A stretch of DNA of 64,000 bases from NCBI RefSeq assembly GCF_000379465.1, contig NZ_KB905403.1:181-64180 (forward strand), written 5' to 3'. Below, in pieces: positions 1-64,000 of the stretch (within the stretch, counting starts at the first letter, position 1; each line of letters begins with the position of its first letter). The notes below the pieces were generated by a model. It did no database searches. It was not told the DNA's origin and saw only the letters and a program-made list of their open reading frames with translations. Source of the stretch: Sciscionella marina DSM 45152 (lineage in GTDB: Bacteria; Actinomycetota; Actinomycetes; Mycobacteriales; Pseudonocardiaceae). A program made the translations under genes and the position numbers.

Positions 1-384
1 AGCGCCCAGCTCGCCCTCGACGCCCTGGAATCCGCCGTCGCCCGACGCGGCGGCACCGTCGCCGAGTGCACGCTGCACAGCGACCGAGGAGGTCAATTTC
101 GCTCGCGCAAGCCGCAACAATCGCTGTGGCGCCACCAGATTCGCGGCTCGATGGGCCAGGTCGGCTCAGCCGGTGACAACGCGGCCATGGAGAGCTTCTT
201 CAGCCTCCTGCAACGCAACGTTCTCGACCGCCGTAAGTGGACCAGCCGCCAGGAACTCCGGACCGCGATCGTGACCTGGATCGAGCGCACCTACCACCGG
301 CGACGCAGACAAACCCGACTCAGCCGCCTGACCCCCATCGAATACGAAACCATCATGACCCAAACCGCCCCAACCACGGCCTAA
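1..384 (+). CDS. IS3-family transposase, C-terminal part (cut by window edge)
   Basis: This is the end of an rve-type DDE transposase/integrase that begins left of the window; the frame is open from base 1. The visible part holds the HSDRGGQF block around the second catalytic Asp, a GDNAAMESFF stretch carrying the expected Glu, and the usual basic C-terminal tail ending near TPIEYE. This matches the OrfB subunit of IS3-group elements, which catalyses strand transfer. The 3' end looks intact, and only about 75 bp separate its stop from the next gene. Whether the left part is intact, and where the IS terminal repeats lie, cannot be seen here. Confidence 0.85.
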   Translation, partial: SAQLALDALESAVARRGGTVAECTLHSDRGGQFRSRKPQQSLWRHQIRGSMGQVGSAGDNAAMESFFSLLQRNVLDRRKWTSRQELRTAIVTWIERTYHRRRRQTRLSRLTPIEYETIMTQTAPTTA

Positions 385-461
385 ACAACTGTCACAGAAA
401 CGTTCAGCAGCCCCGTCGGGATTGTCGGACGATGCGTGCTGCTCGCAGTGTCAGGCTTGCT

Positions 462-1367
462 CTATTTCGAGTCGAGTTTGCCCAGCGGTTCGGCGGTCGC
501 CGCCAGGGCCGCCCGGAACTCGGGCCACGCACCGTCTTCGAGGCCCAGCGCGGTGCGCAGATATGCCAGCGTGGCGCGTTGCACGAGCGCGACGCGTTCG
601 GGGTTTTCGTCGGTGGTGCGCGTGTCGTGGGCGCCCTGGATGCCGCCGAGCCCGTGTTCGGCACCGAAAAGGGTCAGCAGATCGGTGGCCCCCGGGGCGA
701 GGCGGAAGCCGTCGGTGAACCAGTCCGGGCCGCGCACCGTCAGTGGGGACTGGTCGGCGTCACCGGCGACGATCAGACTGGAGGTCTTCATCTCGGCGAA
801 CTCAGGACTCATGAATGGGAAGTACTCGGCCGCCATCGGGCTCAGGTCGGGGCCGCCGGTACCAGGCAGACATAGCAGCACCGCAACCCTGACCCGAGGG
901 TCGGCCATGCTCTCGCCGGGCGTGCCGTCGGCGTCGATGACCCGCGCACCCACGAGCGTGCTCGCAGTCTGCGCGCCCCACGAGTGGCCGGCGGCCGCGA
1001 TACGGTCGCGGTCGATGCGCCCGGCCAGTCCGGGCACCTTGGTTTCGATGACGTCGAGCTGGTCGATGATCCGGGTCAGGTCGGCGGTGCGGATGCGCCA
1101 GACGCGCGGGGTGCGCGGGTCGTCGGGGGTGAGCCCGAGCGAATCGAGGTGAGTGGGCTGAATGACAACGAACCCACGAGCGGCCCAGTACCCGGCCAGC
1201 GGCACGTAGTCGTCCATGCCCAGGGTCATGCCGTGCGAGAATACGATGACCGGCAGGTCACGGCCCGTCGCGGGTGCGGTGACGCGCACCTGCAAGTCCT
1301 GCCCGCGATCAGGGGCCGCGAGCGAGACCGGCCTGACCGAGATGACGGGAATCGTTGTGTCGTTCAT
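462..1367 (-). CDS. alpha/beta-hydrolase (esterase / dienelactone hydrolase-like)
   Basis: This is a 301-aa serine hydrolase without a signal peptide. The nucleophile elbow is GHSWG at residues 127-131 (Ser129), the oxyanion segment is FSHG near residue 43, and a late AEHGLGG segment is the likely source of the catalytic His. The fold resembles PAF-acetylhydrolase or chlorophyllase-like esterases, so an ester or lipase-type substrate is likely but unidentified. I chose the ATG at 1367 because GGAAGG lies upstream and the frame above it has no family similarity. It is divergent from the TetR gene at 1512, which is the obvious candidate regulator through the inverted repeat between them. Confidence 0.8.
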   Translation of the reverse strand: MNDTTIPVISVRPVSLAAPDRGQDLQVRVTAPATGRDLPVIVFSHGMTLGMDDYVPLAGYWAARGFVVIQPTHLDSLGLTPDDPRTPRVWRIRTADLTRIIDQLDVIETKVPGLAGRIDRDRIAAAGHSWGAQTASTLVGARVIDADGTPGESMADPRVRVAVLLCLPGTGGPDLSPMAAEYFPFMSPEFAEMKTSSLIVAGDADQSPLTVRGPDWFTDGFRLAPGATDLLTLFGAEHGLGGIQGAHDTRTTDENPERVALVQRATLAYLRTALGLEDGAWPEFRAALAATAEPLGKLDSK

Positions 1368-1441
1368 GTGATGAAGACCTTCCTGATAAAGATGTGCCAG
1401 GTCTCCGATCCGGGCCACGCGTCTGAGATCATGGACTGATC

Positions 1442-1482
1442 CGGATCGGTGTTCCACATCAGGATAGCGGAACATTGATCCG
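1442..1482. promoter_or_regulatory. Inverted repeat between esterase and TetR genes (candidate operator)
   Basis: Two 14-nt arms, 1442-1455 (CGGATCGGTGTTCC) and 1469-1482 (GGAACATTGATCCG), are complementary at 12 of 14 positions and separated by 13 bp. They lie in the 144-bp gap between divergent starts, the usual place for a TetR autoregulatory operator. The assignment rests on position and symmetry only. Confidence 0.5.
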
Positions 1483-1511
1483 ATTAACAGTGAGGAGGGA
1501 GGCACCGTCGA

Positions 1512-2087
1512 ATGACGACTGCTGACACCACGCCATCCGGCAGGCGTAAGCGCTCCGACGCGCGTCGCAACCAGCAGACACTCCTGGATGCCGCCGCTAC
1601 TGTGTTCGTCCGCGCGGGCGTCGACGCTCCGATACGGGACATCGCCGCGGAAGCGGGCGTCGGTATCGCCACCATGTACCGGCATTTTCCCACCCGCGCG
1701 GATCTGGTGGTTGCCGTCTTCCGGCACCAGGTCGACGCACTCGCGGCCACTACTGCCGCGGACGGAGAGTCTCCCGAGGACGCCCTGCGGAGCTGGGTGC
1801 ACCGCTTCGCCGACTTCCTGGTCACCAAGCACGGTCTGGCCGAGGCGCTCCATTCCGATCAGGCGGGGTTCGAGAGTCTGCACTCCGAGTTCGTCGACCG
1901 CCTCCTGCCCGTTCTCGACCGGCTCCTGAAGGCGGCGGCCGCGACCGGACATACACGCGACGACATTCGGGCCTTCGACCTGATGCTCGGCATCGGCAAC
2001 CTCTGCATAGGAGCAGACACCTTCCCCGATTACCAGGCACGCCGCATGATCGACCTGCTCCTCACCGGCCTCGCGCGAACCGACTAA
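1512..2087 (+). CDS. TetR-family transcriptional regulator
   Basis: This 191-aa regulator has a TetR N-terminal helix-turn-helix at about residues 30-62 (IRDIAAEAGVGIATMYRHF) and a divergent C-terminal ligand domain. The ATG at 1512 is preceded by a strong GAGGAGGGA ribosome-binding site. The gene is divergent from the esterase gene at 462-1367 and probably represses both. The effector is unknown, and an ester or aromatic substrate of the esterase is only a guess. Confidence 0.88.
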   Translation: MTTADTTPSGRRKRSDARRNQQTLLDAAATVFVRAGVDAPIRDIAAEAGVGIATMYRHFPTRADLVVAVFRHQVDALAATTAADGESPEDALRSWVHRFADFLVTKHGLAEALHSDQAGFESLHSEFVDRLLPVLDRLLKAAAATGHTRDDIRAFDLMLGIGNLCIGADTFPDYQARRMIDLLLTGLARTD

Positions 2088-2089
2088 AA

Positions 2090-2776
2090 TTGAAGATGTG
2101 GAACATGGCGAGCGGGCAGGCATGGTTTCACTGGGGCGGTCCCGACGATCCTGCTAACCAGACACAACAGAGTGTGACCGATGCCAAGGCTGCGGGCTTG
2201 TATCCGGGACTGGGGCAGACTTTCGCGCAGATGCTGGCAGGGCCACAGGACTCCCCGGACGGGAACGCCGCAGCCGAGGCGGCTACGCCTCCTGAGCGTG
2301 GGACCGGGGAAGTCCTGATCCGGTACCCGTGGGAACGGCATCCGCACTGGCAAGCCAGCTGGCTGGCCGACCAGGGGCCCCGCAGCGATCATTTCGAGTC
2401 CGAATACTTCTGGGAAGTCCTGCACTGGGCTCTGGCCCGCACCCCACGGGTGTTCCTCATCGAATCCGACCAAGGCAAAACGCCCCTACCCGGTAGCGAG
2501 ACCGAACACGCTGCTGATGGTTCCTGCGTGGTCGGTGAATGCCGCGTGCGCGAACACCTCGCCAACGATCACGCCGCTTCGCATCAAAACTATCTTCAAC
2601 TCACCCAAGCCATCGATGACCTCGCCGAACGCATCCACGAACTCCGCGCCGAACAACGCGAGCACACCCTGCGGTTCGACGACATCGACACCCAACTCCG
2701 CTCTCTGACCCGCACGATCGAACAACTACACCCGAACCCAGCAGAAACCCAGCGCTCCGACCAACCCGGCAGTTGA
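2090..2776 (+). CDS. Hypothetical protein with C-terminal coiled coil
   Basis: I do not recognise this protein of about 228 aa. The first part is rich in Trp and Pro (repeated HW/WAL elements). Residues of roughly 165-215 form a heptad-rich coiled coil (LTQAIDDLAERIHELRAEQR and following). It starts within 3-18 bp of the TetR stop; TTG at 2090 and ATG at 2096 or 2105 are all possible starts. The second half is visibly less GC-rich than the surrounding genes, with many Asn, Gln and Thr codons. That fits the accessory character of this end of the window. Confidence 0.6.
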   Translation: MKMWNMASGQAWFHWGGPDDPANQTQQSVTDAKAAGLYPGLGQTFAQMLAGPQDSPDGNAAAEAATPPERGTGEVLIRYPWERHPHWQASWLADQGPRSDHFESEYFWEVLHWALARTPRVFLIESDQGKTPLPGSETEHAADGSCVVGECRVREHLANDHAASHQNYLQLTQAIDDLAERIHELRAEQREHTLRFDDIDTQLRSLTRTIEQLHPNPAETQRSDQPGS

Positions 2777-2918
2777 ACCGGTCCATCTTGTCGATCTCTT
2801 CATCGAAGGGGCCTGCCGACGGAGCTGCATGCCGCGTCCGCGAAGGCCGTCATGCTCGCCGAGGTGCTGCGTCTCCTGTACGGATCACAGGTTCCGAGCG
2901 GGATTCGGGCAACGCGGG

Positions 2919-3104
2919 GTGAGTGTGGTGGCGCAGCAGTACGCATGGATCGTCGGTAGTCAGCGTGTGGTGCATCTGGCGCCACGTTCGACAGCCCGTC
3001 CGGTGACCGCGCTGTGTGGCACCACGCTCTACGTGAGCACCACCTTGAGCGGCGCGCCTCAATCTCTGCGCGTCTGCACCAGCTGTCGCCGAGCGGCGCA
3101 ATGA
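2919..3104 (+). CDS. Small Cys-containing protein (61 aa), possible zinc ribbon
   Basis: This short ORF probably starts at GTG 2919 and runs VSVVAQQYAW to CTSCRRAAQ. It has a CG pair mid-protein and a terminal CxxC (CTSC), as in small actinobacterial proteins with a half zinc ribbon. The upstream in-frame extension to 2829 is Arg/Cys-rich and looks non-coding. The ribosome-binding site is weak. No function can be given. Confidence 0.5.
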   Translation: MSVVAQQYAWIVGSQRVVHLAPRSTARPVTALCGTTLYVSTTLSGAPQSLRVCTSCRRAAQ

Positions 3105-3350
3105 CCCACGATTAAACACATCCTTCCTCAACAACGACGACGGGCACTGCCAAGCAGCCGCCGCCCACCGAGCGCCGCAAAATATCGATATATCCCCTTT
3201 TCTGGTCAAGGGAGTCTGGGATACCGCCGGATCCCCGGGAAGGCACCGTGTCCAGCACGGACGCAGTGTTGCGGGGGTTCCGTCTTAGGCGCAATCCGGA
3301 GCGGGCATCGCAGCGGCCGGACCGTTGGTACCCGAGATGCCAGGACCGTG

Positions 3351-4921
3351 TCAGCTATCCCCGGTCGTGGCGCGGTTGCTCTTGGTTTGGTCGCGGTTGA
3401 TCAGGCGTAGGCGGTTGGGGTTGAAGCGGCGGCGTCCGCCGCGTTCGGTGGCGGGGTCCAGGAGTAGGCGCGAGGTGCCAAGGGCGCGTTCGAGCATGGC
3501 GCGTCGGGTGTCGGTGTCGCCTGCGTCCCACTGGGCGACGATCTTCTCGCGGGGTAGCGCGCGGACGGGTCCGTCGGGTGCGCCGCCTTCGGCGAGGAAG
3601 CTGGTCGCGTTCGGCTTCGAGGTTGGCCAGGGACTCGGCTAGGGGTGTGTTTCCTGTGTCGAAGGCGGTGATGGTGATCTCGCGGCGCCCGAGCCGATCC
3701 GAGAGTGCCTGTTGGATGCGCTGGCATTCGGCGATCTCGGCCTTCACCGCCTCCAGCCGTTCAGCGACCTGGGCGCGCGCGACCTCCACGGCGGCTGCGT
3801 GTCGGGGATCGGAGAGCCGTGCCGCCACCTGCATGCGCAACTCAGCGTCCACCGACCGTGCGTCGGCGGCGACACCGCCACAGCCGCCGCTGGCCTTGCG
3901 GCAGTGATACTGGCGCCGCTGCTGCCCGTCGGCATAGAAACCCGACTGCGTACGCCCGGAGAGCGGGCGCTTGCACACGCCACACCGCAGCACCCCCGAC
4001 CCGGGATACACCCGACCGACCCGGGCGGCGGCCACGGCGGCGTCCGGCGAACTTCGCCTGCAACCGTTTGAACTCGTCCGGGTCCACGATCGGCTCGCCC
4101 GGCATCCGGCCCACCACCTGCCCGTTATGCACAATCAGCCCCGCATTGCGCGGCCGCAACAGCACCTGGCGCACCGCGACCGGGGTCCACGCCTTGCCCT
4201 CAGCCGTCAAGAGGCCTTCGCGGTTCCAGTCGGCGGCGATCACCGCCTGGAATACCCCCGCCAGCGCGTCCCGCGTCCCGTCCCGCAACGCCTGCCGCTC
4301 CCGGGCCACCAGCTCGGCGGGAACCTCCTCGCGTTCCTTGCGCGTGTCGCGGGTGCCGCGCTCCAGGCCGGGGAACCCGAAGCTACGGCCACCCGAGTGC
4401 GGGACTCCGCGTTCGCGCATCGTGGCGAACCGGCGCTGAATACGCCGCTGCGTGTCATCTGATGAGCGGGCCGCGTGGGCGACCTCGACCCGCAGAATGA
4501 ACCGATCGTCCGGGTCTGACAAGTCCCGTGATCCTCGGGCTGAGTAGATCCGGTAGCCCTTGTCCGCCAGATCGATCAGGCGTTCCAGGTCTCGGGGTTG
4601 GCGGAACAAGCGGTCGGTATGCCACACCACGATCCCGTCCGAGGCACCCGACTCCACCCGCTCCAGCAGCCGCTCCCAGCCTTTACGGCGGGTACCGCGC
4701 TGCCACGCCGACACCCCATCATCCAACTGGACACCCAGCATGCCGCCAACCCGGTCGATCACACGCCGGTTATCCGAATGCTGGGTCTCAACCTTCTCCC
4801 ACTCACCCGTCTCCGGAACCTGCGACAACCGACCATACGAATCCAACACCAACCGACCCGCACGGCCATCCTGCCCCTGCTGACCAGCGGTAACCTGCCC
4901 ATCGTGACCCACAACAACCAC
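3351..4921 (-). pseudogene. Large serine recombinase/integrase, two frameshifts
   Basis: This is a site-specific serine recombinase broken into three frames. The N-terminal frame (4921 to about 4030) has the resolvase domain with catalytic Ser in YGRLS and the VVWHTDRLFR block, then the recombinase domain. The middle frame (about 4030 to 3560) has the zinc ribbon (CGVC ... YHC ... CGG) and a coiled coil. The third frame encodes the conserved tail, from the REKIVAQWDAG stretch to a TGA at 3351-3353. Both shifts are in the same direction (one base gained or two lost). The GTG start at 4921 lies about 27 bp from a half-palindrome that looks like the attachment-site junction. Sequencing error at the two GC-rich shift sites cannot be excluded; if real, the recombinase is dead and the element is fixed. 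Confidence 0.8.
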
Positions 4922-4947
4922 CGTAGGTCACCAAATAAGAGTCCGCT

Positions 4948-4970
4948 AGAACCAACACAACCACGCACGA
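4948..4970. repeat. Half copy of the 42-bp palindrome; candidate recombinase att junction
   Basis: The sequence from the central AG (4948-4949) through 4970 is identical to the right half of the full palindromes elsewhere (AG then AACCAACACAAC...). Left of this point homology stops after at most one further base. The missing left arm is replaced by the short spacer leading to the serine recombinase gene. This is what one end of an element integrated by cleavage at the central dinucleotide would look like. Confidence 0.7.
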
Positions 4971-4978
4971 AGCCCGTT

Positions 4979-7207
4979 TTACGAGGTCAGCGGGGTTTCC
5001 TCGGTCTCACTGCTGGGCTCATCGGCCTGCTCGCTCGCGGGTGCCTCACGCTTCACGGAGTTGAGCAGCAGCTGCGCCACGTCGAGCACCTCGACGGATT
5101 CGGAGGCGAGCCCATCGGACTGCCGGGATGTCACCCCGTCGCTGAGCATGACCCGGCAGAACGGGCAGCCGGTCGCGATCTTCGAGGGTGCGGTGCCCAG
5201 TGCTTCGTCCACGCGCTCCACGTTGATGCGCTTGCCGATCTTCTCTTCCATCCACATGCGCGCCCCACCAGCGCCGCAGCACATCGACCGGTCACCGTGC
5301 CTGGGCATCTCGCGCAGGTTGGCTCCGGCCGCACCGGCGAGTTCGCGCGGTGCGTCGTAGACCTTGTTGTGCCGCCCCAGGTAGCAGGGGTCGTGGTAGG
5401 TGATGTCGGTGGCACTCCCGCCGACCGGCGCGATCGGCACCAGTTGCCGCTCTCGCACCAGGCGGTTGAGCAGCTGCGTGTGGTGTACGACCTCGTAGTG
5501 CCCGTCGAGCTGCGGGTACTCATTGGCCAGCGTGTTGAAGCAGTGCGCGCAGGTGACCACGATCTTGCGCTTGCCCGGCTCACGGTCCTCGAACACCGAG
5601 TTGAGCACTTCGACGTTCTGCATGGCCAGCTGCTGGAACACGAACTCGTTGCCTGCGCGCCGTGCCGGGTCTCCGGTGCAGGTTTCCTCCGGCCCGAGCA
5701 CCACGTACTTGACGTCGGCCATGTGCAGCAGTTCCGCGACCGCGCGGGTGGTCTTCTTCGCGCGGTCCTCGAAAGCGCCCGCGCAGCCGACCCAGAACAG
5801 GTACTCCGCGTCCCCGAGGTCCCCGTCGAACACGGGCACCTCGAAGTCGAGGTCCTCGGTCCACTGCAGGCGGTCCTTGGCGTTCTGTCCCCAGGGATTG
5901 CCCTTGTTCTCCAGGTTCTTGAACATCCCGTTGAGCTCGCTCGGGAAGTTCGACTCGATCATGACCTGGTAGCGGCGCATATCCACGATGTGGTCGACGT
6001 GCTCGATGTCCACCGGGCACTGCTCGACGCAGGCGCCGCAGCTGGTGCACGACCAGAGCACCTCGGGGTCGATGACGTCGCCGACGAGCGATTTCTCGGA
6101 CTCCGCGAGCGCGAGCACGTCGATGCCGGCGTGCGGGTCCTCACCGGTGAGCCCGACCTCGTCGCCGGCCATGTCCCGCTTGCCGCCCGCGAGCAGGTAA
6201 GGGGCCTTCGCGTAGGCGTGATCGCGCAGCTGTGTGATGACCAGCTTCGGGGACAGCGGCTTACCGGTATTCCATGCGGGGCATTGCGACTGGCAGCGCC
6301 CGCATTCGGTGCAGGTGGTGAAGTCGAGGAATCCCTTCCAGGAGAAGTCCTCGATCTGCCCGGCGCCGAACACGTCCTTGTCCGGGTCGGCCTCCTCGAA
6401 GTCGAGCGGTTTGCCGCCGCTCATCATCGGCTTGAGCGCGCCGAGCGCGACATCGCCGGAGTCCTCGCGCTTGAAGTAGATGTTGAAGAACGCGGAGAGC
6501 CGGTGCCACGCGACGCCCATGGTCAGGTTGCGGGAGACCACGGCGAGCCAGAGCATTCCGGAGGCAAGCTTGATCAGCGCCATCACCGAGACCAGCACCG
6601 GGCTCGGGGGCAGCACCGAGGACAGCGGCTTGGTCACGAAGCTCGACCACAGCGGCATGTCCTCGAGGCCGCTGGATTCCTTGAAGGCCTTCACGCCGAG
6701 CATGCCGAGACCTTCGATGATCACGACCGCTTCGACGAAGTAGGCGGCGCCGAAGTTGGACCCGGCGAACCGCGACTGCCGATCGGCCCGGCGCGGGTGG
6801 TTGAGCTGCCGGATCACGGCGAGCGCAACCCCGCCGACAATCGTGCCGAGCCCGAGTAGCTCGACGAGCAGGCTCCACACCGACCAAGCGCCGAGGTAGG
6901 GCCAATGCCAGGACGGAACGAACGCCTCGCCGTAGGCTTCGAAGACGAGCAGGACGCCGAGCAGGAAGCCCCACATCACCATCCAGTGCCATGGGGCGAC
7001 ATGCCGGAATTTACTCATCCGCGTGTGCGCGGCGAATTCCTTGATCAGAGTCTTCAGGCGGGGAATGAAGGGGCCGTTGCGCGTCGAGTCCGGCTGGCCG
7101 AGCCGGATGATGCGCACCATCCGCCAGGCGCCGGAAAAGAACATCGCCCACGCGACCAGGCTGATCGCCACGCCGGCAGAGCCGAGCGTGATCTGCCACG
7201 CACTCAT
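4979..7207 (-). CDS. etfD: EtfD-type membrane Fe-S oxidoreductase (ETF dehydrogenase)
   Basis: This 742-aa membrane protein has an N-terminal membrane domain (about residues 5-270, six or so helices). Two 4Fe-4S ferredoxin clusters follow, near residues 298-309 (CTECGRCQSQCP) and 386-397 (CTSCGACVEQCP). Two C-terminal cysteine-rich CCG domains end with CCGAGG and GCPFC motifs. The order and length match the mycobacterial Rv0338c/EtfD family, which passes electrons from the electron-transfer flavoprotein of acyl-CoA dehydrogenases to the respiratory chain. A TetR gene diverges from it, with a TTAC-N6-GTAA site between. It fits functionally with the acyl-CoA dehydrogenase and bkd genes at the right end. 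Confidence 0.85.
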   Translation of the reverse strand: MSAWQITLGSAGVAISLVAWAMFFSGAWRMVRIIRLGQPDSTRNGPFIPRLKTLIKEFAAHTRMSKFRHVAPWHWMVMWGFLLGVLLVFEAYGEAFVPSWHWPYLGAWSVWSLLVELLGLGTIVGGVALAVIRQLNHPRRADRQSRFAGSNFGAAYFVEAVVIIEGLGMLGVKAFKESSGLEDMPLWSSFVTKPLSSVLPPSPVLVSVMALIKLASGMLWLAVVSRNLTMGVAWHRLSAFFNIYFKREDSGDVALGALKPMMSGGKPLDFEEADPDKDVFGAGQIEDFSWKGFLDFTTCTECGRCQSQCPAWNTGKPLSPKLVITQLRDHAYAKAPYLLAGGKRDMAGDEVGLTGEDPHAGIDVLALAESEKSLVGDVIDPEVLWSCTSCGACVEQCPVDIEHVDHIVDMRRYQVMIESNFPSELNGMFKNLENKGNPWGQNAKDRLQWTEDLDFEVPVFDGDLGDAEYLFWVGCAGAFEDRAKKTTRAVAELLHMADVKYVVLGPEETCTGDPARRAGNEFVFQQLAMQNVEVLNSVFEDREPGKRKIVVTCAHCFNTLANEYPQLDGHYEVVHHTQLLNRLVRERQLVPIAPVGGSATDITYHDPCYLGRHNKVYDAPRELAGAAGANLREMPRHGDRSMCCGAGGARMWMEEKIGKRINVERVDEALGTAPSKIATGCPFCRVMLSDGVTSRQSDGLASESVEVLDVAQLLLNSVKREAPASEQADEPSSETEETPLTS

Positions 7208-7256
7208 GGTCCGGGCCTTTCGTCAGGAACCGTTGATCCGAGCACCTTAAAGCTCA

Positions 7257-7270
7257 TTACCGATGAGTAA
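7257..7270. promoter_or_regulatory. TTAC-N6-GTAA palindrome in etfD/TetR gap (candidate operator)
   Basis: TTAC at 7257-7260 and GTAA at 7267-7270 flank six bases; an overlapping CTCAT/ATGAG repeat covers 7253-7267. The site lies about 50 bp upstream of the etfD start, in the 168-bp gap between divergent genes. Short TTAC/GTAA operators are typical of TetR regulators of lipid catabolism in related bacteria. The assignment is inference. Confidence 0.45.
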
Positions 7271-7375
7271 CTGATCGGCATGCCCACCGTCCCGCGAATG
7301 TGGTGCATGCCTCCTGGATATTGGGACTATCGTTCAGGTAATTTGACGTGACCTGCGAGAGGAAGGTGGAGCGGA

Positions 7376-7966
7376 GTGAGTCCGCGTTCGGGAGCGCGCA
7401 GTGGAGTGGACGGCCGCAAGGTGCGGGGTGAGAAGCGGCGCGCCGAGATCATCGAAGCGACCCTGCGGGTCATCGAGCGGGACGGCGTCGCAGGGGTCAC
7501 GCACCGGACCGTGGCGAGTGAAGCCGGGATCCCGACCGCGTCCACCACCTACCACTTCGCGACCCTCGACGAGCTGCTGATCGCCACCCTGCTCACCGGC
7601 GCCAAGGACATGGCGACCGAGGTCTACTGGATGATCGACCACGTGCGCTCGCACGGCAGGCGCGCGGCAGCCGAGATCGCGGCCCTGATCGCGCACGCGC
7701 TCGGCCCGCAACGTGGGCGGACCATGGCCGAATACGAGCTCTACCTCCTCGCTGCCCGGCGCCCCTCGCTCCGTCCCGCCGCACGACGCTGGCTCGACGT
7801 GCTCACCTCGATGGTGCGTCACGACGACGAGGTCGCCTTCCGCGTCTTCCTCGCGGCCATCGATGGGCTACTCATCCAGGGCCTCATCGACGACGAATCC
7901 CCCCGAGCCGCCGACCTCGAACCGGTCATAGCCGCCCTCCTCCGCTCAGCGGGCCAGTCTTCGTGA
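7376..7966 (+). CDS. TetR-family transcriptional regulator
   Basis: This 196-aa TetR regulator starts at GTG 7376 after a GAGAGGAAGG ribosome-binding site. The helix-turn-helix is at about residues 40-72 (VTHRTVASEAGIPTASTTYHF). It diverges from etfD and is the likely controller of that gene. Its stop codon TGA (7964-7966) lies inside the left arm of a 42-bp palindrome, so the last bases of the gene are part of the repeat. Confidence 0.87.
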   Translation: MSPRSGARSGVDGRKVRGEKRRAEIIEATLRVIERDGVAGVTHRTVASEAGIPTASTTYHFATLDELLIATLLTGAKDMATEVYWMIDHVRSHGRRAAAEIAALIAHALGPQRGRTMAEYELYLLAARRPSLRPAARRWLDVLTSMVRHDDEVAFRVFLAAIDGLLIQGLIDDESPRAADLEPVIAALLRSAGQSS

Positions 7967-8003
7967 GTGGTTGTGTTGGTTAGAACCCGCACAATCACTC
8001 ACG
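7962..8003. repeat. 42-bp intergenic palindrome, copy 1 (AG centre)
   Basis: The left arm is CGTGAGTGGTTGTGTTGGTT, the centre AG, and the right arm imperfect (AACCCGCACAATCACTCACG, three mismatches). It overlaps the stop codon of the upstream TetR gene and lies between two + strand genes. Confidence 0.9.
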
Positions 8004-8019
8004 AATGCGTATGCGTCCC

Positions 8020-8048
8020 GTTGTGGACAGGAAGTGGTTATCCACAAC
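8020..8048. promoter_or_regulatory. Facing DnaA-box-like nonamers / hairpin upstream of the AbiEi-like gene
   Basis: TTGTGGACA (8021-8029) faces TTATCCACA (8038-8046), the latter identical to the classical DnaA box. The same bases form an inverted repeat GTTGTGGA ... TCCACAAC. It may be a DnaA-responsive site or a hairpin operator for the gene starting at 8098. No origin genes are near. Confidence 0.45.
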
Positions 8049-8097
8049 TGAGGATTAGGGTGCTCGCCGTTTTATCGGGATCGCGCGATAGTGAGGT

Positions 8098-9114
8098 ATG
8101 CCGAGCAATGAGCGCTGGTCCGAGGAGCGGTTGACGCCGCGTCGTCGGCAGGAATGGCGCGCGATGCTCGCTCGGCAGCATGGAGTCGTGCATGTGCGCC
8201 AGCTGCGTGAGTTCGCGATCACGAGGGGCGTGTTGCAGGCGAATCTGGATGCGCGGCGATGGCAACGGGTGGTCCGCGGCGTCTATGCGACATTCACCGG
8301 TCCGTTGACGCATTCGGCGAAGGTGGCCGCGGCGCTGCTCTATGGCGGGCCGACGGCGATGCTCAGCCATACGAGTGCGGCTGATCGTTGGCAAGGCAAA
8401 ACGGAACAACGGCGGCCGGCCGAGGTCGAGATCACCGTCGCCTATGGACGTTCGGCGATCTCCCAGCTGCCCTTGGTCAAGGTGCACCGGTCGCGCGCGA
8501 TCCGGCATATCGGCGCCGGTAATGATCCGGAGCGTACGAGGAGAGTGGACACGCTCACGGACCTCGCTGTGGCGGAACCGAGCGTGGCGGATGCCACCAC
8601 GATGTTCATCGGCCTCGCCGGACGCTGGCCGGTGACCGTCCGCCAGCTGGGGAGAAACCTCGAGGTGCGGCCGCCCTATCGGTACCGCAAGGCATTGAAC
8701 GGGGCGCTCAGGCTCGTTGCCAGCGGATTGATGTCCGAGTTGGAGCGCGAATACCTGGAGCTGGTCGAGCGCGCGCACGGCATACCGCCCGCGCGAAGGC
8801 AGCAACCGTTCCTCGTGGATGATCGGATTCTCTACGAGGACGCGACCTACGATCACCTGGGTGCTTTGCTGACCGTGCGCCTGGACAGCCGAACCTGGCA
8901 CGCGATGCCGTGGGTGGCTTTTCGGGACCGGCGAAGAGACAACGCCGCCGAACTGGCCGGCCGGTCACGACTGACCTATGGGTGGAACGAAGTCCACACC
9001 GATCCCTGTGGGGTCGCCGAGGAAGTCATCAGCGTCCTTCGCCGCAGTGGAGTGCTCTTCCTTGCCCGCCGCTGCCCGCGGTGCACGGTGAACACCCGCG
9101 CCGAGGCCGGCTGA
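8098..9114 (+). CDS. AbiEi-like antitoxin-domain protein with Vsr/DUF559-like C-terminus
   Basis: This 338-aa protein has an N-terminal winged-helix AbiEi_4-type domain at about residues 25-75 (VVHVRQLREFAITRGVLQANL ending RGVY). A C-terminal part at about 235-325 resembles the endonuclease-like domain of DUF559 proteins, with RTWH and DRRRDN blocks. Where family members usually have E-x-D-G, this one reads VRLDSR, so the nuclease site may be degenerate. No AbiEii-type nucleotidyltransferase toxin is adjacent, so it is not a classical toxin-antitoxin pair. Orphan genes of this type are common in actinobacteria; their role is unknown. Confidence 0.7.
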   Translation: MPSNERWSEERLTPRRRQEWRAMLARQHGVVHVRQLREFAITRGVLQANLDARRWQRVVRGVYATFTGPLTHSAKVAAALLYGGPTAMLSHTSAADRWQGKTEQRRPAEVEITVAYGRSAISQLPLVKVHRSRAIRHIGAGNDPERTRRVDTLTDLAVAEPSVADATTMFIGLAGRWPVTVRQLGRNLEVRPPYRYRKALNGALRLVASGLMSELEREYLELVERAHGIPPARRQQPFLVDDRILYEDATYDHLGALLTVRLDSRTWHAMPWVAFRDRRRDNAAELAGRSRLTYGWNEVHTDPCGVAEEVISVLRRSGVLFLARRCPRCTVNTRAEAG

Positions 9115-9205
9115 CCCCGCCGAGGGCCACTGAATCCGGACGGTCACCTACTCTGTGCCCCGCTGATCCCTCGCTACCGCCTCCGGCCTCGCCTGGAGAA
9201 CCCTT

Positions 9206-9247
9206 CGTGAGCGGATGTGCGGGTTCTAACCAACACAACCACTCACG
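9206..9247. repeat. 42-bp intergenic palindrome, copy 2 (CT centre)
   Basis: Imperfect left arm (CGTGAGCGGATGTGCGGGTT), centre CT, right arm AACCAACACAACCACTCACG. It lies between the convergent AbiEi-like and CBS genes and is followed by the leader motif ending at the CBS stop codon. Confidence 0.9.
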
Positions 9248-9266
9248 AAGCACGGAAAATCCCAGG

Positions 9267-9695
9267 TCAGCCCTTGACGATGTAGGTCTCGAGTTGTTCG
9301 CGGTCGGTTTCGAGTTTGGCGATCATGTGTTTGACGACGTCCCCGATCGAGACGATTCCGGCGAGCTGCTCGTCGTCGATGACCGGGATGTGCCGGACGC
9401 GCCGCTCGGTCATGGTGACCATGACACTGTCGACGGTGTCCTTCGACGTACACGTCACGATCGGCGTCGCCATGATCTGGCTGACCGGCCAGTCGAGCAC
9501 TCGTTCGCCACCGGCATGCAGATGTCGCACGATGTCGCGCTCGGATACGACACCGGACGGTTGCTGATCGGTGAGCACGACGACCGCGCCGATGTTGCGC
9601 TCGGCCAGTTCGGCCAGCAACTCGCGCACGGTGCTCCGCGATTCGACCGAGGCGACGTTTGACCCCTTACGTTGCAACACATCCGAGATGTACAT
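9267..9695 (-). CDS. CBS-domain pair protein
   Basis: This 142-aa protein is made almost entirely of two CBS domains (about residues 8-62 and 75-130, with the GVVSERDIVRHL and GIVSIGDVVKHM strand-helix signatures). Such stand-alone pairs bind adenosyl ligands and act as energy sensors; the mycobacterial Hrp1 protein has the same architecture. I chose the ATG at 9695 because MYISDVLQRKG is the normal family start; the longer upstream frame runs antisense to the intergenic region. The gene ends beside palindrome copy 2. Confidence 0.85.
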   Translation of the reverse strand: MYISDVLQRKGSNVASVESRSTVRELLAELAERNIGAVVVLTDQQPSGVVSERDIVRHLHAGGERVLDWPVSQIMATPIVTCTSKDTVDSVMVTMTERRVRHIPVIDDEQLAGIVSIGDVVKHMIAKLETDREQLETYIVKG

Positions 9696-9817
9696 AACAC
9701 GCTCCCGACAAGCGCTCAGCGGTGTGATCTCGGTTACAGTGTGCAGCGTTATGGAGTGGACGTAAATCCCCCATATCGCCCTAATCCCGAGGGACGGCAC
9801 AGGCCTGGGTGGAGAGG

Positions 9818-10204
9818 TCAGAGGTACAGGCCGGTCCCGTGGTCGGTCCGCTCGGTCGCGGTCGCGTGGACGTCGCGCTCGCGCATCACGAGGTAAGTTT
9901 TGGCCCCGATCTCGACCTCGAGCTGTTCCTCGGGGTTGAACAGCACCCGGTCGCCGACCTTGACGTTGCGCACGCTGTTGCCCACGCCGAGCACATCGCC
10001 CCACTCGAGCCGCTTGGCCATCTGGGCGGTCGCCGGAATCACGATCCCGCCGCCACTACGCCGCTCGCCTTCCTCGGGTGTGGTTCGCACGAGGAGGCGG
10101 TCGTGCAGCATCTGTATCTCGAGTTTCTGGTCGGCCACCTGCGGCATGGTATCGGTGCCCCGGTCCGGGCTTTCCGGGTCGGTACGGTCCAGCGTGCTAG
10201 GCAT
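9818..10204 (-). CDS. GroES-family co-chaperonin, possibly a second GroES
   Basis: This 128-aa protein matches the GroES fold: LHDRLLVR at the first strand, a glycine-rich mobile loop with IVIPATAQ, and the GVGNSVRNVKVGDRVLF turn. It has extensions at both ends compared with the usual ~97-100 aa. No groEL is in the window. Its ATG at 10204 overlaps the stop of the NHL/thioredoxin gene by 8 bp, so the two are translationally coupled. Starting at Met20 (MPQVADQK) would give a more standard length. It may be a specialised co-chaperone rather than the main GroES. Confidence 0.75.
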   Translation of the reverse strand: MPSTLDRTDPESPDRGTDTMPQVADQKLEIQMLHDRLLVRTTPEEGERRSGGGIVIPATAQMAKRLEWGDVLGVGNSVRNVKVGDRVLFNPEEQLEVEIGAKTYLVMRERDVHATATERTDHGTGLYL

Positions 10205-12038
10205 CGAGTCCTCCGAGGGGCAGCGCGAGGCGGTCGGTGCCGGTCGTGGTCACGGTGACCGGAACACCCCAGTCCTGTCTGGTCAGCTGGCAGGCAGGGT
10301 GTTCGATGGCCGGATCATCGGCGCAACTCGCGGCCTGCGCGACGACGTGCAGCACGCCCTCGCCGATGGTTTCGTCGATCACCAGTTCACGGGACAGGTC
10401 GGTGTTCGTGCCCTTCCCGGACACCAGCAACTCGGGTGGTGAGGCGGAGACCTCGACCCTGGTGGACGGTCCGTATCGAGTGTCGAGCCGCTGGCCCGGT
10501 GCCGCCGCGAAGATCACGTCGAGCCGGATCCGGCCGGGGCGTATTCCGGTCGCCGGCCTGCTGATCCGCATCGCCTCGCCGCGCACGAGTTGTTGGGCGA
10601 CACCGGGTGCCACGGGCCGCTCGATGCGGTGCGCCGCGGACGCGACGGTCAGGATCGATTCCTCGACGAGGAGTACATCCGATGGCTCGGCAAGGTCTTC
10701 GGCGAGGGTCGATACCTCGTCCGTCGCGGGGTCGTACCGGCGCAGGGCACCGTTGTAGGTGTCGGCGATGGCGATCGAGGCGTCGCCGAGGACGCCGACA
10801 CCGAGCGGATGCTGGAGTAGCGCCTCGGCAGCGGTGCCGTCCCGGTGTCCGAAGTCGAAGAGCCCGGTGCCGATCACGGTGTGCACCTGTCGATCGGTGT
10901 CGACGTAGCGCAGTGCGGAGGTTTCGGCGTCGGCCAGCCACAGCCGGTCAGCGGTAGCCGCGAGCCCGGACGGCTGGGCGAAATGCGCTTCGCCTGCCGG
11001 GCCGTCCTTCAGCCCTTCCACCGTGGTTCCCGCGAAGCGCCGCACCGTACCGGCGATCGGATCGAACACGCTCAGGGTGTGGTTGCCCGCCATCGCGATC
11101 ACGACGCCGCCGGTGGGGTGCCACCAGGCCACGTCCCACGGGCTGCTCAGTTCGATGTCGGTGGCCGGGCCGTCGGTGGCGCCGGCACGCCATTGACTGC
11201 CGACCCCGGCCACGGTGCGCACGGTTCCCGTGTCGAGATCGAGTCCGCGCAGCAGGTGATTGGCGGTGTCGGTGATGACCACGTCATAGCCGACTTCCCG
11301 GGCGATTTCCGTTGGCAGTGGCGTGATCCCGGACGGCTCAGCGAACTGGGCGGGCTCGTCGGCGCTGCCGCGTTCCCCCGTTCCGAATCGGCGCAGCTCG
11401 GTCACCCCGTCCGCGTCTAGTTCCACGACCGCATGCCGCGCCGAATCGGTGACGAGCAGCGTGCCTCGCGGTGTGTTCGCTACTTTCGCGGGGAAGCGGA
11501 GCGTCGTTGCCGGTGGTGGCGGTGGCACATAGGGGCCGTCGCCGCGGTGCAGGGTTCCGGCGGCCTCGTGCGTGGCGAGCTGCGTTTCGAGCACCGCCCG
11601 CAGCGCCTCGGCGTGGCCCTCGCCCGCCGCGACATGCACCAGGTACCCCTCCGGGTCGATGAGGGCGAGGGTCGGCCAGGCGCGCACGGCGTATTGCTGC
11701 CATGTCGTGAGCTCGGGATCATCGAGAACGGGATGGTGGACTTCGTAGCGTTCGACCGCGGCGAGCAACGCGTCCGGGTCCGCCTCGTGTTCGAACTTCG
11801 GGGAGTGCACGCCGATGGTCACCAGCACGTCCGTGAATTCGGCCTCGAGTTCGCGCAGCTCATCGAGCACGTGCAGGCAGTTGATGCAGCAGAACGTCCA
11901 GAAATCGAGCAGAACGAACTTTCCCCGGAAATCGCGGAGCTCGTAGTTCTTCCCGCCGGTGTTCAGCCAGCCGCGTCCGCTCAGCTCCGGGGCCCGGCTT
12001 TTCGCACGTTCACTCGTGGTTCGCACGTCTATCGGCAA
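10197..12038 (-). CDS. Thioredoxin-like domain + NHL-repeat protein (NHLRC2-like)
   Basis: This 613-aa protein joins an N-terminal TlpA/thioredoxin-like domain (about residues 15-155) to a C-terminal NHL beta-propeller (about 170-500) and a final beta domain. The redox motif is CCINC at residues 50-54, so the CxxC is Cys51-Cys54, as in the NHLRC2 family. There is no signal peptide, which suggests a cytoplasmic role. The substrate is unknown. The downstream GroES-like gene overlaps by 8 bp, which may mean a shared role in redox folding; that is inference. Confidence 0.8.
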   Translation of the reverse strand: MPIDVRTTSERAKSRAPELSGRGWLNTGGKNYELRDFRGKFVLLDFWTFCCINCLHVLDELRELEAEFTDVLVTIGVHSPKFEHEADPDALLAAVERYEVHHPVLDDPELTTWQQYAVRAWPTLALIDPEGYLVHVAAGEGHAEALRAVLETQLATHEAAGTLHRGDGPYVPPPPPATTLRFPAKVANTPRGTLLVTDSARHAVVELDADGVTELRRFGTGERGSADEPAQFAEPSGITPLPTEIAREVGYDVVITDTANHLLRGLDLDTGTVRTVAGVGSQWRAGATDGPATDIELSSPWDVAWWHPTGGVVIAMAGNHTLSVFDPIAGTVRRFAGTTVEGLKDGPAGEAHFAQPSGLAATADRLWLADAETSALRYVDTDRQVHTVIGTGLFDFGHRDGTAAEALLQHPLGVGVLGDASIAIADTYNGALRRYDPATDEVSTLAEDLAEPSDVLLVEESILTVASAAHRIERPVAPGVAQQLVRGEAMRISRPATGIRPGRIRLDVIFAAAPGQRLDTRYGPSTRVEVSASPPELLVSGKGTNTDLSRELVIDETIGEGVLHVVAQAASCADDPAIEHPACQLTRQDWGVPVTVTTTGTDRLALPLGGLDA

Positions 12039-12236
12039 CGCGCGTTCCAGCGTGCGTGTTCCTTCCGGCTGCCAGCCGGGAAAGCGGTCCAGGATGTGGA
12101 AAACCCCGCGGTGCTGTCAGGTCGGGGGTCCGACAGCATCACGGGGTCATCCAGTACATCGACGGAGCGTCGTGCTGCGTTACAACCTCGGCGAAATTCG
12201 CTTGAATTCGTGCGGTACCGCGGATTTTCGGGCAGT

Positions 12237-12374
12237 TCAGCGCATCCGCGCGTGCTGTGCGTGAGCGATGGTCGCCAGTTCGTGACGCATGCGGGCGCGG
12301 TCGATGCCCGCCTTTCTCGTCTTGTTCGTGCGGTTGCGCTCCTTGCGGGCACGAATCTTCGCGGTGATGTTCAT
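12237..12374 (-). CDS. Small basic protein (45 aa)
   Basis: A short, strongly basic protein, MNITAKIRARKERNRTNKTR and onward, ending HAQHARMR. The ATG at 12374 has a perfect GAGGAG ribosome-binding site 8 bp upstream, which decides the start. Composition suggests nucleic-acid or ribosome binding. I do not recognise the family with certainty. Confidence 0.6.
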   Translation of the reverse strand: MNITAKIRARKERNRTNKTRKAGIDRARMRHELATIAHAQHARMR

Positions 12375-12591
12375 GGGTGCGCTCCTCAGTTCTCGTCTGT
12401 CCCCTGCTGTCCAGTATGACGCAATCCGTACGCACGTGCCACTTATTCGATGGTAATTTGGCGCACGGGCCATTGATTATGCGGCTAATCAAGCTATTTG
12501 CAGCAGTTCATCCGGACACGTTCAGTCGCTAAGGCTACCTACCTATTTCTAGTGTTCATGCTAGATAACTGCAGACAGGGGTAGATCCACT

Positions 12592-12633
12592 CGTGCGTGG
12601 TTGTGTTGGTTCTAACCAACACTTCCACGCACG
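12592..12633. repeat. 42-bp intergenic palindrome, copy 3 (CT centre)
   Basis: Left arm CGTGCGTGGTTGTGTTGGTT, centre CT, right arm with two mismatches (AACCAACACTTCCACGCACG). It lies just after the 3' end of the AAA ATPase gene on the minus strand, with the CTGACCTG...GAACA leader between stop codon and palindrome. Confidence 0.9.
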
Positions 12634-12651
12634 AAGCGGTGTTCGCGCAGG

Positions 12652-13839
12652 TCAGCGGGTTAGCAGGAAGCGGCCGAAGTGGGGGACGGTGAAGGCGATG
12701 TGGCCGCGTTCGGCGGAGTAGACGAGCCCCTTCTTGATGAGGCTGTCCCTGGCTGGGGAGAGGGAGTTGGCGCGCCGACCGAGATGCCGGGCGACTTCGG
12801 TGCTCGCCGCGCCCGCGTCTGCGCCTTTGGTGAGCTCGGCCATGGCGTGCAGGTATTCGCGTTCGGCGGGGGTGGCGCGTTCGTAGCGGGACCCGAAGAA
12901 CCCGACGGCGAGCTCGGTTTCGGCTTCCGGGGCGGCCATCTGGACGTCTGTGACGGTGATCGGGTTCTGCGGTGCGGCGTCCCAGGCTGCTTTGCTGTAG
13001 GCCTGCACGAAGTAGGGGTACCCGCCGGATGTGTCGTAGAGGGCGTCGAGTGCCTCGGGCTCGATGTCGGCCTCTTCGCGTTCGATGGGGGCGAGTACCG
13101 CGCGGTCGGCGTCCTCGCGTTCGAGCCGGTCGATCCGTACGAAGCGGAAGAGGCGTTCGGAGTAGGACTTGGAGGCCGAGAGCACGGTCGGCAGGTGGGG
13201 CAGGCCCGCGCCGACCACGACGAGCGGCGCGCTGGACTGGGAGAGTTCGTGGCAGGCGGCGCACAAGGCGGAGACGTCCTCGGGGCGCACGTCCTGCATC
13301 TCGTCAATGAGCAGGGCCACCCCGCTGCCCACATCGGCGGCGAGCTCGGCGACATCGGTGAACAGTTCGACCAGGTCGATCTCGATGTCCCCGGAATCGG
13401 CGCGGCCGCTCGCGGCGGGTACGTCGATCCCCGGTTGCCATCGGTCCCGCAGTTTCGCGTCGCTCGGTGCGCTGCGCAGCGCGAATGCCTTGAGTACGGC
13501 GAGCGTGGCCTCGACCCGGTCCGGAGCACGATGGCGCACGGCGAGATCACGGATCGCGCGGTGCAACGCCGCGGAAAGGGGTCTGCGCAGTCCGGCGTCC
13601 GGGCGGGCCTCGACCTTGCCCGCGCCCCAGCCGTGCCGCATCGCCATCGAACGCAGCTCCGCGAGCAGCACTGTCTTGCCGACGCCGCGCAGGCCGGTGA
13701 GGACCAAGCTGCGTTCCGGTCGTCCTTTGGCGACCCGCTCCAGGACCACGTCGAACGCGGCGAGTTCACGGTCCCGGCCGGCCAGTTCGGGTGGGCGCTG
13801 TCCCGCTCCCGGAGCGAACGGATTGCGGACCGGATCCAT
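12652..13839 (-). CDS. AAA+ ATPase (Orc1/Cdc6-like AAA_16 type) with winged-helix C-terminus
   Basis: This 395-aa protein has Walker A GLRGVGKT at residues 49-56, Walker B VALLIDEMQD near residue 185, a sensor segment LVVVGAG shortly after, and a C-terminal winged-helix domain. The ATG at 13839 gives the normal MDPVRNPFAPGAGQRPPEL start; the longer frame above it is antisense to the DoxX-like gene. Families of this kind include stand-alone regulators and phage or plasmid partners. The role here is unknown. Its stop begins the leader of palindrome copy 3. Confidence 0.82.
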   Translation of the reverse strand: MDPVRNPFAPGAGQRPPELAGRDRELAAFDVVLERVAKGRPERSLVLTGLRGVGKTVLLAELRSMAMRHGWGAGKVEARPDAGLRRPLSAALHRAIRDLAVRHRAPDRVEATLAVLKAFALRSAPSDAKLRDRWQPGIDVPAASGRADSGDIEIDLVELFTDVAELAADVGSGVALLIDEMQDVRPEDVSALCAACHELSQSSAPLVVVGAGLPHLPTVLSASKSYSERLFRFVRIDRLEREDADRAVLAPIEREEADIEPEALDALYDTSGGYPYFVQAYSKAAWDAAPQNPITVTDVQMAAPEAETELAVGFFGSRYERATPAEREYLHAMAELTKGADAGAASTEVARHLGRRANSLSPARDSLIKKGLVYSAERGHIAFTVPHFGRFLLTR

Positions 13840-13951
13840 ATCGAGGACTGTATCGGGGTTTCTAGGATCGATCCAAGATTTTGGAATACGTGTCGAGAGT
13901 AGGTTCTCGGGAGGAAGCGGACTCATCGAGAACGGGACAGGTGGACTGAAC

Positions 13952-14365
13952 ATGCTTCGTCGGATCGCTCGACCACTGCTTGCCTGGGTCTTCGTCAGCG
14001 GCGGAATCGACACACTGCGGCACCCGGCTGGGCGGGTCGAGCTCGCGCGCCCACTGCTGGACAAGACCATCGGCGACCGCTCGCTCCCGGTACCGACCGA
14101 CCCGGAGACGCTGGTCAAGATCGACGCGCTGGTCAAGACCGGGGCCGGGCTCGCGCTCGGATTCGGGAAATGCCCGCGGTTGGCGGCGCTGCTGCTCGCC
14201 GCGAGCCTGGTACCGACCACGCTCGCCGGTCACTCCTACTGGGAACACGATGACGAGGCCTCGCGGGCCACACATCGGATCCACTTCGACAAGAACCTGG
14301 CATTGCTCGGCGGGCTGCTCATCGCCGCTCTCGACAAGGGCGAAAACCGAAAGCGGCCTTCGTGA
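13952..14365 (+). CDS. DoxX-family membrane protein
   Basis: This 137-aa membrane protein has about four hydrophobic helices and the DoxX features: an N-terminal RIARPLLAWVFVSGG helix, a GLALGFGK segment and a final LALLGGLLIAA helix. Family members associate with redox processes and thiosulfate:quinone or thiol metabolism, but most have no assigned reaction. The stop codon TGA (14363-14365) lies inside palindrome copy 4. It is divergent from the AAA ATPase gene. Confidence 0.8.
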   Translation: MLRRIARPLLAWVFVSGGIDTLRHPAGRVELARPLLDKTIGDRSLPVPTDPETLVKIDALVKTGAGLALGFGKCPRLAALLLAASLVPTTLAGHSYWEHDDEASRATHRIHFDKNLALLGGLLIAALDKGENRKRPS

Positions 14366-14402
14366 GTGGTTGTGTTGGTTAGAACCAACACAACCACTCA
14401 CG
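14361..14402. repeat. 42-bp intergenic palindrome, copy 4 (perfect, AG centre)
   Basis: Perfect 20-nt arms, CGTGAGTGGTTGTGTTGGTT and its complement, around AG. It sits between the convergent DoxX-like and symporter genes and overlaps the DoxX stop codon. Confidence 0.95.
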
Positions 14403-14420
14403 ACCGGGCAAAACCCCAGT

Positions 14421-16079
14421 TCAGGCTGGGTTTGTCGAGCTCGCCTTCTCGGGGAGAGGGGTGTCCTCGTCCACGTGGTAATCGTCGGCGGTGGTCTCGT
14501 CACCGCTGTCCTTGGCCCCGAACGCGCGGGCGATCAGGGTGACGAGGACGGCGACCACGAGGTTCGCGATGAGGGCGACGAAGCCGACGTAGATCTGTAC
14601 CTGCGAACCTTCGAAGGGGTGCCAGCCGAAGATCGACAGGTGCCCGAGTGGGAGTGCGGAACCACCGAAGTGTCCGGTTCCGTTCGCCCGGGGGATGCCG
14701 TAGAGCATGATGATCCCCCAGCCCATGCCGACGATCCAGCCCGCGATCAGGCCGGCTTTGTGCAGCCAGCGGGTGAACAGGGCGATCGCGACCGCGGGCA
14801 GAGTCTGCAGGATGAGCACGCCGCCGATCAGCTGCAGGTCGATGGAGAACTGCGGGTCGATGAAGACCACGAAGGCCACGGCACCGAATTTCACGATCAG
14901 TGAGGCGAGCTTGGCCTGTTTGGCTTCCTGGGCCGGGGTGGCATTGCGGCGGAGGTAGGACTTGTAGATGTTGCGGGTCCACATGTTCGCCGCGCCGATG
15001 GACATCACCGCTGCGGGCACGAGCGCACCGATCCCGATCGCGGCGTAGGCGATTCCGGCGAACCAGGACGGGAACTGGGTGCCGAACAGGTTGGGCACCA
15101 CGGTGTTCGTGTCCGGTTCACCGGTCGCGTTGTTGGTGATCGGGCTGGTGCCCGCGGCCAGCGCGATGAACCCGAGCAGGCACAGCAGGCCGAGCACGAA
15201 GGAGTACGCGGGAAGGGCGACCATGTTGCGTTTGATCACCCGGCGTCCCTTGGAGGCGAGCACGCCGGTCACCGAGTGCGGGTACAGGAACAGTGCCAGT
15301 GCTGAGCCGAATGCCAGGGTCGCGTACTGCAGCTGGTTGTTCCCGGTGAGCAGGATCGAGCCCTTCGGTTTGCCGGTCTTCGGGGAGATCTCACTCAGTT
15401 TCTGCTGCGAGATGTCGAAGATGTGGCCGAATCCGCCGAACTTGATGGGCAGGTAGATGACCGCCACGATGATCACGATGTAGATCAGTGCGTCCTTGAC
15501 CACCGCGATCAGCGCGGGCGCGCGCAGTCCCGACTGGTAGGTGTAGAGCGCGAGGATCACGAACGCGATCAGTAGCGGCAGGTGCCCGAGCAGGCCCGAG
15601 GCGTTGATCCCCATCGTGCGCAGTACCGCTTCGAGCCCGGCGAGCTGCAGCGCGATGTAGGGCATGGTCGCGACGATCCCGGTGATCGCGATCAACAGCG
15701 CGAGGGTCGGCGAGTTGAACCGACCGCGCACGAAATCGGCCGGGGTGACGTAACCCTTCGCGCGGGAGACCGACCACAGGCGAAGTGCGGGAAGCAGCAC
15801 GATCGGGTAGGCGATGATCGTGTACGGCAGGGCGTACATGCCCAGCGCCCCGCTGCCGAAGATCAACGCGGGCACCGCGACGAAGGTGTATGCGGTGTAG
15901 AGGTCCCCGCCGAGCAGGAACCAGGAGATCCAGGCGCCGAATCGGCGGCCGCCGAGTCCCCATTCGTCGATGTGGTCGAGCGAGGCGGACTTCCATCGTG
16001 CGGCGACGAAACCGAGCACGGTCACGAACGCGAACAACACGACGAAAACAACCAGTTCGACGATCTGTCCGCCGTTCAC
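14421..16079 (-). CDS. Sodium:solute symporter (SSS family)
   Basis: This 552-aa polytopic protein has about 13 predicted helices. It carries SSS features such as DEWGLGGRRFGAWISWFLLGGDLYTAYTF near the N-terminus and a GIGALVPAAVMSIGAANMW segment in a late helix. It starts at GTG 16079, overlapping the DUF3311 stop by 4 bp (GTGA), so the two are an operon. This pair is typical of monocarboxylate (MctP-like) uptake systems, in which the small DUF3311 protein accompanies the symporter. The substrate is not shown by the sequence. Confidence 0.88.
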   Translation of the reverse strand: MNGGQIVELVVFVVLFAFVTVLGFVAARWKSASLDHIDEWGLGGRRFGAWISWFLLGGDLYTAYTFVAVPALIFGSGALGMYALPYTIIAYPIVLLPALRLWSVSRAKGYVTPADFVRGRFNSPTLALLIAITGIVATMPYIALQLAGLEAVLRTMGINASGLLGHLPLLIAFVILALYTYQSGLRAPALIAVVKDALIYIVIIVAVIYLPIKFGGFGHIFDISQQKLSEISPKTGKPKGSILLTGNNQLQYATLAFGSALALFLYPHSVTGVLASKGRRVIKRNMVALPAYSFVLGLLCLLGFIALAAGTSPITNNATGEPDTNTVVPNLFGTQFPSWFAGIAYAAIGIGALVPAAVMSIGAANMWTRNIYKSYLRRNATPAQEAKQAKLASLIVKFGAVAFVVFIDPQFSIDLQLIGGVLILQTLPAVAIALFTRWLHKAGLIAGWIVGMGWGIIMLYGIPRANGTGHFGGSALPLGHLSIFGWHPFEGSQVQIYVGFVALIANLVVAVLVTLIARAFGAKDSGDETTADDYHVDEDTPLPEKASSTNPA

Positions 16080-16342
16080 TTGCCGTCCTCCCCGGAATTC
16101 TCTTGCGTGTCCTGCTTCTTCGGCTTCTTGTCCCTGGTCGCCAGGTAGACGATGGCGACGCTGATGACACCGATGAACACGAACAGGAACTGGTGCCAGT
16201 AGAAGTACGGCATGCCGAACAGCCGGGGCCGATCCGCGTTGTACATCGGGGTGAAGAGGACGATCAGCGGAACCAGTAACACCAGGTTCCACCACGACAG
16301 ACGCAGCCCGGAATGGCCGCGCCGCCTCGGCTCGGACGACAT
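16076..16342 (-). CDS. DUF3311 small membrane protein (symporter partner)
   Basis: This 88-aa protein has two membrane segments: WWNLVLLVPLIVLFTPMYN near residues 18-36, and FLFVFIGVISVAIVYLA near 52-68. A charged Lys/Glu tail follows. This is the DUF3311 layout, usually encoded just upstream of SSS transporters, as here. The ATG at 16342 has GAGGTC upstream; an in-frame ATG at 16378 is a less likely start. Confidence 0.85.
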   Translation of the reverse strand: MSSEPRRRGHSGLRLSWWNLVLLVPLIVLFTPMYNADRPRLFGMPYFYWHQFLFVFIGVISVAIVYLATRDKKPKKQDTQENSGEDGK

Positions 16343-16401
16343 CGGTGACCTCCAGCGGTTCGCAAGTGCCGGAATCATATGAGGTACGTGTGAAACCCCA
16401 A

Positions 16402-16446
16402 AACTGTCCCCAGCTGTGGACAGTTCCGGTACCTAGCTGTGGATAA
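16402..16446. promoter_or_regulatory. Inverted repeat with DnaA-box-like TGTGGATAA
   Basis: AACTGTCC (16402-16409) pairs with GGACAGTT (16418-16425), and TGTGGATAA at 16438-16446 is the reverse complement of the classical TTATCCACA box. The site is upstream of the DUF3311/symporter operon. It may be a DnaA-binding or other regulatory site. Confidence 0.4.
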
Positions 16447-16561
16447 CCCCGGTTTCGATACTCTCGGCAACCCCCGAATGGCCTAATCACCGCACTTCGC
16501 CAAGGGTTTGCCCGCTATTCACTTTCAGCTGAGTGATCCACAAGCGAGCCCTGGGACTGCT

Positions 16562-16603
16562 TGTGCGTGGTTGTGTTGGTTCTAACCAACACAACCACGC
16601 ACG
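16562..16603. repeat. 42-bp intergenic palindrome, copy 5 (CT centre)
   Basis: Arms TGTGCGTGGTTGTGTTGGTT and AACCAACACAACCACGCACG; only the outermost pair is T-G. It lies downstream of the XdhC-like gene on the minus strand. Confidence 0.93.
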
Positions 16604-16627
16604 ACCGCTTCGACCTGCGGGAACGGG

Positions 16628-17749
16628 TCAGATTTCGGTGGTGAGGCGTTCGCGGTGGATGGGTCCGTCGAGGGTGGACAGTCGGATGCCGCGGCCGCCC
16701 CAGCGCAGGGCGACGATCTCGGCCGCGATGGAGATGGCGGTCTCTTCCGGGGTGCGGGCGCCGAGATCGAGGCCGATCGGTGAGGAGAGCCGTTCGAGTT
16801 CGTGTTCGCCGAACCCGGCCGCGCGCAGCCGGTCGAGCCGTTCCTCGTGGGTGCGCCGGGAACCCATGGCGCCGACGTAGCCGACCTCGGCGCGCAGGGC
16901 GACTTCGAGCAAGGGCACGTCGAACTTGGGGTCGTGGGTGAGCACGGTGACGACGGTGCGCTCGTCGATCCGTCCTGCTTCGAGTTCGGCGTGCAGGTAT
17001 CGGTGCGGCCAGTCGACGATGACCTGGTCGGCGTCCGGGAACCGGCTCGTGGTGGCGAAGATGGGCCGTGCGTCGCAGACGGTGACGTGGTACCCGAGGA
17101 AGGATCCGATCCGCACCATGGCGGCGGCGAAGTCGATCGCGCCGAACACGAGCATCCGCGGCGGCGGTTCGAAGGTGGCCACGAAAACGGTGCACCCTTC
17201 GCCGCGGCGCTGGCCGTCCGGCCCGTAGTGCAGGGAGCCGCTGCGCCCGCTTGCCAGGCGTCCGCGCGCGTCATCGGTGACCGCGTCGTCGAACCGGTCC
17301 CCGCCGAGGGTGCCGGTCCGCCGCCCCGGCCACACGAGCAGGTGCGCGCCGATCCGCGCCGGATCGGGGTGTTCGACGACGGTGGCGAGGGCGACCGGTT
17401 CGCCGGAACGGACCGATTCGGCGAGTTCGAGCACCCAGTCCCCGGCCGGCTCCACGAATACGTCGAGGATCCCGCCGCAGGTCAGCCCGACGGCGAACGC
17501 ATCGTCATCGGAGACCCCGTACCGCTGCAGTACCGGCGCCGATTCGGTGATCACCTGCTGGGCGAGCTCGTAGACCGCGCCTTCGACGCAGCCACCGGAA
17601 ACGCTGCCGCGCACGGTGCCGTCCTCGGCGACGAACATCGCCGCTCCGGGCGCACGTGGTGCCGAATGGAAGGTCGCGACCACGGTGCCGAGCCCGACCC
17701 GTTCCCCAGCGGCCACCCTGGTGGCCAGTTCTTCGAGTACGTCACGCAT
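16628..17749 (-). CDS. XdhC/CoxF-family molybdo-hydroxylase maturation factor
   Basis: This 373-aa protein has the N-terminal XdhC_CoxI domain (about residues 10-75, with GSVSGGCVEGAV) and a C-terminal Rossmann-like XdhC_C domain (about 190-335). Family members bind and sulfurate the molybdenum cofactor before its insertion into xanthine dehydrogenase or CO dehydrogenase. The ATG at 17749 overlaps the vWA gene stop by 8 bp. It is the last gene of a four-gene operon of maturation factors; no structural subunits are present in the window. Confidence 0.88.
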   Translation of the reverse strand: MRDVLEELATRVAAGERVGLGTVVATFHSAPRAPGAAMFVAEDGTVRGSVSGGCVEGAVYELAQQVITESAPVLQRYGVSDDDAFAVGLTCGGILDVFVEPAGDWVLELAESVRSGEPVALATVVEHPDPARIGAHLLVWPGRRTGTLGGDRFDDAVTDDARGRLASGRSGSLHYGPDGQRRGEGCTVFVATFEPPPRMLVFGAIDFAAAMVRIGSFLGYHVTVCDARPIFATTSRFPDADQVIVDWPHRYLHAELEAGRIDERTVVTVLTHDPKFDVPLLEVALRAEVGYVGAMGSRRTHEERLDRLRAAGFGEHELERLSSPIGLDLGARTPEETAISIAAEIVALRWGGRGIRLSTLDGPIHRERLTTEI

Positions 17750-18821
17750 CGCGCACCTCTCGCAGCAACATCCGCAGTGTTTCCAGGCTATGCCCGGCAA
17801 GCAGGCGGTCGATGTGCCCGAGCGCGGCCGCGATCCCGGACTGCACCGGCTCGTAGCCTGCCCTTCCCGCATGCGGGTTCACCCAGAAAACCTTGTGTGC
17901 CAAGCGATGTAACCGGGCCATCTGCTCGCCGAGCCGATCGGTTTCACCGCGTTCCCAGCCGTCGGAGTAGACCACGACCACCGCGCCGCGCGCGAACCCT
18001 CGTTGCCCCCAGCGATCGCAGAACACTCGGAGTGACTCGCCGATCCGGGTTCCACCCGCCCAGTCCGGGACCGTCCGGGCAGCCGCGGCCAGGGCCAGCT
18101 CGGGATCCCGGGCGCGCAGGGCCGGGGTGAGCCTGGTCAGCCGGGTGCCGATGGTGAACGTTTCGGTGGCCGCGCGCTTGGTCACCACGTGCGCGAACCG
18201 CAGAAGCGCGTCGGCGTAGGGACGCATCGATCCGGAGATGTCCAGCAACAGCACGATTCTGCGCGGTCGCGGTGTGCTTGCCCGGTGGCGGAGGTGCACC
18301 GGTTCCCCACCACTGGCGAGCATTCCGCGCAGGGTCCGCCCCGGATCGAGTTCGCCGCGATGCGCGGGGCGGCGGCGCATGCTCGAACGCAGTGGTGGCC
18401 GCACATCCAGCTCGGCGAGCAGGGCGCGCACCCGTTCCCGTTCGGCTTCGGTGAGCTCGGCGAGATCGCGGTGGCGCAGTATCTCGGTGTCGTCCGCCGC
18501 GACCCGCAGCGACTCCCCCGGTTCGCCGCTCGCCGTTCTCCTGTCGAGCGCGGCGATTCGCGGGCGCGCCGGTTTCTCGGTCGCCGGCGTGGTCCCGGGA
18601 TATCCCGCGCCGAACCAGGCCGCGAAAACCCGTGCGTACACCGGAAGATCATCCGGTTTCCCGCACAGAGTCGCGCGCCCGGCCGCGTAGAGCTGGCGAG
18701 GGTCCGCGATATCGATGTGCCCGATGGCCTCGGTGAACGCCATGGCCCGGTGCGGATCGGCGGGGACCCCGGCCGCGGCGAGCGCGTGCGTGAAACCGAG
18801 CAGTCCGGGAAGCGGTTCCAT
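17742..18821 (-). CDS. CoxE-like von Willebrand factor A protein
   Basis: This 359-aa protein carries a C-terminal vWA domain with the metal-ion-dependent adhesion site DISGS near residues 192-196 and a later TRIGESL element. CoxE proteins act with the MoxR-type ATPase CoxD in maturing the active site of CO dehydrogenase-type enzymes. The start is ATG 18821, sharing its A with the upstream TGA (TGATG junction). It is followed by the overlapping XdhC gene. Confidence 0.85.
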   Translation of the reverse strand: MEPLPGLLGFTHALAAAGVPADPHRAMAFTEAIGHIDIADPRQLYAAGRATLCGKPDDLPVYARVFAAWFGAGYPGTTPATEKPARPRIAALDRRTASGEPGESLRVAADDTEILRHRDLAELTEAERERVRALLAELDVRPPLRSSMRRRPAHRGELDPGRTLRGMLASGGEPVHLRHRASTPRPRRIVLLLDISGSMRPYADALLRFAHVVTKRAATETFTIGTRLTRLTPALRARDPELALAAAARTVPDWAGGTRIGESLRVFCDRWGQRGFARGAVVVVYSDGWERGETDRLGEQMARLHRLAHKVFWVNPHAGRAGYEPVQSGIAAALGHIDRLLAGHSLETLRMLLREVRDA

Positions 18822-19705
18822 CAGCTCGCCAGCAGGTTTTCCAGACCGGCCGCCAGGACCCGGTCGGTGTCCTCGTGGTACTTCAGCACGGCGCCGAGGG
18901 TGCGCGCGGCGGTCTGCGCGTCGAGCACATCCCGGTCGAGAGCGAGCAGGGCACCCGCCCAGTCGATCGACTCGGCGACCCCGGGTGGTTTGAGCAGCTC
19001 CAGTTCCCGGAGACCGCGCACCGCCGTGGCGATCTGATGGGCGAGCGCGTCCCCGATTCCGGGCACCCGGCTGTGCAGGATCGCCACCTCGCGGGTCAGG
19101 TCCGGGTGCTCGAGCCAGTGGTAAAGACAGCGGCGTTTCAGCGCATCGTGCACCTCGCGGGTGCGGTTCGAGGTCAGCACGGTGATCGGCGGCTGCCGCG
19201 CGGTGATCTCGCCGAACTCGGGGATGCTGACCGAGGACTCGTCGAGTACCTGCAGCAGGAATGCCTCGAACTCGTCGTCGGCGCGGTCGATCTCGTCGAC
19301 CAGCAGCACACACGGTGCGGTACGCAGCGCGCGCAGTAACGGCCGGTCGAGCAGGAATCGTTCGTCGTAGAGTGATTTCTCCGCCTGTTCGGCATCGAGG
19401 TGGCCGTCCGATGCGGCCTCGAGCGCGCGCAGGTGCAGCAGCTGACGCCCGAAATCCCAGTCGTAGAGTGCCTGCGCGGCATCGATTCCCTCGTGACACT
19501 GCAAGCGGATCAGGGAAAGGCCGAGCGCTTGGCCAAGTGCTTTGGCCAGCGAGGTCTTGCCGGTGCCCGGCTCACCCTCGCAGAACAGCGGCTTCCCCAT
19601 CCGCATCGCGAGGAATGCCGTGGTCGCGAGCTCCGGGTCGGCGAGGTAACCGGTGGCCTCGAGGCTGCGGGCCAGTTCGTCCTGGCTCAGGGTGGGGCGC
19701 TCCAC
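18821..19705 (-). CDS. MoxR/CoxD-type AAA+ ATPase
   Basis: This 294-aa AAA+ ATPase has Walker A GEPGTGKT at residues 44-51, Walker B VLLVDEIDRAD and a TSNRTR sensor region. The GTG start at 19705 lies inside the end of the MobA-like gene (19-bp overlap). With the vWA gene that follows it forms the typical MoxR-vWA pair that remodels metalloenzyme active sites. The match to CoxD is from the gene neighbourhood. Confidence 0.86.
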   Translation of the reverse strand: MERPTLSQDELARSLEATGYLADPELATTAFLAMRMGKPLFCEGEPGTGKTSLAKALGQALGLSLIRLQCHEGIDAAQALYDWDFGRQLLHLRALEAASDGHLDAEQAEKSLYDERFLLDRPLLRALRTAPCVLLVDEIDRADDEFEAFLLQVLDESSVSIPEFGEITARQPPITVLTSNRTREVHDALKRRCLYHWLEHPDLTREVAILHSRVPGIGDALAHQIATAVRGLRELELLKPPGVAESIDWAGALLALDRDVLDAQTAARTLGAVLKYHEDTDRVLAAGLENLLAS

Positions 19706-20283
19706 AGACCGAGCCTAACCCCGTCCTCGGGTGTGTCCAGGTCTTCGCCGTGACCGAACCCCGCGCACTCCACCAGGCGCACGGCCCGCTCCCGCAGCCA
19801 GGTCTTCGCCCCGTGCGCGCCCCGCAACGTGGCAGCCAATTCGGTGAGGTGATCGGCCCCGATGAGCACCGGATGTCCCGGTTTTCCCTGGTAACCGGCC
19901 CGTGCGAGGACCGAGCGGGTGGCCAGGGCGCCGACCTCGCGCACCGTCTGTGCGGTCACTCCCGGCAGGTCGACCAGGTGCACCAGAACCGCACAGGCCC
20001 GCTCGGGTACCGCGGCGAGACCCGCGCGCAGCGAAGCACCCATGCCCGTTTCCCAGTCCGGCGCGTGCACGGACCGCACCTCAGGCGGTAGCAGAGCGTG
20101 AACCTCAGAAGCCGACGCGCCGAGCACCACGAGCACCTGGGCGCACCCACCATCACGCAGTGTGCGTATCGCGCGGAGCACGAGCGGCTCGCCCCCTACC
20201 TCGACGAGCGCCTTCGGACCACCGAATCGGGTCCCCGCCCCCGCGGCCAGCAACAACCCGACGACCTGCGGTTTCTCCGTCAC
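19687..20283 (-). CDS. MobA-like NTP-transferase (molybdenum cofactor cytidylyltransferase-like)
   Basis: This 198-aa nucleotidyltransferase has the N-terminal LLLAAGAGTRFGGPKAL nucleotide-binding signature (residues 10-26) and a LVDLPGV metal-binding segment. This subgroup (NTP_transf_3, MocA/CoxI-like) makes the dinucleotide form of molybdopterin for xanthine-dehydrogenase-type enzymes. The GTG at 20283 is the likely start. It is the first gene of the maturation operon and is divergent from the TetR gene at 20373, with a palindrome copy between. Confidence 0.83.
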   Translation of the reverse strand: MTEKPQVVGLLLAAGAGTRFGGPKALVEVGGEPLVLRAIRTLRDGGCAQVLVVLGASASEVHALLPPEVRSVHAPDWETGMGASLRAGLAAVPERACAVLVHLVDLPGVTAQTVREVGALATRSVLARAGYQGKPGHPVLIGADHLTELAATLRGAHGAKTWLRERAVRLVECAGFGHGEDLDTPEDGVRLGLWSAPP

Positions 20284-20304
20284 CCATCCCAGCCTAGCCG
20301 TGCT

Positions 20305-20346
20305 TGTGCGTGGTTGTGTTGGTTCTAACCAACACAACCACGCACA
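20305..20346. repeat. 42-bp intergenic palindrome, copy 6 (perfect, CT centre)
   Basis: Perfect arms TGTGCGTGGTTGTGTTGGTT and AACCAACACAACCACGCACA. It lies between two divergent genes, MobA-like (-) and TetR (+), so it is not at a gene 3' end. Confidence 0.95.
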
Positions 20347-20372
20347 AGCGGTCGTGGCACGATGGGAGCATC

Positions 20373-21014
20373 ATGTCTGGGCAGAATGAGTCGGGGCACC
20401 GGGACAGTGAGCACCGAGAGTCAGGGGCGGCGAGCACTCCGAAGGGTGAGCGGAGGCGGCAGCAACTGATCGAGGCGGCTTCCGCGCTGCTCGTGGAGGG
20501 CGGCTTCGATGCGGTCCGGCATCGTGCGGTGGCCGAGCGTGCGGGGTTGCCGCTGGCCTCGACCACCTACTACTTCGATTCGCTGGACGACCTGATCACC
20601 GCGGCGGTGGCGCATCAGGGCCGGACCGAGCTGGATCGCAGTGAGCGGCAGTGGCGGGATGTGCCCGAGGAGGAACGCACGGTCGAGGCCACGGTCCAGG
20701 TGCTGCTCGATCACCTGCTCGGGCACCGGCAGCCGGACCCGGAGGCGGATTACGAGGCGGTGCTCTCCCGTTACGAACGGCTGGTGGCCACCGGCCGCCG
20801 TCCGTTCCTCCGCCCGCTGATGCGTGAGATGGGTGAGCAGATGGACTCCCTGCTCTTCGATGTACTCAGCCGCTGCGGTTTCGCCACGGACCGGGCCGCG
20901 GTGGATCGGCTGGTCGCTCTCGTGGACGGCACGGTGGTCAACGCGCTGATCGAGGTGAACCCGAATCCGCGCGAGGCGGCGGCACAGGCGCTGCTCGCCG
21001 AGCTGCGGGGCTGA
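20373..21014 (+). CDS. TetR-family transcriptional regulator
   Basis: This 213-aa regulator has a helix-turn-helix near residues 45-75 (VRHRAVAERAGLPLASTTYYF). The ATG at 20373 follows GGGAG. Its C-terminal region is similar in layout to the TetR protein at 7376. It ends 17 bp before purB and may be cotranscribed with it. The divergent neighbour is the molybdenum maturation operon, so control of that operon is possible but unproven. Confidence 0.85.
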   Translation: MSGQNESGHRDSEHRESGAASTPKGERRRQQLIEAASALLVEGGFDAVRHRAVAERAGLPLASTTYYFDSLDDLITAAVAHQGRTELDRSERQWRDVPEEERTVEATVQVLLDHLLGHRQPDPEADYEAVLSRYERLVATGRRPFLRPLMREMGEQMDSLLFDVLSRCGFATDRAAVDRLVALVDGTVVNALIEVNPNPREAAAQALLAELRG

Positions 21015-21031
21015 GGTTAGGCTCAACGGTT

Positions 21032-22447
21032 GTGATCGCGAATGTGCTGGCGAACCGGTATGCCTCGAATGAGATGACCACGGTGTGGTCGGCTGAGCAC
21101 AAGGTGTTGCTCGAACGGGAACTATGGCTGGCGGTGTTGCGCGCGCAGTCCGAGCTCGGGGTCGCCGTTCCGGACGGGGCGCTCGCCGATTACGAGCGAG
21201 TGGCCGACCGGATCGATCTGGACTCGATCGCCGCGCGGGAACGGGTCACTCGCCACGATGTGAAAGCGCGCATCGAGGAGTTCAACGCGCTCGCCGGGCA
21301 TGAGCATGTGCACAAGGGCATGACGTCTCGGGATCTGACCGAGAACGTGGAGCAACTCCAGGTCCGCCGCAGCCTGGAACTGGTGCGGGACAAGGTGATC
21401 GCGGTTCTCGGTAGGCTGACCGGGCTGGCCGCGGAGCACGCGGAACTGGTGCTGGTCGGGCGCTCGCACAACGTCGCGGCGCAGGCGACGACGCTCGGCA
21501 AGCGGTTCGCTACCGCGGCGGACGAGCTGCTCACCGGTTACTGCAGGCTCACCGAGCTGCTGGAGCGCTATCCGCTGCGTGGGGTGAAGGGCCCGGTCGG
21601 CACCACCCAGGACATGCTCGATCTGCTCGGCGACGAGGAGAACGTGGCCGAGCTCGAGCGCCGGATCGCCGGGCATCTCGGGTTCTCCGAGGTACTCACC
21701 AGCGTCGGCCAGGTGTACCCGCGCTCGCTGGACTTCGAGGTGCTTTCCGGCCTCGCCCAGCTCGCCGCGGCGCCGTCGAGCCTGGCGAAGACGATCAGGC
21801 TGATGGCCGGGCACGAGCTCGCCACCGAGGGGTTCCAGAAGGGGCAGGTCGGTTCCTCGGCCATGCCGCACAAGATGAACACCCGGTCCTGTGAGCGGGT
21901 CAACGGGCTGATGGTCGTACTGCGCGGATACCTTGCCATGACCGGGGAATTGTCCGGGGACACCTGGAACGAGGGGGATGTCTCCTGTTCGGTGGTGCGC
22001 AGGGTGGCGCTGCCGGACGCGTTCTTCGCCTTCGACGGGCTGCTGGAGACCTTCCTGACCGTGCTCGAGGAGTTCGGTGCCTACCCGGCGGTGATCGGCC
22101 GCGAACTGGACCGGTACTTCCCCTTCCTGGCGACCACGAAGGTGCTGATGGCCTCGGTGCGTGCCGGGGTCGGCCGGGAAACCGCGCACGAGGCGATCAA
22201 GGAGCACGCGGTCGCGGTCGCGCTCGCGATGCGCGAACAGGGCCAGGAGCGCAACGATCTCACCGAACGGCTCGCGGCCGATGACCGGATTCCCTTGGCA
22301 CAGAACGAGATCGAGGAACTGTTCGCCGACCGGCTCGCGTTCACCGGGCTCGCCGCTCGCCAGGTCCAGTCCGTTGTGGACGGTGTGGAGGAGATCGTGA
22401 AGCAGCACCCGGAGGCGGCCGGGTACCGGCCGGCACCGATCCTGTGA
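21032..22447 (+). CDS. purB: Adenylosuccinate lyase
   Basis: This 471-aa member of the fumarase/aspartase superfamily carries the signature GSSAMPHKMN near residue 275 and the TSRDLTENVE block near residue 92. PurB catalyses two beta-eliminations of fumarate in purine synthesis (SAICAR to AICAR, adenylosuccinate to AMP). GTG at 21032 is the assigned start; Met15 (MTTVWSAEHK) is another. The 3' end overlaps the MOSC gene by 4 bp (GTGA). Confidence 0.93.
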   Translation: MIANVLANRYASNEMTTVWSAEHKVLLERELWLAVLRAQSELGVAVPDGALADYERVADRIDLDSIAARERVTRHDVKARIEEFNALAGHEHVHKGMTSRDLTENVEQLQVRRSLELVRDKVIAVLGRLTGLAAEHAELVLVGRSHNVAAQATTLGKRFATAADELLTGYCRLTELLERYPLRGVKGPVGTTQDMLDLLGDEENVAELERRIAGHLGFSEVLTSVGQVYPRSLDFEVLSGLAQLAAAPSSLAKTIRLMAGHELATEGFQKGQVGSSAMPHKMNTRSCERVNGLMVVLRGYLAMTGELSGDTWNEGDVSCSVVRRVALPDAFFAFDGLLETFLTVLEEFGAYPAVIGRELDRYFPFLATTKVLMASVRAGVGRETAHEAIKEHAVAVALAMREQGQERNDLTERLAADDRIPLAQNEIEELFADRLAFTGLAARQVQSVVDGVEEIVKQHPEAAGYRPAPIL

Positions 22448-23292
22448 GTGCGCGGATTTCCGGGCTTTACCGGTATATCGTGAAGGGCTGCGCCGCGGAA
22501 CGGCTCGATACCGCCGAGGTGCGCACCGAGGGCCTTGCCGAGGACCGGCGGTTCATGCTCGTCGAACCGGATGGTTCGTTTCTGAGCCAGCGCAAGGCTT
22601 CCGGGCTCGCGGTGCTCGTTCCCCGGCTGCTCGGCGACCGGCTCCAGGTCAGCGCCCCGGACACCGAGCCGTTGGAGATTCCGGTTCGCTACACCGGATC
22701 GCGGCGTCCGGTGAGCCTGTTCAACCGCTGGTTCGGCGAGGGGATCGATCAGGGTGAGGAGGCGGCCACCTGGTTCGCGGACCGGATCGGGCGCGAATGC
22801 CGGCTGGTGCGCACCCCGGCGGACCTGAACCGGCCGGGCTGGGGCGATACCCCGGGCAAGGTCGGTTTCGCCGACGCGCACGCGATCCTCGCCTGCAGCA
22901 CCGACTCGCTCGCCGAGCTGAACCGGCGGATCACCGAGAGCGAGGGCGAACCCGTTCCGATGAACCGGTTCCGGCCCAATATCGTGCTGGACGGTTTCGG
23001 TGCGCCGCACCGGGAGGACCGGGTGCGCAGCATGCGCCTTGGCGGCTGCGCGTTCGCGCACTCGGTGCGGGCGATCCGCTGTGCCGTGCCGACCGTGGAG
23101 CAGTCGACCGGCCGCCGCAGTGGCCCGGAACCGACGAAAACCCTTGCCACGTATCGCAAGGAACCCGAACTGCGCGGCGGGGTGAGCTTCGGAGTCAAGC
23201 TCGCCGTGGTCCGCACCGGAAAACTCTGTGTGGACGACGAGGTCACCGTGGATGACTGGCTGCCGGAGGGCTTCACGGCGGCCCTTCCCTGA
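22444..23292 (+). CDS. MOSC-domain protein (MOSC_N + MOSC)
   Basis: This 282-aa protein has an N-terminal MOSC_N beta-barrel (about 1-110, ISGLYRYIVKGCA) and a C-terminal MOSC domain with MNRFRPNIVLDG and a final V-rich DDEVTVDDW segment. MOSC proteins bind sulfurated molybdenum cofactor and reduce N-hydroxylated compounds (mARC/YcbX type). It overlaps purB by 4 bp. It complements the molybdenum maturation operon nearby, although it is on the other strand. Confidence 0.85.
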   Translation: MSARISGLYRYIVKGCAAERLDTAEVRTEGLAEDRRFMLVEPDGSFLSQRKASGLAVLVPRLLGDRLQVSAPDTEPLEIPVRYTGSRRPVSLFNRWFGEGIDQGEEAATWFADRIGRECRLVRTPADLNRPGWGDTPGKVGFADAHAILACSTDSLAELNRRITESEGEPVPMNRFRPNIVLDGFGAPHREDRVRSMRLGGCAFAHSVRAIRCAVPTVEQSTGRRSGPEPTKTLATYRKEPELRGGVSFGVKLAVVRTGKLCVDDEVTVDDWLPEGFTAALP

Positions 23293-23317
23293 GCCGTCCA
23301 CGGGTATCCTCGCTCCC

Positions 23318-24181
23318 ATGACGAATATCGAACGAGTCGGAGTGGTCGGTGCCGGGCTGATGGGCTCGGGGATCGCCGAGGTCAGTGCGCGCGCCGGGCT
23401 CGATGTGCTGGTGGCCGAGCAGTCCGCGCCCGCACTGGCGGCGGGCCGGGAGCGCATCGAGCAATCACTCGAGCGGGCGGTGCGCCGGGGCAAACTCGAG
23501 GCGGCCACGCGCGACGAGACGCTCGCCAGGCTCCGCTACACCACCGATTTCGCCGATTTCGCCGACCGGCAGTTCGTGGTCGAAGCGGTCGTGGAGGACG
23601 AACAGGCCAAGGTCGAGGTATTCGCCGAACTGGACAAGATCGTCCAGGACAAGGACGCCATTTTCGCCTCGAACACCTCCTCCATTCCGATCATGAAACT
23701 CGGTATGGCGACCACGCGTCCCGCCCAGGTGATCGGGGTGCACTTCTTCAACCCGGTTCCGGTGCTCAAGCTCGTCGAGCTCATTCCCTCGCTGCTCACG
23801 GGGGAGGAAACCGCGCAGCGCGCCTCGGCGTTTGCCGCGGAGACGCTCGGCAAGATCGTGGTCCGTTCGCAGGACCGCGCCGGATTCGTGGTGAACGCGC
23901 TGCTGATTCCCTACCTGCTCTCCGCGATCCGGATGTTCGAATCCGGGTTCGCCTCGGCGGACGACATCGACAACGGCATGGTGCAGGGGTGTTCGCACCC
24001 GATGGGTCCGCTCGCGCTCACCGATCTGATCGGGCTGGATACCACGAAGGCCGTCGCCGAATCCATGTACACGGAATTCAAGGAGCCGCTCTACTCCCCG
24101 CCCCCGCTGCTTTCCCGGATGGTCGACGCCGGGCTGCTCGGCAAGAAATCCGGGCGCGGTTTCTACGATTACGCGAGCTGA
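23318..24181 (+). CDS. 3-hydroxybutyryl/3-hydroxyacyl-CoA dehydrogenase
   Basis: This 287-aa NAD-dependent dehydrogenase has the Rossmann motif VGAGLMGSGIA at residues 9-19, SNTSSIP near residue 119 and HFFNPVP near residue 140 with the catalytic His. A C-terminal helical domain ends KKSGRGFYDY. It matches the single-domain PaaH/FadB2-type enzyme of beta-oxidation or butanoate metabolism. The ATG at 23318 was chosen because MTNIERVGVVGAG is the canonical start. Confidence 0.9.
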   Translation: MTNIERVGVVGAGLMGSGIAEVSARAGLDVLVAEQSAPALAAGRERIEQSLERAVRRGKLEAATRDETLARLRYTTDFADFADRQFVVEAVVEDEQAKVEVFAELDKIVQDKDAIFASNTSSIPIMKLGMATTRPAQVIGVHFFNPVPVLKLVELIPSLLTGEETAQRASAFAAETLGKIVVRSQDRAGFVVNALLIPYLLSAIRMFESGFASADDIDNGMVQGCSHPMGPLALTDLIGLDTTKAVAESMYTEFKEPLYSPPPLLSRMVDAGLLGKKSGRGFYDYAS

Positions 24182-24183
24182 CC

Positions 24184-25143
24184 TCATCTCGGCACCGGGC
24201 TGGCGGCCTTGAGGTTGCGCAGCACCGGTGCCGTTTCCAGGGTGCGGATGCCCTCGAGCGCGCCGACCCGGCCGATCAGGTAATCGTGCAGTTCCGCCGG
24301 ATTCGCGCACAGTGCGGTGGCCATGAGGTTCGTCGGCCCGGTCGTCGCGATCACGCTGGCGAGTTCGGCATGGGTGGTCATGGACCTGGCCACCGCGTCC
24401 AGCCGCGCCGGATCCACGGCCAGCCACAGCAGCGCTTCGGTGCGCACCCCGAACAGCGCGTCGTCGATCTCCAGGTCGAAGTACACTGCGCGGTCGGCGC
24501 GGAGTTCGGTGAGCCTGCGCGCCACGGTGGCCTGGGACCATCCGGTGGCCTCGGCGAGCTCGACATAACTGGCCCGCCCATCCCGTTGCAGCGCGGTGAG
24601 CAGGGCGCTGTCCGATTCCTCCAGAGGGCGCGCGGTGCCCGGTTCGGGTTCGGGCCCGGCGAGCGCGCGCTGCTGGTGTTCGCTGAGCATCCTGGTGAAT
24701 CCGCCCCAGGTGGTCGGCCCGCCGAGATACATGTGCAGCATGCAGTGCGCGCTCACCGCGGTAACGCTCGCGGTGCGCGGGATGTCGTGCAGCAGCATCG
24801 CGCGAGCCGTGTCCGCTTCGGGTGCGGCGTTGACGATCGCGAAGATCTCGGTGCCCCCGGAGGTCAGCTTGACCCACTGAGTATCGCTGCGGCGAACCAG
24901 TGATTCGGCGACCGGGCGCGCGTTCGCCGGTGCCACGGTCAGCCGGATCATCCACTGGGTGAGCCCGGCCCGGTCCGGGAACGGCATGCCGATCACCCGC
25001 AGCCCGGCCCGTTCGCGCAGCCTCCGGTAGCGGCGGGCCACGGTCTGCGTGGAGACACCGAGTACCTCGCCGATCCGTGCGTAGCTCGCCCGCCCGTCGA
25101 TCCGCAGTGCGTGCACGAGGGCCGAATCCAGCTGATCGAGCAT
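24184..25143 (-). CDS. Tandem AsnC/Lrp-family regulator
   Basis: This 319-aa protein contains two Lrp/AsnC helix-turn-helix domains (about residues 1-45, LDSALVHALRIDGRASYARI, and about 177-222, DSALLTALQRDGRASYVEL), each followed by a ligand-sensing ab domain. Duplicated Lrp proteins of about 320 aa are a recurrent actinobacterial type. The start at ATG 25143 has GAAGGA upstream. It is divergent from the MFS exporter at 25243, which is the most likely target. Its 3' end lies 2 bp from the convergent dehydrogenase gene. Confidence 0.87.
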   Translation of the reverse strand: MLDQLDSALVHALRIDGRASYARIGEVLGVSTQTVARRYRRLRERAGLRVIGMPFPDRAGLTQWMIRLTVAPANARPVAESLVRRSDTQWVKLTSGGTEIFAIVNAAPEADTARAMLLHDIPRTASVTAVSAHCMLHMYLGGPTTWGGFTRMLSEHQQRALAGPEPEPGTARPLEESDSALLTALQRDGRASYVELAEATGWSQATVARRLTELRADRAVYFDLEIDDALFGVRTEALLWLAVDPARLDAVARSMTTHAELASVIATTGPTNLMATALCANPAELHDYLIGRVGALEGIRTLETAPVLRNLKAASPVPR

Positions 25144-25242
25144 GTGAGAATCCTTCAGTAGATCGGGTTCCGCGTGGAATAATATGCCGAACTGATCGCT
25201 GTTCGCGTGCCGATCGCTCAACCGCTGCTTAGCGTCGGCCGC

Positions 25243-26583
25243 ATGACGACGACCGCACCGCCGCGGACCCGGGCGGCAGCGCTCGCCACGTTGCTGCTCG
25301 CCGAGGCGATGAACCTGCTGGACACCACGATCGTGCAAGTCGCGGCGCCGGTCATGCGGGCCGGACTGCGCGGCGATGCCGGTGATATCCAGTGGTTCAG
25401 TGCCGCGTACACGCTCGCCTTCGCGGTGCTGCTGATCACCGGCGGGCGCCTCGGTGATATCGCGGGCCGCAGGCGGATCTTCCGACTCGGCGTCGCCGGT
25501 TTCGTGCTCGCCTCACTGATCTGCGCGCTCGCGGTCGGCCCGGGCATGCTGATCGCCGCGCGTGCCGTGCAGGGCGCGGGTGCGGCACTGGTCATTCCGC
25601 AGACGATCGGGCTGATCAAGGCCATGTACGCGGGCCCGGAACTGGGCAGGGCGTTCGGCGCGATCGGACCGGTGATGGCGCTGTCCGCGGTGTGCGGCCC
25701 GATCCTCGGTGGGGCGCTGACCAGTGCGAATCTGTTCGATACCGGCTGGCGTGCGGTGTTCCTGGTGAACATCCCGTTCGGGCTCGCGGTGCTCGCGTGT
25801 TCTCGGCTGCTTCCCGAGGACCGGGCGCCGCACCGGCCCCGGCTCGACCTGCCCGGCACCGTGCTGGTGACGGTCGGTTCCGGGCTGTTGATCTACCCGC
25901 TGATCGAGGGGACGGGCTGGGTGCTGCTCGTTCCCGGGGTGCTCGTGCTGCTCGGATTCGCGGCGAGCCAACGGAATCGCCGCGCACCGCTGGTCGAGCC
26001 CAGGCTGTTCGGGAACCGGCGGTTTCCGGCCGCGCTGCTCGGTTCGACGCTGTTCTTCGCGGCCATGCAGGGATTGATCCAGGTGATCGTGCTGCACCTG
26101 CAACTCGGCGAGCACGCGGGTTCGCTGGCCTCTGGGCTGAGCCTGCTGCCCTGGTCGCTCGCGATGGGTGCCGCTTCACTGCTCGCGGGCCGGTTGGTCG
26201 TCCGCTACGGGGACCGGGTCATGTTCGCCGGGCTGCTCGTGCTCGGTGCCGGGGTCGCCCTGGCGCTCACCGGGCCCGCCGTGCTGTTCACCGGGCTGGG
26301 TATCGCCGGGTTCGGGATCGGCCTGTTCACCGCCTCGTTCTTCAGTTCCGCGCTCGCGAAGGTGCGCCCGCAGGAGAACGGCTCGGCCGCCGGTCTGCTC
26401 AACGCGGTGCAGCAGTTCGGCGGGACACTCGGCGTCGCGGTGCTCGGCAGCGTGTTCTTTGCGGTCTTCGACGGGTCCGCGGGGTCCTCGCTCGGCGGGC
26501 TGCGCCTCGCGTTCGCGTCTGCGTGCGTGCTGGTGCTGGGTACCGCGCTGGCCGTCGGCCTTATGCGCGCACGCACTCGCTGA
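25243..26583 (+). CDS. MFS drug exporter, DHA2 (EmrB/QacA) type
   Basis: This 446-aa transporter has about 14 membrane helices, the LDTTIVQVAAP helix-1 signature, GRLGDIAGRRR in loop 2-3, and ARAVQGAGAALVIPQT motif C. This class exports hydrophobic compounds with protons. The ATG at 25243 is chosen over 25207 on family starts. The gene is divergent from the tandem Lrp regulator. Its 3' end overlaps the convergent FAD oxidoreductase by 23 bp. Confidence 0.88.
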   Translation: MTTTAPPRTRAAALATLLLAEAMNLLDTTIVQVAAPVMRAGLRGDAGDIQWFSAAYTLAFAVLLITGGRLGDIAGRRRIFRLGVAGFVLASLICALAVGPGMLIAARAVQGAGAALVIPQTIGLIKAMYAGPELGRAFGAIGPVMALSAVCGPILGGALTSANLFDTGWRAVFLVNIPFGLAVLACSRLLPEDRAPHRPRLDLPGTVLVTVGSGLLIYPLIEGTGWVLLVPGVLVLLGFAASQRNRRAPLVEPRLFGNRRFPAALLGSTLFFAAMQGLIQVIVLHLQLGEHAGSLASGLSLLPWSLAMGAASLLAGRLVVRYGDRVMFAGLLVLGAGVALALTGPAVLFTGLGIAGFGIGLFTASFFSSALAKVRPQENGSAAGLLNAVQQFGGTLGVAVLGSVFFAVFDGSAGSSLGGLRLAFASACVLVLGTALAVGLMRARTR

Positions 26584-27736
26584 GCTTGCGCTCCGGGTCC
26601 GCGAGCAGGTCCGCGTCCATGGTGTGCTCCTTGGCGAACAGCATGCGGGCCTGCACGATCTCCTTGGGCAGCTTCGCGGCGAGCACCGCGGTCAACGCAC
26701 CGTCGCGCAACCAGCACGCCGACCACTTCTCGCCCGCCGGATCACCGCGCAGCACCAGGGTGTCGTCATCGGAGTGCCTGCCGAGGTACTGCACCATGCG
26801 GCCGAACTGGCGGGACCAGAAGTAGGGCACATCGTCGTACTCGGCCTCGCCGCCGAGGATGTTCTCCGCGATGGTGCGCGGCGAGGCCTGTGCGTGTGTC
26901 CAGTGCTCGAGCAGCAGCGGGCCACCGTAGCGGCGGGAGGTGTACGCGGCGCAGTCTCCGGTCGCGTACACCTGTGGAAGACTCGTGCGCAGTCGTGCGT
27001 CCACCTCGATCGCCCCGCGTGCATCGCGGTCGATCGGGCTCTGTTCGAGCCAGCCGGTGTTCGGGACGACGCCGATACCGACGACCACGGTGTCCGCCGG
27101 AATCCGGGTGCCGTCCTCGAGCTCAACGGCATCCGCGGCGATCCCGCGGACCTTGGTGTCGAGCCGCAGCCGGACCCCGGCCTCCGCGTACCAGGGTTCG
27201 AATGCCGTGGCCAGTTCGCCGAAGCCACAGCTGGGCAGCACCGTCGAGGCGGCCTCGAGCACCTCGACCCGGCACCCGAGCGCGGCGGCGGTGCCCGCGA
27301 CCTCGGCGCCGATCCAGCCAGCCCCCACCACGACCAGGCGATGCCCCTCGGTCAGCCGGGAGCGCAGCGCGCGGGCATCGTCCACCGTGCGAATGGTGAA
27401 CACCGCGGCACCGTCCTCGGCGGGCAGTGTGCGTGGTTTTGCCCCGGTCGCGATGACCAGGTGATCGTAGGCGAGCGCGCCGTCCGTGGTGCGCACCTCG
27501 CCGTCCCCGAGCCCCGTCGCCGCGCGGCCGGTGCACAACCGCGCATCCAGCTCCGGCAGCGTCGTATCGTCCACCTCACCCGCGAGGAACTGCTTGGTCA
27601 GGGGTGGCCGGTCATACGGCGCGTGCGGTTCCTCCCCGAGCACCGTTATCGGACCCGCGAAGCCCCGATCACGCAGCGCCTTCACCGTGTGCACCCCGGC
27701 AAGCCCAGCACCGACCACAACCACACCGCCAGTCAT
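26561..27736 (-). CDS. FAD-dependent pyridine nucleotide-disulfide oxidoreductase (ferredoxin reductase-like)
   Basis: This 391-aa flavoprotein has an N-terminal FAD site VVGAGLAGVH, a central NAD(P)H site VVGAGWIGAE, and YATGDCAAY for FAD binding. A C-terminal domain with the YFWSRQFG block is typical of rubredoxin/ferredoxin reductases of the BphA4 type, which supply electrons to oxygenases. No ferredoxin or P450 is adjacent. The ATG at 27736 is the family-typical start. Palindrome copy 7 lies 27 bp upstream of the start. Confidence 0.87.
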   Translation of the reverse strand: MTGGVVVVGAGLAGVHTVKALRDRGFAGPITVLGEEPHAPYDRPPLTKQFLAGEVDDTTLPELDARLCTGRAATGLGDGEVRTTDGALAYDHLVIATGAKPRTLPAEDGAAVFTIRTVDDARALRSRLTEGHRLVVVGAGWIGAEVAGTAAALGCRVEVLEAASTVLPSCGFGELATAFEPWYAEAGVRLRLDTKVRGIAADAVELEDGTRIPADTVVVGIGVVPNTGWLEQSPIDRDARGAIEVDARLRTSLPQVYATGDCAAYTSRRYGGPLLLEHWTHAQASPRTIAENILGGEAEYDDVPYFWSRQFGRMVQYLGRHSDDDTLVLRGDPAGEKWSACWLRDGALTAVLAAKLPKEIVQARMLFAKEHTMDADLLADPERKLSECVRA

Positions 27737-27762
27737 GCCGCCGATCTTCGCACGGAATCGGA

Positions 27763-27804
27763 CGTGCGTGATTGTGTTGGTTCTAACCAACATTTCCCCT
27801 CACG
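27763..27804. repeat. 42-bp intergenic palindrome, copy 7 (degenerate, CT centre)
   Basis: Left arm CGTGCGTGATTGTGTTGGTT, centre CT, right arm AACCAACATTTCCCCTCACG with several mismatches. It lies downstream of the quinone oxidoreductase gene, with the leader and the second palindrome (27840-27856) between. Confidence 0.85.
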
Positions 27805-27839
27805 AGGGGTTGTTTTAGCTGGTCAGGGGTTTGGCGATT

Positions 27840-27856
27840 AGTTGTATGGTGCAGGT
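27840..27856. repeat. 17-bp secondary palindrome, degenerate copy A
   Basis: AGTTGTATGGTGCAGGT on the + strand is a decayed form of the perfect 17-mer at 62713. It lies immediately after the stop codon of the quinone oxidoreductase gene and before palindrome copy 7. Confidence 0.65.
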
Positions 27857-27858
27857 TT

Positions 27859-28836
27859 TCAGGTGGCGAGGACGAGCTTGCCGAAGGCGGAGCCCTCTTC
27901 GAGCATGCGGTGAGCGCGGCCGGCCTCGGGCATGGGCACGACCTCCTCGATGATCGGGCGCACCGAACCCTGCGCGATCAGCGGCCAGAGGTGTTCGAGC
28001 AGTTCATGGGTGAGCTCGGCCTTGTCGGCCAGCGGTCGCCCCCGCAGTCCGGCGGCGTGCACGGTGCCGCGCTTGCCGAGCAGCTTGGCGATGTCGAGTT
28101 CGCCGAGGCGCCCGCCTTGCATGCCGATGATCAGCAGCCGGCCGTCGGTGGCGAGCGCGGACAGGTTGTCCCCGAGGTACTTCGCGCCCATGTTGTCCAG
28201 GATGACGTCGGCGCCGTGGCCCTTGGTGGCCTCGCGCAGGACCTCGGTGAAGGACTGGGTGCGGTAGTTGATGGTGATATCGGCGCCCAGCTCGGCGCAT
28301 CGAGTGAGCCGTTCGTCGGAGCCCGCGGTGCAGGCCACCCTCGCCCCGAGGGCACGGGCGAGCTGGATGGCGTGGGTGCCGATCCCACCGGCGCCACCGT
28401 GCACGAGGAACACTTCGCCCGCGCGCAGCTTGCCCGCGCGCGCCACCATCGACCAGACGGTGTACGCGACCTCGGGCAGTCCCGCAGCGCTGACCAGGTC
28501 GACTCCTTCGGGGACCGGGAGCAGCTGACCGGCGGGCACCGCGACCTTCTCGGCGTACCCGCCCCCGGCGAGCAACGCGCACACCGGGTCTCCGACCTGC
28601 CAGCCCTCGACGCCCGCGCCAAGCTCGGCGATCACCCCGGAGCACTCCAGCCCGATGATCTCCGAGGCTCCCGGAGGCGGTGGGTAATTCCCCTGGCGCT
28701 GCAACAGATCCGCTCGGTTCACCGCGCTCGCCGCCACTTCGACGAGCACCTCGCCATTGCCAGGGACCGGGTTCGGGGTCTGCGCCCATTCCAGGACCTC
28801 GGGTCCACCCGGCTCACGAACGCTGATCGCATGCAT
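27859..28836 (-). CDS. NAD(P)H:quinone oxidoreductase (PIG3-type, zinc-less MDR)
   Basis: This 325-aa medium-chain reductase has the NADPH motif GGAGGIGTHAIQLA (about residues 146-159), the YPPPPGASEIIGLECSG N-terminal block, and no zinc ligands. PIG3-like proteins reduce quinones by one electron. ATG at 28836 gives MHAISVREPGGPEV, the family start. The gene is convergent to tRNA-Ser and TetR only through intergenic DNA; nothing suggests an operon. Confidence 0.88.
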   Translation of the reverse strand: MHAISVREPGGPEVLEWAQTPNPVPGNGEVLVEVAASAVNRADLLQRQGNYPPPPGASEIIGLECSGVIAELGAGVEGWQVGDPVCALLAGGGYAEKVAVPAGQLLPVPEGVDLVSAAGLPEVAYTVWSMVARAGKLRAGEVFLVHGGAGGIGTHAIQLARALGARVACTAGSDERLTRCAELGADITINYRTQSFTEVLREATKGHGADVILDNMGAKYLGDNLSALATDGRLLIIGMQGGRLGELDIAKLLGKRGTVHAAGLRGRPLADKAELTHELLEHLWPLIAQGSVRPIIEEVVPMPEAGRAHRMLEEGSAFGKLVLAT

Positions 28837-28886
28837 ACCCCGACCGTATCCGTTCTGGCCGGTTTTCGTTCGGTACCCTCCCCAGT

Positions 28887-28973
28887 GGAAGCGTGGCAGA
28901 GCGGCCTAATGCACTCGCCTTGAAAGCGAGCGTCGGGTGATACCGACCGGGGGTTCGAATCCCCCCGCTTCCG
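28887..28973 (+). tRNA. tRNA-Ser (anticodon TGA)
   Basis: An 87-nt cloverleaf with acceptor stem GGAAGCG pairing CGCTTCC, discriminator G and a T-arm with GGTTCGAATCC. The anticodon stem-loop is CTCGC-CTTGAAA-GCGAG, giving anticodon TGA for UCA codons. A long variable arm, as expected for serine, is present. The CCA end is not encoded. Confidence 0.95.
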
Positions 28974-28976
28974 CTC

Positions 28977-29609
28977 TCATCCTCGACCGCGGTGCCGGGC
29001 AAGGAACTCCCGGACCAGTTCTTCGGTGAACGCGCGCGGCACCGGTTGTCCGGTGACCAGGACGCGGTAGTAGATCGGCCCGAGCAGTTGATCGATCGCG
29101 CGATCCAGGTCGAGTTCCGCGGGTAGTTCCCCGCGGGATACCGCGCGCCGCAAGGGAAGGCGGTCTCGTTCGCGTTGCCGGGCGAGGTGTTCGGTGCGTA
29201 ACCGCTCGGCGATCGCGGAGTCGTGCAGTGCCACCCCGGTCAGGGCGCGCAGCATGGCCCCGGCATCGGATTCGGCGAGGAATTCGGCGACCGCGGCGAG
29301 GTGCGCGGTCAGCTCCTGTTCGAGGTCACCGTGCTCGGCCGGGGTCAGGTGCTCGGCGAGATCATCACCGAGCGCGTCCAGCAGGATGTCCACTTTGGAC
29401 GGCCACCAGCGGTAGATGGTCTGTTTCGCGACCCCGGCCCGGGTGGCGATGCCCTCGATGGTCAGTGCGGCGAACCCGACCTCGACGAGCAGGTCGTCGA
29501 CCGCGGCGAGTACGGCCCGCCTGGCCTGTTCGCTGCGGCCGTACCGGTTCCCCGAGTGTTTGGCACCGGACGCGTCCTGCCGAGTCTCGCTGCTGGCCTG
29601 GTCTGTCAT
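28977..29609 (-). CDS. TetR-family repressor, likely controls the adjacent O-methyltransferase
   Basis: This 210-aa TetR regulator has a helix-turn-helix at about residues 46-80 (TIEGIATRAGVAKQTIYRWWPSK) and a C-terminal TetR_C domain. The ATG at 29609 faces the methyltransferase start at 29715. A perfect 18-bp palindrome lies in the 105-bp gap. TetR proteins of this subgroup commonly bind sites containing CGCAACGTTGCG, as found here. Confidence 0.9.
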   Translation of the reverse strand: MTDQASSETRQDASGAKHSGNRYGRSEQARRAVLAAVDDLLVEVGFAALTIEGIATRAGVAKQTIYRWWPSKVDILLDALGDDLAEHLTPAEHGDLEQELTAHLAAVAEFLAESDAGAMLRALTGVALHDSAIAERLRTEHLARQRERDRLPLRRAVSRGELPAELDLDRAIDQLLGPIYYRVLVTGQPVPRAFTEELVREFLARHRGRG

Positions 29610-29679
29610 GGGCGAACCGGGGCGCTGCCCGTCCTCCTTGTCCGGATCTTCCGCTTGTCCGGGCGAGTGTACTCGGCAC

Positions 29680-29707
29680 TAGACAAGACGCAACGTTGCG
29701 TCTATTC
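29680..29707 (+). promoter_or_regulatory. Promoter with embedded TetR operator (29686-29703)
   Basis: The perfect 18-bp palindrome AGACGCAACGTTGCGTCT at 29686-29703 fills the gap between a -35-like TAGACA (29680-29685) and a -10-like TATTCT (29702-29707), 16 bp apart. The ATG of the methyltransferase is at 29715, so the transcript would be nearly or fully leaderless. Repressor binding would block polymerase directly. Confidence 0.75.
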
Positions 29708-29714
29708 TAACCTT

Positions 29715-30350
29715 ATGACGAACACACTACGTACTCCGAAGGTGCAGGCTGTACTCGAGCGGCTGTTCGAGGCGGCCGCTCATGATCGGTCAGTGGGTCA
29801 GGACCCCGCGGCCTCGGCGCTCGAGCAGGCCGAGGCGAACTCCGGGGTCTACATGCCGATCTCGGCAAGCGGCGGGGAACTGCTCTACAGCCTGGTGCGG
29901 GCGATCCGGCCGGGCACCATCGTGGAATTCGGTACCTCGTACGGGATTTCGACGCTGTACCTGGCCGCGGCCGTGCGGGACAACGGGATCGGCGCGGTGC
30001 TCAGTACCGAGCTGAGCGAGCGGAAGATCGACGCTGCCCGGGCGAACCTGGCCGAGGCGGGGCTCGACGGACAGGCCACGATCCTGGCCGGGGACGCGCG
30101 AGAGACCCTTTCCGGGGTCAGCGGGCCGATCGGACTGGTGTTACTGGACGGATGGAAGGACCTTTGCCTTCCGGTGCTGCGTGCGCTGGAACCCGAACTC
30201 GCCCCGGGCGCGCTGGTGATCGGCGATGACAGCAGTTTCGCTTCGATGGCCGACTATCTGCGGTATGTCCGCGCGCCGGAGAACGGCTATGTGAGCGTGC
30301 CGTTCCCGGTGGAGGACGGCATGGAGATCAGCTGTTTCACCGGGCGCTGA
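29715..30350 (+). CDS. SAM-dependent O-methyltransferase
   Basis: This 211-aa class I methyltransferase carries the SAM motif IVEFGTSYGISTLYLA (about residues 73-88), followed by LLDGWKDL and VIGDDSSF. It resembles small catechol-O-methyltransferase-like proteins of actinobacteria. The ATG at 29715 lies 8 bp after a -10-like element, so translation may start without a leader. The divergent TetR gene and the palindromic operator suggest induction by a substrate. Confidence 0.85.
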   Translation: MTNTLRTPKVQAVLERLFEAAAHDRSVGQDPAASALEQAEANSGVYMPISASGGELLYSLVRAIRPGTIVEFGTSYGISTLYLAAAVRDNGIGAVLSTELSERKIDAARANLAEAGLDGQATILAGDARETLSGVSGPIGLVLLDGWKDLCLPVLRALEPELAPGALVIGDDSSFASMADYLRYVRAPENGYVSVPFPVEDGMEISCFTGR

Positions 30351-30357
30351 CCGTCCA

Positions 30358-31299
30358 CTAGGGATACTCGGCGCGTGCTTCTCTCGGCGACATGCCGAAC
30401 CGGCGGTTGAACAGCCTGGTGAAGTGCGGCTGGCTGGTGAACCCGCAGTAGGCGGCGATGTTCCCGATGGTGCGCGGGTCCCCGGCGCGCAGCCGGGAGC
30501 GGGCCGCCTCGAGCCGGCGCGTGGTGATCCGGGCGGCGATGGTGTCTCCGTCCGTGGCGTTCCCTTCCGCGGCCAGCAGGCGGTTGAGGTGCCTTGCGGT
30601 GATCCCGGCGGCCCTGGCGACGTGCGCTGGGGTGAGCCGGTCGTCGGTGAGGTGGGCATCGATATAGGCGTTGGCGAGCAGGATGTGCGAGTTCGCGGTG
30701 GGCGAACCGAGCAGCGCACCGCCGAGTGCCCAGACGCGTTCGGCGAGCTCGGCAGCACTGATCGCGCCGGATTCGCCGAGCAGTTCGGCGCGTAGCCGCT
30801 GCACCAGGGCGCGTTCGGTCGTGGTGGTGCCGAGCTTCACGGGTTCGGTCAGCGCCGAGGGCAGGCACCGTTCGCGGAACGGGGCGGATGGCAGGTCGAG
30901 CAGGATTTTCTGCATGGTTCCGCCGAACCCGAACAGGTAGGGCTTCGCGGGGTCGTAGAGCAGCGCTTCCCCGCTGCCGACCGGGATGTGCCCACCGCCG
31001 TGGTAGAAGAAGGCGTTGCCGCGCACGATGATGCTCAGGAAGACCGAATCCGAGGGCAGCCTGCGCACATGGGCCGGGGTGCGCTCGATGACGTGTTCAT
31101 TGCCGGTGATCTCGGCGATCCGCATCCCGCCGAGGTCGGTATTGGCCTGGTCGGCGCGCAGCCCGCGGGCGGCGAAGGCGGAGCAGCGCAGCCCGACGAG
31201 CGCGGCCGCGTTGTAGTTCTCCCAGTACTCGATGCGTTCGGCAGGCGGCACATCGGTGGTGGAGATACGTGTGGTGCTTGCTTCCTCGCATGCCCGCAT
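30358..31299 (-). CDS. AraC-family transcriptional regulator
   Basis: This 313-aa regulator has an N-terminal AraC-binding-like domain and a C-terminal double helix-turn-helix at about residues 215-308. It ends with the signature GFTSQPHFTRLFNRRFGMSPREAR. It is on the same strand as, and 61 bp downstream of, the four-gene operon 34832 to 31361. A role as activator of that catabolic operon is inferred from position. Confidence 0.88.
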   Translation of the reverse strand: MRACEEASTTRISTTDVPPAERIEYWENYNAAALVGLRCSAFAARGLRADQANTDLGGMRIAEITGNEHVIERTPAHVRRLPSDSVFLSIIVRGNAFFYHGGGHIPVGSGEALLYDPAKPYLFGFGGTMQKILLDLPSAPFRERCLPSALTEPVKLGTTTTERALVQRLRAELLGESGAISAAELAERVWALGGALLGSPTANSHILLANAYIDAHLTDDRLTPAHVARAAGITARHLNRLLAAEGNATDGDTIAARITTRRLEAARSRLRAGDPRTIGNIAAYCGFTSQPHFTRLFNRRFGMSPREARAEYP

Positions 31300-31360
31300 G
31301 GTCGCTCCCGGCGTCCGTCCGTCAGTGAGGATAAGCGCTCACCGGCCGTTCCGGGAGGGG

Positions 31361-32086
31361 TCACATACTCGAATACCCACCGTCAACGGGCAGTGTCACA
31401 CCCGTGATGTAGGTGGCCGATGAGGTGGCGAGAAAGGCGATCACTTCCGCGACATCCTCGGGTGTGCCCCAATGCCCGGCGGGGATGCGATCGAGCACGG
31501 ACTGCCGGGCGACCGGGTCGGCGCGCAGTCCCGCCGAAAGCGGGGTGTTGATCCAGCCGGGGGCGACGGCGTTGACCCGGATCCCTTCGCGCGCGTACTC
31601 CACGGCGAGTGCGCGGGTGAGCGCGGCGATTCCGCCTTTGCTTGCCCCATAAGCGGGCCGGTCGGGCGCACCGAAATAGGTGTACATGGAGGCGAGGTTG
31701 ACGATGCTGCCGCCGCGCACGGCGAGCAGTTGCCGTGCGGCACTCGCGGTGCGCATGGCGGCCGTGAGGTTCACCGCGAGTACGTGATCCCAGGAATCGG
31801 GCCGGTACTCCGCGCGATCCAGGCTCAGTCCCGCGCAGTTGACCAGCACGTCCAGCCGGGTGAGCCGGGCGAGGATGGCCGCGATCCCGGTCTCCTCGGT
31901 GACATCCTGTTCGTACACGCTGATCCGCGGCCCACGCGGTGCCTCGGGGCCGTGCGCGCCGAGCCCGACGGCGTGCACCTCGGCGCGGAGTTCGGCGAAC
32001 AGTCGCGCGGTGGCCGCGCCGATTCCGGATGTGGCCCCGGTGATGAGCACGGTCGCCGAGCTGAACAGGCCGGGCTGAAAATTCAT
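31361..32086 (-). CDS. Short-chain dehydrogenase/reductase
   Basis: This 241-aa classical SDR has the cofactor motif TGATSGIG at residues 17-24, NCAG, catalytic Ser in NLASM and YGASK with Tyr and Lys. Its N-terminus overlaps the end of the alcohol dehydrogenase gene by 4 bp. It is the fourth gene of the cupin-MFS-ADH operon and probably oxidises or reduces an intermediate of the same pathway. Confidence 0.88.
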   Translation of the reverse strand: MNFQPGLFSSATVLITGATSGIGAATARLFAELRAEVHAVGLGAHGPEAPRGPRISVYEQDVTEETGIAAILARLTRLDVLVNCAGLSLDRAEYRPDSWDHVLAVNLTAAMRTASAARQLLAVRGGSIVNLASMYTYFGAPDRPAYGASKGGIAALTRALAVEYAREGIRVNAVAPGWINTPLSAGLRADPVARQSVLDRIPAGHWGTPEDVAEVIAFLATSSATYITGVTLPVDGGYSSM

Positions 32087-33093
32087 GGCCGCACCAGGAT
32101 CTTGATTTCCTCGCGTGCGCCGAGCAGTCGCTCGAATCCCTTGTCCACCACCGATTCCAGTGGAATCACCGAGGTGATCAGGGGCGCGAGATCGAGCGCC
32201 CCGGCCGCGAGCAGCGCGATGAGTTCGCCGTGCGCGTTCCGATAGCCGACGCTGGTGGTGAGCTTCTGTTCGGCGTTGATCAGCGCGAGGGCGGGCAGGG
32301 CAAGGGAATCGGTGAGTCCGAGCAGCACGCATTCCCCGCCGGGTTGCAGTGTCGCCAGTGCGGTGTCGAACGCTGTTTGGCTGCCGACCGCCTCGAAGGC
32401 GAGCGGAACCGTTGTCCCATCGGGTTTTTCCAGGGTTCGGGTGAAGCCGAGCGTGGGTGCGACGGCCCGGCGGTTCGCAGACGGGTCCACGCCGATCACC
32501 TCCCGGGCCCCTGCCTTGCGGGCGAGCAGGCCGAGCAGCAACCCGATCGGGCCGAGGCCGACGATCAGGCAATCCGTTCCGGGAACCAGTCCGCTGCGGC
32601 GGATCGCGTGCAGTGCCACCGCAGCCGGTTCGAGCACGGCCGCCTGCGCGAGGTCGATGTGTGGTGGCAGCCGGTGCACCATGTACTCGGGAACGCAGGC
32701 GAATTCGGCGAGCCCACCATCGCCCATCAGACCGGCGAATCCGAAACCGGCGCAGATGTTGTACCGCCCGGAACGGCACTGCGCGCAGGTTCCACAGCGG
32801 TAGTGCGGTTCCACGGCAACCGGATCGCCCTCGGTCACGCCGCGCACGCCGTTCCCGGTCGCGGCGACGGTTCCGGAGAACTCGTGGCCGAGGGTGAGCG
32901 GGGCGGCCCTTCCGGAAACCGGATGGGCGTGCCTGACCGGGATGGCGTGTGGACCGTCGAGGTATCCGTGCAGATCGCTGCCGCAGATGCCGCAGTAGGC
33001 CACCTGGACGAGCACTTCGCCGTCCCCGGGCTCCGGGCGATCGAGTTCGACGAGGCGCACCGAGCGCGCGGCGAACCAGCGGGCCGCCCTCAC
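32083..33093 (-). CDS. Zinc-dependent alcohol dehydrogenase (butanediol/sorbitol dehydrogenase-like)
   Basis: This 336-aa zinc MDR has catalytic-zinc residues in CGICGSDLH and GHEFSG, and a structural-zinc lobe CGTCAQCRSGRYNIC. The Rossmann motif is IVGLGPIGLLLG. It groups with 2,3-butanediol or L-threonine dehydrogenase-like enzymes. The GTG at 33093 overlaps the MFS stop by 4 bp (GTGA). The substrate is unknown; the operon context suggests a hydroxy-ketone or aryl carbinol. Confidence 0.85.
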   Translation of the reverse strand: MRAARWFAARSVRLVELDRPEPGDGEVLVQVAYCGICGSDLHGYLDGPHAIPVRHAHPVSGRAAPLTLGHEFSGTVAATGNGVRGVTEGDPVAVEPHYRCGTCAQCRSGRYNICAGFGFAGLMGDGGLAEFACVPEYMVHRLPPHIDLAQAAVLEPAAVALHAIRRSGLVPGTDCLIVGLGPIGLLLGLLARKAGAREVIGVDPSANRRAVAPTLGFTRTLEKPDGTTVPLAFEAVGSQTAFDTALATLQPGGECVLLGLTDSLALPALALINAEQKLTTSVGYRNAHGELIALLAAGALDLAPLITSVIPLESVVDKGFERLLGAREEIKILVRP

Positions 33094-34292
33094 CGGTGCA
33101 CCACCCGAGGCGCGGTCTCGGTGAGCAAAGTGGACAGTGCCAGCACGATCAGCGCGGCACCCGAGGCGATGAACATGGTCAGGCGTACTCCGTAGGAATC
33201 GGCGAGCCCACCGGCGACGGTCGGCACCACGAACCCGCCGATCGCCTCGCCGAGCCCCATGATCAGGCCGAGCGCGGTGGCGACGAGGTGCCGCGGCACG
33301 GTCTCGGCCGGAATCGTCGCCATGTACAGGGTGAAACAGCCCATCCCGGTGAACGTGAGCACCAGCACCGGAAGCAGCACGTACGGCGAATCGAGGTAGA
33401 TGATCGCGAGTGGGCACAGCACGGCGAGCGCGGTGAACAACAGCATGGCCGGTTTGCGGCCGAACCGGTCGGAAAACCCGGGAACGAGCGCGCCCCACAG
33501 CACCCAGGCGATGCCCATTCCCGTCGAAACCAGGCTCATCGTGGTCGGCGAGTAGCCCTTGACCTGAGTCAGGTACAGCGGGGCGAAGGTCTGCGTGGTG
33601 ATGAACCAGGAGATGTAGAACACCGCGATCACCAGGCACAGCAACACGTTCCGCTCGCGCAGTACGATCCGGATACCGCCGCGCCGGTGTTCGGATCGTT
33701 CCGGGTCCAGTTTGCGGTTACGGACGAACCGGGCGATGAGCGCGAACATGATCGCGCCGGGGATGATCGTGAGGTAGAAGGCGGTCCGCCAGCCGTAGTG
33801 TTCGCCGATCCACACGGTGACGATCGGCGCTACGATCCCGCCGAGCAACCCGGCCGAGGATCCCTGCAACAGTCCCATGTTCAGCCCGCGGCGGCGGGGC
33901 GTGGATTCGGCGAGCATCAGCGGCTGGGCAAGCGGGAGCACTGCACCTTCCGAGGCGCCCATGAGCAGCCGGAAGATGAACAGGCCGAGGAATCCCGCCG
34001 CGAACCCGGAGAGCGCGGAGAACACCGTGAAGCAGGCGACCGCGCCGAGCAGGAGCGGCTTGCGCGAATCGAAGCGGTCGGAGAGGGCACCTATTCCGGC
34101 CCCGGTCACCGCCCAGGCGAGCGCCGGAATTCCGCCGAGCAACCCGATCTCGGTATTGTCGAGGTGCAGTTCGTCCTTGGCGAACGGGATGAGGAAATTC
34201 AGCGCGAGCCGGTCGAAGAACACGAATCCGAACGTGGTGAACAGGATCGCGAGCAGGCCGTTTTCATAGGTGGCGAACCGGGTCCGGGACAT
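33090..34292 (-). CDS. MFS transporter (ACS-like, organic anion uptake)
   Basis: This 400-aa transporter has about 12 helices, with DRLALNFLIPF in helix 1 and the GALSDRFDSRKP and GFSDRFGRKPAM loop signatures. The layout is like anion:cation symporters (ACS) for aromatic or sugar acids. It starts 6 bp after the cupin gene stop and overlaps the ADH gene, so it belongs to the operon and is likely the importer of its substrate. Confidence 0.85.
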   Translation of the reverse strand: MSRTRFATYENGLLAILFTTFGFVFFDRLALNFLIPFAKDELHLDNTEIGLLGGIPALAWAVTGAGIGALSDRFDSRKPLLLGAVACFTVFSALSGFAAGFLGLFIFRLLMGASEGAVLPLAQPLMLAESTPRRRGLNMGLLQGSSAGLLGGIVAPIVTVWIGEHYGWRTAFYLTIIPGAIMFALIARFVRNRKLDPERSEHRRGGIRIVLRERNVLLCLVIAVFYISWFITTQTFAPLYLTQVKGYSPTTMSLVSTGMGIAWVLWGALVPGFSDRFGRKPAMLLFTALAVLCPLAIIYLDSPYVLLPVLVLTFTGMGCFTLYMATIPAETVPRHLVATALGLIMGLGEAIGGFVVPTVAGGLADSYGVRLTMFIASGAALIVLALSTLLTETAPRVVHR

Positions 34293-34298
34293 GGGGAC

Positions 34299-34832
34299 TC
34301 AACGGAAGAGGGTGTCCACGTAATCCGCCCCGATACCGACTTTCGCGTAGTGCTCGCGGCACAGCGCGATGTAGTCGTGCACGTCGAAAAACCCTTCGGT
34401 GTCCCCGTTCTCGTCCAGCCAGACGAGTGGTCCGGCGACCACGAACATCGCCTTCATCGGTTCGCCGGAATCATAGGCGACCAGGGTGTGCCCCTCGCCC
34501 GGAGTTTCGTACACGAAACTGCCCGGTGTCGCGGTCCACGGTCGTTCCAGATAACCCCATTTACCGGAAATGGTGTAGGCGAACACCTCGCGCGGATGAT
34601 AATGCCGGTTCACCAATCCCGCCGAGGTGGCGCGCAGAATATCCGACCACATGTTCTCCTTGATCGAGATCCACAGTGGCCGGGAGCCGACGGTTTCGGT
34701 GAACGGTACGTAGTAGTCGTCATCGTCGACGGGCGCGTACTGGTGAAACACCTCGGGAAGGGCGTCCGGTCGCATGGAGTTCTCGATCGGCTTGATGTTC
34801 CGCCAGAATTCCGTTGTCGCTTCTTCGGGCAT
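34299..34832 (-). CDS. Cupin protein, 2,4'-dihydroxyacetophenone dioxygenase-like
   Basis: This 177-aa protein has a single cupin barrel (about residues 65-145). Metal-ligand candidates are in NRHYHPREVFAY (His-x-His with Glu) and GEGHTLVAY. It resembles the 2,4'-dihydroxyacetophenone dioxygenase family, which cleaves a C-C bond beside a ketone. It is the first gene of a five-gene cluster with a transporter, two dehydrogenases and AraC. The exact substrate cannot be read from sequence. Confidence 0.75.
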   Translation of the reverse strand: MPEEATTEFWRNIKPIENSMRPDALPEVFHQYAPVDDDDYYVPFTETVGSRPLWISIKENMWSDILRATSAGLVNRHYHPREVFAYTISGKWGYLERPWTATPGSFVYETPGEGHTLVAYDSGEPMKAMFVVAGPLVWLDENGDTEGFFDVHDYIALCREHYAKVGIGADYVDTLFR

Positions 34833-34942
34833 GGCAGCTCCTCTCCTTGCTGGGCAACGCTAGGCCGCTGTCGCCGATGCGGTCTTGCTCCTGGCGGACA
34901 TCCCCGTTGTCCGAACCGGACACGGCCCATACGCTGCCGGGT

Positions 34943-35524
34943 ATGAGTGATCAGGTGAGCCGCTTCGGCGCCGTCGAGTTGGAGGACCTTCCCGAGGATC
35001 TGCGCGGGCGAATCGGCGCGATCGCGGAGAAATCGGGCTTCGTGCCGAACATCTTCCGCGCACTCGGGCGCCGCCCGGCCGAACTGCGTGCCTTCCTCGA
35101 CTACCACGACGCGCTGATGGAGCGCACCGATGGACTGAGCAAGGCCGAGCGCGAACTGGTCGTGGTCGCCACTTCCGCGGCGAACCACTGCACCTACTGC
35201 ATCGTGGCGCACGGGGCGATCCTGCGGGTGCGCACCAAGGACGGCGAGCTCGCGGACAAGGTCGCGGCGAACCCCTGGCAGGTGGAGCTGGACGAGCGTG
35301 GCCGGGCGATCGTGGACCTGGCGCTCGCCGTCGCACAGGATTCCGAACGATTCGGACAGGCCGACCTCGACCGGGCGCGAACGGCTGGGCTGACCGAGGA
35401 CGAGATCTGGGACATCGGCGCGATCACCGCCCTGTTCGCCATGTCCAACCGGCTGGCCCATTTCACCGCGCTCGCCCCGAACCCCGAGTTCTACCTCATG
35501 GGACGCACCCCGCGAGGCGCCTGA
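34943..35524 (+). CDS. Peroxidase-related AhpD/CMD-like protein
   Basis: This 193-aa helical protein has the carboxymuconolactone decarboxylase/AhpD motif HCTYCIVAH near residue 83, with the two redox cysteines. Proteins of this uncharacterised peroxidase-related group may handle hydroperoxides. It is divergent from the cupin operon (110-bp gap). Palindrome copy 8 follows its stop, again with a leader. Confidence 0.83.
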   Translation: MSDQVSRFGAVELEDLPEDLRGRIGAIAEKSGFVPNIFRALGRRPAELRAFLDYHDALMERTDGLSKAERELVVVATSAANHCTYCIVAHGAILRVRTKDGELADKVAANPWQVELDERGRAIVDLALAVAQDSERFGQADLDRARTAGLTEDEIWDIGAITALFAMSNRLAHFTALAPNPEFYLMGRTPRGA

Positions 35525-35563
35525 ACACTCGTCGTGGCCGGTACTCACCCTGCGAACAGGGAT

Positions 35564-35605
35564 TGTGCGCGGTTGTGTTCGTTCTAACCAACATTTCCGC
35601 GCACG
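35564..35605. repeat. 42-bp intergenic palindrome, copy 8 (CT centre)
   Basis: Left arm TGTGCGCGGTTGTGTTCGTT, centre CT, right arm AACCAACATTTCCGCGCACG. The outer GCGCGG/CCGCGC pair differs from other copies on both sides. It lies 40 bp after the AhpD-like gene. Confidence 0.9.
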
Positions 35606-35651
35606 AAGTCAGGTTCGTGCTGGTGAGGGCGTTTCTGGGTAGGGTGCCGCC

Positions 35652-36263
35652 ATGGATGAGCTGGCGGTCGCGCGGCGCGAGGTCGCGGTGTGGCGGAACC
35701 GGTTCAGGGCGTTGTTCGACCGCACCCCGGCGCCGACCGCGATCTGTTCGATACGCGGTGAGCTCACCTCGGTGAACCCGGCGTTCGCCAGGCTGTTCGG
35801 GGTGAGCCCGGGTCGGCTGCTGGCGCGGGAGATCACCACGCTGCTGCGCCCGGTAGCCGAACGCGAGTTCGTCCGGGTGGTCACCGAGCTCGAACGGGGC
35901 AAGCGCAGCAGGCGCGCGCTGCGGATGAGCTGGTCGGGTGCGGGGATCCGGCACACGGCCCGGGTGACGGTGCAGCCGGTGCACGACGAGGACGGCATTG
36001 CCCTGCTGGTCACGATCGATCCGGATTCGGCGGTCGACGATGCCGTTCCGGTGCTCTCCGACCGGGAGGCGCAGGTGTTGCGGGCGAGCGCGCAGGGCAA
36101 GACCTCGGCCGCGATCGCCACCGAGCTCGGCATGACGACCGACGGGGTGAGCTACTACCTGACCAGGCTGACTCGCCGCCTCGAGGTCGCGAACCGGGTC
36201 GCGCTGGTGGCCCGGGCGTACACCCTCGGCCTGCTCGACGCCGAGGAATGGCCGCCGCGCTGA
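35652..36263 (+). CDS. PAS-LuxR transcriptional regulator
   Basis: This 203-aa protein has an N-terminal PAS domain (about residues 18-125, LFDRTPAPTAICSIRGELTSVN) and a C-terminal LuxR helix-turn-helix (about 140-198, LSDREAQVLRASAQGKTSAAIA). The two-domain size and order match PimM-type regulators, often linked to specialised metabolism. No biosynthetic cluster is next to it. It is convergent with the aminotransferase-like gene (7-bp gap). Confidence 0.87.
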   Translation: MDELAVARREVAVWRNRFRALFDRTPAPTAICSIRGELTSVNPAFARLFGVSPGRLLAREITTLLRPVAEREFVRVVTELERGKRSRRALRMSWSGAGIRHTARVTVQPVHDEDGIALLVTIDPDSAVDDAVPVLSDREAQVLRASAQGKTSAAIATELGMTTDGVSYYLTRLTRRLEVANRVALVARAYTLGLLDAEEWPPR

Positions 36264-36270
36264 TGGGTGC

Positions 36271-37470
36271 TCAGCCGAGGTCGGCCAGGGCGGAGACCAG
36301 CCGGTAGACGTCGCCCGCGCTGGTGTAGTGGGCGAGTCCGAGCCGGACGGCCCCGCCGACCTCGCCGACGCCGAGGGCGCCGAACACCCCGGTGGTGCCC
36401 GGGTCGGCGAAGGCGTAGACGCCATGCCGGGCCAGATGCGCGACGGCGTCCTCGGCTTTCATGCCGTCCACGGTGAACGCGAGCACCGGAACCCGGTCGG
36501 TGGCGTTGCCGATGACGTGGATACCCGGCAGCGCGCGCAGCTCGATGAGCAGGGTGGCGAGCAGGTTCTCGTGGTAGGTGCGCACTGCCCGCATGGTGGC
36601 GCCGAGGCGTTCGCGCCGGCCACCGCGGTGCGCGTCGTCCATCCCCGCGAGGTGGTCGATGGAGGCGGTGAGCCCGGCGAGCAGGGAGTACGGGTAGGCG
36701 CCGACCTCGAGCCGTGCCGCACCGGAGGCGTCGGGCAACAGGGCGGCGGACGGGAGCCGGTCGAGCATGCCGGGGTCCGCGAAGGCGAGCGCCGCCAGCG
36801 GCGGGCCGCCCCAGGCACCCGCGGAGACGATGAGCACATCGGCGCCGAGCTCGCCGATGTCCAGTGGGGTGAACGGGGCCGCGGCGCAGGCGTCCACGAC
36901 GAGCATCGCCGAGGAACGCTTGGCCAGTTCGGCGATCCACGGGATGTCCGGGCTGGTGCCGACGACCGGGGAGGCGGCGGTGACCGCGACGACCTTGGTG
37001 CTCGTCGAGATCAGTCGCTCGTATTGCCACGCGGGTAGTTCGCAGTTCTCGATGTCGATCTCGGCCCAGCGGACCCCGGCACCGGCACGCTGGGCGGTCC
37101 TGCGCCACGGTTCGATGTTGGTGGGATCGTCGAGCCGGGAGACGAGCACCTCGTCACCGAGTACCCAGGATTCGCCGGCCGCGTTCGCCAGCCGCTGGAC
37201 GAGCTCGGCGGGGTTCGAACCGAGCACGATCCCTTCCGGTTTCGCGCCGACCAGATCGGCGATCGCCTCGCGCGCCTCGCGCAGGATGGTGGATGCGCGC
37301 TGAGAAGTCGGATATATCCCCATAGGCCCGGATCCGGGGGCGCGCAATGCCGTGGACACGGCGGCGGCGACGGTCTCCGGCACCTGCATCCCGGCCGGCG
37401 CGTCGAGGTATGCCCAGCCATCGCCCAGTGCGGGGAACAAACCACGAACCCGGGCGATGTCGAAGGCCAT
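36271..37470 (-). CDS. Class V aminotransferase-fold protein lacking the PLP lysine (Rv3778c-like)
   Basis: This 399-aa protein has the class V aminotransferase/cysteine desulfurase fold, with PLP-pocket Asp193 in VVDA. At the cofactor lysine, where the family has S-x-H-K, the sequence is SAGAWGGPP (residues 216-224): Ala219 replaces lysine. From memory, M. tuberculosis Rv3778c has a similar NAHAWGGPP segment, so this looks like a conserved subfamily without Schiff-base chemistry. It may bind PLP non-covalently or have another ligand. It is divergent from pafE, with a 68-bp gap. Confidence 0.8.
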   Translation of the reverse strand: MAFDIARVRGLFPALGDGWAYLDAPAGMQVPETVAAAVSTALRAPGSGPMGIYPTSQRASTILREAREAIADLVGAKPEGIVLGSNPAELVQRLANAAGESWVLGDEVLVSRLDDPTNIEPWRRTAQRAGAGVRWAEIDIENCELPAWQYERLISTSTKVVAVTAASPVVGTSPDIPWIAELAKRSSAMLVVDACAAAPFTPLDIGELGADVLIVSAGAWGGPPLAALAFADPGMLDRLPSAALLPDASGAARLEVGAYPYSLLAGLTASIDHLAGMDDAHRGGRRERLGATMRAVRTYHENLLATLLIELRALPGIHVIGNATDRVPVLAFTVDGMKAEDAVAHLARHGVYAFADPGTTGVFGALGVGEVGGAVRLGLAHYTSAGDVYRLVSALADLG

Positions 37471-37538
37471 GTGCCTACCGTAGACAGGGGCGCAACCGTT
37501 GGCGGTTCGGGGACGGTCCGGCGGCTACAGTGGAAGCT

Positions 37539-38075
37539 ATGACCGAATCCAAGGACGGCAAGGGTGGGGAAACGGTGATGGTGGTCGGCCCGGACGGAAC
37601 ACCGGTCGGCGCGGCCATGATGCCCGAAGCCGGCGAGGAGGCCGAGGGCGGTGTCGGCGACATGGTCGAACAACCGGCCAAGGTCATGCGGATCGGCACC
37701 ATGATCAAGCAGCTGCTCGAGGAGGTGCGAGCGGCTCCGCTCGACGACGCGTCCCGGGCGCGGCTGCGCGAGATCCACACTCGCTCGATCCACGAGCTCG
37801 AAGAGGGGCTCGCGCCCGAACTGCGCGAGGAGCTGGAGCGGCTCTCGCTGCCGTTCACCGGCGAGGGCAACCCCTCGGACGCGGAGCTGCGGATCGCGCA
37901 GGCGCAGCTGGTCGGTTGGCTCGAGGGACTGTTCCACGGTATTCAGACCGCGTTGTTCGCCCAGCAGATGAGCGCACGGCAACAGCTAGAGCGGATGCGC
38001 AAGGGCCTGCCGCAGGGCTTCGGTGAGGACGAGGGCGAGACCGGTCACGGACACGGGCCCGGCCAGTACCTCTAG
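37539..38075 (+). CDS. pafE: Bacterial proteasome activator PafE/Bpa
   Basis: This 178-aa protein has a disordered acidic N-terminus and a four-helix bundle (about residues 45-155). The C-terminus HGHGPGQYL carries the terminal GQYL that docks into the 20S proteasome alpha-ring pockets. PafE forms a dodecameric ring that opens the gate independently of ATP and pupylation (M. tuberculosis Rv3780). The start is ATG 37539. The gene shares a CTAG with the convergent GNAT gene, the two stop codons overlapping. Confidence 0.92.
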   Translation: MTESKDGKGGETVMVVGPDGTPVGAAMMPEAGEEAEGGVGDMVEQPAKVMRIGTMIKQLLEEVRAAPLDDASRARLREIHTRSIHELEEGLAPELREELERLSLPFTGEGNPSDAELRIAQAQLVGWLEGLFHGIQTALFAQQMSARQQLERMRKGLPQGFGEDEGETGHGHGPGQYL

Positions 38076-38518
38076 CACGCGAGTTCGAGCAGGACGAACC
38101 CGTCCTCGGCGCGGTACCGCCGGTATCCGGCGCGCGCGAACAGCGCGAGGGAGGCGGTGTTCCCGGTGCGCACTCTGGCCCGGATGGACCGCACCCGCCG
38201 CTGTTCGGTGAGATAGTCCTGGGCGGCCTGCAGTACCGGCCCGGCGCGCCCGTGCCCGCGCCTGTCCGGGGCGAGCGTGATGCTCAGTTCCCAGGTTTCC
38301 GGTTCTTCTAGATCGAAGCGGACCGTGCCGATCGGCGCGCCGTCCTGTTCGGCGATCAGCAGCATCCGGTCGGTCCGGGTGAGGCTCTGCTGTAGCCAGG
38401 CGCGGTGTTCCTGCTCGGTGACGACTCCGGTGTGCACCGAGGACCGGCGGGTGTCGGGGTCGTTGCGCAGTTCCAGCAGTAGCGCCGCGTCCTCGGCACG
38501 CGCGGGGCGGATCCGCAT
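38072..38518 (-). CDS. pseH: GNAT acetyltransferase, PseH-like
   Basis: This 148-aa GNAT protein resembles the acetyltransferase of nonulosonic acid pathways (RPARAEDAALLLELRNDP start, ITLAPDRRGHGRAGPVL acetyl-CoA loop). In the Pse pathway PseH N-acetylates the 4-amino group of UDP-4-amino-4,6-dideoxy-AltNAc. The start at ATG 38518 overlaps the PseI stop (TGATG), so it is translationally coupled. The exact substrate is inferred from neighbours. Confidence 0.8.
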   Translation of the reverse strand: MRIRPARAEDAALLLELRNDPDTRRSSVHTGVVTEQEHRAWLQQSLTRTDRMLLIAEQDGAPIGTVRFDLEEPETWELSITLAPDRRGHGRAGPVLQAAQDYLTEQRRVRSIRARVRTGNTASLALFARAGYRRYRAEDGFVLLELAC

Positions 38519-39594
38519 CAGGCGAACAGGTCCCAGGTGAGGATCTCGTCCGCCTCGATGTCCCGGCTCGCGATCTTGCCGACCAGCCGGTCCAATTCGT
38601 GTACCGCGATCCCGTAGCCGGGGCGCTTCACCGCGATATCCGCGCGGGCCAGCGGTTTCCCGGCCGCGATGTCACCGGCGGCGACCAGGCTGCGCCTGCC
38701 GAGCCGGAACAGTTCGTGCTCCGCCTCGGTCACCCGCTTCACCGAGGAACCGAGCGAGTCCTCGGCCTCCCGGATCGCGGTCACCATCGCCGTCAGCTCG
38801 TCCGGTTCGAGCGCGAACGGATGGTCGGGTCCGTCCTGGTCCCGGGAGAGCGTGTAGTGCTTCTCCACCACGCTGGCGCCGAGTGCTACCGCCACCACAT
38901 CCGCGGTATGCCCCATCGTGTGGTCACTCCAGCCGATGGGGATGCCGAACGCCGAGGTCAGCGTGCCGATCGCGCGCAGGTTCAGATCCTCGAACCGCGG
39001 CGGATAGTTCACCGCGCAGTGCAGCAGCACGAGCTGACTCGCCCCGGCCGCGTTCGCCGTGTCCAGCGCCCGTTCGATATCGGTCAGCGAAGCCATTCCC
39101 GTGGAGATGATCAGCGGCTTCCCCGTGGCCGCGCACCGCTCGATCAGCGGTAGATGGTTCACCTCGTACGAAGCGATCTTGTACGCCGGGATATCCAGTC
39201 GCTCCAGCAGATCGACCGCCTTCTCCTCGAACGGCGTGGACAGGAAGTCGATCCCGGCCCGGCTCGCGTGCTCGGCCAGCTCGTCGTGCCATTCCCAGGG
39301 AATCTCGACCCGCTTGATCATCTCGAAAACCGATTCCTGATTCTCGAGCAGATCCGCATCCGTCAGGTACGACATCGTCGGCGTCTTGCGACTGTAAAGC
39401 CCCTCCGCCGTGTAGGTCTGGAACTTCACCGCGTCCGCGCCCGATTCCGCGGCCACGTCGATCAGCCGGAGAGCCGTGTCCAGATCCCGGTTGTGATTCG
39501 CCCCCGCCTCCGCGATCACATACGTCGGACGGCCCGGGCCCACCTCGCGCGAACCGATGCGGACCTGCTGATCACCATAGCTGCGTGCACCCAC
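38518..39594 (-). CDS. pseI: Pseudaminic acid synthase (NeuB family)
   Basis: This 358-aa protein has the NeuB TIM-barrel (about residues 20-270, YVIAEAGANHNRDLD, with the VKFQTY and GWSDHT blocks) and a C-terminal SAF antifreeze-like domain (about 295-358). NeuB-type synthases condense phosphoenolpyruvate with a 2,4-diacetamido sugar; the neighbouring pseBCFGH genes indicate pseudaminic rather than sialic acid. The GTG at 39594 is the start. Confidence 0.85.
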   Translation of the reverse strand: MGARSYGDQQVRIGSREVGPGRPTYVIAEAGANHNRDLDTALRLIDVAAESGADAVKFQTYTAEGLYSRKTPTMSYLTDADLLENQESVFEMIKRVEIPWEWHDELAEHASRAGIDFLSTPFEEKAVDLLERLDIPAYKIASYEVNHLPLIERCAATGKPLIISTGMASLTDIERALDTANAAGASQLVLLHCAVNYPPRFEDLNLRAIGTLTSAFGIPIGWSDHTMGHTADVVAVALGASVVEKHYTLSRDQDGPDHPFALEPDELTAMVTAIREAEDSLGSSVKRVTEAEHELFRLGRRSLVAAGDIAAGKPLARADIAVKRPGYGIAVHELDRLVGKIASRDIEADEILTWDLFA

Positions 39595-39666
39595 GAGCCC
39601 AGTCTCTCACGCCCGGGTTATGGCCCCTGTTCACTTCGCTGCTCCGGACTCCGAGCGTCTGCGTGG

Positions 39667-39694
39667 TTGTCCACAGCGGCGGCGGTTGTCCCCA
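39667..39694. promoter_or_regulatory. DnaA-box-like nonamers in pseG-pseI gap
   Basis: TTGTCCACA at 39667-39675 and TTGTCCCCA at 39686-39694 lie in the 207-bp gap between pseI and pseG. They match the actinobacterial DnaA-box style exactly and with one mismatch. Function is unknown; no gene is seen in the rest of this gap. Confidence 0.3.
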
Positions 39695-39801
39695 GATTTT
39701 TCGCGCCCCGCCATTCGCTGCCGTGCACCGATATACTGGATGCGGGGTCGCCCCCCGGTGAGGGTGGGGGATGTCGGGGTGGGGATTTGTTCGCTTTTGG
39801 C

Positions 39802-40707
39802 TCAGTGGAGCCGTCTTTCGATGGTGTCCAGTATCCGGTCGGCGCCTGCGCCGTCTACGGTGTTCCGGGCACGGGCGGCGCGCTCGGCGAGGCCTGCCCG
39901 GTCGCTGAGGATTTCGGCGAGCGTTTCAGCGGGCAGCAGTTCGCCGGGGTGTCCGAGTCCGGTGGCGAGGCCGAGCTCGACGGCCCGTTGGTAACCGACT
40001 TCCTGGTTGTCGACAAGGCAGATTATTGCGAGTGGGGTGCCTATGCAGCAGCCTTCGAGCAGGGTGATGCCCGCGCCCGCGCAGACGAGATCGGCGGCGG
40101 CGAGCCGGACCGGCAGGTCGGGTGTCGGTGGGCGAACGCGCACCCAGTCCGGACAGTCGAGTTCGCCGAAAACGGTGCAGTGCAGGGGAAGTCCGCTGTC
40201 GGCGAGCCGGTCGAGCAGCTCGGCGACCACGGGGGCGGCCAGTGTCGAACCGCCAAGGGTGATCGCCACCTTGAGAGGTAAACCGGTCGGCTTAGATCCC
40301 CGCCGGGCACTGCGAACCTTACGGCGCACCAGGGCATATTCGGGGCCGCGCAACAGGATCGGGGAACCGTCCGCGGGGCGCGGGGACGATGCGAGGTTGG
40401 GATCCACGACGATGTCGGCGCGCCGTCGGCCGAATGTCCCGTCCTCGATGTTGACCACGAGCGCGGAACCGGGCGCAGGTGCGTCGGTGTAACTGTCCGC
40501 GAGCACGACATCGGGCTGGCCGAGCTGCCCGGAAGCGACACCGAGCGCGTCGAATTCGGTGCGCAGCCAGTCCACCCCGACCGGCGGTTCGATGCCGACG
40601 GTCCACCCGCGGGCCACGGCTTCCTCGGCGAGCGCGAGGCAGCGCACGAGATGGCCGACACCGATCCCGGGGCCACCGCGCGCGTGCAGCGCGAGCCGGA
40701 CGCTCAC
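39802..40707 (-). CDS. pseG: UDP-sugar hydrolase PseG
   Basis: This 301-aa GT-B-fold hydrolase has the N-terminal RGGPGIGVGHLVRCLALA block (residues 11-27) with the key His, and a CAGAGITLLEGCCIGTP segment in the C-terminal half. PseG removes UDP from UDP-2,4-diacetamido-trideoxy-altropyranose, freeing the sugar for PseI. The GTG at 40707 overlaps the pseF stop by 4 bp. Confidence 0.87.
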   Translation of the reverse strand: MSVRLALHARGGPGIGVGHLVRCLALAEEAVARGWTVGIEPPVGVDWLRTEFDALGVASGQLGQPDVVLADSYTDAPAPGSALVVNIEDGTFGRRRADIVVDPNLASSPRPADGSPILLRGPEYALVRRKVRSARRGSKPTGLPLKVAITLGGSTLAAPVVAELLDRLADSGLPLHCTVFGELDCPDWVRVRPPTPDLPVRLAAADLVCAGAGITLLEGCCIGTPLAIICLVDNQEVGYQRAVELGLATGLGHPGELLPAETLAEILSDRAGLAERAARARNTVDGAGADRILDTIERRLH

Positions 40708-41426
40708 CCCGCGGCCAGTGGCTTCTGCGGGACGACGGAGTTGCCTTGCGCGATGTCCGGGCGGGACCGGAGAAAGTCGACCACGGCGCGCACATCGCTC
40801 GACGAGCTGCCGAGTTCGTCGACGATCGCCTGCACCACGGCATAGTCCTCGGCGGTGTCGACGGTCACGCGCAGGTCCGAATCGTCTCGTCCGCCGTGCA
40901 CGCCGGCGCACCGGTACCGTTCCGGTGCGTGATAGACGGCGGAAGTGACGTGGATCCGGTCGCTGCCGCTGGCCTCGACCGTGTTCAGCACCTCCGCGCG
41001 CACGAGTTCGGTGTCCAGCCCGCGCGGGTAGGTCCGGGTGAGCACATTGGACACGTAGTCGAGGCTCGGGTCGGAGCGCCACAGTGCGACGACCTGACCG
41101 ATCAGGCGAGGATCCAGCAGTGGACAGTCGGCGGTCAACCGGACGACCGCGTCGCAGGGGAACTTCTCGATCGCGAGCCGGTAGCGCTCGAGCACGTCGT
41201 CCAGGGGGCCCCGGACGACCGGTGCGGCACAGGCATCGGCCTCGGCTGCCACGGCGTCGTCGTCCGCGCTGGTCGAGGTGGCCACTATCACCTCGGCGAT
41301 TCCCGGGGCCCGCCGCGCGGCGTCGACCACCCAGCTCAGCACGCTCGCATTGCCAAGCGGCTCGAGCACCTTGCCCGGTAGCCGCGAGGACGACAGGCGT
41401 GCCTGAATGACAGCGTTGACCAGCAT
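40704..41426 (-). CDS. pseF: CMP-pseudaminic acid synthetase-like cytidylyltransferase (PseF/SpsF)
   Basis: This cytidylyltransferase of about 240 aa has the IQARLSSSRLPGKVL nucleotide-binding signature and RLTADCPLLDP. It activates pseudaminic acid with CTP. The Met at 41426 (MLVNAVIQ) is preferred to 41435 by family alignment; neither has a clear ribosome-binding site. The gene is divergent from pseB, whose start is only about 45 bp away, so the two promoters must overlap or transcripts be leaderless. Confidence 0.83.
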   Translation of the reverse strand: MLVNAVIQARLSSSRLPGKVLEPLGNASVLSWVVDAARRAPGIAEVIVATSTSADDDAVAAEADACAAPVVRGPLDDVLERYRLAIEKFPCDAVVRLTADCPLLDPRLIGQVVALWRSDPSLDYVSNVLTRTYPRGLDTELVRAEVLNTVEASGSDRIHVTSAVYHAPERYRCAGVHGGRDDSDLRVTVDTAEDYAVVQAIVDELGSSSSDVRAVVDFLRSRPDIAQGNSVVPQKPLAAG

Positions 41427-41469
41427 GGGTGCCATGATGACGTACGGAGGTCATCGCCAACGCGAAAGG

Positions 41470-42459
41470 GTGAGGTACGTGGGGCCGCTGCAAGGCGCAA
41501 GCATCCTGCTCACCGGGGGAACCGGTTCATTCGGGAAGGCGTTCATCACGTACGCGCTCGAACACCTCGACCCGCGCAGGCTGGTCGTCCTCTCCCGGGA
41601 TGAGCTCAAACAGTACGAGGCGCGCCAGCAGTTCGGCGACGATCCCCGGCTGCGCTGGTTCATCGGTGACATCCGGGACCGGCGGCGGCTCGAACGCGCC
41701 ATGCACGGGGTCGACTACGTGGTACACGCCGCCGCGCTGAAACAGGTCGACACCGGGGAATACAACCCGTTCGAATTCGTGCAGACGAATGTGACCGGTT
41801 CGCAGAATGTCATCGAAGCAGCGATCGACACCGGCGTGAAAAAGGTCGTCGCGCTTTCCACCGACAAGGCGTCGAGCCCGATCAATCTGTACGGGGCGAC
41901 AAAACTGTGTGCCGACCGGATGTTCATCAGCGCGAACCACTACGCGGCCACGCATCCGACACGATTCGCTGTCGTGCGTTACGGCAACGTCATGGGTTCT
42001 CGGGGAAGCGTGATCCCCTTCTTCAAACGGATCGCCGCTGAGGGCAAGCCGCTTCCGGTGACACACAAGGAAATGACCCGCTTCTGGATCACTCTTCCAC
42101 AGGCTGTTCAGTTCGTTGTGGACAGTTTCGGGATGATGCACGGTGGCGAGCTCTACGTCCCGCGCATTCCGAGTATGCGACTGCTGGATCTCGCGGAAAC
42201 GATCGCGCCCGGCGCGGAGGTGACCGAGGTCGGTGTGCGCCCCGGCGAGAAACTGCACGAGGAAATGATCGCCCCGGACGATTCCCGGCGCACCCTGTTG
42301 CTCGAGGATCGGTATGTGGTGTGCCCGCATATCGCGGGATGGGGATACGAGCCGCCGCAGGACGGATCGCCCGTTCCGGAAGGATTCGCCTACCGCTCCG
42401 ATACGAACGATCTGTGGCTCACGCATGAGGAATTGCGTGAACTGGTCGACAATGGCTGA
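41470..42459 (+). CDS. pseB: UDP-N-acetylglucosamine 4,6-dehydratase (inverting)
   Basis: This 329-aa extended SDR has the cofactor motif TGGTGSFGKAF, the HAAALKQV block and the STDKASSP segment with TNLYGATK-type Tyr/Lys (NLYGATK). PseB dehydrates and 5-epimerises UDP-GlcNAc, the first step to pseudaminic acid. GTG 41470 with GAAAGG upstream is the best start; ATG 41434 and GTG 41479 are alternatives. The stop overlaps pseC by 8 bp. Confidence 0.88.
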   Translation: MRYVGPLQGASILLTGGTGSFGKAFITYALEHLDPRRLVVLSRDELKQYEARQQFGDDPRLRWFIGDIRDRRRLERAMHGVDYVVHAAALKQVDTGEYNPFEFVQTNVTGSQNVIEAAIDTGVKKVVALSTDKASSPINLYGATKLCADRMFISANHYAATHPTRFAVVRYGNVMGSRGSVIPFFKRIAAEGKPLPVTHKEMTRFWITLPQAVQFVVDSFGMMHGGELYVPRIPSMRLLDLAETIAPGAEVTEVGVRPGEKLHEEMIAPDDSRRTLLLEDRYVVCPHIAGWGYEPPQDGSPVPEGFAYRSDTNDLWLTHEELRELVDNG

Positions 42460-43582
42460 ATTCCTCCCCTATGGTCGGCAGTCCATTGTGGACTCCGATA
42501 TCGAAGCGGTGCGTGCGGTACTCGAATCCGACTGGTTGACCACGGGCCCCGAGGTGACCGGTTTCGAGGCGGACCTGGCCGAGTGGACCGGTGGTGTGCC
42601 GACCGTGGCGGTGACCTCGGGAACGGCCGCGCTGCACGTCGCCTATGCGGCCGCGGGGATCGGCCCTGGGGATGAGGTGATCACCAGCCCGCTCACCTTC
42701 GTCGCCACCGCCGCCACCGCTGTCCAGCGCGGCGCACGGGTGCGGTTCGCCGATGTCAGCGCGGACACCGGGAACCTCGACCCCGAGGCGGTCGCGGCCG
42801 AGTGCGTGCCGTCCACCGCGGTCATCGCTGCCGTCGACTACGCCGGACACCCGGCACCGATGGATGAGCTGCGATCATCGGCGCGCAAGGCATCCGCGCT
42901 GTTGCTCGAGGATGCCGCGCACTCGATCGGCGCCGCGCTCGGGGGGCGACCGGTCGGTTCACTCTCCGACCTCACCACGTTCTCCTTCTTCCCCACCAAG
43001 AACCTCACGACCGCCGAAGGTGGCGCGGTGGCCGCCGCGGATCCGGAGCTGCTCGATCGTGCCCGCAGGTTCCGCAACCACGGACTGGTCCGGGATCCCG
43101 CGCAGCAGCGCTTCCCGGACGAAGGGCCGTGGCACCAGGAGGTGCACGAGTTCGGCCTGAACTACCGGCTGCCCGATGTGCTGTGCGCACTCGGACGCGC
43201 ACAGTTACGGCGGCTCGCCGCGTTCAAGACCCGGCGCGCCGACATCCACGCCCGCTACACCGCGGCCTTCGCCGAAGTGGACGGGCTGCGTGTCCCGGCG
43301 TGCCGCGCGGGCGCCGACCCGGTCTGGCACCTTTACCCACTGCGGGTGCCCGCTGAACGACGGCGAGTGATCTTCGAGGCGCTGCGTGCCCAAGGGATCG
43401 GCGTGCAGGTCAACTACATCCCCGCGTACTGGCACCCGGTGTTCGCCGACCTCGGGTACCGCAGGGGATTGTGCCCGAACGCCGAGCGCTACTACGCCGA
43501 GGAAATTTCCCTCCCCCTGTTCCCGGACCTCACGGACAGCCAGGTCGACCGGGTCATCGAAGCCGTCCTCGCCCAGCTCTGA
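42452..43582 (+). CDS. pseC: UDP-4-amino-sugar aminotransferase PseC (DegT family)
   Basis: This 376-aa DegT/DnrJ/EryC1 aminotransferase has PLP lysine Lys183 in FFPTKN and Asp154 in LEDAAH. PseC transaminates the 4-keto product of PseB using glutamate. The ATG at 42452 overlaps the pseB stop by 8 bp (ATGGCTGA). Palindrome copy 9 follows its stop. Confidence 0.87.
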   Translation: MAEFLPYGRQSIVDSDIEAVRAVLESDWLTTGPEVTGFEADLAEWTGGVPTVAVTSGTAALHVAYAAAGIGPGDEVITSPLTFVATAATAVQRGARVRFADVSADTGNLDPEAVAAECVPSTAVIAAVDYAGHPAPMDELRSSARKASALLLEDAAHSIGAALGGRPVGSLSDLTTFSFFPTKNLTTAEGGAVAAADPELLDRARRFRNHGLVRDPAQQRFPDEGPWHQEVHEFGLNYRLPDVLCALGRAQLRRLAAFKTRRADIHARYTAAFAEVDGLRVPACRAGADPVWHLYPLRVPAERRRVIFEALRAQGIGVQVNYIPAYWHPVFADLGYRRGLCPNAERYYAEEISLPLFPDLTDSQVDRVIEAVLAQL

Positions 43583-43606
43583 CCGGCCCGCGATCGCTCG
43601 ATCACT

Positions 43607-43648
43607 CGTGCGTGGTTGTGTTGGTTAGAACCAACACAACCACGCACG
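43607..43648. repeat. 42-bp intergenic palindrome, copy 9 (perfect, AG centre)
   Basis: Perfect arms CGTGCGTGGTTGTGTTGGTT and complement around AG. It lies between convergent pseC and the YciI-like gene, with the leader and a second palindrome (43684-43700) on the YciI side. Confidence 0.95.
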
Positions 43649-43683
43649 AGACCCTGTTCGACCAGGTCAGGAGCTTGCCGGTT

Positions 43684-43700
43684 AGCTGTATGATGCAGCT
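43684..43700. repeat. 17-bp secondary palindrome, copy B
   Basis: AGCTGTATGATGCAGCT differs from a perfect palindrome by one pair. It sits directly after the stop codon of the YciI-like gene and before palindrome copy 9, the same arrangement as at 27840. Confidence 0.75.
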
Positions 43701-43701
43701 T

Positions 43702-43998
43702 TCAGGAGACTACCCAGGAGCCGAGAACGGGGCGCCACTGGCGGATGGTGCGCTCCTGGGAGACCCCGGCCTCGGTGTAGGGATCGTCGGCCAGCAGGAT
43801 GGCGAGCTCGCTCTCGTCCGCGGCGGCATAGATCACCAGCGATCCGGTGTCGTCGTTCCAGGGCCCCGCAGCGAGCACGTTCCCGTCCTCGGTCTTGGCG
43901 TGCAGGTACTCGCGGTGCCGGTCGCGGGTGGCAAGCAGCACCTCGCGATCGGAGCTGTACACGGTTTGCACGGCGAAATACTGCATGGGGCAACTCAT
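43702..43998 (-). CDS. YciI-family protein
   Basis: This 98-aa (or 94-aa, from Met5) YCII-domain protein has RDRHREYL with the conserved His and a DDPYTEAGV segment with the conserved Asp. YciI proteins are small ferredoxin-like enzymes or accessory domains; the one well-studied activity is dechlorination-like. No partner is evident; it is divergent from the sigma factor gene. Confidence 0.8.
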   Translation of the reverse strand: MSCPMQYFAVQTVYSSDREVLLATRDRHREYLHAKTEDGNVLAAGPWNDDTGSLVIYAAADESELAILLADDPYTEAGVSQERTIRQWRPVLGSWVVS

Positions 43999-44081
43999 CC
44001 GTTCTACGTGGCGTCATCAACACGGGAAGTGCTTCACCGTAGTGGCGTAGTACGGTCTACCACCAGTGATGAGGAGGGGTT

Positions 44082-44666
44082 GTGAACGACGGGACCCAGT
44101 CGAGCATGCATAACGTGGAGAGCTCGGTCGAACAGACACTCGGACACTTGCGCGTGCTCGACACATCTGGGCAGCCCGCCGATGTTCCGCTCACCCTGGA
44201 AGACCTGTACAAGGCGCACCGGATGCGGTTGGTGCGGCTGGCGATTCTGCTCGTGGACGAACAGGCGACCGCCGAGGATGTGGTGCAGGAGGCGTTCACC
44301 GGGCTGCATCGCAACTGGCGTAATCTCCGAGACGCCCAGGCTGCGGTCGGCTATCTGCGCACGGCGGTGGTGAACGGTTCGCGCAGCGTGCTCCGGCGCC
44401 GCAAGACTGCCCGTGAGTACACGCCACCGCACCAGGTCAACGCCCGGTCCGCGGAATCACTGGCCATGCTCTCCGCCGAGCACCAGGCCGTGGTGCAGGC
44501 GCTCGGCACCCTTCCCCCGCGGCAACGCGAGGTGCTCGTGCTGCGCTACTACGGCGGGCTGTCCGAGGCGGAGATCGCCGAGGCGGCCGGAATCTCCAAG
44601 GGCACCGTGAAGTCCACGGCGAGCCGGGCCCTGGAAACGCTCCAGAAGGCCATGGGTTCCAAGTGA
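44082..44666 (+). CDS. ECF-type RNA polymerase sigma factor (SigE family)
   Basis: This 194-aa sigma-70 family protein has region 2 at about residues 35-105 (LYKAHRMRLVRLAILLVDEQATAEDVVQEAF) and region 4 at about 130-185 (LPPRQREVLVLRYYGGLSEAEIA). It starts at GTG 44082 with GGAGGGG upstream. No anti-sigma gene follows; instead nagA overlaps by 4 bp (GTGA), which is unusual. Confidence 0.88.
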   Translation: MNDGTQSSMHNVESSVEQTLGHLRVLDTSGQPADVPLTLEDLYKAHRMRLVRLAILLVDEQATAEDVVQEAFTGLHRNWRNLRDAQAAVGYLRTAVVNGSRSVLRRRKTAREYTPPHQVNARSAESLAMLSAEHQAVVQALGTLPPRQREVLVLRYYGGLSEAEIAEAAGISKGTVKSTASRALETLQKAMGSK

Positions 44667-45766
44667 TTCTGGGCGGCGCGAAGGTCGTCACTCCTGACGG
44701 GGTGCTCGACGATGGATGGGTACGTGTCGAGGGCGAACGGATCGCCGGGGTCGGCAGCGGGCCGGTCGACGGTGAATCACTCGGAGGCTATGTCGTCCCC
44801 GGATTCGTGGACATGCACTGCCATGGGGGTGGTGGCGCGGACTTCGCCGAGGCGACTCCCGAGCGGGTGGGCACCGCGGTCCGCACGCATCGGGCGCGTG
44901 GCACCACGAGCATGCTCGCCAGCCTGGTCTCCGCGCCGATCGAGGTGCTGACCGGCCAGCTCACCGCGCTCGCCCCGCTCGTGGAAGAGGGGCTGATCGC
45001 CGGGGTGCACCTGGAGGGCCCGTTCATCTCCGACAAGCGCCGCGGGGCCCACAATCCGGCCGCGCTGCGGGACCCGGAACCGGATGCGGTGCGCGCGCTG
45101 CTCGCGGCGGGCGGGTCCGCGCTGCGCATGCTGACCATCGCCCCGGAGCGCGCGGGCGCGATCGCCGCGATCGAACTGGCGGCCGCCGAGGGAGTCACCG
45201 TCGCCCTCGGGCACACCGATGCGGTCGAGGAGCAGGTGCGCGCCGGGATCGAGGCCGGGGCCAGGGTTGCCACCCACCTGTTCAACGGGATGCGCCCGCT
45301 GCACCATCGGGAACCGGGGCCCATCGGAGCACTGCTCGACGACGAACGGGTCGCCGTCGAACTCATCTGCGATCTGGTGCACCTCGCCCCGACCACCATT
45401 CACCTGTCCGCGACCCACGCCGGACGGGCGCGCACCGTGCTGATCACCGATGCGATGTCGGCGGCCGAGCTCGGCGACGGCGACTACGAGCTCGGCGGGC
45501 TGGCGGTCACCGTGACCGAGGGCGAACCCCGGCTCCCGGACGGTTCGCTGGCGGGCAGCGTGCTGACCATGGACCGCGCCTTCGCGAACTTCGTACGCTC
45601 GGGCATGCCGATCACCGAGGCGGTGCAGGCGAGCTCCACGCTGCCCGCGCAGTTGCTCGGCCTCGGCGAAGTGGGCGCGATCGCCCAGGGACGGCGCGCT
45701 GACCTGGTGCTGCTCGATGAGGACCTGCGACTGCGGCGAGTGCTCCACCGGGGTTCGTGGGTATAA
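44663..45766 (+). CDS. nagA: N-acetylglucosamine-6-phosphate deacetylase
   Basis: This 367-aa amidohydrolase has DMHCHGGGG with metal-ligand His residues near residue 52, HLEGPFI with the Glu ligand near residue 118, and LITDAMSA with the catalytic Asp. NagA removes the acetyl group from GlcNAc-6-P in amino-sugar catabolism and peptidoglycan recycling. It starts at GTG 44663 within the sigma factor gene end, so it is translationally coupled. Confidence 0.9.
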   Translation: MILGGAKVVTPDGVLDDGWVRVEGERIAGVGSGPVDGESLGGYVVPGFVDMHCHGGGGADFAEATPERVGTAVRTHRARGTTSMLASLVSAPIEVLTGQLTALAPLVEEGLIAGVHLEGPFISDKRRGAHNPAALRDPEPDAVRALLAAGGSALRMLTIAPERAGAIAAIELAAAEGVTVALGHTDAVEEQVRAGIEAGARVATHLFNGMRPLHHREPGPIGALLDDERVAVELICDLVHLAPTTIHLSATHAGRARTVLITDAMSAAELGDGDYELGGLAVTVTEGEPRLPDGSLAGSVLTMDRAFANFVRSGMPITEAVQASSTLPAQLLGLGEVGAIAQGRRADLVLLDEDLRLRRVLHRGSWV

Positions 45767-45779
45767 CCTCGGCACTACC

Positions 45780-46148
45780 GTGAGCGAGAAGACACCGGAA
45801 CAGCTGCTTTCCGAGGCGCTGCGCGCCAAGGCCGTGCAAGCGCCAGGGCAGGCGCGTGCCGAGGAACAGGTCCCTGTCGAGGCGGCGACCAGCCAGGACA
45901 GCCTGTTCACCGACAACGACGCCAGTTTCGAACTGCTCTCCGGTCAGGACTACCGGCTCTCCCCCGAACTGTTCGGCGAGCAAACCCCCGAACCGGCGAC
46001 GACCCCGGCAACCTCGGCAACCGCCGACCCCGCCCGGCCACGCCCGCGCCCCGAACCGCCGCCACTTTCCGCGCGCTGGATCCTCCTGCTCGCCCTGCTG
46101 CTCGGTGCCGCGGCCGGTGCCGTCGCCGGCCTGCTGACCCTACGCTGA
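45780..46148 (+). CDS. Hypothetical protein with single C-terminal membrane anchor
   Basis: A 122-aa protein starting at GTG 45780. Residues 1-75 are acidic and polar, then a proline-rich linker (PRPRPEPPPL) leads to one membrane helix WILLLALLLGAAAGAVAGLL at the C-terminus. The family is not recognised. It may be a tail-anchored cell-envelope factor. It is 13 bp downstream of nagA and possibly in the same operon. Palindrome copy 10 follows, with the best-conserved leader on the + strand. Confidence 0.65.
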   Translation: MSEKTPEQLLSEALRAKAVQAPGQARAEEQVPVEAATSQDSLFTDNDASFELLSGQDYRLSPELFGEQTPEPATTPATSATADPARPRPRPEPPPLSARWILLLALLLGAAAGAVAGLLTLR

Positions 46149-46166
46149 CCTGGCCAAACAGATGCT

Positions 46167-46208
46167 CGTGCGTGGTTGTGTTGGTTCTAACCAACACAAC
46201 CACGCACG
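46167..46208. repeat. 42-bp intergenic palindrome, copy 10 (perfect, CT centre)
   Basis: Perfect arms CGTGCGTGGTTGTGTTGGTT and complement. The leader TGACCTGGCCAAACA begins at the stop codon of the preceding + strand gene. Confidence 0.95.
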
Positions 46209-46243
46209 ATGGGTTTGCTTGTGCGACGCGCTACGGTCGAGCT

Positions 46244-47626
46244 ATGAGCATCACCGAGGCATTGGTCGCCGAACTGGGGCGGGACGCGGTACTGACGGAT
46301 TCAGATGTGACCGCGGGGTACGCGCGGGACATGATGCCGCTGGCGGACAGTGGTTCGCCAGCGGTGGTCGTGTTCCCCTCTTCGGTGGAGCAGGTGCAGG
46401 CGGTGGTGCGGATCTGCGCGGCGAGCGGGGTGCCGATCGTGCCGCGCGGGGCGGGCAGTGGCCTCAGCGGTGCGGCGAATGCGATCGACGGCTGCGTGAT
46501 GCTCGTGCTGACCCGGTTCACCGAGATCGAATCGATCGATGTGGACAACCGGACTGCGGTGGTGCAACCCGGGGTGGTGAATCTCGACCTGCGCACGGAG
46601 GTGGAGAAGAACGGGCTGTTCTATCCGCCGGATCCGTCCAGCTATGACTGGTGCACCGTCGGCGGCAACCTCTCCACGAACGCCGGCGGGCTCTGCTGTG
46701 TGAAGTACGGGGTGACCACGGATTCGGTGCTCGGCCTCGAAGTGGTGCTCGCGGACGGGACGCTGCTGCGCACCGGGCGGAACACGGTCAAGGGCGTTGC
46801 CGGATACGACCTGACCAAGCTGTTCATCGGCAGCGAGGGCACCCTCGGGGTGATCACCAAGGCCACCCTCGCGCTCCGGCCGCTCCCGCAGGCCCCGTGC
46901 ACGTTCGTCGCCGGGTTCCCGAGTCCTGCGGCCGCGGGCGAAGCGGTGACCAAGGCGGTGCGCGCGGGCGCGGTTCCCTCGCTGCTCGAGATCATGGACG
47001 CGGCCTCCATCAAGGCCTCCGAGCAGTACCTCAACACCGATATCGGGGCGGCCGAATGCGCTGCGCTGCTGCTCGCCCAGTCCGATAGCGGTGGTGAGGC
47101 GGCGATGCGCGAACTGTCCGTGCTCGAGGGCATCGCCAAGGACTGCGGGGCCTCGATGATCTACTCCACCGACGACCTCGAGGAGGGCCGGATGCTGTTG
47201 CAGGCGCGCCGTGTGGTGCTGCTCGCGCTGGAGACCTACGGCTCCTGGCTCACCGATGACGTGTGTGTTCCGCGCACCAGGATCAGCGAGCTCATCACCG
47301 AATGCGAGCGAATCAGTGCGGAGGTCGGCCTGCGCGTCGCCGTGGTCGGACATGCCGGGGACGGCAACATGCACCCGACGATCGTGTACGACGCCGACTC
47401 GGAGGGTGAGCTCGAGCGCGCGCAGCGGGCCTTCGACGAGATCCTCGGGGTCGGCCTTTCGCTCGGCGGCACGATCACCGGTGAACACGGGGTCGGCAAG
47501 ATCAAACGCGACTGGCTCGCCCGCGAGATCGGCCCGGCCGGCCTGCGCGTGCACCGCCAGATCAAGCAGGCGCTCGACCCGGGGAACCTGTTCAACCCGG
47601 GTTCGATGTTCGCCCTGCGCGACTAG
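46244..47626 (+). CDS. FAD-linked oxidase (glycolate oxidase GlcD / D-2-hydroxyacid dehydrogenase type)
   Basis: This 460-aa flavoprotein has an N-terminal FAD_binding_4 domain (about residues 35-175, PRGAGSGLSGAAN and GGNLSTNAGG) and a C-terminal FAD-oxidase domain with GHAGDGNMHP, GEHGVGKIKR and PGNLFNPG. It oxidises D-2-hydroxy acids such as glycolate or D-lactate. No GlcE/GlcF subunits are adjacent. Its TAG stop overlaps the DedA stop in a shared CTAG. Confidence 0.87.
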   Translation: MSITEALVAELGRDAVLTDSDVTAGYARDMMPLADSGSPAVVVFPSSVEQVQAVVRICAASGVPIVPRGAGSGLSGAANAIDGCVMLVLTRFTEIESIDVDNRTAVVQPGVVNLDLRTEVEKNGLFYPPDPSSYDWCTVGGNLSTNAGGLCCVKYGVTTDSVLGLEVVLADGTLLRTGRNTVKGVAGYDLTKLFIGSEGTLGVITKATLALRPLPQAPCTFVAGFPSPAAAGEAVTKAVRAGAVPSLLEIMDAASIKASEQYLNTDIGAAECAALLLAQSDSGGEAAMRELSVLEGIAKDCGASMIYSTDDLEEGRMLLQARRVVLLALETYGSWLTDDVCVPRTRISELITECERISAEVGLRVAVVGHAGDGNMHPTIVYDADSEGELERAQRAFDEILGVGLSLGGTITGEHGVGKIKRDWLAREIGPAGLRVHRQIKQALDPGNLFNPGSMFALRD

Positions 47627-48315
47627 GCGCGATCCTCCAGGCGGTGGGCTCCGCCGGTCGAGCTCACGGCTGCTTCGCGCTTTTTCCGGCGCCTGCTGAG
47701 CAGGTACTCGATCACGATCGGCAGGACCGAGACCAGCACGATCAGCACGAAGATCAGGTCGATGTTCCTGCCGATGAAGTCGATCTGGCCGAGGAAGTAG
47801 CCGAGCACCGTGATCCCCGCGGCCCACAGCACCCCGCCGATCGCGGTGTAGGTGAAGTAGGTCTTCGGGTCCATCCGGCCGATCCCGGCGATCCAGGTGA
47901 TGAAGGTGCGCACGAACGGGACGAACCGGGCGAGCACCACCGCCTTCGGTCCGTGCTTCTCCAGGAACGCGTGCGTCTTGTCCACGTGTTCTCGTTTGAA
48001 GATCTTCGAGTCCGGCCGGTTGAACAGCCGTGGACCGCTCTTGTACCCGATGAAGTAGCCGAGCGCGTTCCCGATCAGCGCGGCGACCGTGACCGCGAGA
48101 CACACCACCCACAGCGGGGTCTGAATGTGCCCGCTCGCGACGAACAACCCCACCGTGAACAGCAGGGAGTCGCCGGGCAGCACCGGGAAGATGCTGCTCT
48201 CGATGAAGATCACCAGGCACACCCCGATCACCACATAGGTGCCGAATGTGTGCAACCACCACACCGGGTCGAGGATGCCGATCGCCTGCGTGGCCGTGGT
48301 CTGCGCGTCGATCAC
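47623..48315 (-). CDS. DedA-family membrane protein
   Basis: This 230-aa DedA/SNARE-associated protein has about five hydrophobic helices and the family blocks FPVLPGDSLLF, GNALGYFIGYKSG and RFVPFVRTFITWIAGIG. DedA proteins act as proton-coupled phospholipid or undecaprenyl-phosphate flippases. The GTG at 48315 is the likely start. It is divergent from fni, with palindrome copy 11 between. Confidence 0.88.
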   Translation of the reverse strand: MIDAQTTATQAIGILDPVWWLHTFGTYVVIGVCLVIFIESSIFPVLPGDSLLFTVGLFVASGHIQTPLWVVCLAVTVAALIGNALGYFIGYKSGPRLFNRPDSKIFKREHVDKTHAFLEKHGPKAVVLARFVPFVRTFITWIAGIGRMDPKTYFTYTAIGGVLWAAGITVLGYFLGQIDFIGRNIDLIFVLIVLVSVLPIVIEYLLSRRRKKREAAVSSTGGAHRLEDRA

Positions 48316-48367
48316 GTGACCACGGTACAGGCGCACGGATTTTGCCCTTGTGAGTGGCAGGGTCCGT

Positions 48368-48409
48368 TGTGAGGGCTTGTGTTGGTTAGAACCAACACAA
48401 GCCCTCACA
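48368..48409. repeat. 42-bp intergenic palindrome, copy 11 (perfect, variant stem, AG centre)
   Basis: Arms TGTGAGGGCTTGTGTTGGTT and AACCAACACAAGCCCTCACA are perfectly complementary, but the outer stem differs from other copies on both sides. It lies between divergent DedA and fni, not at a gene end, yet carries a recognisable leader (ACCTGTTCGTGCAGGT) on its right. Confidence 0.95.
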
Positions 48410-48495
48410 AGCACCTGTTCGTGCAGGTCGGAATGGGGTTGGCCGGGGTGGGGCCAGCGGCCGTAGGATGGCGCGGTGACCTCACGTGGTAGGCG

Positions 48496-49521
48496 ATGAG
48501 CGGCGAGCTGACCAGGCGCAAACGTTCGCATATCGACGTTTGCCTCAACCATGAGGTGGCGTATACCCGGCGCGCGACCGGGTTCGAAGAGATCGAACTG
48601 CCCTACCGCGCGCTGCCCGAGACGGATCTCGCCGTCGTCGACACCGGGACGGAGTTCCTCGGTAAACCGCTGCGCGCCCCGGTGCTGATCGGCGCGATGA
48701 CCGGGGGCGCGGAGCTGGCGGGCACGATCAACGCGAACCTGGCCGTCGCGGCGCACCGGCTGGGGATCGGGCTGATGCTCGGTTCGCAGCGGGTGATGCT
48801 GGAGGACCCGGAGGCGGCGCGCAGTTTCCAGGTGCGCGAGCACGCCCCGGACGCGCTGCTGATCGGCAATCTCGGGGTCGCCCAGCTCGCGAAGGGCTAC
48901 GACGCGACGCAGCTGCGCAGGGCGGTCGCCGAAATCGGGGCCGATGCGCTCGCGCTGCACACGAACCCGCTGCAGGAGGCCAACCAGCCGGGCGGGGACA
49001 CGAACTTCACCGGGCTCGCGCACGCGATCCGCACCGTGGTCGGCGAGGTGGAGTTTCCGGTGCTGCTCAAGGAGGTCGGGCACGGGATCTCGGCGGGGTG
49101 CGCCCGCTCGGTCGCGGACGCGGGGCTCGCGGCACTGGATGTCGCCGGGGCGGGCGGTACCTCCTGGGCGAAGGTGGAACAGCTGGCCGCGTACGGCACG
49201 GTGGTTTCCCCCGATCTCGCCGAGTGGGGTATCCCGACCGCGACCGCGCTGCGGGAGGTGCGGGCCGAACTGCCGGAGCTGCCGCTCGTGGCCTCGGGCG
49301 GGATCCGTTCCGGACTGGACGCGGCGAAGGCCATCGCTTCGGGTGCGCGGGTGGTCGCGGTGGCCTATCCGCTGCTGCATCCCGCCGTCGAGTCCGCCGA
49401 TGCCGTGACGGCCTGGCTCGAACGGTTCATCACCGAGCTGCGGGTCGGCATGTTCTGCGCGGGGTGCCCGGATCTGGCCGCGCTCTCCGGGGTGATCCCC
49501 TGTGGTACACCCCAGGGGTAA
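48496..49521 (+). CDS. fni: Type 2 isopentenyl-diphosphate delta-isomerase
   Basis: This 341-aa FMN-dependent isomerase has the N-terminal RKRSHIDVCL segment, the GAMTGGA block near residue 72, the LHTNPLQEANQPGGDTNF block, LLKEVGHGIS and VASGGIRSGLDAAKA. It interconverts IPP and DMAPP. ATG at 48496 is chosen. No mevalonate genes are in the window. Confidence 0.92.
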   Translation: MSGELTRRKRSHIDVCLNHEVAYTRRATGFEEIELPYRALPETDLAVVDTGTEFLGKPLRAPVLIGAMTGGAELAGTINANLAVAAHRLGIGLMLGSQRVMLEDPEAARSFQVREHAPDALLIGNLGVAQLAKGYDATQLRRAVAEIGADALALHTNPLQEANQPGGDTNFTGLAHAIRTVVGEVEFPVLLKEVGHGISAGCARSVADAGLAALDVAGAGGTSWAKVEQLAAYGTVVSPDLAEWGIPTATALREVRAELPELPLVASGGIRSGLDAAKAIASGARVVAVAYPLLHPAVESADAVTAWLERFITELRVGMFCAGCPDLAALSGVIPCGTPQG

Positions 49522-49603
49522 ATCGGGGGTTTCCCGGATCGCGCCGAGCACCGGCCGCCTCTAGCGTTGCTGACCAGAAAAGCTGGGTGAAGGAGTTGCG
49601 GTA

Positions 49604-50449
49604 ATGCGGAGAATCGTGCTTGCGTGCGGGGGTCTGGCCCTGCTCGGCGTGGCGCTCGCACTGTTCCTGGGGAACCCGTCGAGCTGGTTCCACGGTTTCA
49701 ACGTGGACAAGGTGACGCGGTCCAGTCAGGACCTCAGCGAACGGGTGGCACGGGTGGACCTGGATGTGCCGAGCGGGGACGTGCAGCTGCACGGAACGAA
49801 TGACGGCAAGACCCGGATCGTCCGTGAGCTTCGGTACTGGGGCGACAAGCCGTCGGATCAGACCTACCGGCTCGACGGGGATGCGTTGCGGCTCGGGGGC
49901 TGCGGGGACAACTGCACCGTCGACTACCGGGTCTATCTGCCCCGGGGTGCGGCGGTCGGTGGTGGGCTCGGCAGCGGGAACATGCTCGCCAACGCGGTCG
50001 GCGATGTCCGGCTCGACAACAGCTCGGGTGATATGCGATTCACCGATGTGAAATCCGCGCAGCTGTCCGTGGGATCCGGGAATGTCACGGTGGCCAAGGA
50101 CGCCGGGGCGGCGAACGTGCGGAGCAGCAGCGGCGAGGTCGAGCTGCGCGATATCGCGGGCCGCGCGGATGTGCACGCCGGTTCGGGGAACGTCACCGCG
50201 CGGGGGATGCGCGGCCCGGTCAAGATCGGGAACAGCAGCGGTGAGGTCGCCGTGCAGTCGGTCGCGGTGGCGAACGTGAATGTCGATGCGGGCAGCGGGA
50301 ACGTGGACATCCGGGTGCCGAGCGCGCCGTATCAGGTGCACACCGAGGACAACGACCGCGCTCGGGTCGATGTGCCCGACACCGCTTCCGCGCCGAATAC
50401 GATCACGGTGCGCAGCGGTTCCGGTGATGTCTCTGTCGCGAAGTCCTGA
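49604..50449 (+). CDS. DUF4097-type secreted beta-helix protein
   Basis: A 281-aa protein with an N-terminal membrane anchor or signal (about residues 3-22) and an extracytoplasmic beta solenoid. From about residue 115 on, short repeats alternate between SSGE/DV and GSGNV turns about every 18-20 residues. This is the DUF4097 (LiaG-like) fold. Function unknown; a role at the envelope is likely. The ATG at 49604 has GGAG upstream. Confidence 0.8.
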   Translation: MRRIVLACGGLALLGVALALFLGNPSSWFHGFNVDKVTRSSQDLSERVARVDLDVPSGDVQLHGTNDGKTRIVRELRYWGDKPSDQTYRLDGDALRLGGCGDNCTVDYRVYLPRGAAVGGGLGSGNMLANAVGDVRLDNSSGDMRFTDVKSAQLSVGSGNVTVAKDAGAANVRSSSGEVELRDIAGRADVHAGSGNVTARGMRGPVKIGNSSGEVAVQSVAVANVNVDAGSGNVDIRVPSAPYQVHTEDNDRARVDVPDTASAPNTITVRSGSGDVSVAKS

Positions 50450-50475
50450 GGGACCGGATCGGTGGGAAGGCTGTC

Positions 50476-52005
50476 TTGCGCTACCAGGGAATAGCGGCGG
50501 CCGCCCTGGTCACCGCCGGGGTGCTCGGTTTCGTCTCGCCCGCGGATGCGGGGCAGCGAGCGGAATGGCGGAGCTGCCCGAGCCAGGCACATCCGGACCT
50601 GCAGTGCACCCGGGTCTCGGTACCGGTGGACTGGTCGAAACCGGACGGGGACAAGATTTCCCTTGCGGTGAACCGGATTCCGGCAGGTGGCCAGCGGAGC
50701 GGGGCGCTGCTGACGAACCCGGGAGGGCCCGGTGGTTCCGGGACCGCCTCGGTGGCCATGGGCATGTTCGACCAGCCCGAGTTCGCCGAGCTGCATCGCC
50801 GCTTCGACATTCTCGGCCTCGATCCGCGCGGTGTCGGTTCGAGTAAACCGGTGCCCGGTTGTTCGGCGGGATTCGGCGCGGCAGACCGGTTTCCGGTGAC
50901 CGCGGCCGGATTCGACCGGCTGCGTGCCGTCAACCGCAGCGGTGCGGAATCCTGCGATCAGCGGCTGCTCGCGCAGATGGACACGACGAGCGTGGCGCGG
51001 GATATGGACGCGGTCCGCGCCGCACTGGGCGCGTCGCGGATCAACTATCTCGGCATCTCCTACGGTTCCGAGCTCGGCGCGAAGTACGCGGAGCTTTTCC
51101 CCGGCCGGGTGCGCACGATGGTGCTCGACGGGATCGTCGACCACGGCCGCTCGCTGCGTTCCGATGTACTCCTCGGCGCGCGGGCGCACGAACAGTCCTT
51201 CGACCGGTTCGCGCGCTGGTGCGCGGACAATTGCCGGACCAGGAATGTGCCCGTGGCCCTGCGAACGCTGACCGAACGGGCCGCGGCCGGGCAATTGCAC
51301 GCGGGCAACCGCACGGTCGGCGAAGCGGCGGTACGCGAAGGGGTGTACAGCGGGCTCACCGTGCGCGCGGGCTGGCCGGCACTCGACAAGGCGCTCACCG
51401 CGGCCGGTTCCGGGGACGCCAGCGCGCTCGTCGGCGCCAACGGTTCCGCGGATCCCGCGTACGCCCAGCCGTATCGGGCCGTCGGCTGTCAGGACTTCGG
51501 TACGTTCCTGCGCGGTCCGGGAGATGTGCGGGCGATGCGCGCGGCCTTGCGTTCGATCGCGCCGAACACTTGGCGCTACAGCGAATGGTGGGACTGGGCG
51601 AGCGGCTGCGTCGGCTGGCCAGCCCCGATCAGCAATCCGCCGAGCCCCGCGCGCATCCACACCAGCGCGCCGATCCTGCTCGCCAACGGTTTGCATGATC
51701 CGGCCACCCCCTACGCCTTCGCTATGGGAGTGCGGGCTCGTATCGACAACAGCGCACTTCTCACCTATCACGGCGATGGCCACAGCCTCCTGCTCAATTC
51801 CGCGTGCGGCCGCGCCAAGGAGGCAAGGTATCTGGTCACCGGAACGCCGTCGGCGCGCGCGGACCAGTGCCCGCCTCATCGTGAACCGGTTGGCGCGCAA
51901 CGGGAAAAGTCGGTCCGGTCGGAACAGCCCGCGGCGCAGGTCTTCGCGGGTCGCGGAGGAATTCAGCAGCGCGGATACAAGGGCGGGCGCAGGAGTGCCG
52001 GATGA
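50476..52005 (+). CDS. Secreted alpha/beta-hydrolase, tripeptidyl aminopeptidase-like
   Basis: This 509-aa protein begins at TTG 50476 with a Sec signal peptide (cleavage near residue 25, after ADA). It continues with GALLTNPGGPGGSG, the nucleophile elbow GISYGSELG (near residue 195) and a C-terminal TAP-like domain containing GDGHSLLL with the catalytic His. It fits SlpD/SlpE-type mycelium-associated proteases. The last 50 residues are basic, low-complexity and probably not part of the fold. Confidence 0.85.
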   Translation: MRYQGIAAAALVTAGVLGFVSPADAGQRAEWRSCPSQAHPDLQCTRVSVPVDWSKPDGDKISLAVNRIPAGGQRSGALLTNPGGPGGSGTASVAMGMFDQPEFAELHRRFDILGLDPRGVGSSKPVPGCSAGFGAADRFPVTAAGFDRLRAVNRSGAESCDQRLLAQMDTTSVARDMDAVRAALGASRINYLGISYGSELGAKYAELFPGRVRTMVLDGIVDHGRSLRSDVLLGARAHEQSFDRFARWCADNCRTRNVPVALRTLTERAAAGQLHAGNRTVGEAAVREGVYSGLTVRAGWPALDKALTAAGSGDASALVGANGSADPAYAQPYRAVGCQDFGTFLRGPGDVRAMRAALRSIAPNTWRYSEWWDWASGCVGWPAPISNPPSPARIHTSAPILLANGLHDPATPYAFAMGVRARIDNSALLTYHGDGHSLLLNSACGRAKEARYLVTGTPSARADQCPPHREPVGAQREKSVRSEQPAAQVFAGRGGIQQRGYKGGRRSAG

Positions 52006-52319
52006 TCGGTGGATCCGGGCGGTCCGTGGAATGCGTGGCTCCCATTCTGCCCCGGATGGAATGCGACCGTCCGGTGCGGCAGTAGGTGAAAAAGATCGCC
52101 AAGGAACACATGGCGTCGCGGGAAAGGTGCCTCCGGCTCCGTGCCATCGCGAAACTCCGCGCGGCGAAATTGCGGTTCTTCGTATTCGATTTCGCCGAGG
52201 AATCGCACTGATTGTCGACCTGTCGATGCGGCAGGACCCGGGATCCGGGTGCTCCATCTCGTCTCGTATAGTGGGAGTTCTGTTGCAAAATATGGGATAC
52301 GTGCATACTGTGCCGAAGC

Positions 52320-53135
52320 ATGACGAGTGCTGAACAGGCATACGGGCAGGGCCATGCGGAGAGCGTGGTCCGCTCTCAACAATGGCGGACGGTGGAGAAC
52401 TCGGCGGGCTATCTCGCGCCGGAACTGCGGCCCGGACTGAGCGTGCTCGATATCGGTTGTGGGCCCGGCACGATCACGGTGGATCTCGCGGAGCGGGTCG
52501 CTCCGGGCCGGGTGCTCGGGGTGGACCCTTCGGCCGCGGTGCTCGAGGAGGCGCGCGCGAACGCCGAGCAGGCGGGCCGGGGCAATGTGACCTTCGAGCA
52601 GGGCGATGTCTATGCCCTGGATATCCCGGACGACTCCGTCGACGTGGTGCACGCGCACCAGGTGCTGCTGCACCTGACGGATCCGGTCGCCGCGCTGCGC
52701 GAGATGCTGCGGATCGCGCGGCCGGGCGGGCTCGTCGCCGTCCGGGACACCGACTACGCGGGCGCGTTCTGGTGGCCCGCCGATGAGCGGCTGACTCGCT
52801 GGCAGCAGGTGTACCGATCGGTCGCCCAGGCGAATGGTGCCGAACCGGACGGCGGTCGGCATCTGCTGGCCTGGGCGAACGCCGCCGGGGCGAGTGAGGT
52901 ACTGCCGAGCGCCTCGATCTGGTGTCATTCCACCCCGGCCGAACGCGCGTGGTGGGGCGGGATGTGGGCACAGCGCATCGTCGACTCGCGGATCGCCGAA
53001 CAGGCCGTGGAAGGTGGGCACGCCACCCCGGCCGAGCTCGAGGAGATCTCCGCGGGCTGGCGGGAATGGGCCGCGCATCCGGACGGCTGGTTCGCCATTC
53101 CGCACGGCGAGATCCTGTGCCGGGTCGATGACTGA
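52320..53135 (+). CDS. SAM-dependent methyltransferase (UbiE-like)
   Basis: This 271-aa class I methyltransferase has motif I VLDIGCGPGTIT near residue 42, a later LGVDPS and the DVVHAHQVLLHL block. A C-terminal helical region follows. The acceptor is unknown. The 314 bp upstream contain AT-rich promoter-like sequence near 52280-52310 but no clear gene. Confidence 0.85.
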   Translation: MTSAEQAYGQGHAESVVRSQQWRTVENSAGYLAPELRPGLSVLDIGCGPGTITVDLAERVAPGRVLGVDPSAAVLEEARANAEQAGRGNVTFEQGDVYALDIPDDSVDVVHAHQVLLHLTDPVAALREMLRIARPGGLVAVRDTDYAGAFWWPADERLTRWQQVYRSVAQANGAEPDGGRHLLAWANAAGASEVLPSASIWCHSTPAERAWWGGMWAQRIVDSRIAEQAVEGGHATPAELEEISAGWREWAAHPDGWFAIPHGEILCRVDD

Positions 53136-53439
53136 GGCCGGATACCAAGATGTGATCAGTTCGACGGGCGCCGCGTGCCGGGATACGGCGCCCCGTCCGC
53201 TGGCGGCGCCCGGAACCGGTATCCGCCCAGGGTGGCGGCCCGATGCGGCGGCGGTGCCCACGGTGACCGGGTGCCACGGTCGACTACGAAGCGCAGGTAA
53301 CCGGTGACGACGGGCATATCGGACACGCCGTCGCTTGCGCTTCCCCCTTGCCGCGGGGCTTGCCATTCCGCGTGATTCTCCGATTCCCTTGTCCGGCCGA
53401 TACGGCAGCACGCCGTAGCAGAGCCGGAAGGAGCCCGCC

Positions 53440-55602
53440 TTGGCGGACAGGGAGCTCGATGTCTTCGCGCAGTCGCCGCCGGACTGGGCCGTGCTTCCCG
53501 CGGCCGAGGTGATCAAGGGCGTCGTCGAGCCGGAGACCGGGATGCGCACCTGGCGCCGCCGCCCGAACAATCCACCGGTCGTCCGGGTCGCCGACCGGTA
53601 TCTGACCGGGGTGCTCGACCTGCGCGCTATCGAGTTCCCCTATGTGCTCGAATTCGTCCGCTGCCGGTTCGAGAACGCACCCGACCTGCGCCAGTCGAAG
53701 CTGGCCGGCGCGGAGTTCCACGGTTGCCACCTGCCGGGCCTGGAAGCGCGGAATCTGCGCTGCGACAACGACATCGTGATCCTCGAGACCACTGTGGACG
53801 GCGCCCCGATCAATCTGACCGATGCCGCCATCGAGGGTTCGCTCACCCTGGAACACAGCACGCTGAACAACCCGGGAGGGCGCGCGCTCTACGGAAACCG
53901 GCTCACGATCTCCGGCGCGCTGCTCGCCTCGGGACTGACCGCGCGTGGCGAACTGCGCCTGCCGAGCCTGCGGGTCGGCGGCAATCTCACCCTGCGCGGC
54001 GCCGACCTGGTCAATCCGAACGGGCTCACGATCACGCTCAACGCCGCGAACGTGGACGGCAACCTGATCTGCGGCCAGATTTTTGATGCCCCGGAACCGA
54101 AACCGTTCACCTCGACCGGCCTGATGTTCTTCAGCAACGCGCAGGTGTCCGGCGCGTTCGTGCTGCGTGGTGCCATGCTGCGGCCGAAGACCGAGGACGC
54201 CGATCCACCGCCGAACGACGACCCCTACTACGACATCCGGGCCACCGTGGTCGCCGACCGCGTCCAGGTGCGCGGCAACGTGCTCTTCGATCTCGGCCTG
54301 CACAGCACCGGAACCATCCGGATGGTCAACGGGCGGATCGGTGGCTCGCTGCGCCTCGCCGGTGCCGAGTTCGACATGTCCGAGGGGCCCGGGACCCGGC
54401 TGCGGGCGCTCAACATCGACGGCGCGAGCATCGACGGCGATCTCAACGCGCGGCAGCTGACGGCGCACGGGCAGCTGCGCATGGTCGGGGTGACCGTGCA
54501 CGGGCACGCCAACTTCGACCTGGCCAATGTGGACAATCCGGGCGACGATGTGCTGGAGGCCCGGCATCTCGTGGTCCGTGGCAACCTGGAATGCCAGGCG
54601 CTGCGGGTACGCGGAACCGTGTCCCTGCAGGGCGCGGACATCGCCGTGAAGTTCGATCTGCGCGGCGCGCACATCAGCGAGCCCGGCCACCACTCCCGGG
54701 ACGGGCGCCCCAAACCCCTGCTCGACATGCGGGCCGCGCGCGTCGGCAGAGACCTGATTCTCGGTTCCTCCCTTGACCCGTGCGTGATCGAGGGCGGACT
54801 GCGCATCGACCGGTGCACCGTCGGCGGCACCGCGAACCTGGCCGGGGTCACCGTGGGCGCCGAATGCACCGAGGACCGGATAGCGCTCGACGCGACCGCG
54901 TTCACCGCACAGCAGCTGCTGCTCACCCTCGGCGCCCCGGCGCGCGGAGCAGTCCGGTTACGGCACGCCAGGTGCACCTCGCTCGAGGACAACGAGCACC
55001 TGTTCGACGCGCACGGCGGGGTGGACCTCGAGGACTTCCGCTTCGAGGCGTTCACCGATCCCGTGCACGTCGTCGACGACGAAGCGATCGAGCAGAGACT
55101 GGAATGGCTCGCCCGGTCCGGCGAGTACCGGCCAGGGCCGTACGACCAGCTGGCCAGCGTGCTTCGCGCCTCCGGTAACGATGAGCACGCCGCCACCGTC
55201 CTGTTCACCAAACAGCGGCGCCGATACGTGGCACTGGCCAGTGGTTATCAGCGGCTCAACTTCCTGCCGCTGATCTGGAGCTGGTTGCAGCGGGTCCTGC
55301 TCGGCTACGGCTACCGGCCGATGCGCGCGCTCGCCTGGCTCATCGGCCTGTTCGCCGCAGGGTGCCTGTGGTTCTCCCTCGCCGGGCCGCTGCACGAGGT
55401 CAACTCCGACGACCACCTCTCCTGGAACCCCGTCCTCTACACCCTGGACCTGCTCGTGCCCATCGTGGACTTCGGCAACAAGGGACGGTGGTACGTCGAC
55501 GGCCCCTCCCAGGCATTCGCCGAGATCCTCACCGCGAGCGGGTGGATCCTCGCCACCACGGTCGCCGCCGCGCTCACCCGGATGCTCCGCCGCTCCAACT
55601 GA
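53440..55602 (+). CDS. Large beta-helix protein with C-terminal membrane anchor
   Basis: This 720-aa protein consists of a long right-handed beta-helix-like stretch (about residues 50-530). It has loosely repeated units of about 20 residues with motifs like VRGNL, GSLRLAGAEFDM and VDGNLICG. A C-terminal region (about 575-720) has two membrane helices (LAWLIGLFAAGCLWFSL and ILATTVAAAL). Similar actinobacterial proteins are often misnamed membrane-associated oxidoreductase, but no cofactor motif is seen. TTG 53440 is the start; the 304 bp upstream hold no gene. Function unknown. Confidence 0.8.
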   Translation: MADRELDVFAQSPPDWAVLPAAEVIKGVVEPETGMRTWRRRPNNPPVVRVADRYLTGVLDLRAIEFPYVLEFVRCRFENAPDLRQSKLAGAEFHGCHLPGLEARNLRCDNDIVILETTVDGAPINLTDAAIEGSLTLEHSTLNNPGGRALYGNRLTISGALLASGLTARGELRLPSLRVGGNLTLRGADLVNPNGLTITLNAANVDGNLICGQIFDAPEPKPFTSTGLMFFSNAQVSGAFVLRGAMLRPKTEDADPPPNDDPYYDIRATVVADRVQVRGNVLFDLGLHSTGTIRMVNGRIGGSLRLAGAEFDMSEGPGTRLRALNIDGASIDGDLNARQLTAHGQLRMVGVTVHGHANFDLANVDNPGDDVLEARHLVVRGNLECQALRVRGTVSLQGADIAVKFDLRGAHISEPGHHSRDGRPKPLLDMRAARVGRDLILGSSLDPCVIEGGLRIDRCTVGGTANLAGVTVGAECTEDRIALDATAFTAQQLLLTLGAPARGAVRLRHARCTSLEDNEHLFDAHGGVDLEDFRFEAFTDPVHVVDDEAIEQRLEWLARSGEYRPGPYDQLASVLRASGNDEHAATVLFTKQRRRYVALASGYQRLNFLPLIWSWLQRVLLGYGYRPMRALAWLIGLFAAGCLWFSLAGPLHEVNSDDHLSWNPVLYTLDLLVPIVDFGNKGRWYVDGPSQAFAEILTASGWILATTVAAALTRMLRRSN

Positions 55603-55645
55603 CCGGCATATGGTTTCCGGCCCGTCCGGCAGGCAGGATGGAGGC

Positions 55646-56146
55646 GTGATCGGTGACCGATGGGGTGTGCGCGACGGCGAGGTCGCGCGTTCCTACCCGT
55701 GCGATGACTTCGTCACCGCTTCCGCCGTGCAAGCATGGCGAGGTGTGACCGTGGAGGCGCCTGCCGAACTGGTGTGGCCGTGGGTGGCGCAGATCAGGCT
55801 GGCGCCGTACTCGTATGACTGGTTCGACAACTTCGGCCGCCGCTCACCGCGCGAGCTGGTGGGCCTTCCGGAGCCCAGGGTCGGGGAACGGTTCACGGCC
55901 GCGGGCGGCCGGAAACTGGGCCGGATCGTTTCGGTGGAGCCGGGGAGACAGCTGACCGGCACCATCATCGGCGCCTTCATGTCCTATGTGGTCGTGCCGC
56001 AGGAGCACGGCACGACCCGTCTGTTGCTCAAGGTCGTCATTCAGACCAACCGCTTACTGGGGATCGGGCTCTCTGTTGGTGATCTGGTCATGGCCCGACG
56101 GCAGCTGCTGAACTTCAAACGACTCGCCGAGCAGCATCAGCAGTGA
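55646..56146 (+). CDS. SRPBCC (START-like) domain protein
   Basis: This 166-aa protein resembles the SRPBCC polyketide-cyclase/dehydrase superfamily: AWRGVTVEAPAELVWPWVAQIR at the first strand, then RSPRELVGLPEPRVG and a long C-terminal helix. Such proteins bind hydrophobic ligands. GTG 55646 with GGATGGAGG upstream is the start. It is 43 bp after the beta-helix gene and may be cotranscribed. Confidence 0.8.
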   Translation: MIGDRWGVRDGEVARSYPCDDFVTASAVQAWRGVTVEAPAELVWPWVAQIRLAPYSYDWFDNFGRRSPRELVGLPEPRVGERFTAAGGRKLGRIVSVEPGRQLTGTIIGAFMSYVVVPQEHGTTRLLLKVVIQTNRLLGIGLSVGDLVMARRQLLNFKRLAEQHQQ

Positions 56147-56177
56147 GCCGACCGCGCGGCCGCTCGTCCTGAACCGG

Positions 56178-57605
56178 TCAGGCGGCCGAGCGGGCGTGCG
56201 CGTCGAGCAGTACGGCGATCGCTTTGGTGACCTTCGTGGCGAACGGGACGTTCAGCGATTCGTCGGCCACGTGCATGTTGGAGTCCGGGCCGAGCGCGCC
56301 GGTCACCAGGAACTGCGCGGCCGGGTAGCGCTCCGCGAGCAGGCCCATGAACGGGATGGACCCGCCCATGCCGAGCGCGCGCCACGGGTCGTCGAAGATG
56401 TCCGTGGAGACCTCATCGAGTCCGGTGGACAGCCATCCGGCGAGGGTCGGGGCGTTCCAGCCGTCCGCGGCCTCCACCCCGGACAGTTCGACGTGCGCGC
56501 CGTAGGGCACGTCGGTGGTGAGCAGTTTGCGCACATCGGCGAGTGCCGCGGTGGAATCGGCGGTCGGCGGGAGCCGGAAGGACAGGCACAGCGTGGTCGA
56601 GGCGCGCAGCACGTTGCCCGCGTCCGCGGGTGCGGGCATGCCGTCGGCGCCGATGATCGACAGTGTCGGCCGCCAGGTGGTGTTGAGCGCGAGCTCGAGG
56701 TCGTCCTCGGTGACCGGGGAGACCCCGGGAGCCAGCGCGACACCGGCCTTTGCGTACCCCGGAATGTCCGCGACCATGTCCTGTACCTCGGCGAGCCGGT
56801 CGGCGGGAACCTGCACGTTCATCGCGTCGACGAGGCATTTCCCGGTCGCGGAGTTCTCCAGCCGGTCCAGCAGCACGCGCAGCACGCGCATGGAACTCGC
56901 GACCGCGCCGCTGGCCACCCCGGAGTGCTGTGCGGCGTCGAGCACCTTCGCGGTGACGTGCACCTGCAGCAGCCCGCGCAGCGAGGTGACCAGCCAGAGC
57001 CGCCGGTAGTCCGCACCGCCCGCGTCGAGGCAGATCACGAAGGCCACGGTGCCGAGCCGTTCGCTGAGGTGCTCCAGGTAGGCGGGCAGATCCGGGCTCC
57101 CGGACTCCTCACCGGTCTCCAGCAGCAGAACGCAGCGACCGTGTTCGCCGCCGTTACGCTGGATGGCCTCGATCGCAGCGGTGGCCGCGAAGCCGGAGTA
57201 CCCGTCGTCCACGGCACCGCGGCCGAACAGCTGATCGCCCTTGCGTACCGGTTCCCAGGCGGAAAGCCCTTCGGACCAGCCGTCGAACGGAGGCTGCTTG
57301 TCCAGGTGGCCGTAGAGCAGCACGGTGCCCGCCTCCGCGGCCGCGGAACTCGACGCGGGAACATCCACGAGCAGCAGCGGTCCCCTGCCCGGCAGCGTCA
57401 CGACCTCCACCTGGGCCTCGCGCAGCCCGCGCGCCTCGATCCAGGCCCGCATGTGCTCGACCGCGCGCCCGAGATGTCCGCTCTCCTCCCACTGGGCGTC
57501 GAAGGCGGACGATACGGCGGGAATCCTGACCAGTTCGGTCAGCCCGTCCATGACGGCGGTGTCCCACAGCTCGGAGACGGTCTTGCTCAGCTCGGCGCGA
57601 TCCAT
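56178..57605 (-). CDS. M20-family metallopeptidase (dipeptidase)
   Basis: This 475-aa M20/M25/M40 peptidase has metal-site blocks YGHLDKQPPFDGW (first His), GRGAVDDGYSG (bridging Asp), LETGEESGS (catalytic Glu and ligand) and CLDAGG. A central dimerisation domain is at about residues 200-355. It cleaves small peptides or acyl-amino acids in the cytoplasm. ATG 57605 is the start. It is followed upstream by palindrome copy 12. Confidence 0.9.
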   Translation of the reverse strand: MDRAELSKTVSELWDTAVMDGLTELVRIPAVSSAFDAQWEESGHLGRAVEHMRAWIEARGLREAQVEVVTLPGRGPLLLVDVPASSSAAAEAGTVLLYGHLDKQPPFDGWSEGLSAWEPVRKGDQLFGRGAVDDGYSGFAATAAIEAIQRNGGEHGRCVLLLETGEESGSPDLPAYLEHLSERLGTVAFVICLDAGGADYRRLWLVTSLRGLLQVHVTAKVLDAAQHSGVASGAVASSMRVLRVLLDRLENSATGKCLVDAMNVQVPADRLAEVQDMVADIPGYAKAGVALAPGVSPVTEDDLELALNTTWRPTLSIIGADGMPAPADAGNVLRASTTLCLSFRLPPTADSTAALADVRKLLTTDVPYGAHVELSGVEAADGWNAPTLAGWLSTGLDEVSTDIFDDPWRALGMGGSIPFMGLLAERYPAAQFLVTGALGPDSNMHVADESLNVPFATKVTKAIAVLLDAHARSAA

Positions 57606-57639
57606 GCACCCGATCTTGCCACTCGGCAGGCGAGCCGGT

Positions 57640-57681
57640 TGTGCGTGGTTGTGTTGGTTCTAACCAACACAACCACGCACA
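57640..57681. repeat. 42-bp intergenic palindrome, copy 12 (perfect, CT centre)
   Basis: Perfect arms TGTGCGTGGTTGTGTTGGTT and complement. It lies between two minus-strand genes; the leader TGACCTGGGCAAACA runs from the stop of the GH43-like gene. Confidence 0.95.
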
Positions 57682-57699
57682 ACCTCATGTTTGCCCAGG

Positions 57700-58716
57700 T
57701 CAGCCGATCGATGGGTGGCCGTTGAGCAGGTTCCAGTTCAGCGGGCGGACGAACATCTGCCGTCCCTTGCCGGTGTCGGCGTGGAACACGATGCGGTCCC
57801 CGAGCACGGTGGAGACGATGTCCTGGCCACCGGGATCGGGCAGGCGCATGCCGTAGGTGTTGCCGTCGAGCAGGGTTCCCGGTGCCTTGGTGTACGGGCC
57901 GTACGGGGATTTCGCGGTGGCGTAGTTGACGAAGTAGTGCCCGCTGTTGAACGGGGCCGCCGAGTAGAACAGGTAGTAGGTGAACCCGTGCTTGATCAGG
58001 GTCGGTGCCTCGATGACACCGCGTTCCTCGGGGCGGTCGGCGGCCAGGGCGGCGCGCGGTGTCCCGGTGACGCGCAATCCGTCCGCGGAGACCTCGGCGA
58101 CGTAGATGCGCGCGTTCGTCCCGCCGGGCCCGGTCGAGGCTTTGTAGGCCAGGTAGTGCTTGCCGAGGAATTCGTCGAAGGTGGCCGGATCGATCTCCTC
58201 GAAGGCGCTCCTGGTGCACACGATGGGTTTCTGCACGGGTTTGAAGGGCCCGAGCGGGGTCCAGGAGGTGGCCGCGCCGATGCACTGGTGGTTGTCCGCC
58301 TTGTTGTTCGCGGCGAAGTACATGATGAAGGTGCCGTCCGCGCGCCGGGAGACATCGGGCGCCCACACGTTGTAGCTGCCGGTTCCCTGGTACCGGCCCA
58401 CCCAGCCGGGCAGATTCGGCAGCGCGTCGCCCCGATCGGTCCACTGTCCGTCCATGGTGATCGAGGCCTGCCGCACCGGGACGTTGCGCACCCCGTCGGA
58501 GTAGCCGACGTTCGTGGAGTAGGCGTAGTAGGAGATGCCGTAGGAGAGCACATCGGGATCGGGGAACGCCGCGCCGATGGCGGGTTTCGGTGCGGTCGCG
58601 GCACTCGCGGTGACCGGAAGTACGAGCCCCGCGACGGCGAAGCAGGCGGCGAGGGCGATCTTGCGGGCGGACGATCTCGGTGGCACGGGAGCTCCCGGTT
58701 CGGCTCGGTGATTCAC
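57700..58716 (-). CDS. Secreted GH43-like glycosidase
   Basis: This 338-aa secreted protein has a signal peptide (cleavage near residue 41, after ASA) and a five-bladed propeller-like fold. The GH43 catalytic acids are placed in PDPDV (base), WAPDV (pKa modulator) and IEAPTL (acid). GH43 enzymes act on arabinose- or xylose-containing chains; the substrate here is unknown. It starts at GTG 58716. Confidence 0.8.
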   Translation of the reverse strand: MNHRAEPGAPVPPRSSARKIALAACFAVAGLVLPVTASAATAPKPAIGAAFPDPDVLSYGISYYAYSTNVGYSDGVRNVPVRQASITMDGQWTDRGDALPNLPGWVGRYQGTGSYNVWAPDVSRRADGTFIMYFAANNKADNHQCIGAATSWTPLGPFKPVQKPIVCTRSAFEEIDPATFDEFLGKHYLAYKASTGPGGTNARIYVAEVSADGLRVTGTPRAALAADRPEERGVIEAPTLIKHGFTYYLFYSAAPFNSGHYFVNYATAKSPYGPYTKAPGTLLDGNTYGMRLPDPGGQDIVSTVLGDRIVFHADTGKGRQMFVRPLNWNLLNGHPSIG

Positions 58717-58922
58717 TGATTACTCGGTGATATCGCGGCGGTCGTTAACCGGAAAACCCCGGAATCCGTGTTCTGGGCGCGGTTTATCCCCGCTACGGGC
58801 GAGCCGGGGGACTCTCGGGCGATCGGTCCCACTGTGTATGGCGTCACACGGTCACGGATTTGCGATCCACGCCTCCATTCGAGTGACCGACGGGTCGCCA
58901 TCACCAGCGGGAAACGGGCAAC

Positions 58923-58953
58923 GCTTGGACTGTCAAGTATTGAATGTCCAAGC
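58923..58953. promoter_or_regulatory. Inverted repeat upstream of bkdABC (candidate operator)
   Basis: GCTTGGAC (58923-58930) and GTCCAAGC (58946-58953) are perfectly complementary and 15 bp apart, in an AT-richer stretch. The 452-bp region 58717-59168 between GH43 and bkdA holds no gene. It is the only evident regulatory signal ahead of the bkd operon. Confidence 0.45.
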
Positions 58954-59168
58954 ATTCGTGCAGCTCAGGCGACTTCTCGTGGTTGGAAAGAGACCGGCCG
59001 GCGTGCACACTGTGAGTGAAGTCATGTCAGGATGGAAGGCGACACCGCAGAACGCCGAGCCACCCCACGGCGTGGGCCACCGACCGTGGTCGCGCAGGGA
59101 CGACTCGGTGCGGCAGGGCGGTCGCCACAAGTGACCGTCAAGCCTTGGCAGCAAAGGAGAACCACGCC

Positions 59169-60365
59169 ATGCCACCACCCGAACCAACGCCAATGGTGCC
59201 GGGTTCGCGGACGGCAGCCCCGAGTCCTCACCAGGTCATTGAGGGACTGAAGGCCACGGATGATCCCCGTGCGCTCGAACTGCTCACTCCGGAAGGTGAA
59301 CGGGTCGCCCATCCCGAATTCGACCCCTATCTCAGCGATATCGGGCCCGAGGAACTCAAGGGCTTCTACCGGGACATGGTGCTCGTGCGCCGTTATGACC
59401 GGGAGGGCAACGCACTGCAGCGGCAGGGGCAGCTGGGGATCTGGGTCCCGCTGCTCGGTCAGGAGGCCGCGCAGATCGGGGCGGGCCGCGCGCTGACGCC
59501 GAAGGACATGGCGTTCCCCTCGTACCGGGAACACGGTGTGGCCTGGTGCCGCGGCGTGGACCTGAAGGACCTGCTCGGCATCTTCCGGTGCAGTGACCAC
59601 AGTTCCTGGGACTACCAGGAGAAGCGGTTCACCCCGTACACGATCGTCATCGGCAACCAGGTGCTCAACGCGGCCGGGTACGCCATGGGGCAGCGCTTCG
59701 ACGGCAAGGTCGGCAACACCGACGAGGCCGAGAACGAGGCCACCATGGTGTTCTTCGGGGACGGCGCCACCAGCCAGGGCGATGTGCACGAGGGCTTCGT
59801 GTGGGCCTCGGTCTACGACGCTCCGCTGGTGTTCTTCTGCCAGAACAACCAGTGGGCGATCTCCGAGCCGACCGAGCGCCAGTCGCGGCTTCCGCTCTAC
59901 AACCGGGCGCGCGGCTACGGCTTCCCCGGGGTCCGGGTGGACGGCAATGACGTGCTCGCCTGCCTCGCGGTCAGTCGCTGGGCGCTCGAACAGTGCCGCG
60001 CGGGCAACGGGCCGGTGCTCATCGAGGCGTTCACCTACCGCATGGACGCGCACACCACCACCGACGACCCGACCAGGTACCGGCTCTCCGATGAGCTCGA
60101 GACCTGGAAACTGAAGGACCCGATCGAGCGGGTGCGCGTGCATCTGGCGCGCAATGGCTTGGCGGACAACGAGTTCTTCGATTCGGTGCAGGCCGAGTCG
60201 GACGCGCTCGCCGAACAGATCCGCGAGCACTGCTTCGCGATGCCGCAGCCGGGCCCGGAACGGGTGTTCGCGAACGTGTACCACGATCCGCACCCGGTGC
60301 TCGACGCCCAGCGCGACGAGTACCTCGACTACCTCGCCGGGTTCGAAGAGGAAGGGGTGCACTGA
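59169..60365 (+). CDS. bkdA: Branched-chain 2-oxoacid dehydrogenase E1 alpha
   Basis: This 398-aa E1 alpha has the thiamine diphosphate motif GDGATSQGDVHEGFVWASVYD ending NNQWAI (near residues 197-235) and the RFTPYTIVIGNQVLNAAGYAMG block. With BkdB it decarboxylates branched-chain 2-oxoacids from Val, Leu and Ile. ATG 59169 follows AAAGGAG. Size and neighbours match mycobacterial BkdA (Rv2497c). Its stop overlaps the bkdB start (TGATG). Confidence 0.9.
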   Translation: MPPPEPTPMVPGSRTAAPSPHQVIEGLKATDDPRALELLTPEGERVAHPEFDPYLSDIGPEELKGFYRDMVLVRRYDREGNALQRQGQLGIWVPLLGQEAAQIGAGRALTPKDMAFPSYREHGVAWCRGVDLKDLLGIFRCSDHSSWDYQEKRFTPYTIVIGNQVLNAAGYAMGQRFDGKVGNTDEAENEATMVFFGDGATSQGDVHEGFVWASVYDAPLVFFCQNNQWAISEPTERQSRLPLYNRARGYGFPGVRVDGNDVLACLAVSRWALEQCRAGNGPVLIEAFTYRMDAHTTTDDPTRYRLSDELETWKLKDPIERVRVHLARNGLADNEFFDSVQAESDALAEQIREHCFAMPQPGPERVFANVYHDPHPVLDAQRDEYLDYLAGFEEEGVH

Positions 60366-61396
60366 TGGCGGCACCGGTCATCTCGCGCGCGGCCGAGCAG
60401 AGCCCGAGCGCGACCCAGAAACTCACCATCGGCAAGGCGCTGAACCTCGGGCTGCGCACCGCGATGGAGAACGACCCGAAGGTCATCGTGATGGGCGAGG
60501 ACGTCGGCAAACTCGGCGGCGTTTTCCGGATCACCGACGGACTGCAGAAGGACTTCGGGGAGCACCGGGTGCTCGACACGCCGCTCGCCGAGTCCGGGAT
60601 CATCGGCACCGCGGTCGGGCTCGCGATCCGCGGTTACCGCCCGGTGTGCGAGATCCAGTTCGACGGGTTCATCTTCCCGGGATTCGACCAGATCGTCTCC
60701 CAGGTGGCGAAGGTGCATTTCCGCTCGGAGGGCAGGCTGCGCATGCCCATGGTGATCCGGGTGCCGTTCGGCGGCGGAATCGGCGCGGTCGAGCATCATT
60801 CCGAGTCCCCGGAGTCCTACTTCGCGCACACCGCGGGATTGCGCGTGGTCTCCTGCTCGAACGCGGTGGACGCGTACTGGATGCTGCAGCAGGCGATCCA
60901 GTGCGAGGATCCGGTGCTGTTCTTCGAGCCGAAGCGGTACTACCACTCGGGCGCGCTGCGTGCCGAGGTGGACACCGCGGTCACGCCCGCTCCCCTGTTC
61001 AGCTCGCAGGTGCTGCGCACGGGGAACTCCGCGACCCTGGTCGCCTACGGCCCCTCGGTGAAGGTGTGCCTGGACGCCGCGGCCGCCGCGGATGAGGACG
61101 GGACCTCGCTCGAGGTCATCGATCTGCGCACACTGTCCCCGCTGGACCTGGGCCCGGTTTTCGAATCGGTGCGCAAGACCGGCAGGCTGATCGCGGTCTC
61201 CGAGGCGCCCGCGAACTCCTCGCTCACCAGTGAGATCGCCATGCGCGTACAGCAGGAGTGCTTCTACTCCCTCGAGGCGCCGGTACTGCGGGTCACCGGG
61301 TTCGACACCCCGTACCCGCCGACCAAGCTCGAGGAGCACTTCCTGCCCGATCTCGACCGCGTGCTGCACGCCGTCGACCGCGCCCTGGCCTGGTGA
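60365..61396 (+). CDS. bkdB: Branched-chain 2-oxoacid dehydrogenase E1 beta
   Basis: This 343-aa transketolase-like protein has the MGEDVGKLGGVFRITDGL start of the E1 beta domain, the FDGFIFPGFDQIV and PFGGGIGAVEHHSES blocks, and a C-terminal transketolase_C domain with LRVTGFDTPYPPTKLEE. It forms the E1 heterotetramer with BkdA. The start overlaps the bkdA stop by one base. Confidence 0.92.
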   Translation: MAAPVISRAAEQSPSATQKLTIGKALNLGLRTAMENDPKVIVMGEDVGKLGGVFRITDGLQKDFGEHRVLDTPLAESGIIGTAVGLAIRGYRPVCEIQFDGFIFPGFDQIVSQVAKVHFRSEGRLRMPMVIRVPFGGGIGAVEHHSESPESYFAHTAGLRVVSCSNAVDAYWMLQQAIQCEDPVLFFEPKRYYHSGALRAEVDTAVTPAPLFSSQVLRTGNSATLVAYGPSVKVCLDAAAAADEDGTSLEVIDLRTLSPLDLGPVFESVRKTGRLIAVSEAPANSSLTSEIAMRVQQECFYSLEAPVLRVTGFDTPYPPTKLEEHFLPDLDRVLHAVDRALAW

Positions 61397-61406
61397 AGGG
61401 GACCGA

Positions 61407-62702
61407 ATGCCGAACTACAAACAGTTTCCCCTCGCCGATACCGCGGAGGGGCTGACCGAGGCCGACATCCTCAACTGGCACGTCAAGCCGGGCGATCGGG
61501 TTTCGGTGAACCAGATTGTCGTGGAGATCGAGACCGCGAAGGCCGCCGTCGAGCTGCCGATCCCGTGGGCGGGCCTGGTCACCGAGCTGCTCGTCGAACC
61601 GGGCCAGACGGTGGAGGTCGGCACCCCGATCCTCACCGTCGACCTCGATCCGGACGGTGCGGCCGCCCCCGAAACCCCGCAACCGGAACCGGAGCCCGCC
61701 GCCGAGGAGGAGATGAAGCCGCTGGTCGGGTACGGCTCGAAGACCGTGGTCGCGAAGCGGCGGGCACGCAAGGGCGCCGAACCGGTCGCTGCGGTGAACG
61801 CGGTGGCCGAACCGGCTCCGGCAGCTGAACCGGCCGGTGGCTATGTCCCGCTGGCCAAACCGCCGGTGCGCAAGCTCGCCAAGGACCTCGGCGTCGACCT
61901 GCGTGCCCTGCGCGGCACCGGGGAAGGCGGCGTCATCACCCGCGAGGATGTGCGCGGCTCGACCCCCGAGGCCCCCGCTGCGGCCAAACCGGTGACCAGC
62001 GGTGACCGGGAACGGCGGGTGCCGGTCAAGGGGGTGCGCAAGGCGACCGCGCAGGCCATGGTGTCCAGCGCGTTCACCGCCCCGCACGTCACCGAGTTCC
62101 TCAGCGTGGACGTCACCCCGATGATGGCCTTCCGCGAGCGGGTGACGAACCGGCCGGAGTTCCGCGAGGTCAAGCTCACCCCGTTGGCGTTCGCGGCGAA
62201 GGCGGTGTGCCTCGCGGCGCGGCGCACCCCCGATGTGAACGCGGTCTGGGACGAGGAAGCCCAGGAGATCGTCTACAAGGATTACGTGCACCTCGGGATC
62301 GCCGCGGCCACCCCGCGCGGTCTCATCGTGCCGAAGGTCCGGGACGCGGATTCGCTGTCGCTGGCCGAGCTGGCCGCCGCGATCGGCGAGCTCACCGCGA
62401 CCGCGCGGGAGGGCAAGACACCGCCCGCGGACATGCGCAGCGGCACGTTCACCATCAGCAACGTCGGCGTGTTCGGGGTCGATTCCGGTACCCCGATCAT
62501 CAACCCCGGCGAGTCCGCGATCCTCGCGCTCGGTGCGATCCGGGAGATGCCCTGGGTGGTGGACGGTGAGCTCGCCGTGCGCCAGGTCTGCCAGCTCTCC
62601 CTGTCCTTCGACCACCGCGTGATCGACGGTGAACAGGGTTCGCGATTCCTCGCCGACGTGGGTGCCGTGTTCGCCGACCCCGCCAACGCGATCACCTTCT
62701 AG
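61407..62702 (+). CDS. bkdC: Branched-chain 2-oxoacid dehydrogenase E2 (lipoyl acyltransferase)
   Basis: This 431-aa E2 has one lipoyl domain with lipoyl Lys45 in IETAKAAVE, a Pro/Glu/Ala linker, the peripheral subunit-binding domain (about residues 147-183) and the catalytic domain ending DHRVIDGEQG (His near residue 396). Only one lipoyl domain is present, as in mycobacterial BkdC. E3 (lipoamide dehydrogenase) is not in the window. It ends at a TAG followed by terminator-like repeats. Confidence 0.92.
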   Translation: MPNYKQFPLADTAEGLTEADILNWHVKPGDRVSVNQIVVEIETAKAAVELPIPWAGLVTELLVEPGQTVEVGTPILTVDLDPDGAAAPETPQPEPEPAAEEEMKPLVGYGSKTVVAKRRARKGAEPVAAVNAVAEPAPAAEPAGGYVPLAKPPVRKLAKDLGVDLRALRGTGEGGVITREDVRGSTPEAPAAAKPVTSGDRERRVPVKGVRKATAQAMVSSAFTAPHVTEFLSVDVTPMMAFRERVTNRPEFREVKLTPLAFAAKAVCLAARRTPDVNAVWDEEAQEIVYKDYVHLGIAAATPRGLIVPKVRDADSLSLAELAAAIGELTATAREGKTPPADMRSGTFTISNVGVFGVDSGTPIINPGESAILALGAIREMPWVVDGELAVRQVCQLSLSFDHRVIDGEQGSRFLADVGAVFADPANAITF

Positions 62703-62712
62703 AGGCCGAACC

Positions 62713-62729
62713 AGCTGTATCATACAGCT
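62713..62729. repeat. 17-bp secondary palindrome, copy C (perfect)
   Basis: AGCTGTATCATACAGCT has perfect 8-nt arms around one C. It lies 10 bp after the bkdC stop and before palindrome copy 13, the same order as at 43684 and 27840. Confidence 0.8.
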
Positions 62730-62754
62730 AATTTGAGGCATTATGATCTGCGAA

Positions 62755-62814
62755 AAGACCCCTCGTGAGTGGAAATGTTGGTTCTAACCAACACAACCAC
62801 GCACGAGGGGTCTT
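62755..62814. terminator. Extended hairpin built on palindrome copy 13 (CT centre, 62764-62805)
   Basis: The 42-bp palindrome here is imperfect inside (CGTGAGTGGAAATGTTGGTT / AACCAACACAACCACGCACG), but its stem is extended outwards: AAGACCCCTCGTG (62755-62767) pairs perfectly with CACGAGGGGTCTT (62802-62814). It separates convergent bkdC and the acyl-CoA dehydrogenase gene. A U-tract is absent, as usual for actinobacterial terminators. Confidence 0.75.
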
Positions 62815-62827
62815 CGCTGGCGCTCAG

Positions 62828-62887
62828 CCCCTCGTGCGTGACACGGCTGTGTCTTCGGTTCGCCTCGCAAGCTCGGCGAACGAGGGG
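62828..62887. terminator. Second hairpin in the bkdC / acyl-CoA dehydrogenase gap
   Basis: Outer CCCCTCG (62828-62834) pairs with CGAGGGG (62881-62887), and inner GTTCGCC (62858-62864) with GGCGAAC (62875-62881). GAGGGGTCTT is repeated from 62805-62814 at 62882-62891. It probably terminates the minus-strand gene. Confidence 0.6.
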
Positions 62888-62909
62888 TCTTGTGCGTTCG
62901 GGCGCCCGA

Positions 62910-64000
62910 TCAGAAGGCCGCTTCGGGCACGTCCATGAGCGCGTTGTCGGCGTTGTCCACGATGGCGCGGCGCGCGGTCAGTTCGGGCAGCACGTTCTTC
63001 GCGAAGAACGAGGCCGCGGCGAGCTTGCCCTCGTAGAAGGAGCGGTCGCGGGCCGAGACCTCACCGCTGAGCTTGTCCTGGGCGATCGTGGCCTGGCGCA
63101 GCAGCAGCCAGCCGATGAGCAGGTCGCCGACCGACATGAGCAGCCGCACCGAGTTCTGCCCGACCTTGTAGGCCTCGGACCGGTTCTCCTGCGCGGCACC
63201 GAGGAAACCGAACAGGGTGCCGAGCATGCCCTGCACATCCTCGAGCGCGGTGCGCAGCAGCGCCCGCTCTTCCTTGAGCCGCCCGTTTCCGGTGTCGGCG
63301 TCGAGGAACGCGGTGATCTCGTTCGCGACGTGGGTCAGCGCCTTGCCGTTGTTCTTGACGATCTTGCGGAACAGGAAGTCCATGGACTGGATCGCCGTGG
63401 TGCCTTCGTAGAGCGAGTCGATCTTGGCGTCCCGGATGTACTGCTCGATCGGGTAGTCCTTGAGGTACCCGGACCCGCCGAGGGTCTGCAGGGAGTGGTT
63501 GAGCATCTCGTAGGCCCGCTCCGAGCCGACGCCCTTCACGATCGGCAGCAGCAGATCGTTGACCGCGGTGGCGAGCTCGACGTCCCCGTCGCCGTTCTGC
63601 ATCTGGTCGGAGAAGGTTGCGGTGTACGTGTAGACCGCGCGCAGTCCTTCGGTGTACGCCTTCTGCAGCATCAGGATGCGGCGCACATCCGGGTGGTGGG
63701 TGATGCTCACCCGCGGCGCGGTCTTCGAGGTCTCGGTCATGTCGGCGCCCTGCACGCGCTCCTTGGCGTACTCGAGCGCGTTGAGGTAACCGGTGGACAG
63801 AGTACCGATCGCCTTGGTGCCGACCATCATCCGCGCGAACTCGATGACCTGGAACATCTGCGCGATGCCGTCGTGCACCTCGCCCATCAGCCAGCCCTTG
63901 GCGGGGGTGCCGTGCTGGCCGAAGGTCAGCTCACAGGTGGAGGAGCAGGCCAGCCCCATCTTCTCTTCCTCGTTGGTGACGAAGGCACCGTTGCGCTCGC
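62910..64000 (-). CDS. Acyl-CoA dehydrogenase (partial, FadE5-like)
   Basis: This is the C-terminal part (about 363 aa) of a long acyl-CoA dehydrogenase that begins right of the window. It has the [24 protein letters not shown] segment with flavin contacts, [17 protein letters not shown], and then a further C-terminal domain of about 130 residues. That domain is typical of the 600-residue subgroup (mycobacterial FadE5 type). It catalyses the first oxidation of acyl-CoA and feeds electrons to ETF and so to EtfD at the other end of the window. Confidence 0.9.

Follow-up and report, generated by a model that had tools for sequence, protein, structure and literature searches.

A serine integrase element ends at the centre of a repeated host palindrome in Sciscionella marina, with dispersed palindromes as candidate attachment sites

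Why does a serine recombinase gene in Sciscionella marina DSM 45152 lie beside a single arm of a palindrome that its host carries in many intact copies? The DNA studied here is a window of 64,000 nt, by which we mean the whole stretch analysed (GCF_000379465.1, NZ_KB905403.1 positions 181-64,180, forward strand). The host palindrome has about 42 bases and the consensus GTGAGTG-N8-GGTT-CT-AACC-N8'-CACTCAC. Intact copies with the exact pattern are held by 77 of 390 Pseudonocardiaceae genomes, with a maximum of 479 copies. Across contig C4 (all 168 kb) and the first 204 kb of contig C24, 45 palindromes with at least 14 of 21 positions in both arms were listed, every one centred on AG or CT. A rough gene call places ten of the thirteen intact window copies between predicted genes and three inside, so that the family consists, like REP elements, of many extragenic palindromic copies. 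A dnaA gene was also recognised by eye, and Pfam agrees.

At the split site, the recombinase frame starts at 4921 on the minus strand, and 26 bases on, homology to the palindrome begins at AG 4948-4949 and extends to 4971, shortly before the etfD stop codon (4979-4981); T4947 also agrees with the palindrome. These positions, proposed in the first-pass annotation, were borne out when the sequence was read again, as was its statement that the left arm is missing: on that side of the core the window matches only 7 of 21 arm positions, and its partner site, C4:1238, only 5. In the same portions of C4 and C24, the window site and its partner are the only lone arms that score 20 or 21 of 21. Four further lone arms, each matching at 16 of 21 positions, appear to be coincidental. 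Two such near-complete lone arms beside 45 two-armed palindromes place the split site beyond chance. The features of the locus are collected in the table.

Table. Coordinates of the integrase element, its flank and the intact palindromes in the window
Feature	Position	Strand	Remark
Integrated element, portion within the window	1..4949	.	continues left via IS3-type copy to C4:1-1239
IS3-type transposase gene, 3' part (1-384), and terminal inverted repeat (390-414, by eye)	1..414	+	in element
Alpha/beta hydrolase-like gene	462..1367	-	in element
TetR-family regulator gene	1512..2087	+	in element
228-aa ORF, no Pfam match	2090..2776	+	in element
Large serine integrase gene, disrupted	3402..4921	-	Resolvase and Recombinase in one frame, zinc-ribbon in another
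Element-side attachment arm, putative attP right arm	4923..4947	-	imperfect inverted repeat of far-end arm on C4
Putative crossover dinucleotide	4948..4949	.	AG on + strand, CT on - strand
Right arm of split host palindrome, surviving	4950..4971	+	
etfD-like host gene, 3' end flanking site	4979..7207	-	
Intact host palindrome, candidate attB	14360..14405	.	example copy in window
Other intact window palindromes	centred near 7982, 9226, 12612, 16582, 20325, 27783, 35584		
Other intact window palindromes, continued	centred near 43627, 46187, 48388, 57660, 62784		

If an element had inserted into a palindrome here, the other half should lie at its far end and a genome lacking the element should hold the palindrome whole, as the first-pass annotation had anticipated; both were found. 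The other half starts at the CT core at C4:1238, reads CT-GACCAACACAACCACGCAC, and is followed by ino1. The gap between etfD and ino1 (L026) of the sister species Sciscionella sediminilitoris has no integrase and contains one uninterrupted palindrome, CGTAAAACGGGCTTCGTGAGTGGTTGCGTTGGTTCTAACCAACACAACCACTCACGAG, so that both species possess a palindrome of the family in this gap. The BLAST match of the far end to the empty site begins at the C of the core, and the core is followed by G in the far end (CT-G) but by A in the empty site (CT-A). The sister genome (G001) gave no match to the integrase subfamily at 1e-60, and its best integrase match in a separate search was 38% identical. A clean empty site was obtained in Sciscionella only: when the left flank of L173 was searched in 80 genomes of its own genus, 29 loci were aligned (L205-L233), and the right flank was never beside the left within the approximately 1.5 kb available beyond the match.

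Both ends of the element sit on contigs, C4 and C24, that terminate within a repeated IS3-type copy, and the case for joining them through the element depends on synteny and on a visual comparison of the IS ends. Contigs C54 and C56 also contain the IS copy, but their similarity stops short of its outer ends, and they were rejected as the middle of the element. In C4 and C24, by contrast, the outer IS repeats match (by eye); the direct join of C4 and C24 is therefore preferred. The element would then total about 6.0 kb. No target duplication was seen around the IS3-type copy between the two contigs.

Relatives of the integrase, defined by a match at 1e-60, were found in 36 of the 390 Pseudonocardiaceae genomes at 44 places, and the near ends could be read at 43 of them. 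Fifteen near ends are palindrome halves ending in CT-AG with equal spacing, fourteen identified by script together with the window, whose integrase distance was too long for the script's limits. The integrase stands on the same side of CT in all fifteen, as a core that sets orientation would predict. The relatives support the earlier proposals of a CT/AG core, of an orientation rule and of many possible sites. The inner block is GGTT in twelve, GGCT in two and TGTT in one. The far end was located for nine of the fifteen, and every one is the other half of the palindrome. For the remaining six no far end was found: the three copies in G182 reach the ends of their contigs, and none was seen in G183 and G184 (about 38 kb each) or G162 (about 18.5 kb). 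Across the nine pairs, 64 of the 72 N8' positions complement N8, perfectly so in six pairs and with only 5, 5 and 6 of 8 in L172, L175 and L180; 20,000 random re-pairings averaged 41.9 and never exceeded 63. All nine two-ended elements also end in imperfect inverted arms, with 17-31 of 40 positions equal (raw counts). Elements in the relatives measure 10-17 kb.

Near-identical recombinases were further found at unrelated loci within one genome. Two copies in G198 are 99.96% identical over 13.2 kb, their integrases are identical over the first 300 aa, and the shared stretch stops at the outer edges of both half palindromes. In G182 the same integrase (first 300 aa) lies at three half palindromes. 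Two further genera, g16 and g28, also have relatives with the same ends around the integrase. In the phylogenetic tree, the window falls into a group of 17 rows (support 100/98) that includes every one of the 14 rows labelled as palindrome at that stage; this label requires 3 changes, and none of 500 shuffles was as good, a result that near-copies help. One member of the group, L003, is nevertheless without the palindrome motif. Exact palindromes are held by 10 of 10 genomes with CT-type ends, versus 6 of 26 other integrase genomes (Fisher p 3e-5, relatedness ignored). Searches for free relatives with an intact attP returned 201 phage records, none of them reaching 80% query coverage (best identity among those listed 35.5%), 14 plasmid records (best among those listed 38.9%) and one viral contig locus (27%).

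The palindrome might instead be a fragile cruciform, a hot spot for breaks by unrelated elements or rearrangements, so that the integrase did not choose the site. Hairpin-forming DNA, unrelated in sequence, is also where other elements of the subfamily are found, and hairpins as such may attract insertions. Cruciform breakage would not, however, give the constant dinucleotide, spacing and orientation of all fifteen CT-type near ends, nor the inverted arms of all nine two-ended elements, and we regard this explanation as very improbable. Less plausible still is the IS3-type element as the mobile unit, with the serine recombinase as a chance neighbour; we give it almost no credence. Although both contigs break within the IS copy, it is the integrase element that the half palindromes flank, with the IS ends inside it, and the relatives of g16 and g28 have the same ends around the integrase.

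A further possibility is that the palindromes are products of the element, either footprints of excised copies or terminal repeats that it has spread. The confinement of CT-type elements to palindrome-holding genomes would fit this origin, and the asymmetric 2-bp core within the palindrome resembles a recombinase site. Against it, a serine integrase that excises its element cleanly restores attB without creating a new one, and 61 of the 77 genomes with exact palindromes have no integrase match at 1e-60. The element's own arms moreover differ from the palindrome arms, and the etfD/ino1 gap holds a palindrome of the family in both Sciscionella species. We thus consider this origin very unlikely.

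We conclude with high confidence that the window contains the integrase-proximal end of a small element of the large serine integrase type, whose attB was a single member of a family of repeated host palindromes that lie mostly between genes. Comparison of sequences establishes the two halves, the inverted arms, the intact palindrome at the empty site of S. sediminilitoris and a layout that recurs in the relatives at unrelated loci. The halves, the empty site and the relatives likewise support the first-pass proposal that intact palindromes are attB and AG/CT the crossover dinucleotide. Since insertion appears to have taken place at the exact middle of the palindrome and related elements lie in palindromes of the same kind, the dispersed palindromes seem to be natural targets of a mobile-element family. 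Both the putative attP and attB are quasi-palindromic around a common 2-bp core, and integration by attP x attB recombination is predicted. The integrase would bind two near-identical inverted half sites of about 20 bp each, cut at the central CT, and rejoin the ends to an attP in which two inverted arms, each about 25 bp long, flank CT, with one half palindrome left at either end of the element. Apart from CT/AG the palindrome is symmetric, and insertion should therefore be oriented by the core alone.

The copy in the window is probably no longer active, judging from its reading frames. The start of the recombinase gene at 4921 stands as first annotated, but its disruption had been overlooked: the integrase of a relative aligns to 4849-4046, 4008-3598 and 3590-3402 in three successive frames, so that the gene is disrupted in the present assembly. 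The domain order of Resolvase N-terminal, Recombinase and zinc-ribbon is preserved over two listed frames. All three domains are present in the integrase of L180, while L173 and L175 have Resolvase and Recombinase (in L173 the latter scores 19.9, just below the cut-off of 21.1) and gave no zinc-ribbon match. DUF4368, described as common in the multi-targeting clade, was not among the domains listed for the two window frames, L173, L175 or L180. No solved structure similar to the L180 integrase was found at 1e-3.

Large serine integrases of the phiC31, Bxb1 and A118 type have a 2-bp core, attP arms in inverted repeat and an attachment site beside int, and their attB is usually a single site. 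The present family has in common with them the domain order, the 2-bp core, the inverted attP arms and the site beside int, but its attB would be a near-perfect palindrome with up to hundreds of copies. Elements of this kind are known; what is new is a candidate attB that is dispersed and REP-like. Multi-targeting large serine recombinases were described by Durrant et al. 2022 (PMC10083194), with a worked example of relaxed T/A-rich targets around TT. As there, one integrase is found at several unrelated loci (three in G182, two in G198), and a motif with a common core is inferred from many sites; unlike in that example, the target here is a specific dispersed palindrome. That work could include similar cases; neither "palindrom" nor "repetitive" appears as a string in its main text.

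Serine recombinases are used by 19 of 144 AICEs, with sites described in tRNA-Leu or protein genes (Ghinet et al. 2011, PMC3218068). Like AICEs, some relatives here encode FtsK/SpoIIIE-type, NUDIX or GntR proteins; an FtsK/SpoIIIE-type transfer protein is present in L175, L176 and L182, a TraG/TrwB-like one instead in L174 and L179, and none of the FtsK/SpoIIIE type among the scanned window ORFs. Unlike in the serine-type AICEs described, the site is a palindrome. No replication protein was recognised, with no replication family matched among 20 proteins from seven of eight relative elements (part of their ORFs). Dispersed extragenic palindromes also serve as targets of insertion sequences, as reported for REP palindromes by Tobes and Pareja 2006 (PMC1525189), whereas the mover here would be a large serine integrase in place of an IS transposase. 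As in REP/REPIN repeats as described, the palindromes are short, numerous and mostly between genes; they differ in their fixed length, constant outer GTGAGTG, and an N8 that is variable yet self-complementary.

These comparisons point to a natural integrase with a short, well-defined and highly repeated palindrome as target. Because the target is repeated, with natural variants by the hundreds, target choice, core-set orientation and half-site symmetry are directly testable. The system is a possible multi-copy integration tool in antibiotic-producing actinomycetes, and would connect the dispersed palindromes of bacteria, which have been described as targets of IS elements, with the movement of larger integrative elements.

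A broader and distinctly speculative reading, which we think could well be wrong, is that the whole subfamily is specialised on dispersed intergenic palindromes, with families and cores differing by group (CT, CC, AT, TT). Nearly any inner sequence might then be tolerated if the halves mirror each other, recognition might rest partly on symmetry or hairpin shape, and the palindrome network might provide genome-wide oriented and harmless landing pads. Eight sites outside the CT group were rebuilt; L201 is without a hairpin, L184 has its site at the hairpin base, and L177, L178, L186, L191, L193 and L194 form a hairpin that spans the junction. With anchors chosen by eye and the L191 core counted twice, which makes the folding a lead only, the rebuilt sites have a mean of -48.7 kcal/mol versus -29.7 (sd 5.8) for 56 mixed pairs.

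The coordinates that the first-pass annotation had given for the recombinase start and for the palindrome arm, which begins at its central AG and is followed by the etfD stop codon, were reproduced. The EtfD protein from the window shows 99% identity to EtfD of Sciscionella sediminilitoris SE31, and G001, a 7.4-Mb genome of the same genus, also matched at 99%. An intact palindrome had been predicted downstream of etfD in a relative free of the element, and the etfD-ino1 interval of S. sediminilitoris indeed contains a single unbroken palindrome of the same family with central CT. The genome of this species, taken as G001, has no integrase match at 1e-60, the best match showing 38% identity. 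Searching the genome of Sciscionella marina with this interval led to ino1, confirmed by Pfam, on contig C4, where the match starts at the core C and the junction reads ...GGTGTCCACC-CT-GACCAACACAACCACGCACGAG. The other half palindrome expected at the far boundary was thus found beside ino1, beginning at the CT core, and differs from the empty site in one base, G for A after CT.

The genome is a draft of 86 contigs, and an IS3-type copy is located at the ends of both C4 and C24, the contig whose positions 181-64180 form the window, with an overlap of 358 identical bases. The same IS is also carried by contigs C54 and C56. The matching outer IS repeats of C4 and C24 (compared by eye) and the flanking genes, which are neighbours in the sister species, favor a direct join of C4 and C24, and this arrangement, with a core-to-core length of about 6.0 kb, is the most likely one. 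No target duplication was seen around the IS3-type copy. The element carries a TetR regulator, a hydrolase, an ORF of unknown function and the IS. The Resolvase, Recombinase and zinc-ribbon domains of its recombinase are spread over two frames according to Pfam, and the integrase of a relative aligns to the gene across three successive frames, which denotes a gene disrupted in the present assembly; the integrase is probably inactive. A loose motif like CGTTT...AGGTCAG flanks the palindrome outside on both sides, and is also found beside several other palindrome copies. At its start, contig C54 has a truncated copy of this IS3-type element; locus L187 on that contig holds genes for a lanthipeptide dehydratase and a LanC-like protein.

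Coordinates of the features at the proposed insertion site and elsewhere in the Sciscionella genomes
Feature	Location	Strand	Remark
Serine recombinase gene	window, start 4921	-	
Host palindrome arm	window, AG 4948-4949 to 4971		26 bases after recombinase start, then etfD stop
Flank motif	window 4972-5000; C4:1258-1283		
Matching inverted repeats of IS3-type copy	window 390-414; C4:1019-1043		
Unbroken palindrome, S. sediminilitoris	L026:12237-12282		empty site
Extent of palindrome copies, S. marina	C4:6.7-149.7 kb; C24:8.1-119.8 kb		window included
dnaA and parS-like sites	C4:69-75 kb		dnaA by Pfam
Diverged palindrome copy	C46:319420		outside the cluster
Lanthipeptide dehydratase and LanC-like genes	C54:2851-7265		Pfam

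The palindrome GTGAGTG-N8-GGTT-NN-AACC-N8-CACTCAC was found in 77 of 390 Pseudonocardiaceae genomes, with up to 479 exact copies per genome, and also in the named Amycolatopsis records L049, L056 and L069; the reversed control pattern gave none among the matches listed. The outer and inner blocks are constant, and the N8 segments are variable yet self-complementary. In 42 different copies, hand-picked from the listed matches, which are themselves a subset of all copies, 288 of 336 N8 positions pair, versus at most 171 in 2000 shuffles, and the core is AG/CT in 36. Two-armed copies number 45 in C4 together with the initial 204 kb of C24, and a whole-genome search allowing one mismatch returned 35 copies, none of them outside these two contigs, and one match to the control pattern. 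The palindromes of S. marina are clustered within about 270 kb on two contigs, not genome-wide, and the cluster contains dnaA and parS-like sites. One diverged copy lies outside it. The sister species also has 35 copies, on eight contigs.

Screening the 390 genomes for the integrase at a threshold of 1e-60 gave 44 places in 36 genomes. Near ends, on the integrase side, were read at 43 of them; L190 was excluded, as the recombinase motif was not found there. Half palindromes with a CT core make up 15 near ends from ten genomes (window, L144, L160-L166, L168, L170, L173, L174, L176, L192). Their outer block is GTGAGTG, save GTGCGTG in the window and ATGAGTG in L170; as inner block, 12 of them have GGTT, two have GGCT and one has TGTT. 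Three further ends have GTGAGTR at equal spacing with another core (AT in L152 and L158, CC in L191), and the pattern is absent from the remaining 25. The scripted classification gives 14, 3 and 26, the window site falling beyond its distance limits from the integrase. The exact palindrome is present in all ten CT-type genomes versus 6 of 26 other integrase genomes (Fisher p 3e-5, relatedness ignored).

Far ends were located for nine of the 15 CT-type near ends, and every one is the complementary half; none was found for three in G182 (contig ends) and one each in G183, G184 and G162. Besides the window element, both ends are available for eight elements, 10.4 to 17.4 kb long, from five genomes. 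The N8 of paired halves agree at 64 of 72 positions, perfectly in six of nine pairs; 20,000 random re-pairings averaged 41.9 and never exceeded 63. L172 and L173 of genome G198 share 99.96% identity over 13.2 kb, a stretch delimited on either side by the outer edge of a half palindrome. Their far-half N8 are identical and their near halves differ, a pattern suggestive of movement or conversion of a host half. The G+C content of the eight elements is 62-66% versus 68-72% in the flanks. Their Pfam cargo, with FtsK/SpoIIIE (L175, L176, L182), TraG/TrwB-like (L174, L179), NUDIX (L172), and GntR and DDE transposases (L180), resembles that of AICEs (Ghinet 2011); however, none of 20 proteins scanned from seven of the eight was recognised as a replication protein.

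The attP of large serine integrases is normally built of inverted-repeat arms. Read inward from the core, the ends of the window element form imperfect inverted repeats (GTAGGTCACCAAATAAGAGTCCGCT opposite ATAGGTCACTAAATAGGTGTCCACC) equal at 22 of 40 positions, and the nine elements range from 17 to 31 of 40 in raw counts without a shuffle control; judged by sequence, this is the expected attP build. As the palindrome is nearly symmetric apart from its core, the core should set insertion orientation if the model is right, and the earlier claim to this effect for AG versus CT agrees with the integrase lying on the same side of the core, read as CT, in 15 of 15 CT-type ends. An integrase splitting a host palindrome is a model supported by evidence that is comparative throughout. 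Among the matches listed, titles and abstract openings yielded no large serine integrase with a dispersed palindrome target, which is weak evidence as subscription journals were thinly covered; Durrant 2022 (PMC10083194) refers to multi-targeting enzymes whose motifs are more complex, with the detail in its supplement.

A phylogenetic tree was constructed from 37 rows, 36 of the integrase family (window included) and L004 of another family. All 14 palindrome rows known when the tree was made fall into one 17-row group (support 100/98) along with L003, L152 and L158, and the 20 rows on the opposite side have no palindrome end. The palindrome label requires 3 changes, a count matched by none of 500 shuffles; near-copies favor this result. 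Outside the CT group, elements with related integrases (L177, L178, L186, L191, L193, L194) apparently split hairpins too, their cores including TT and CC, a pattern that may be taken as a lead only.
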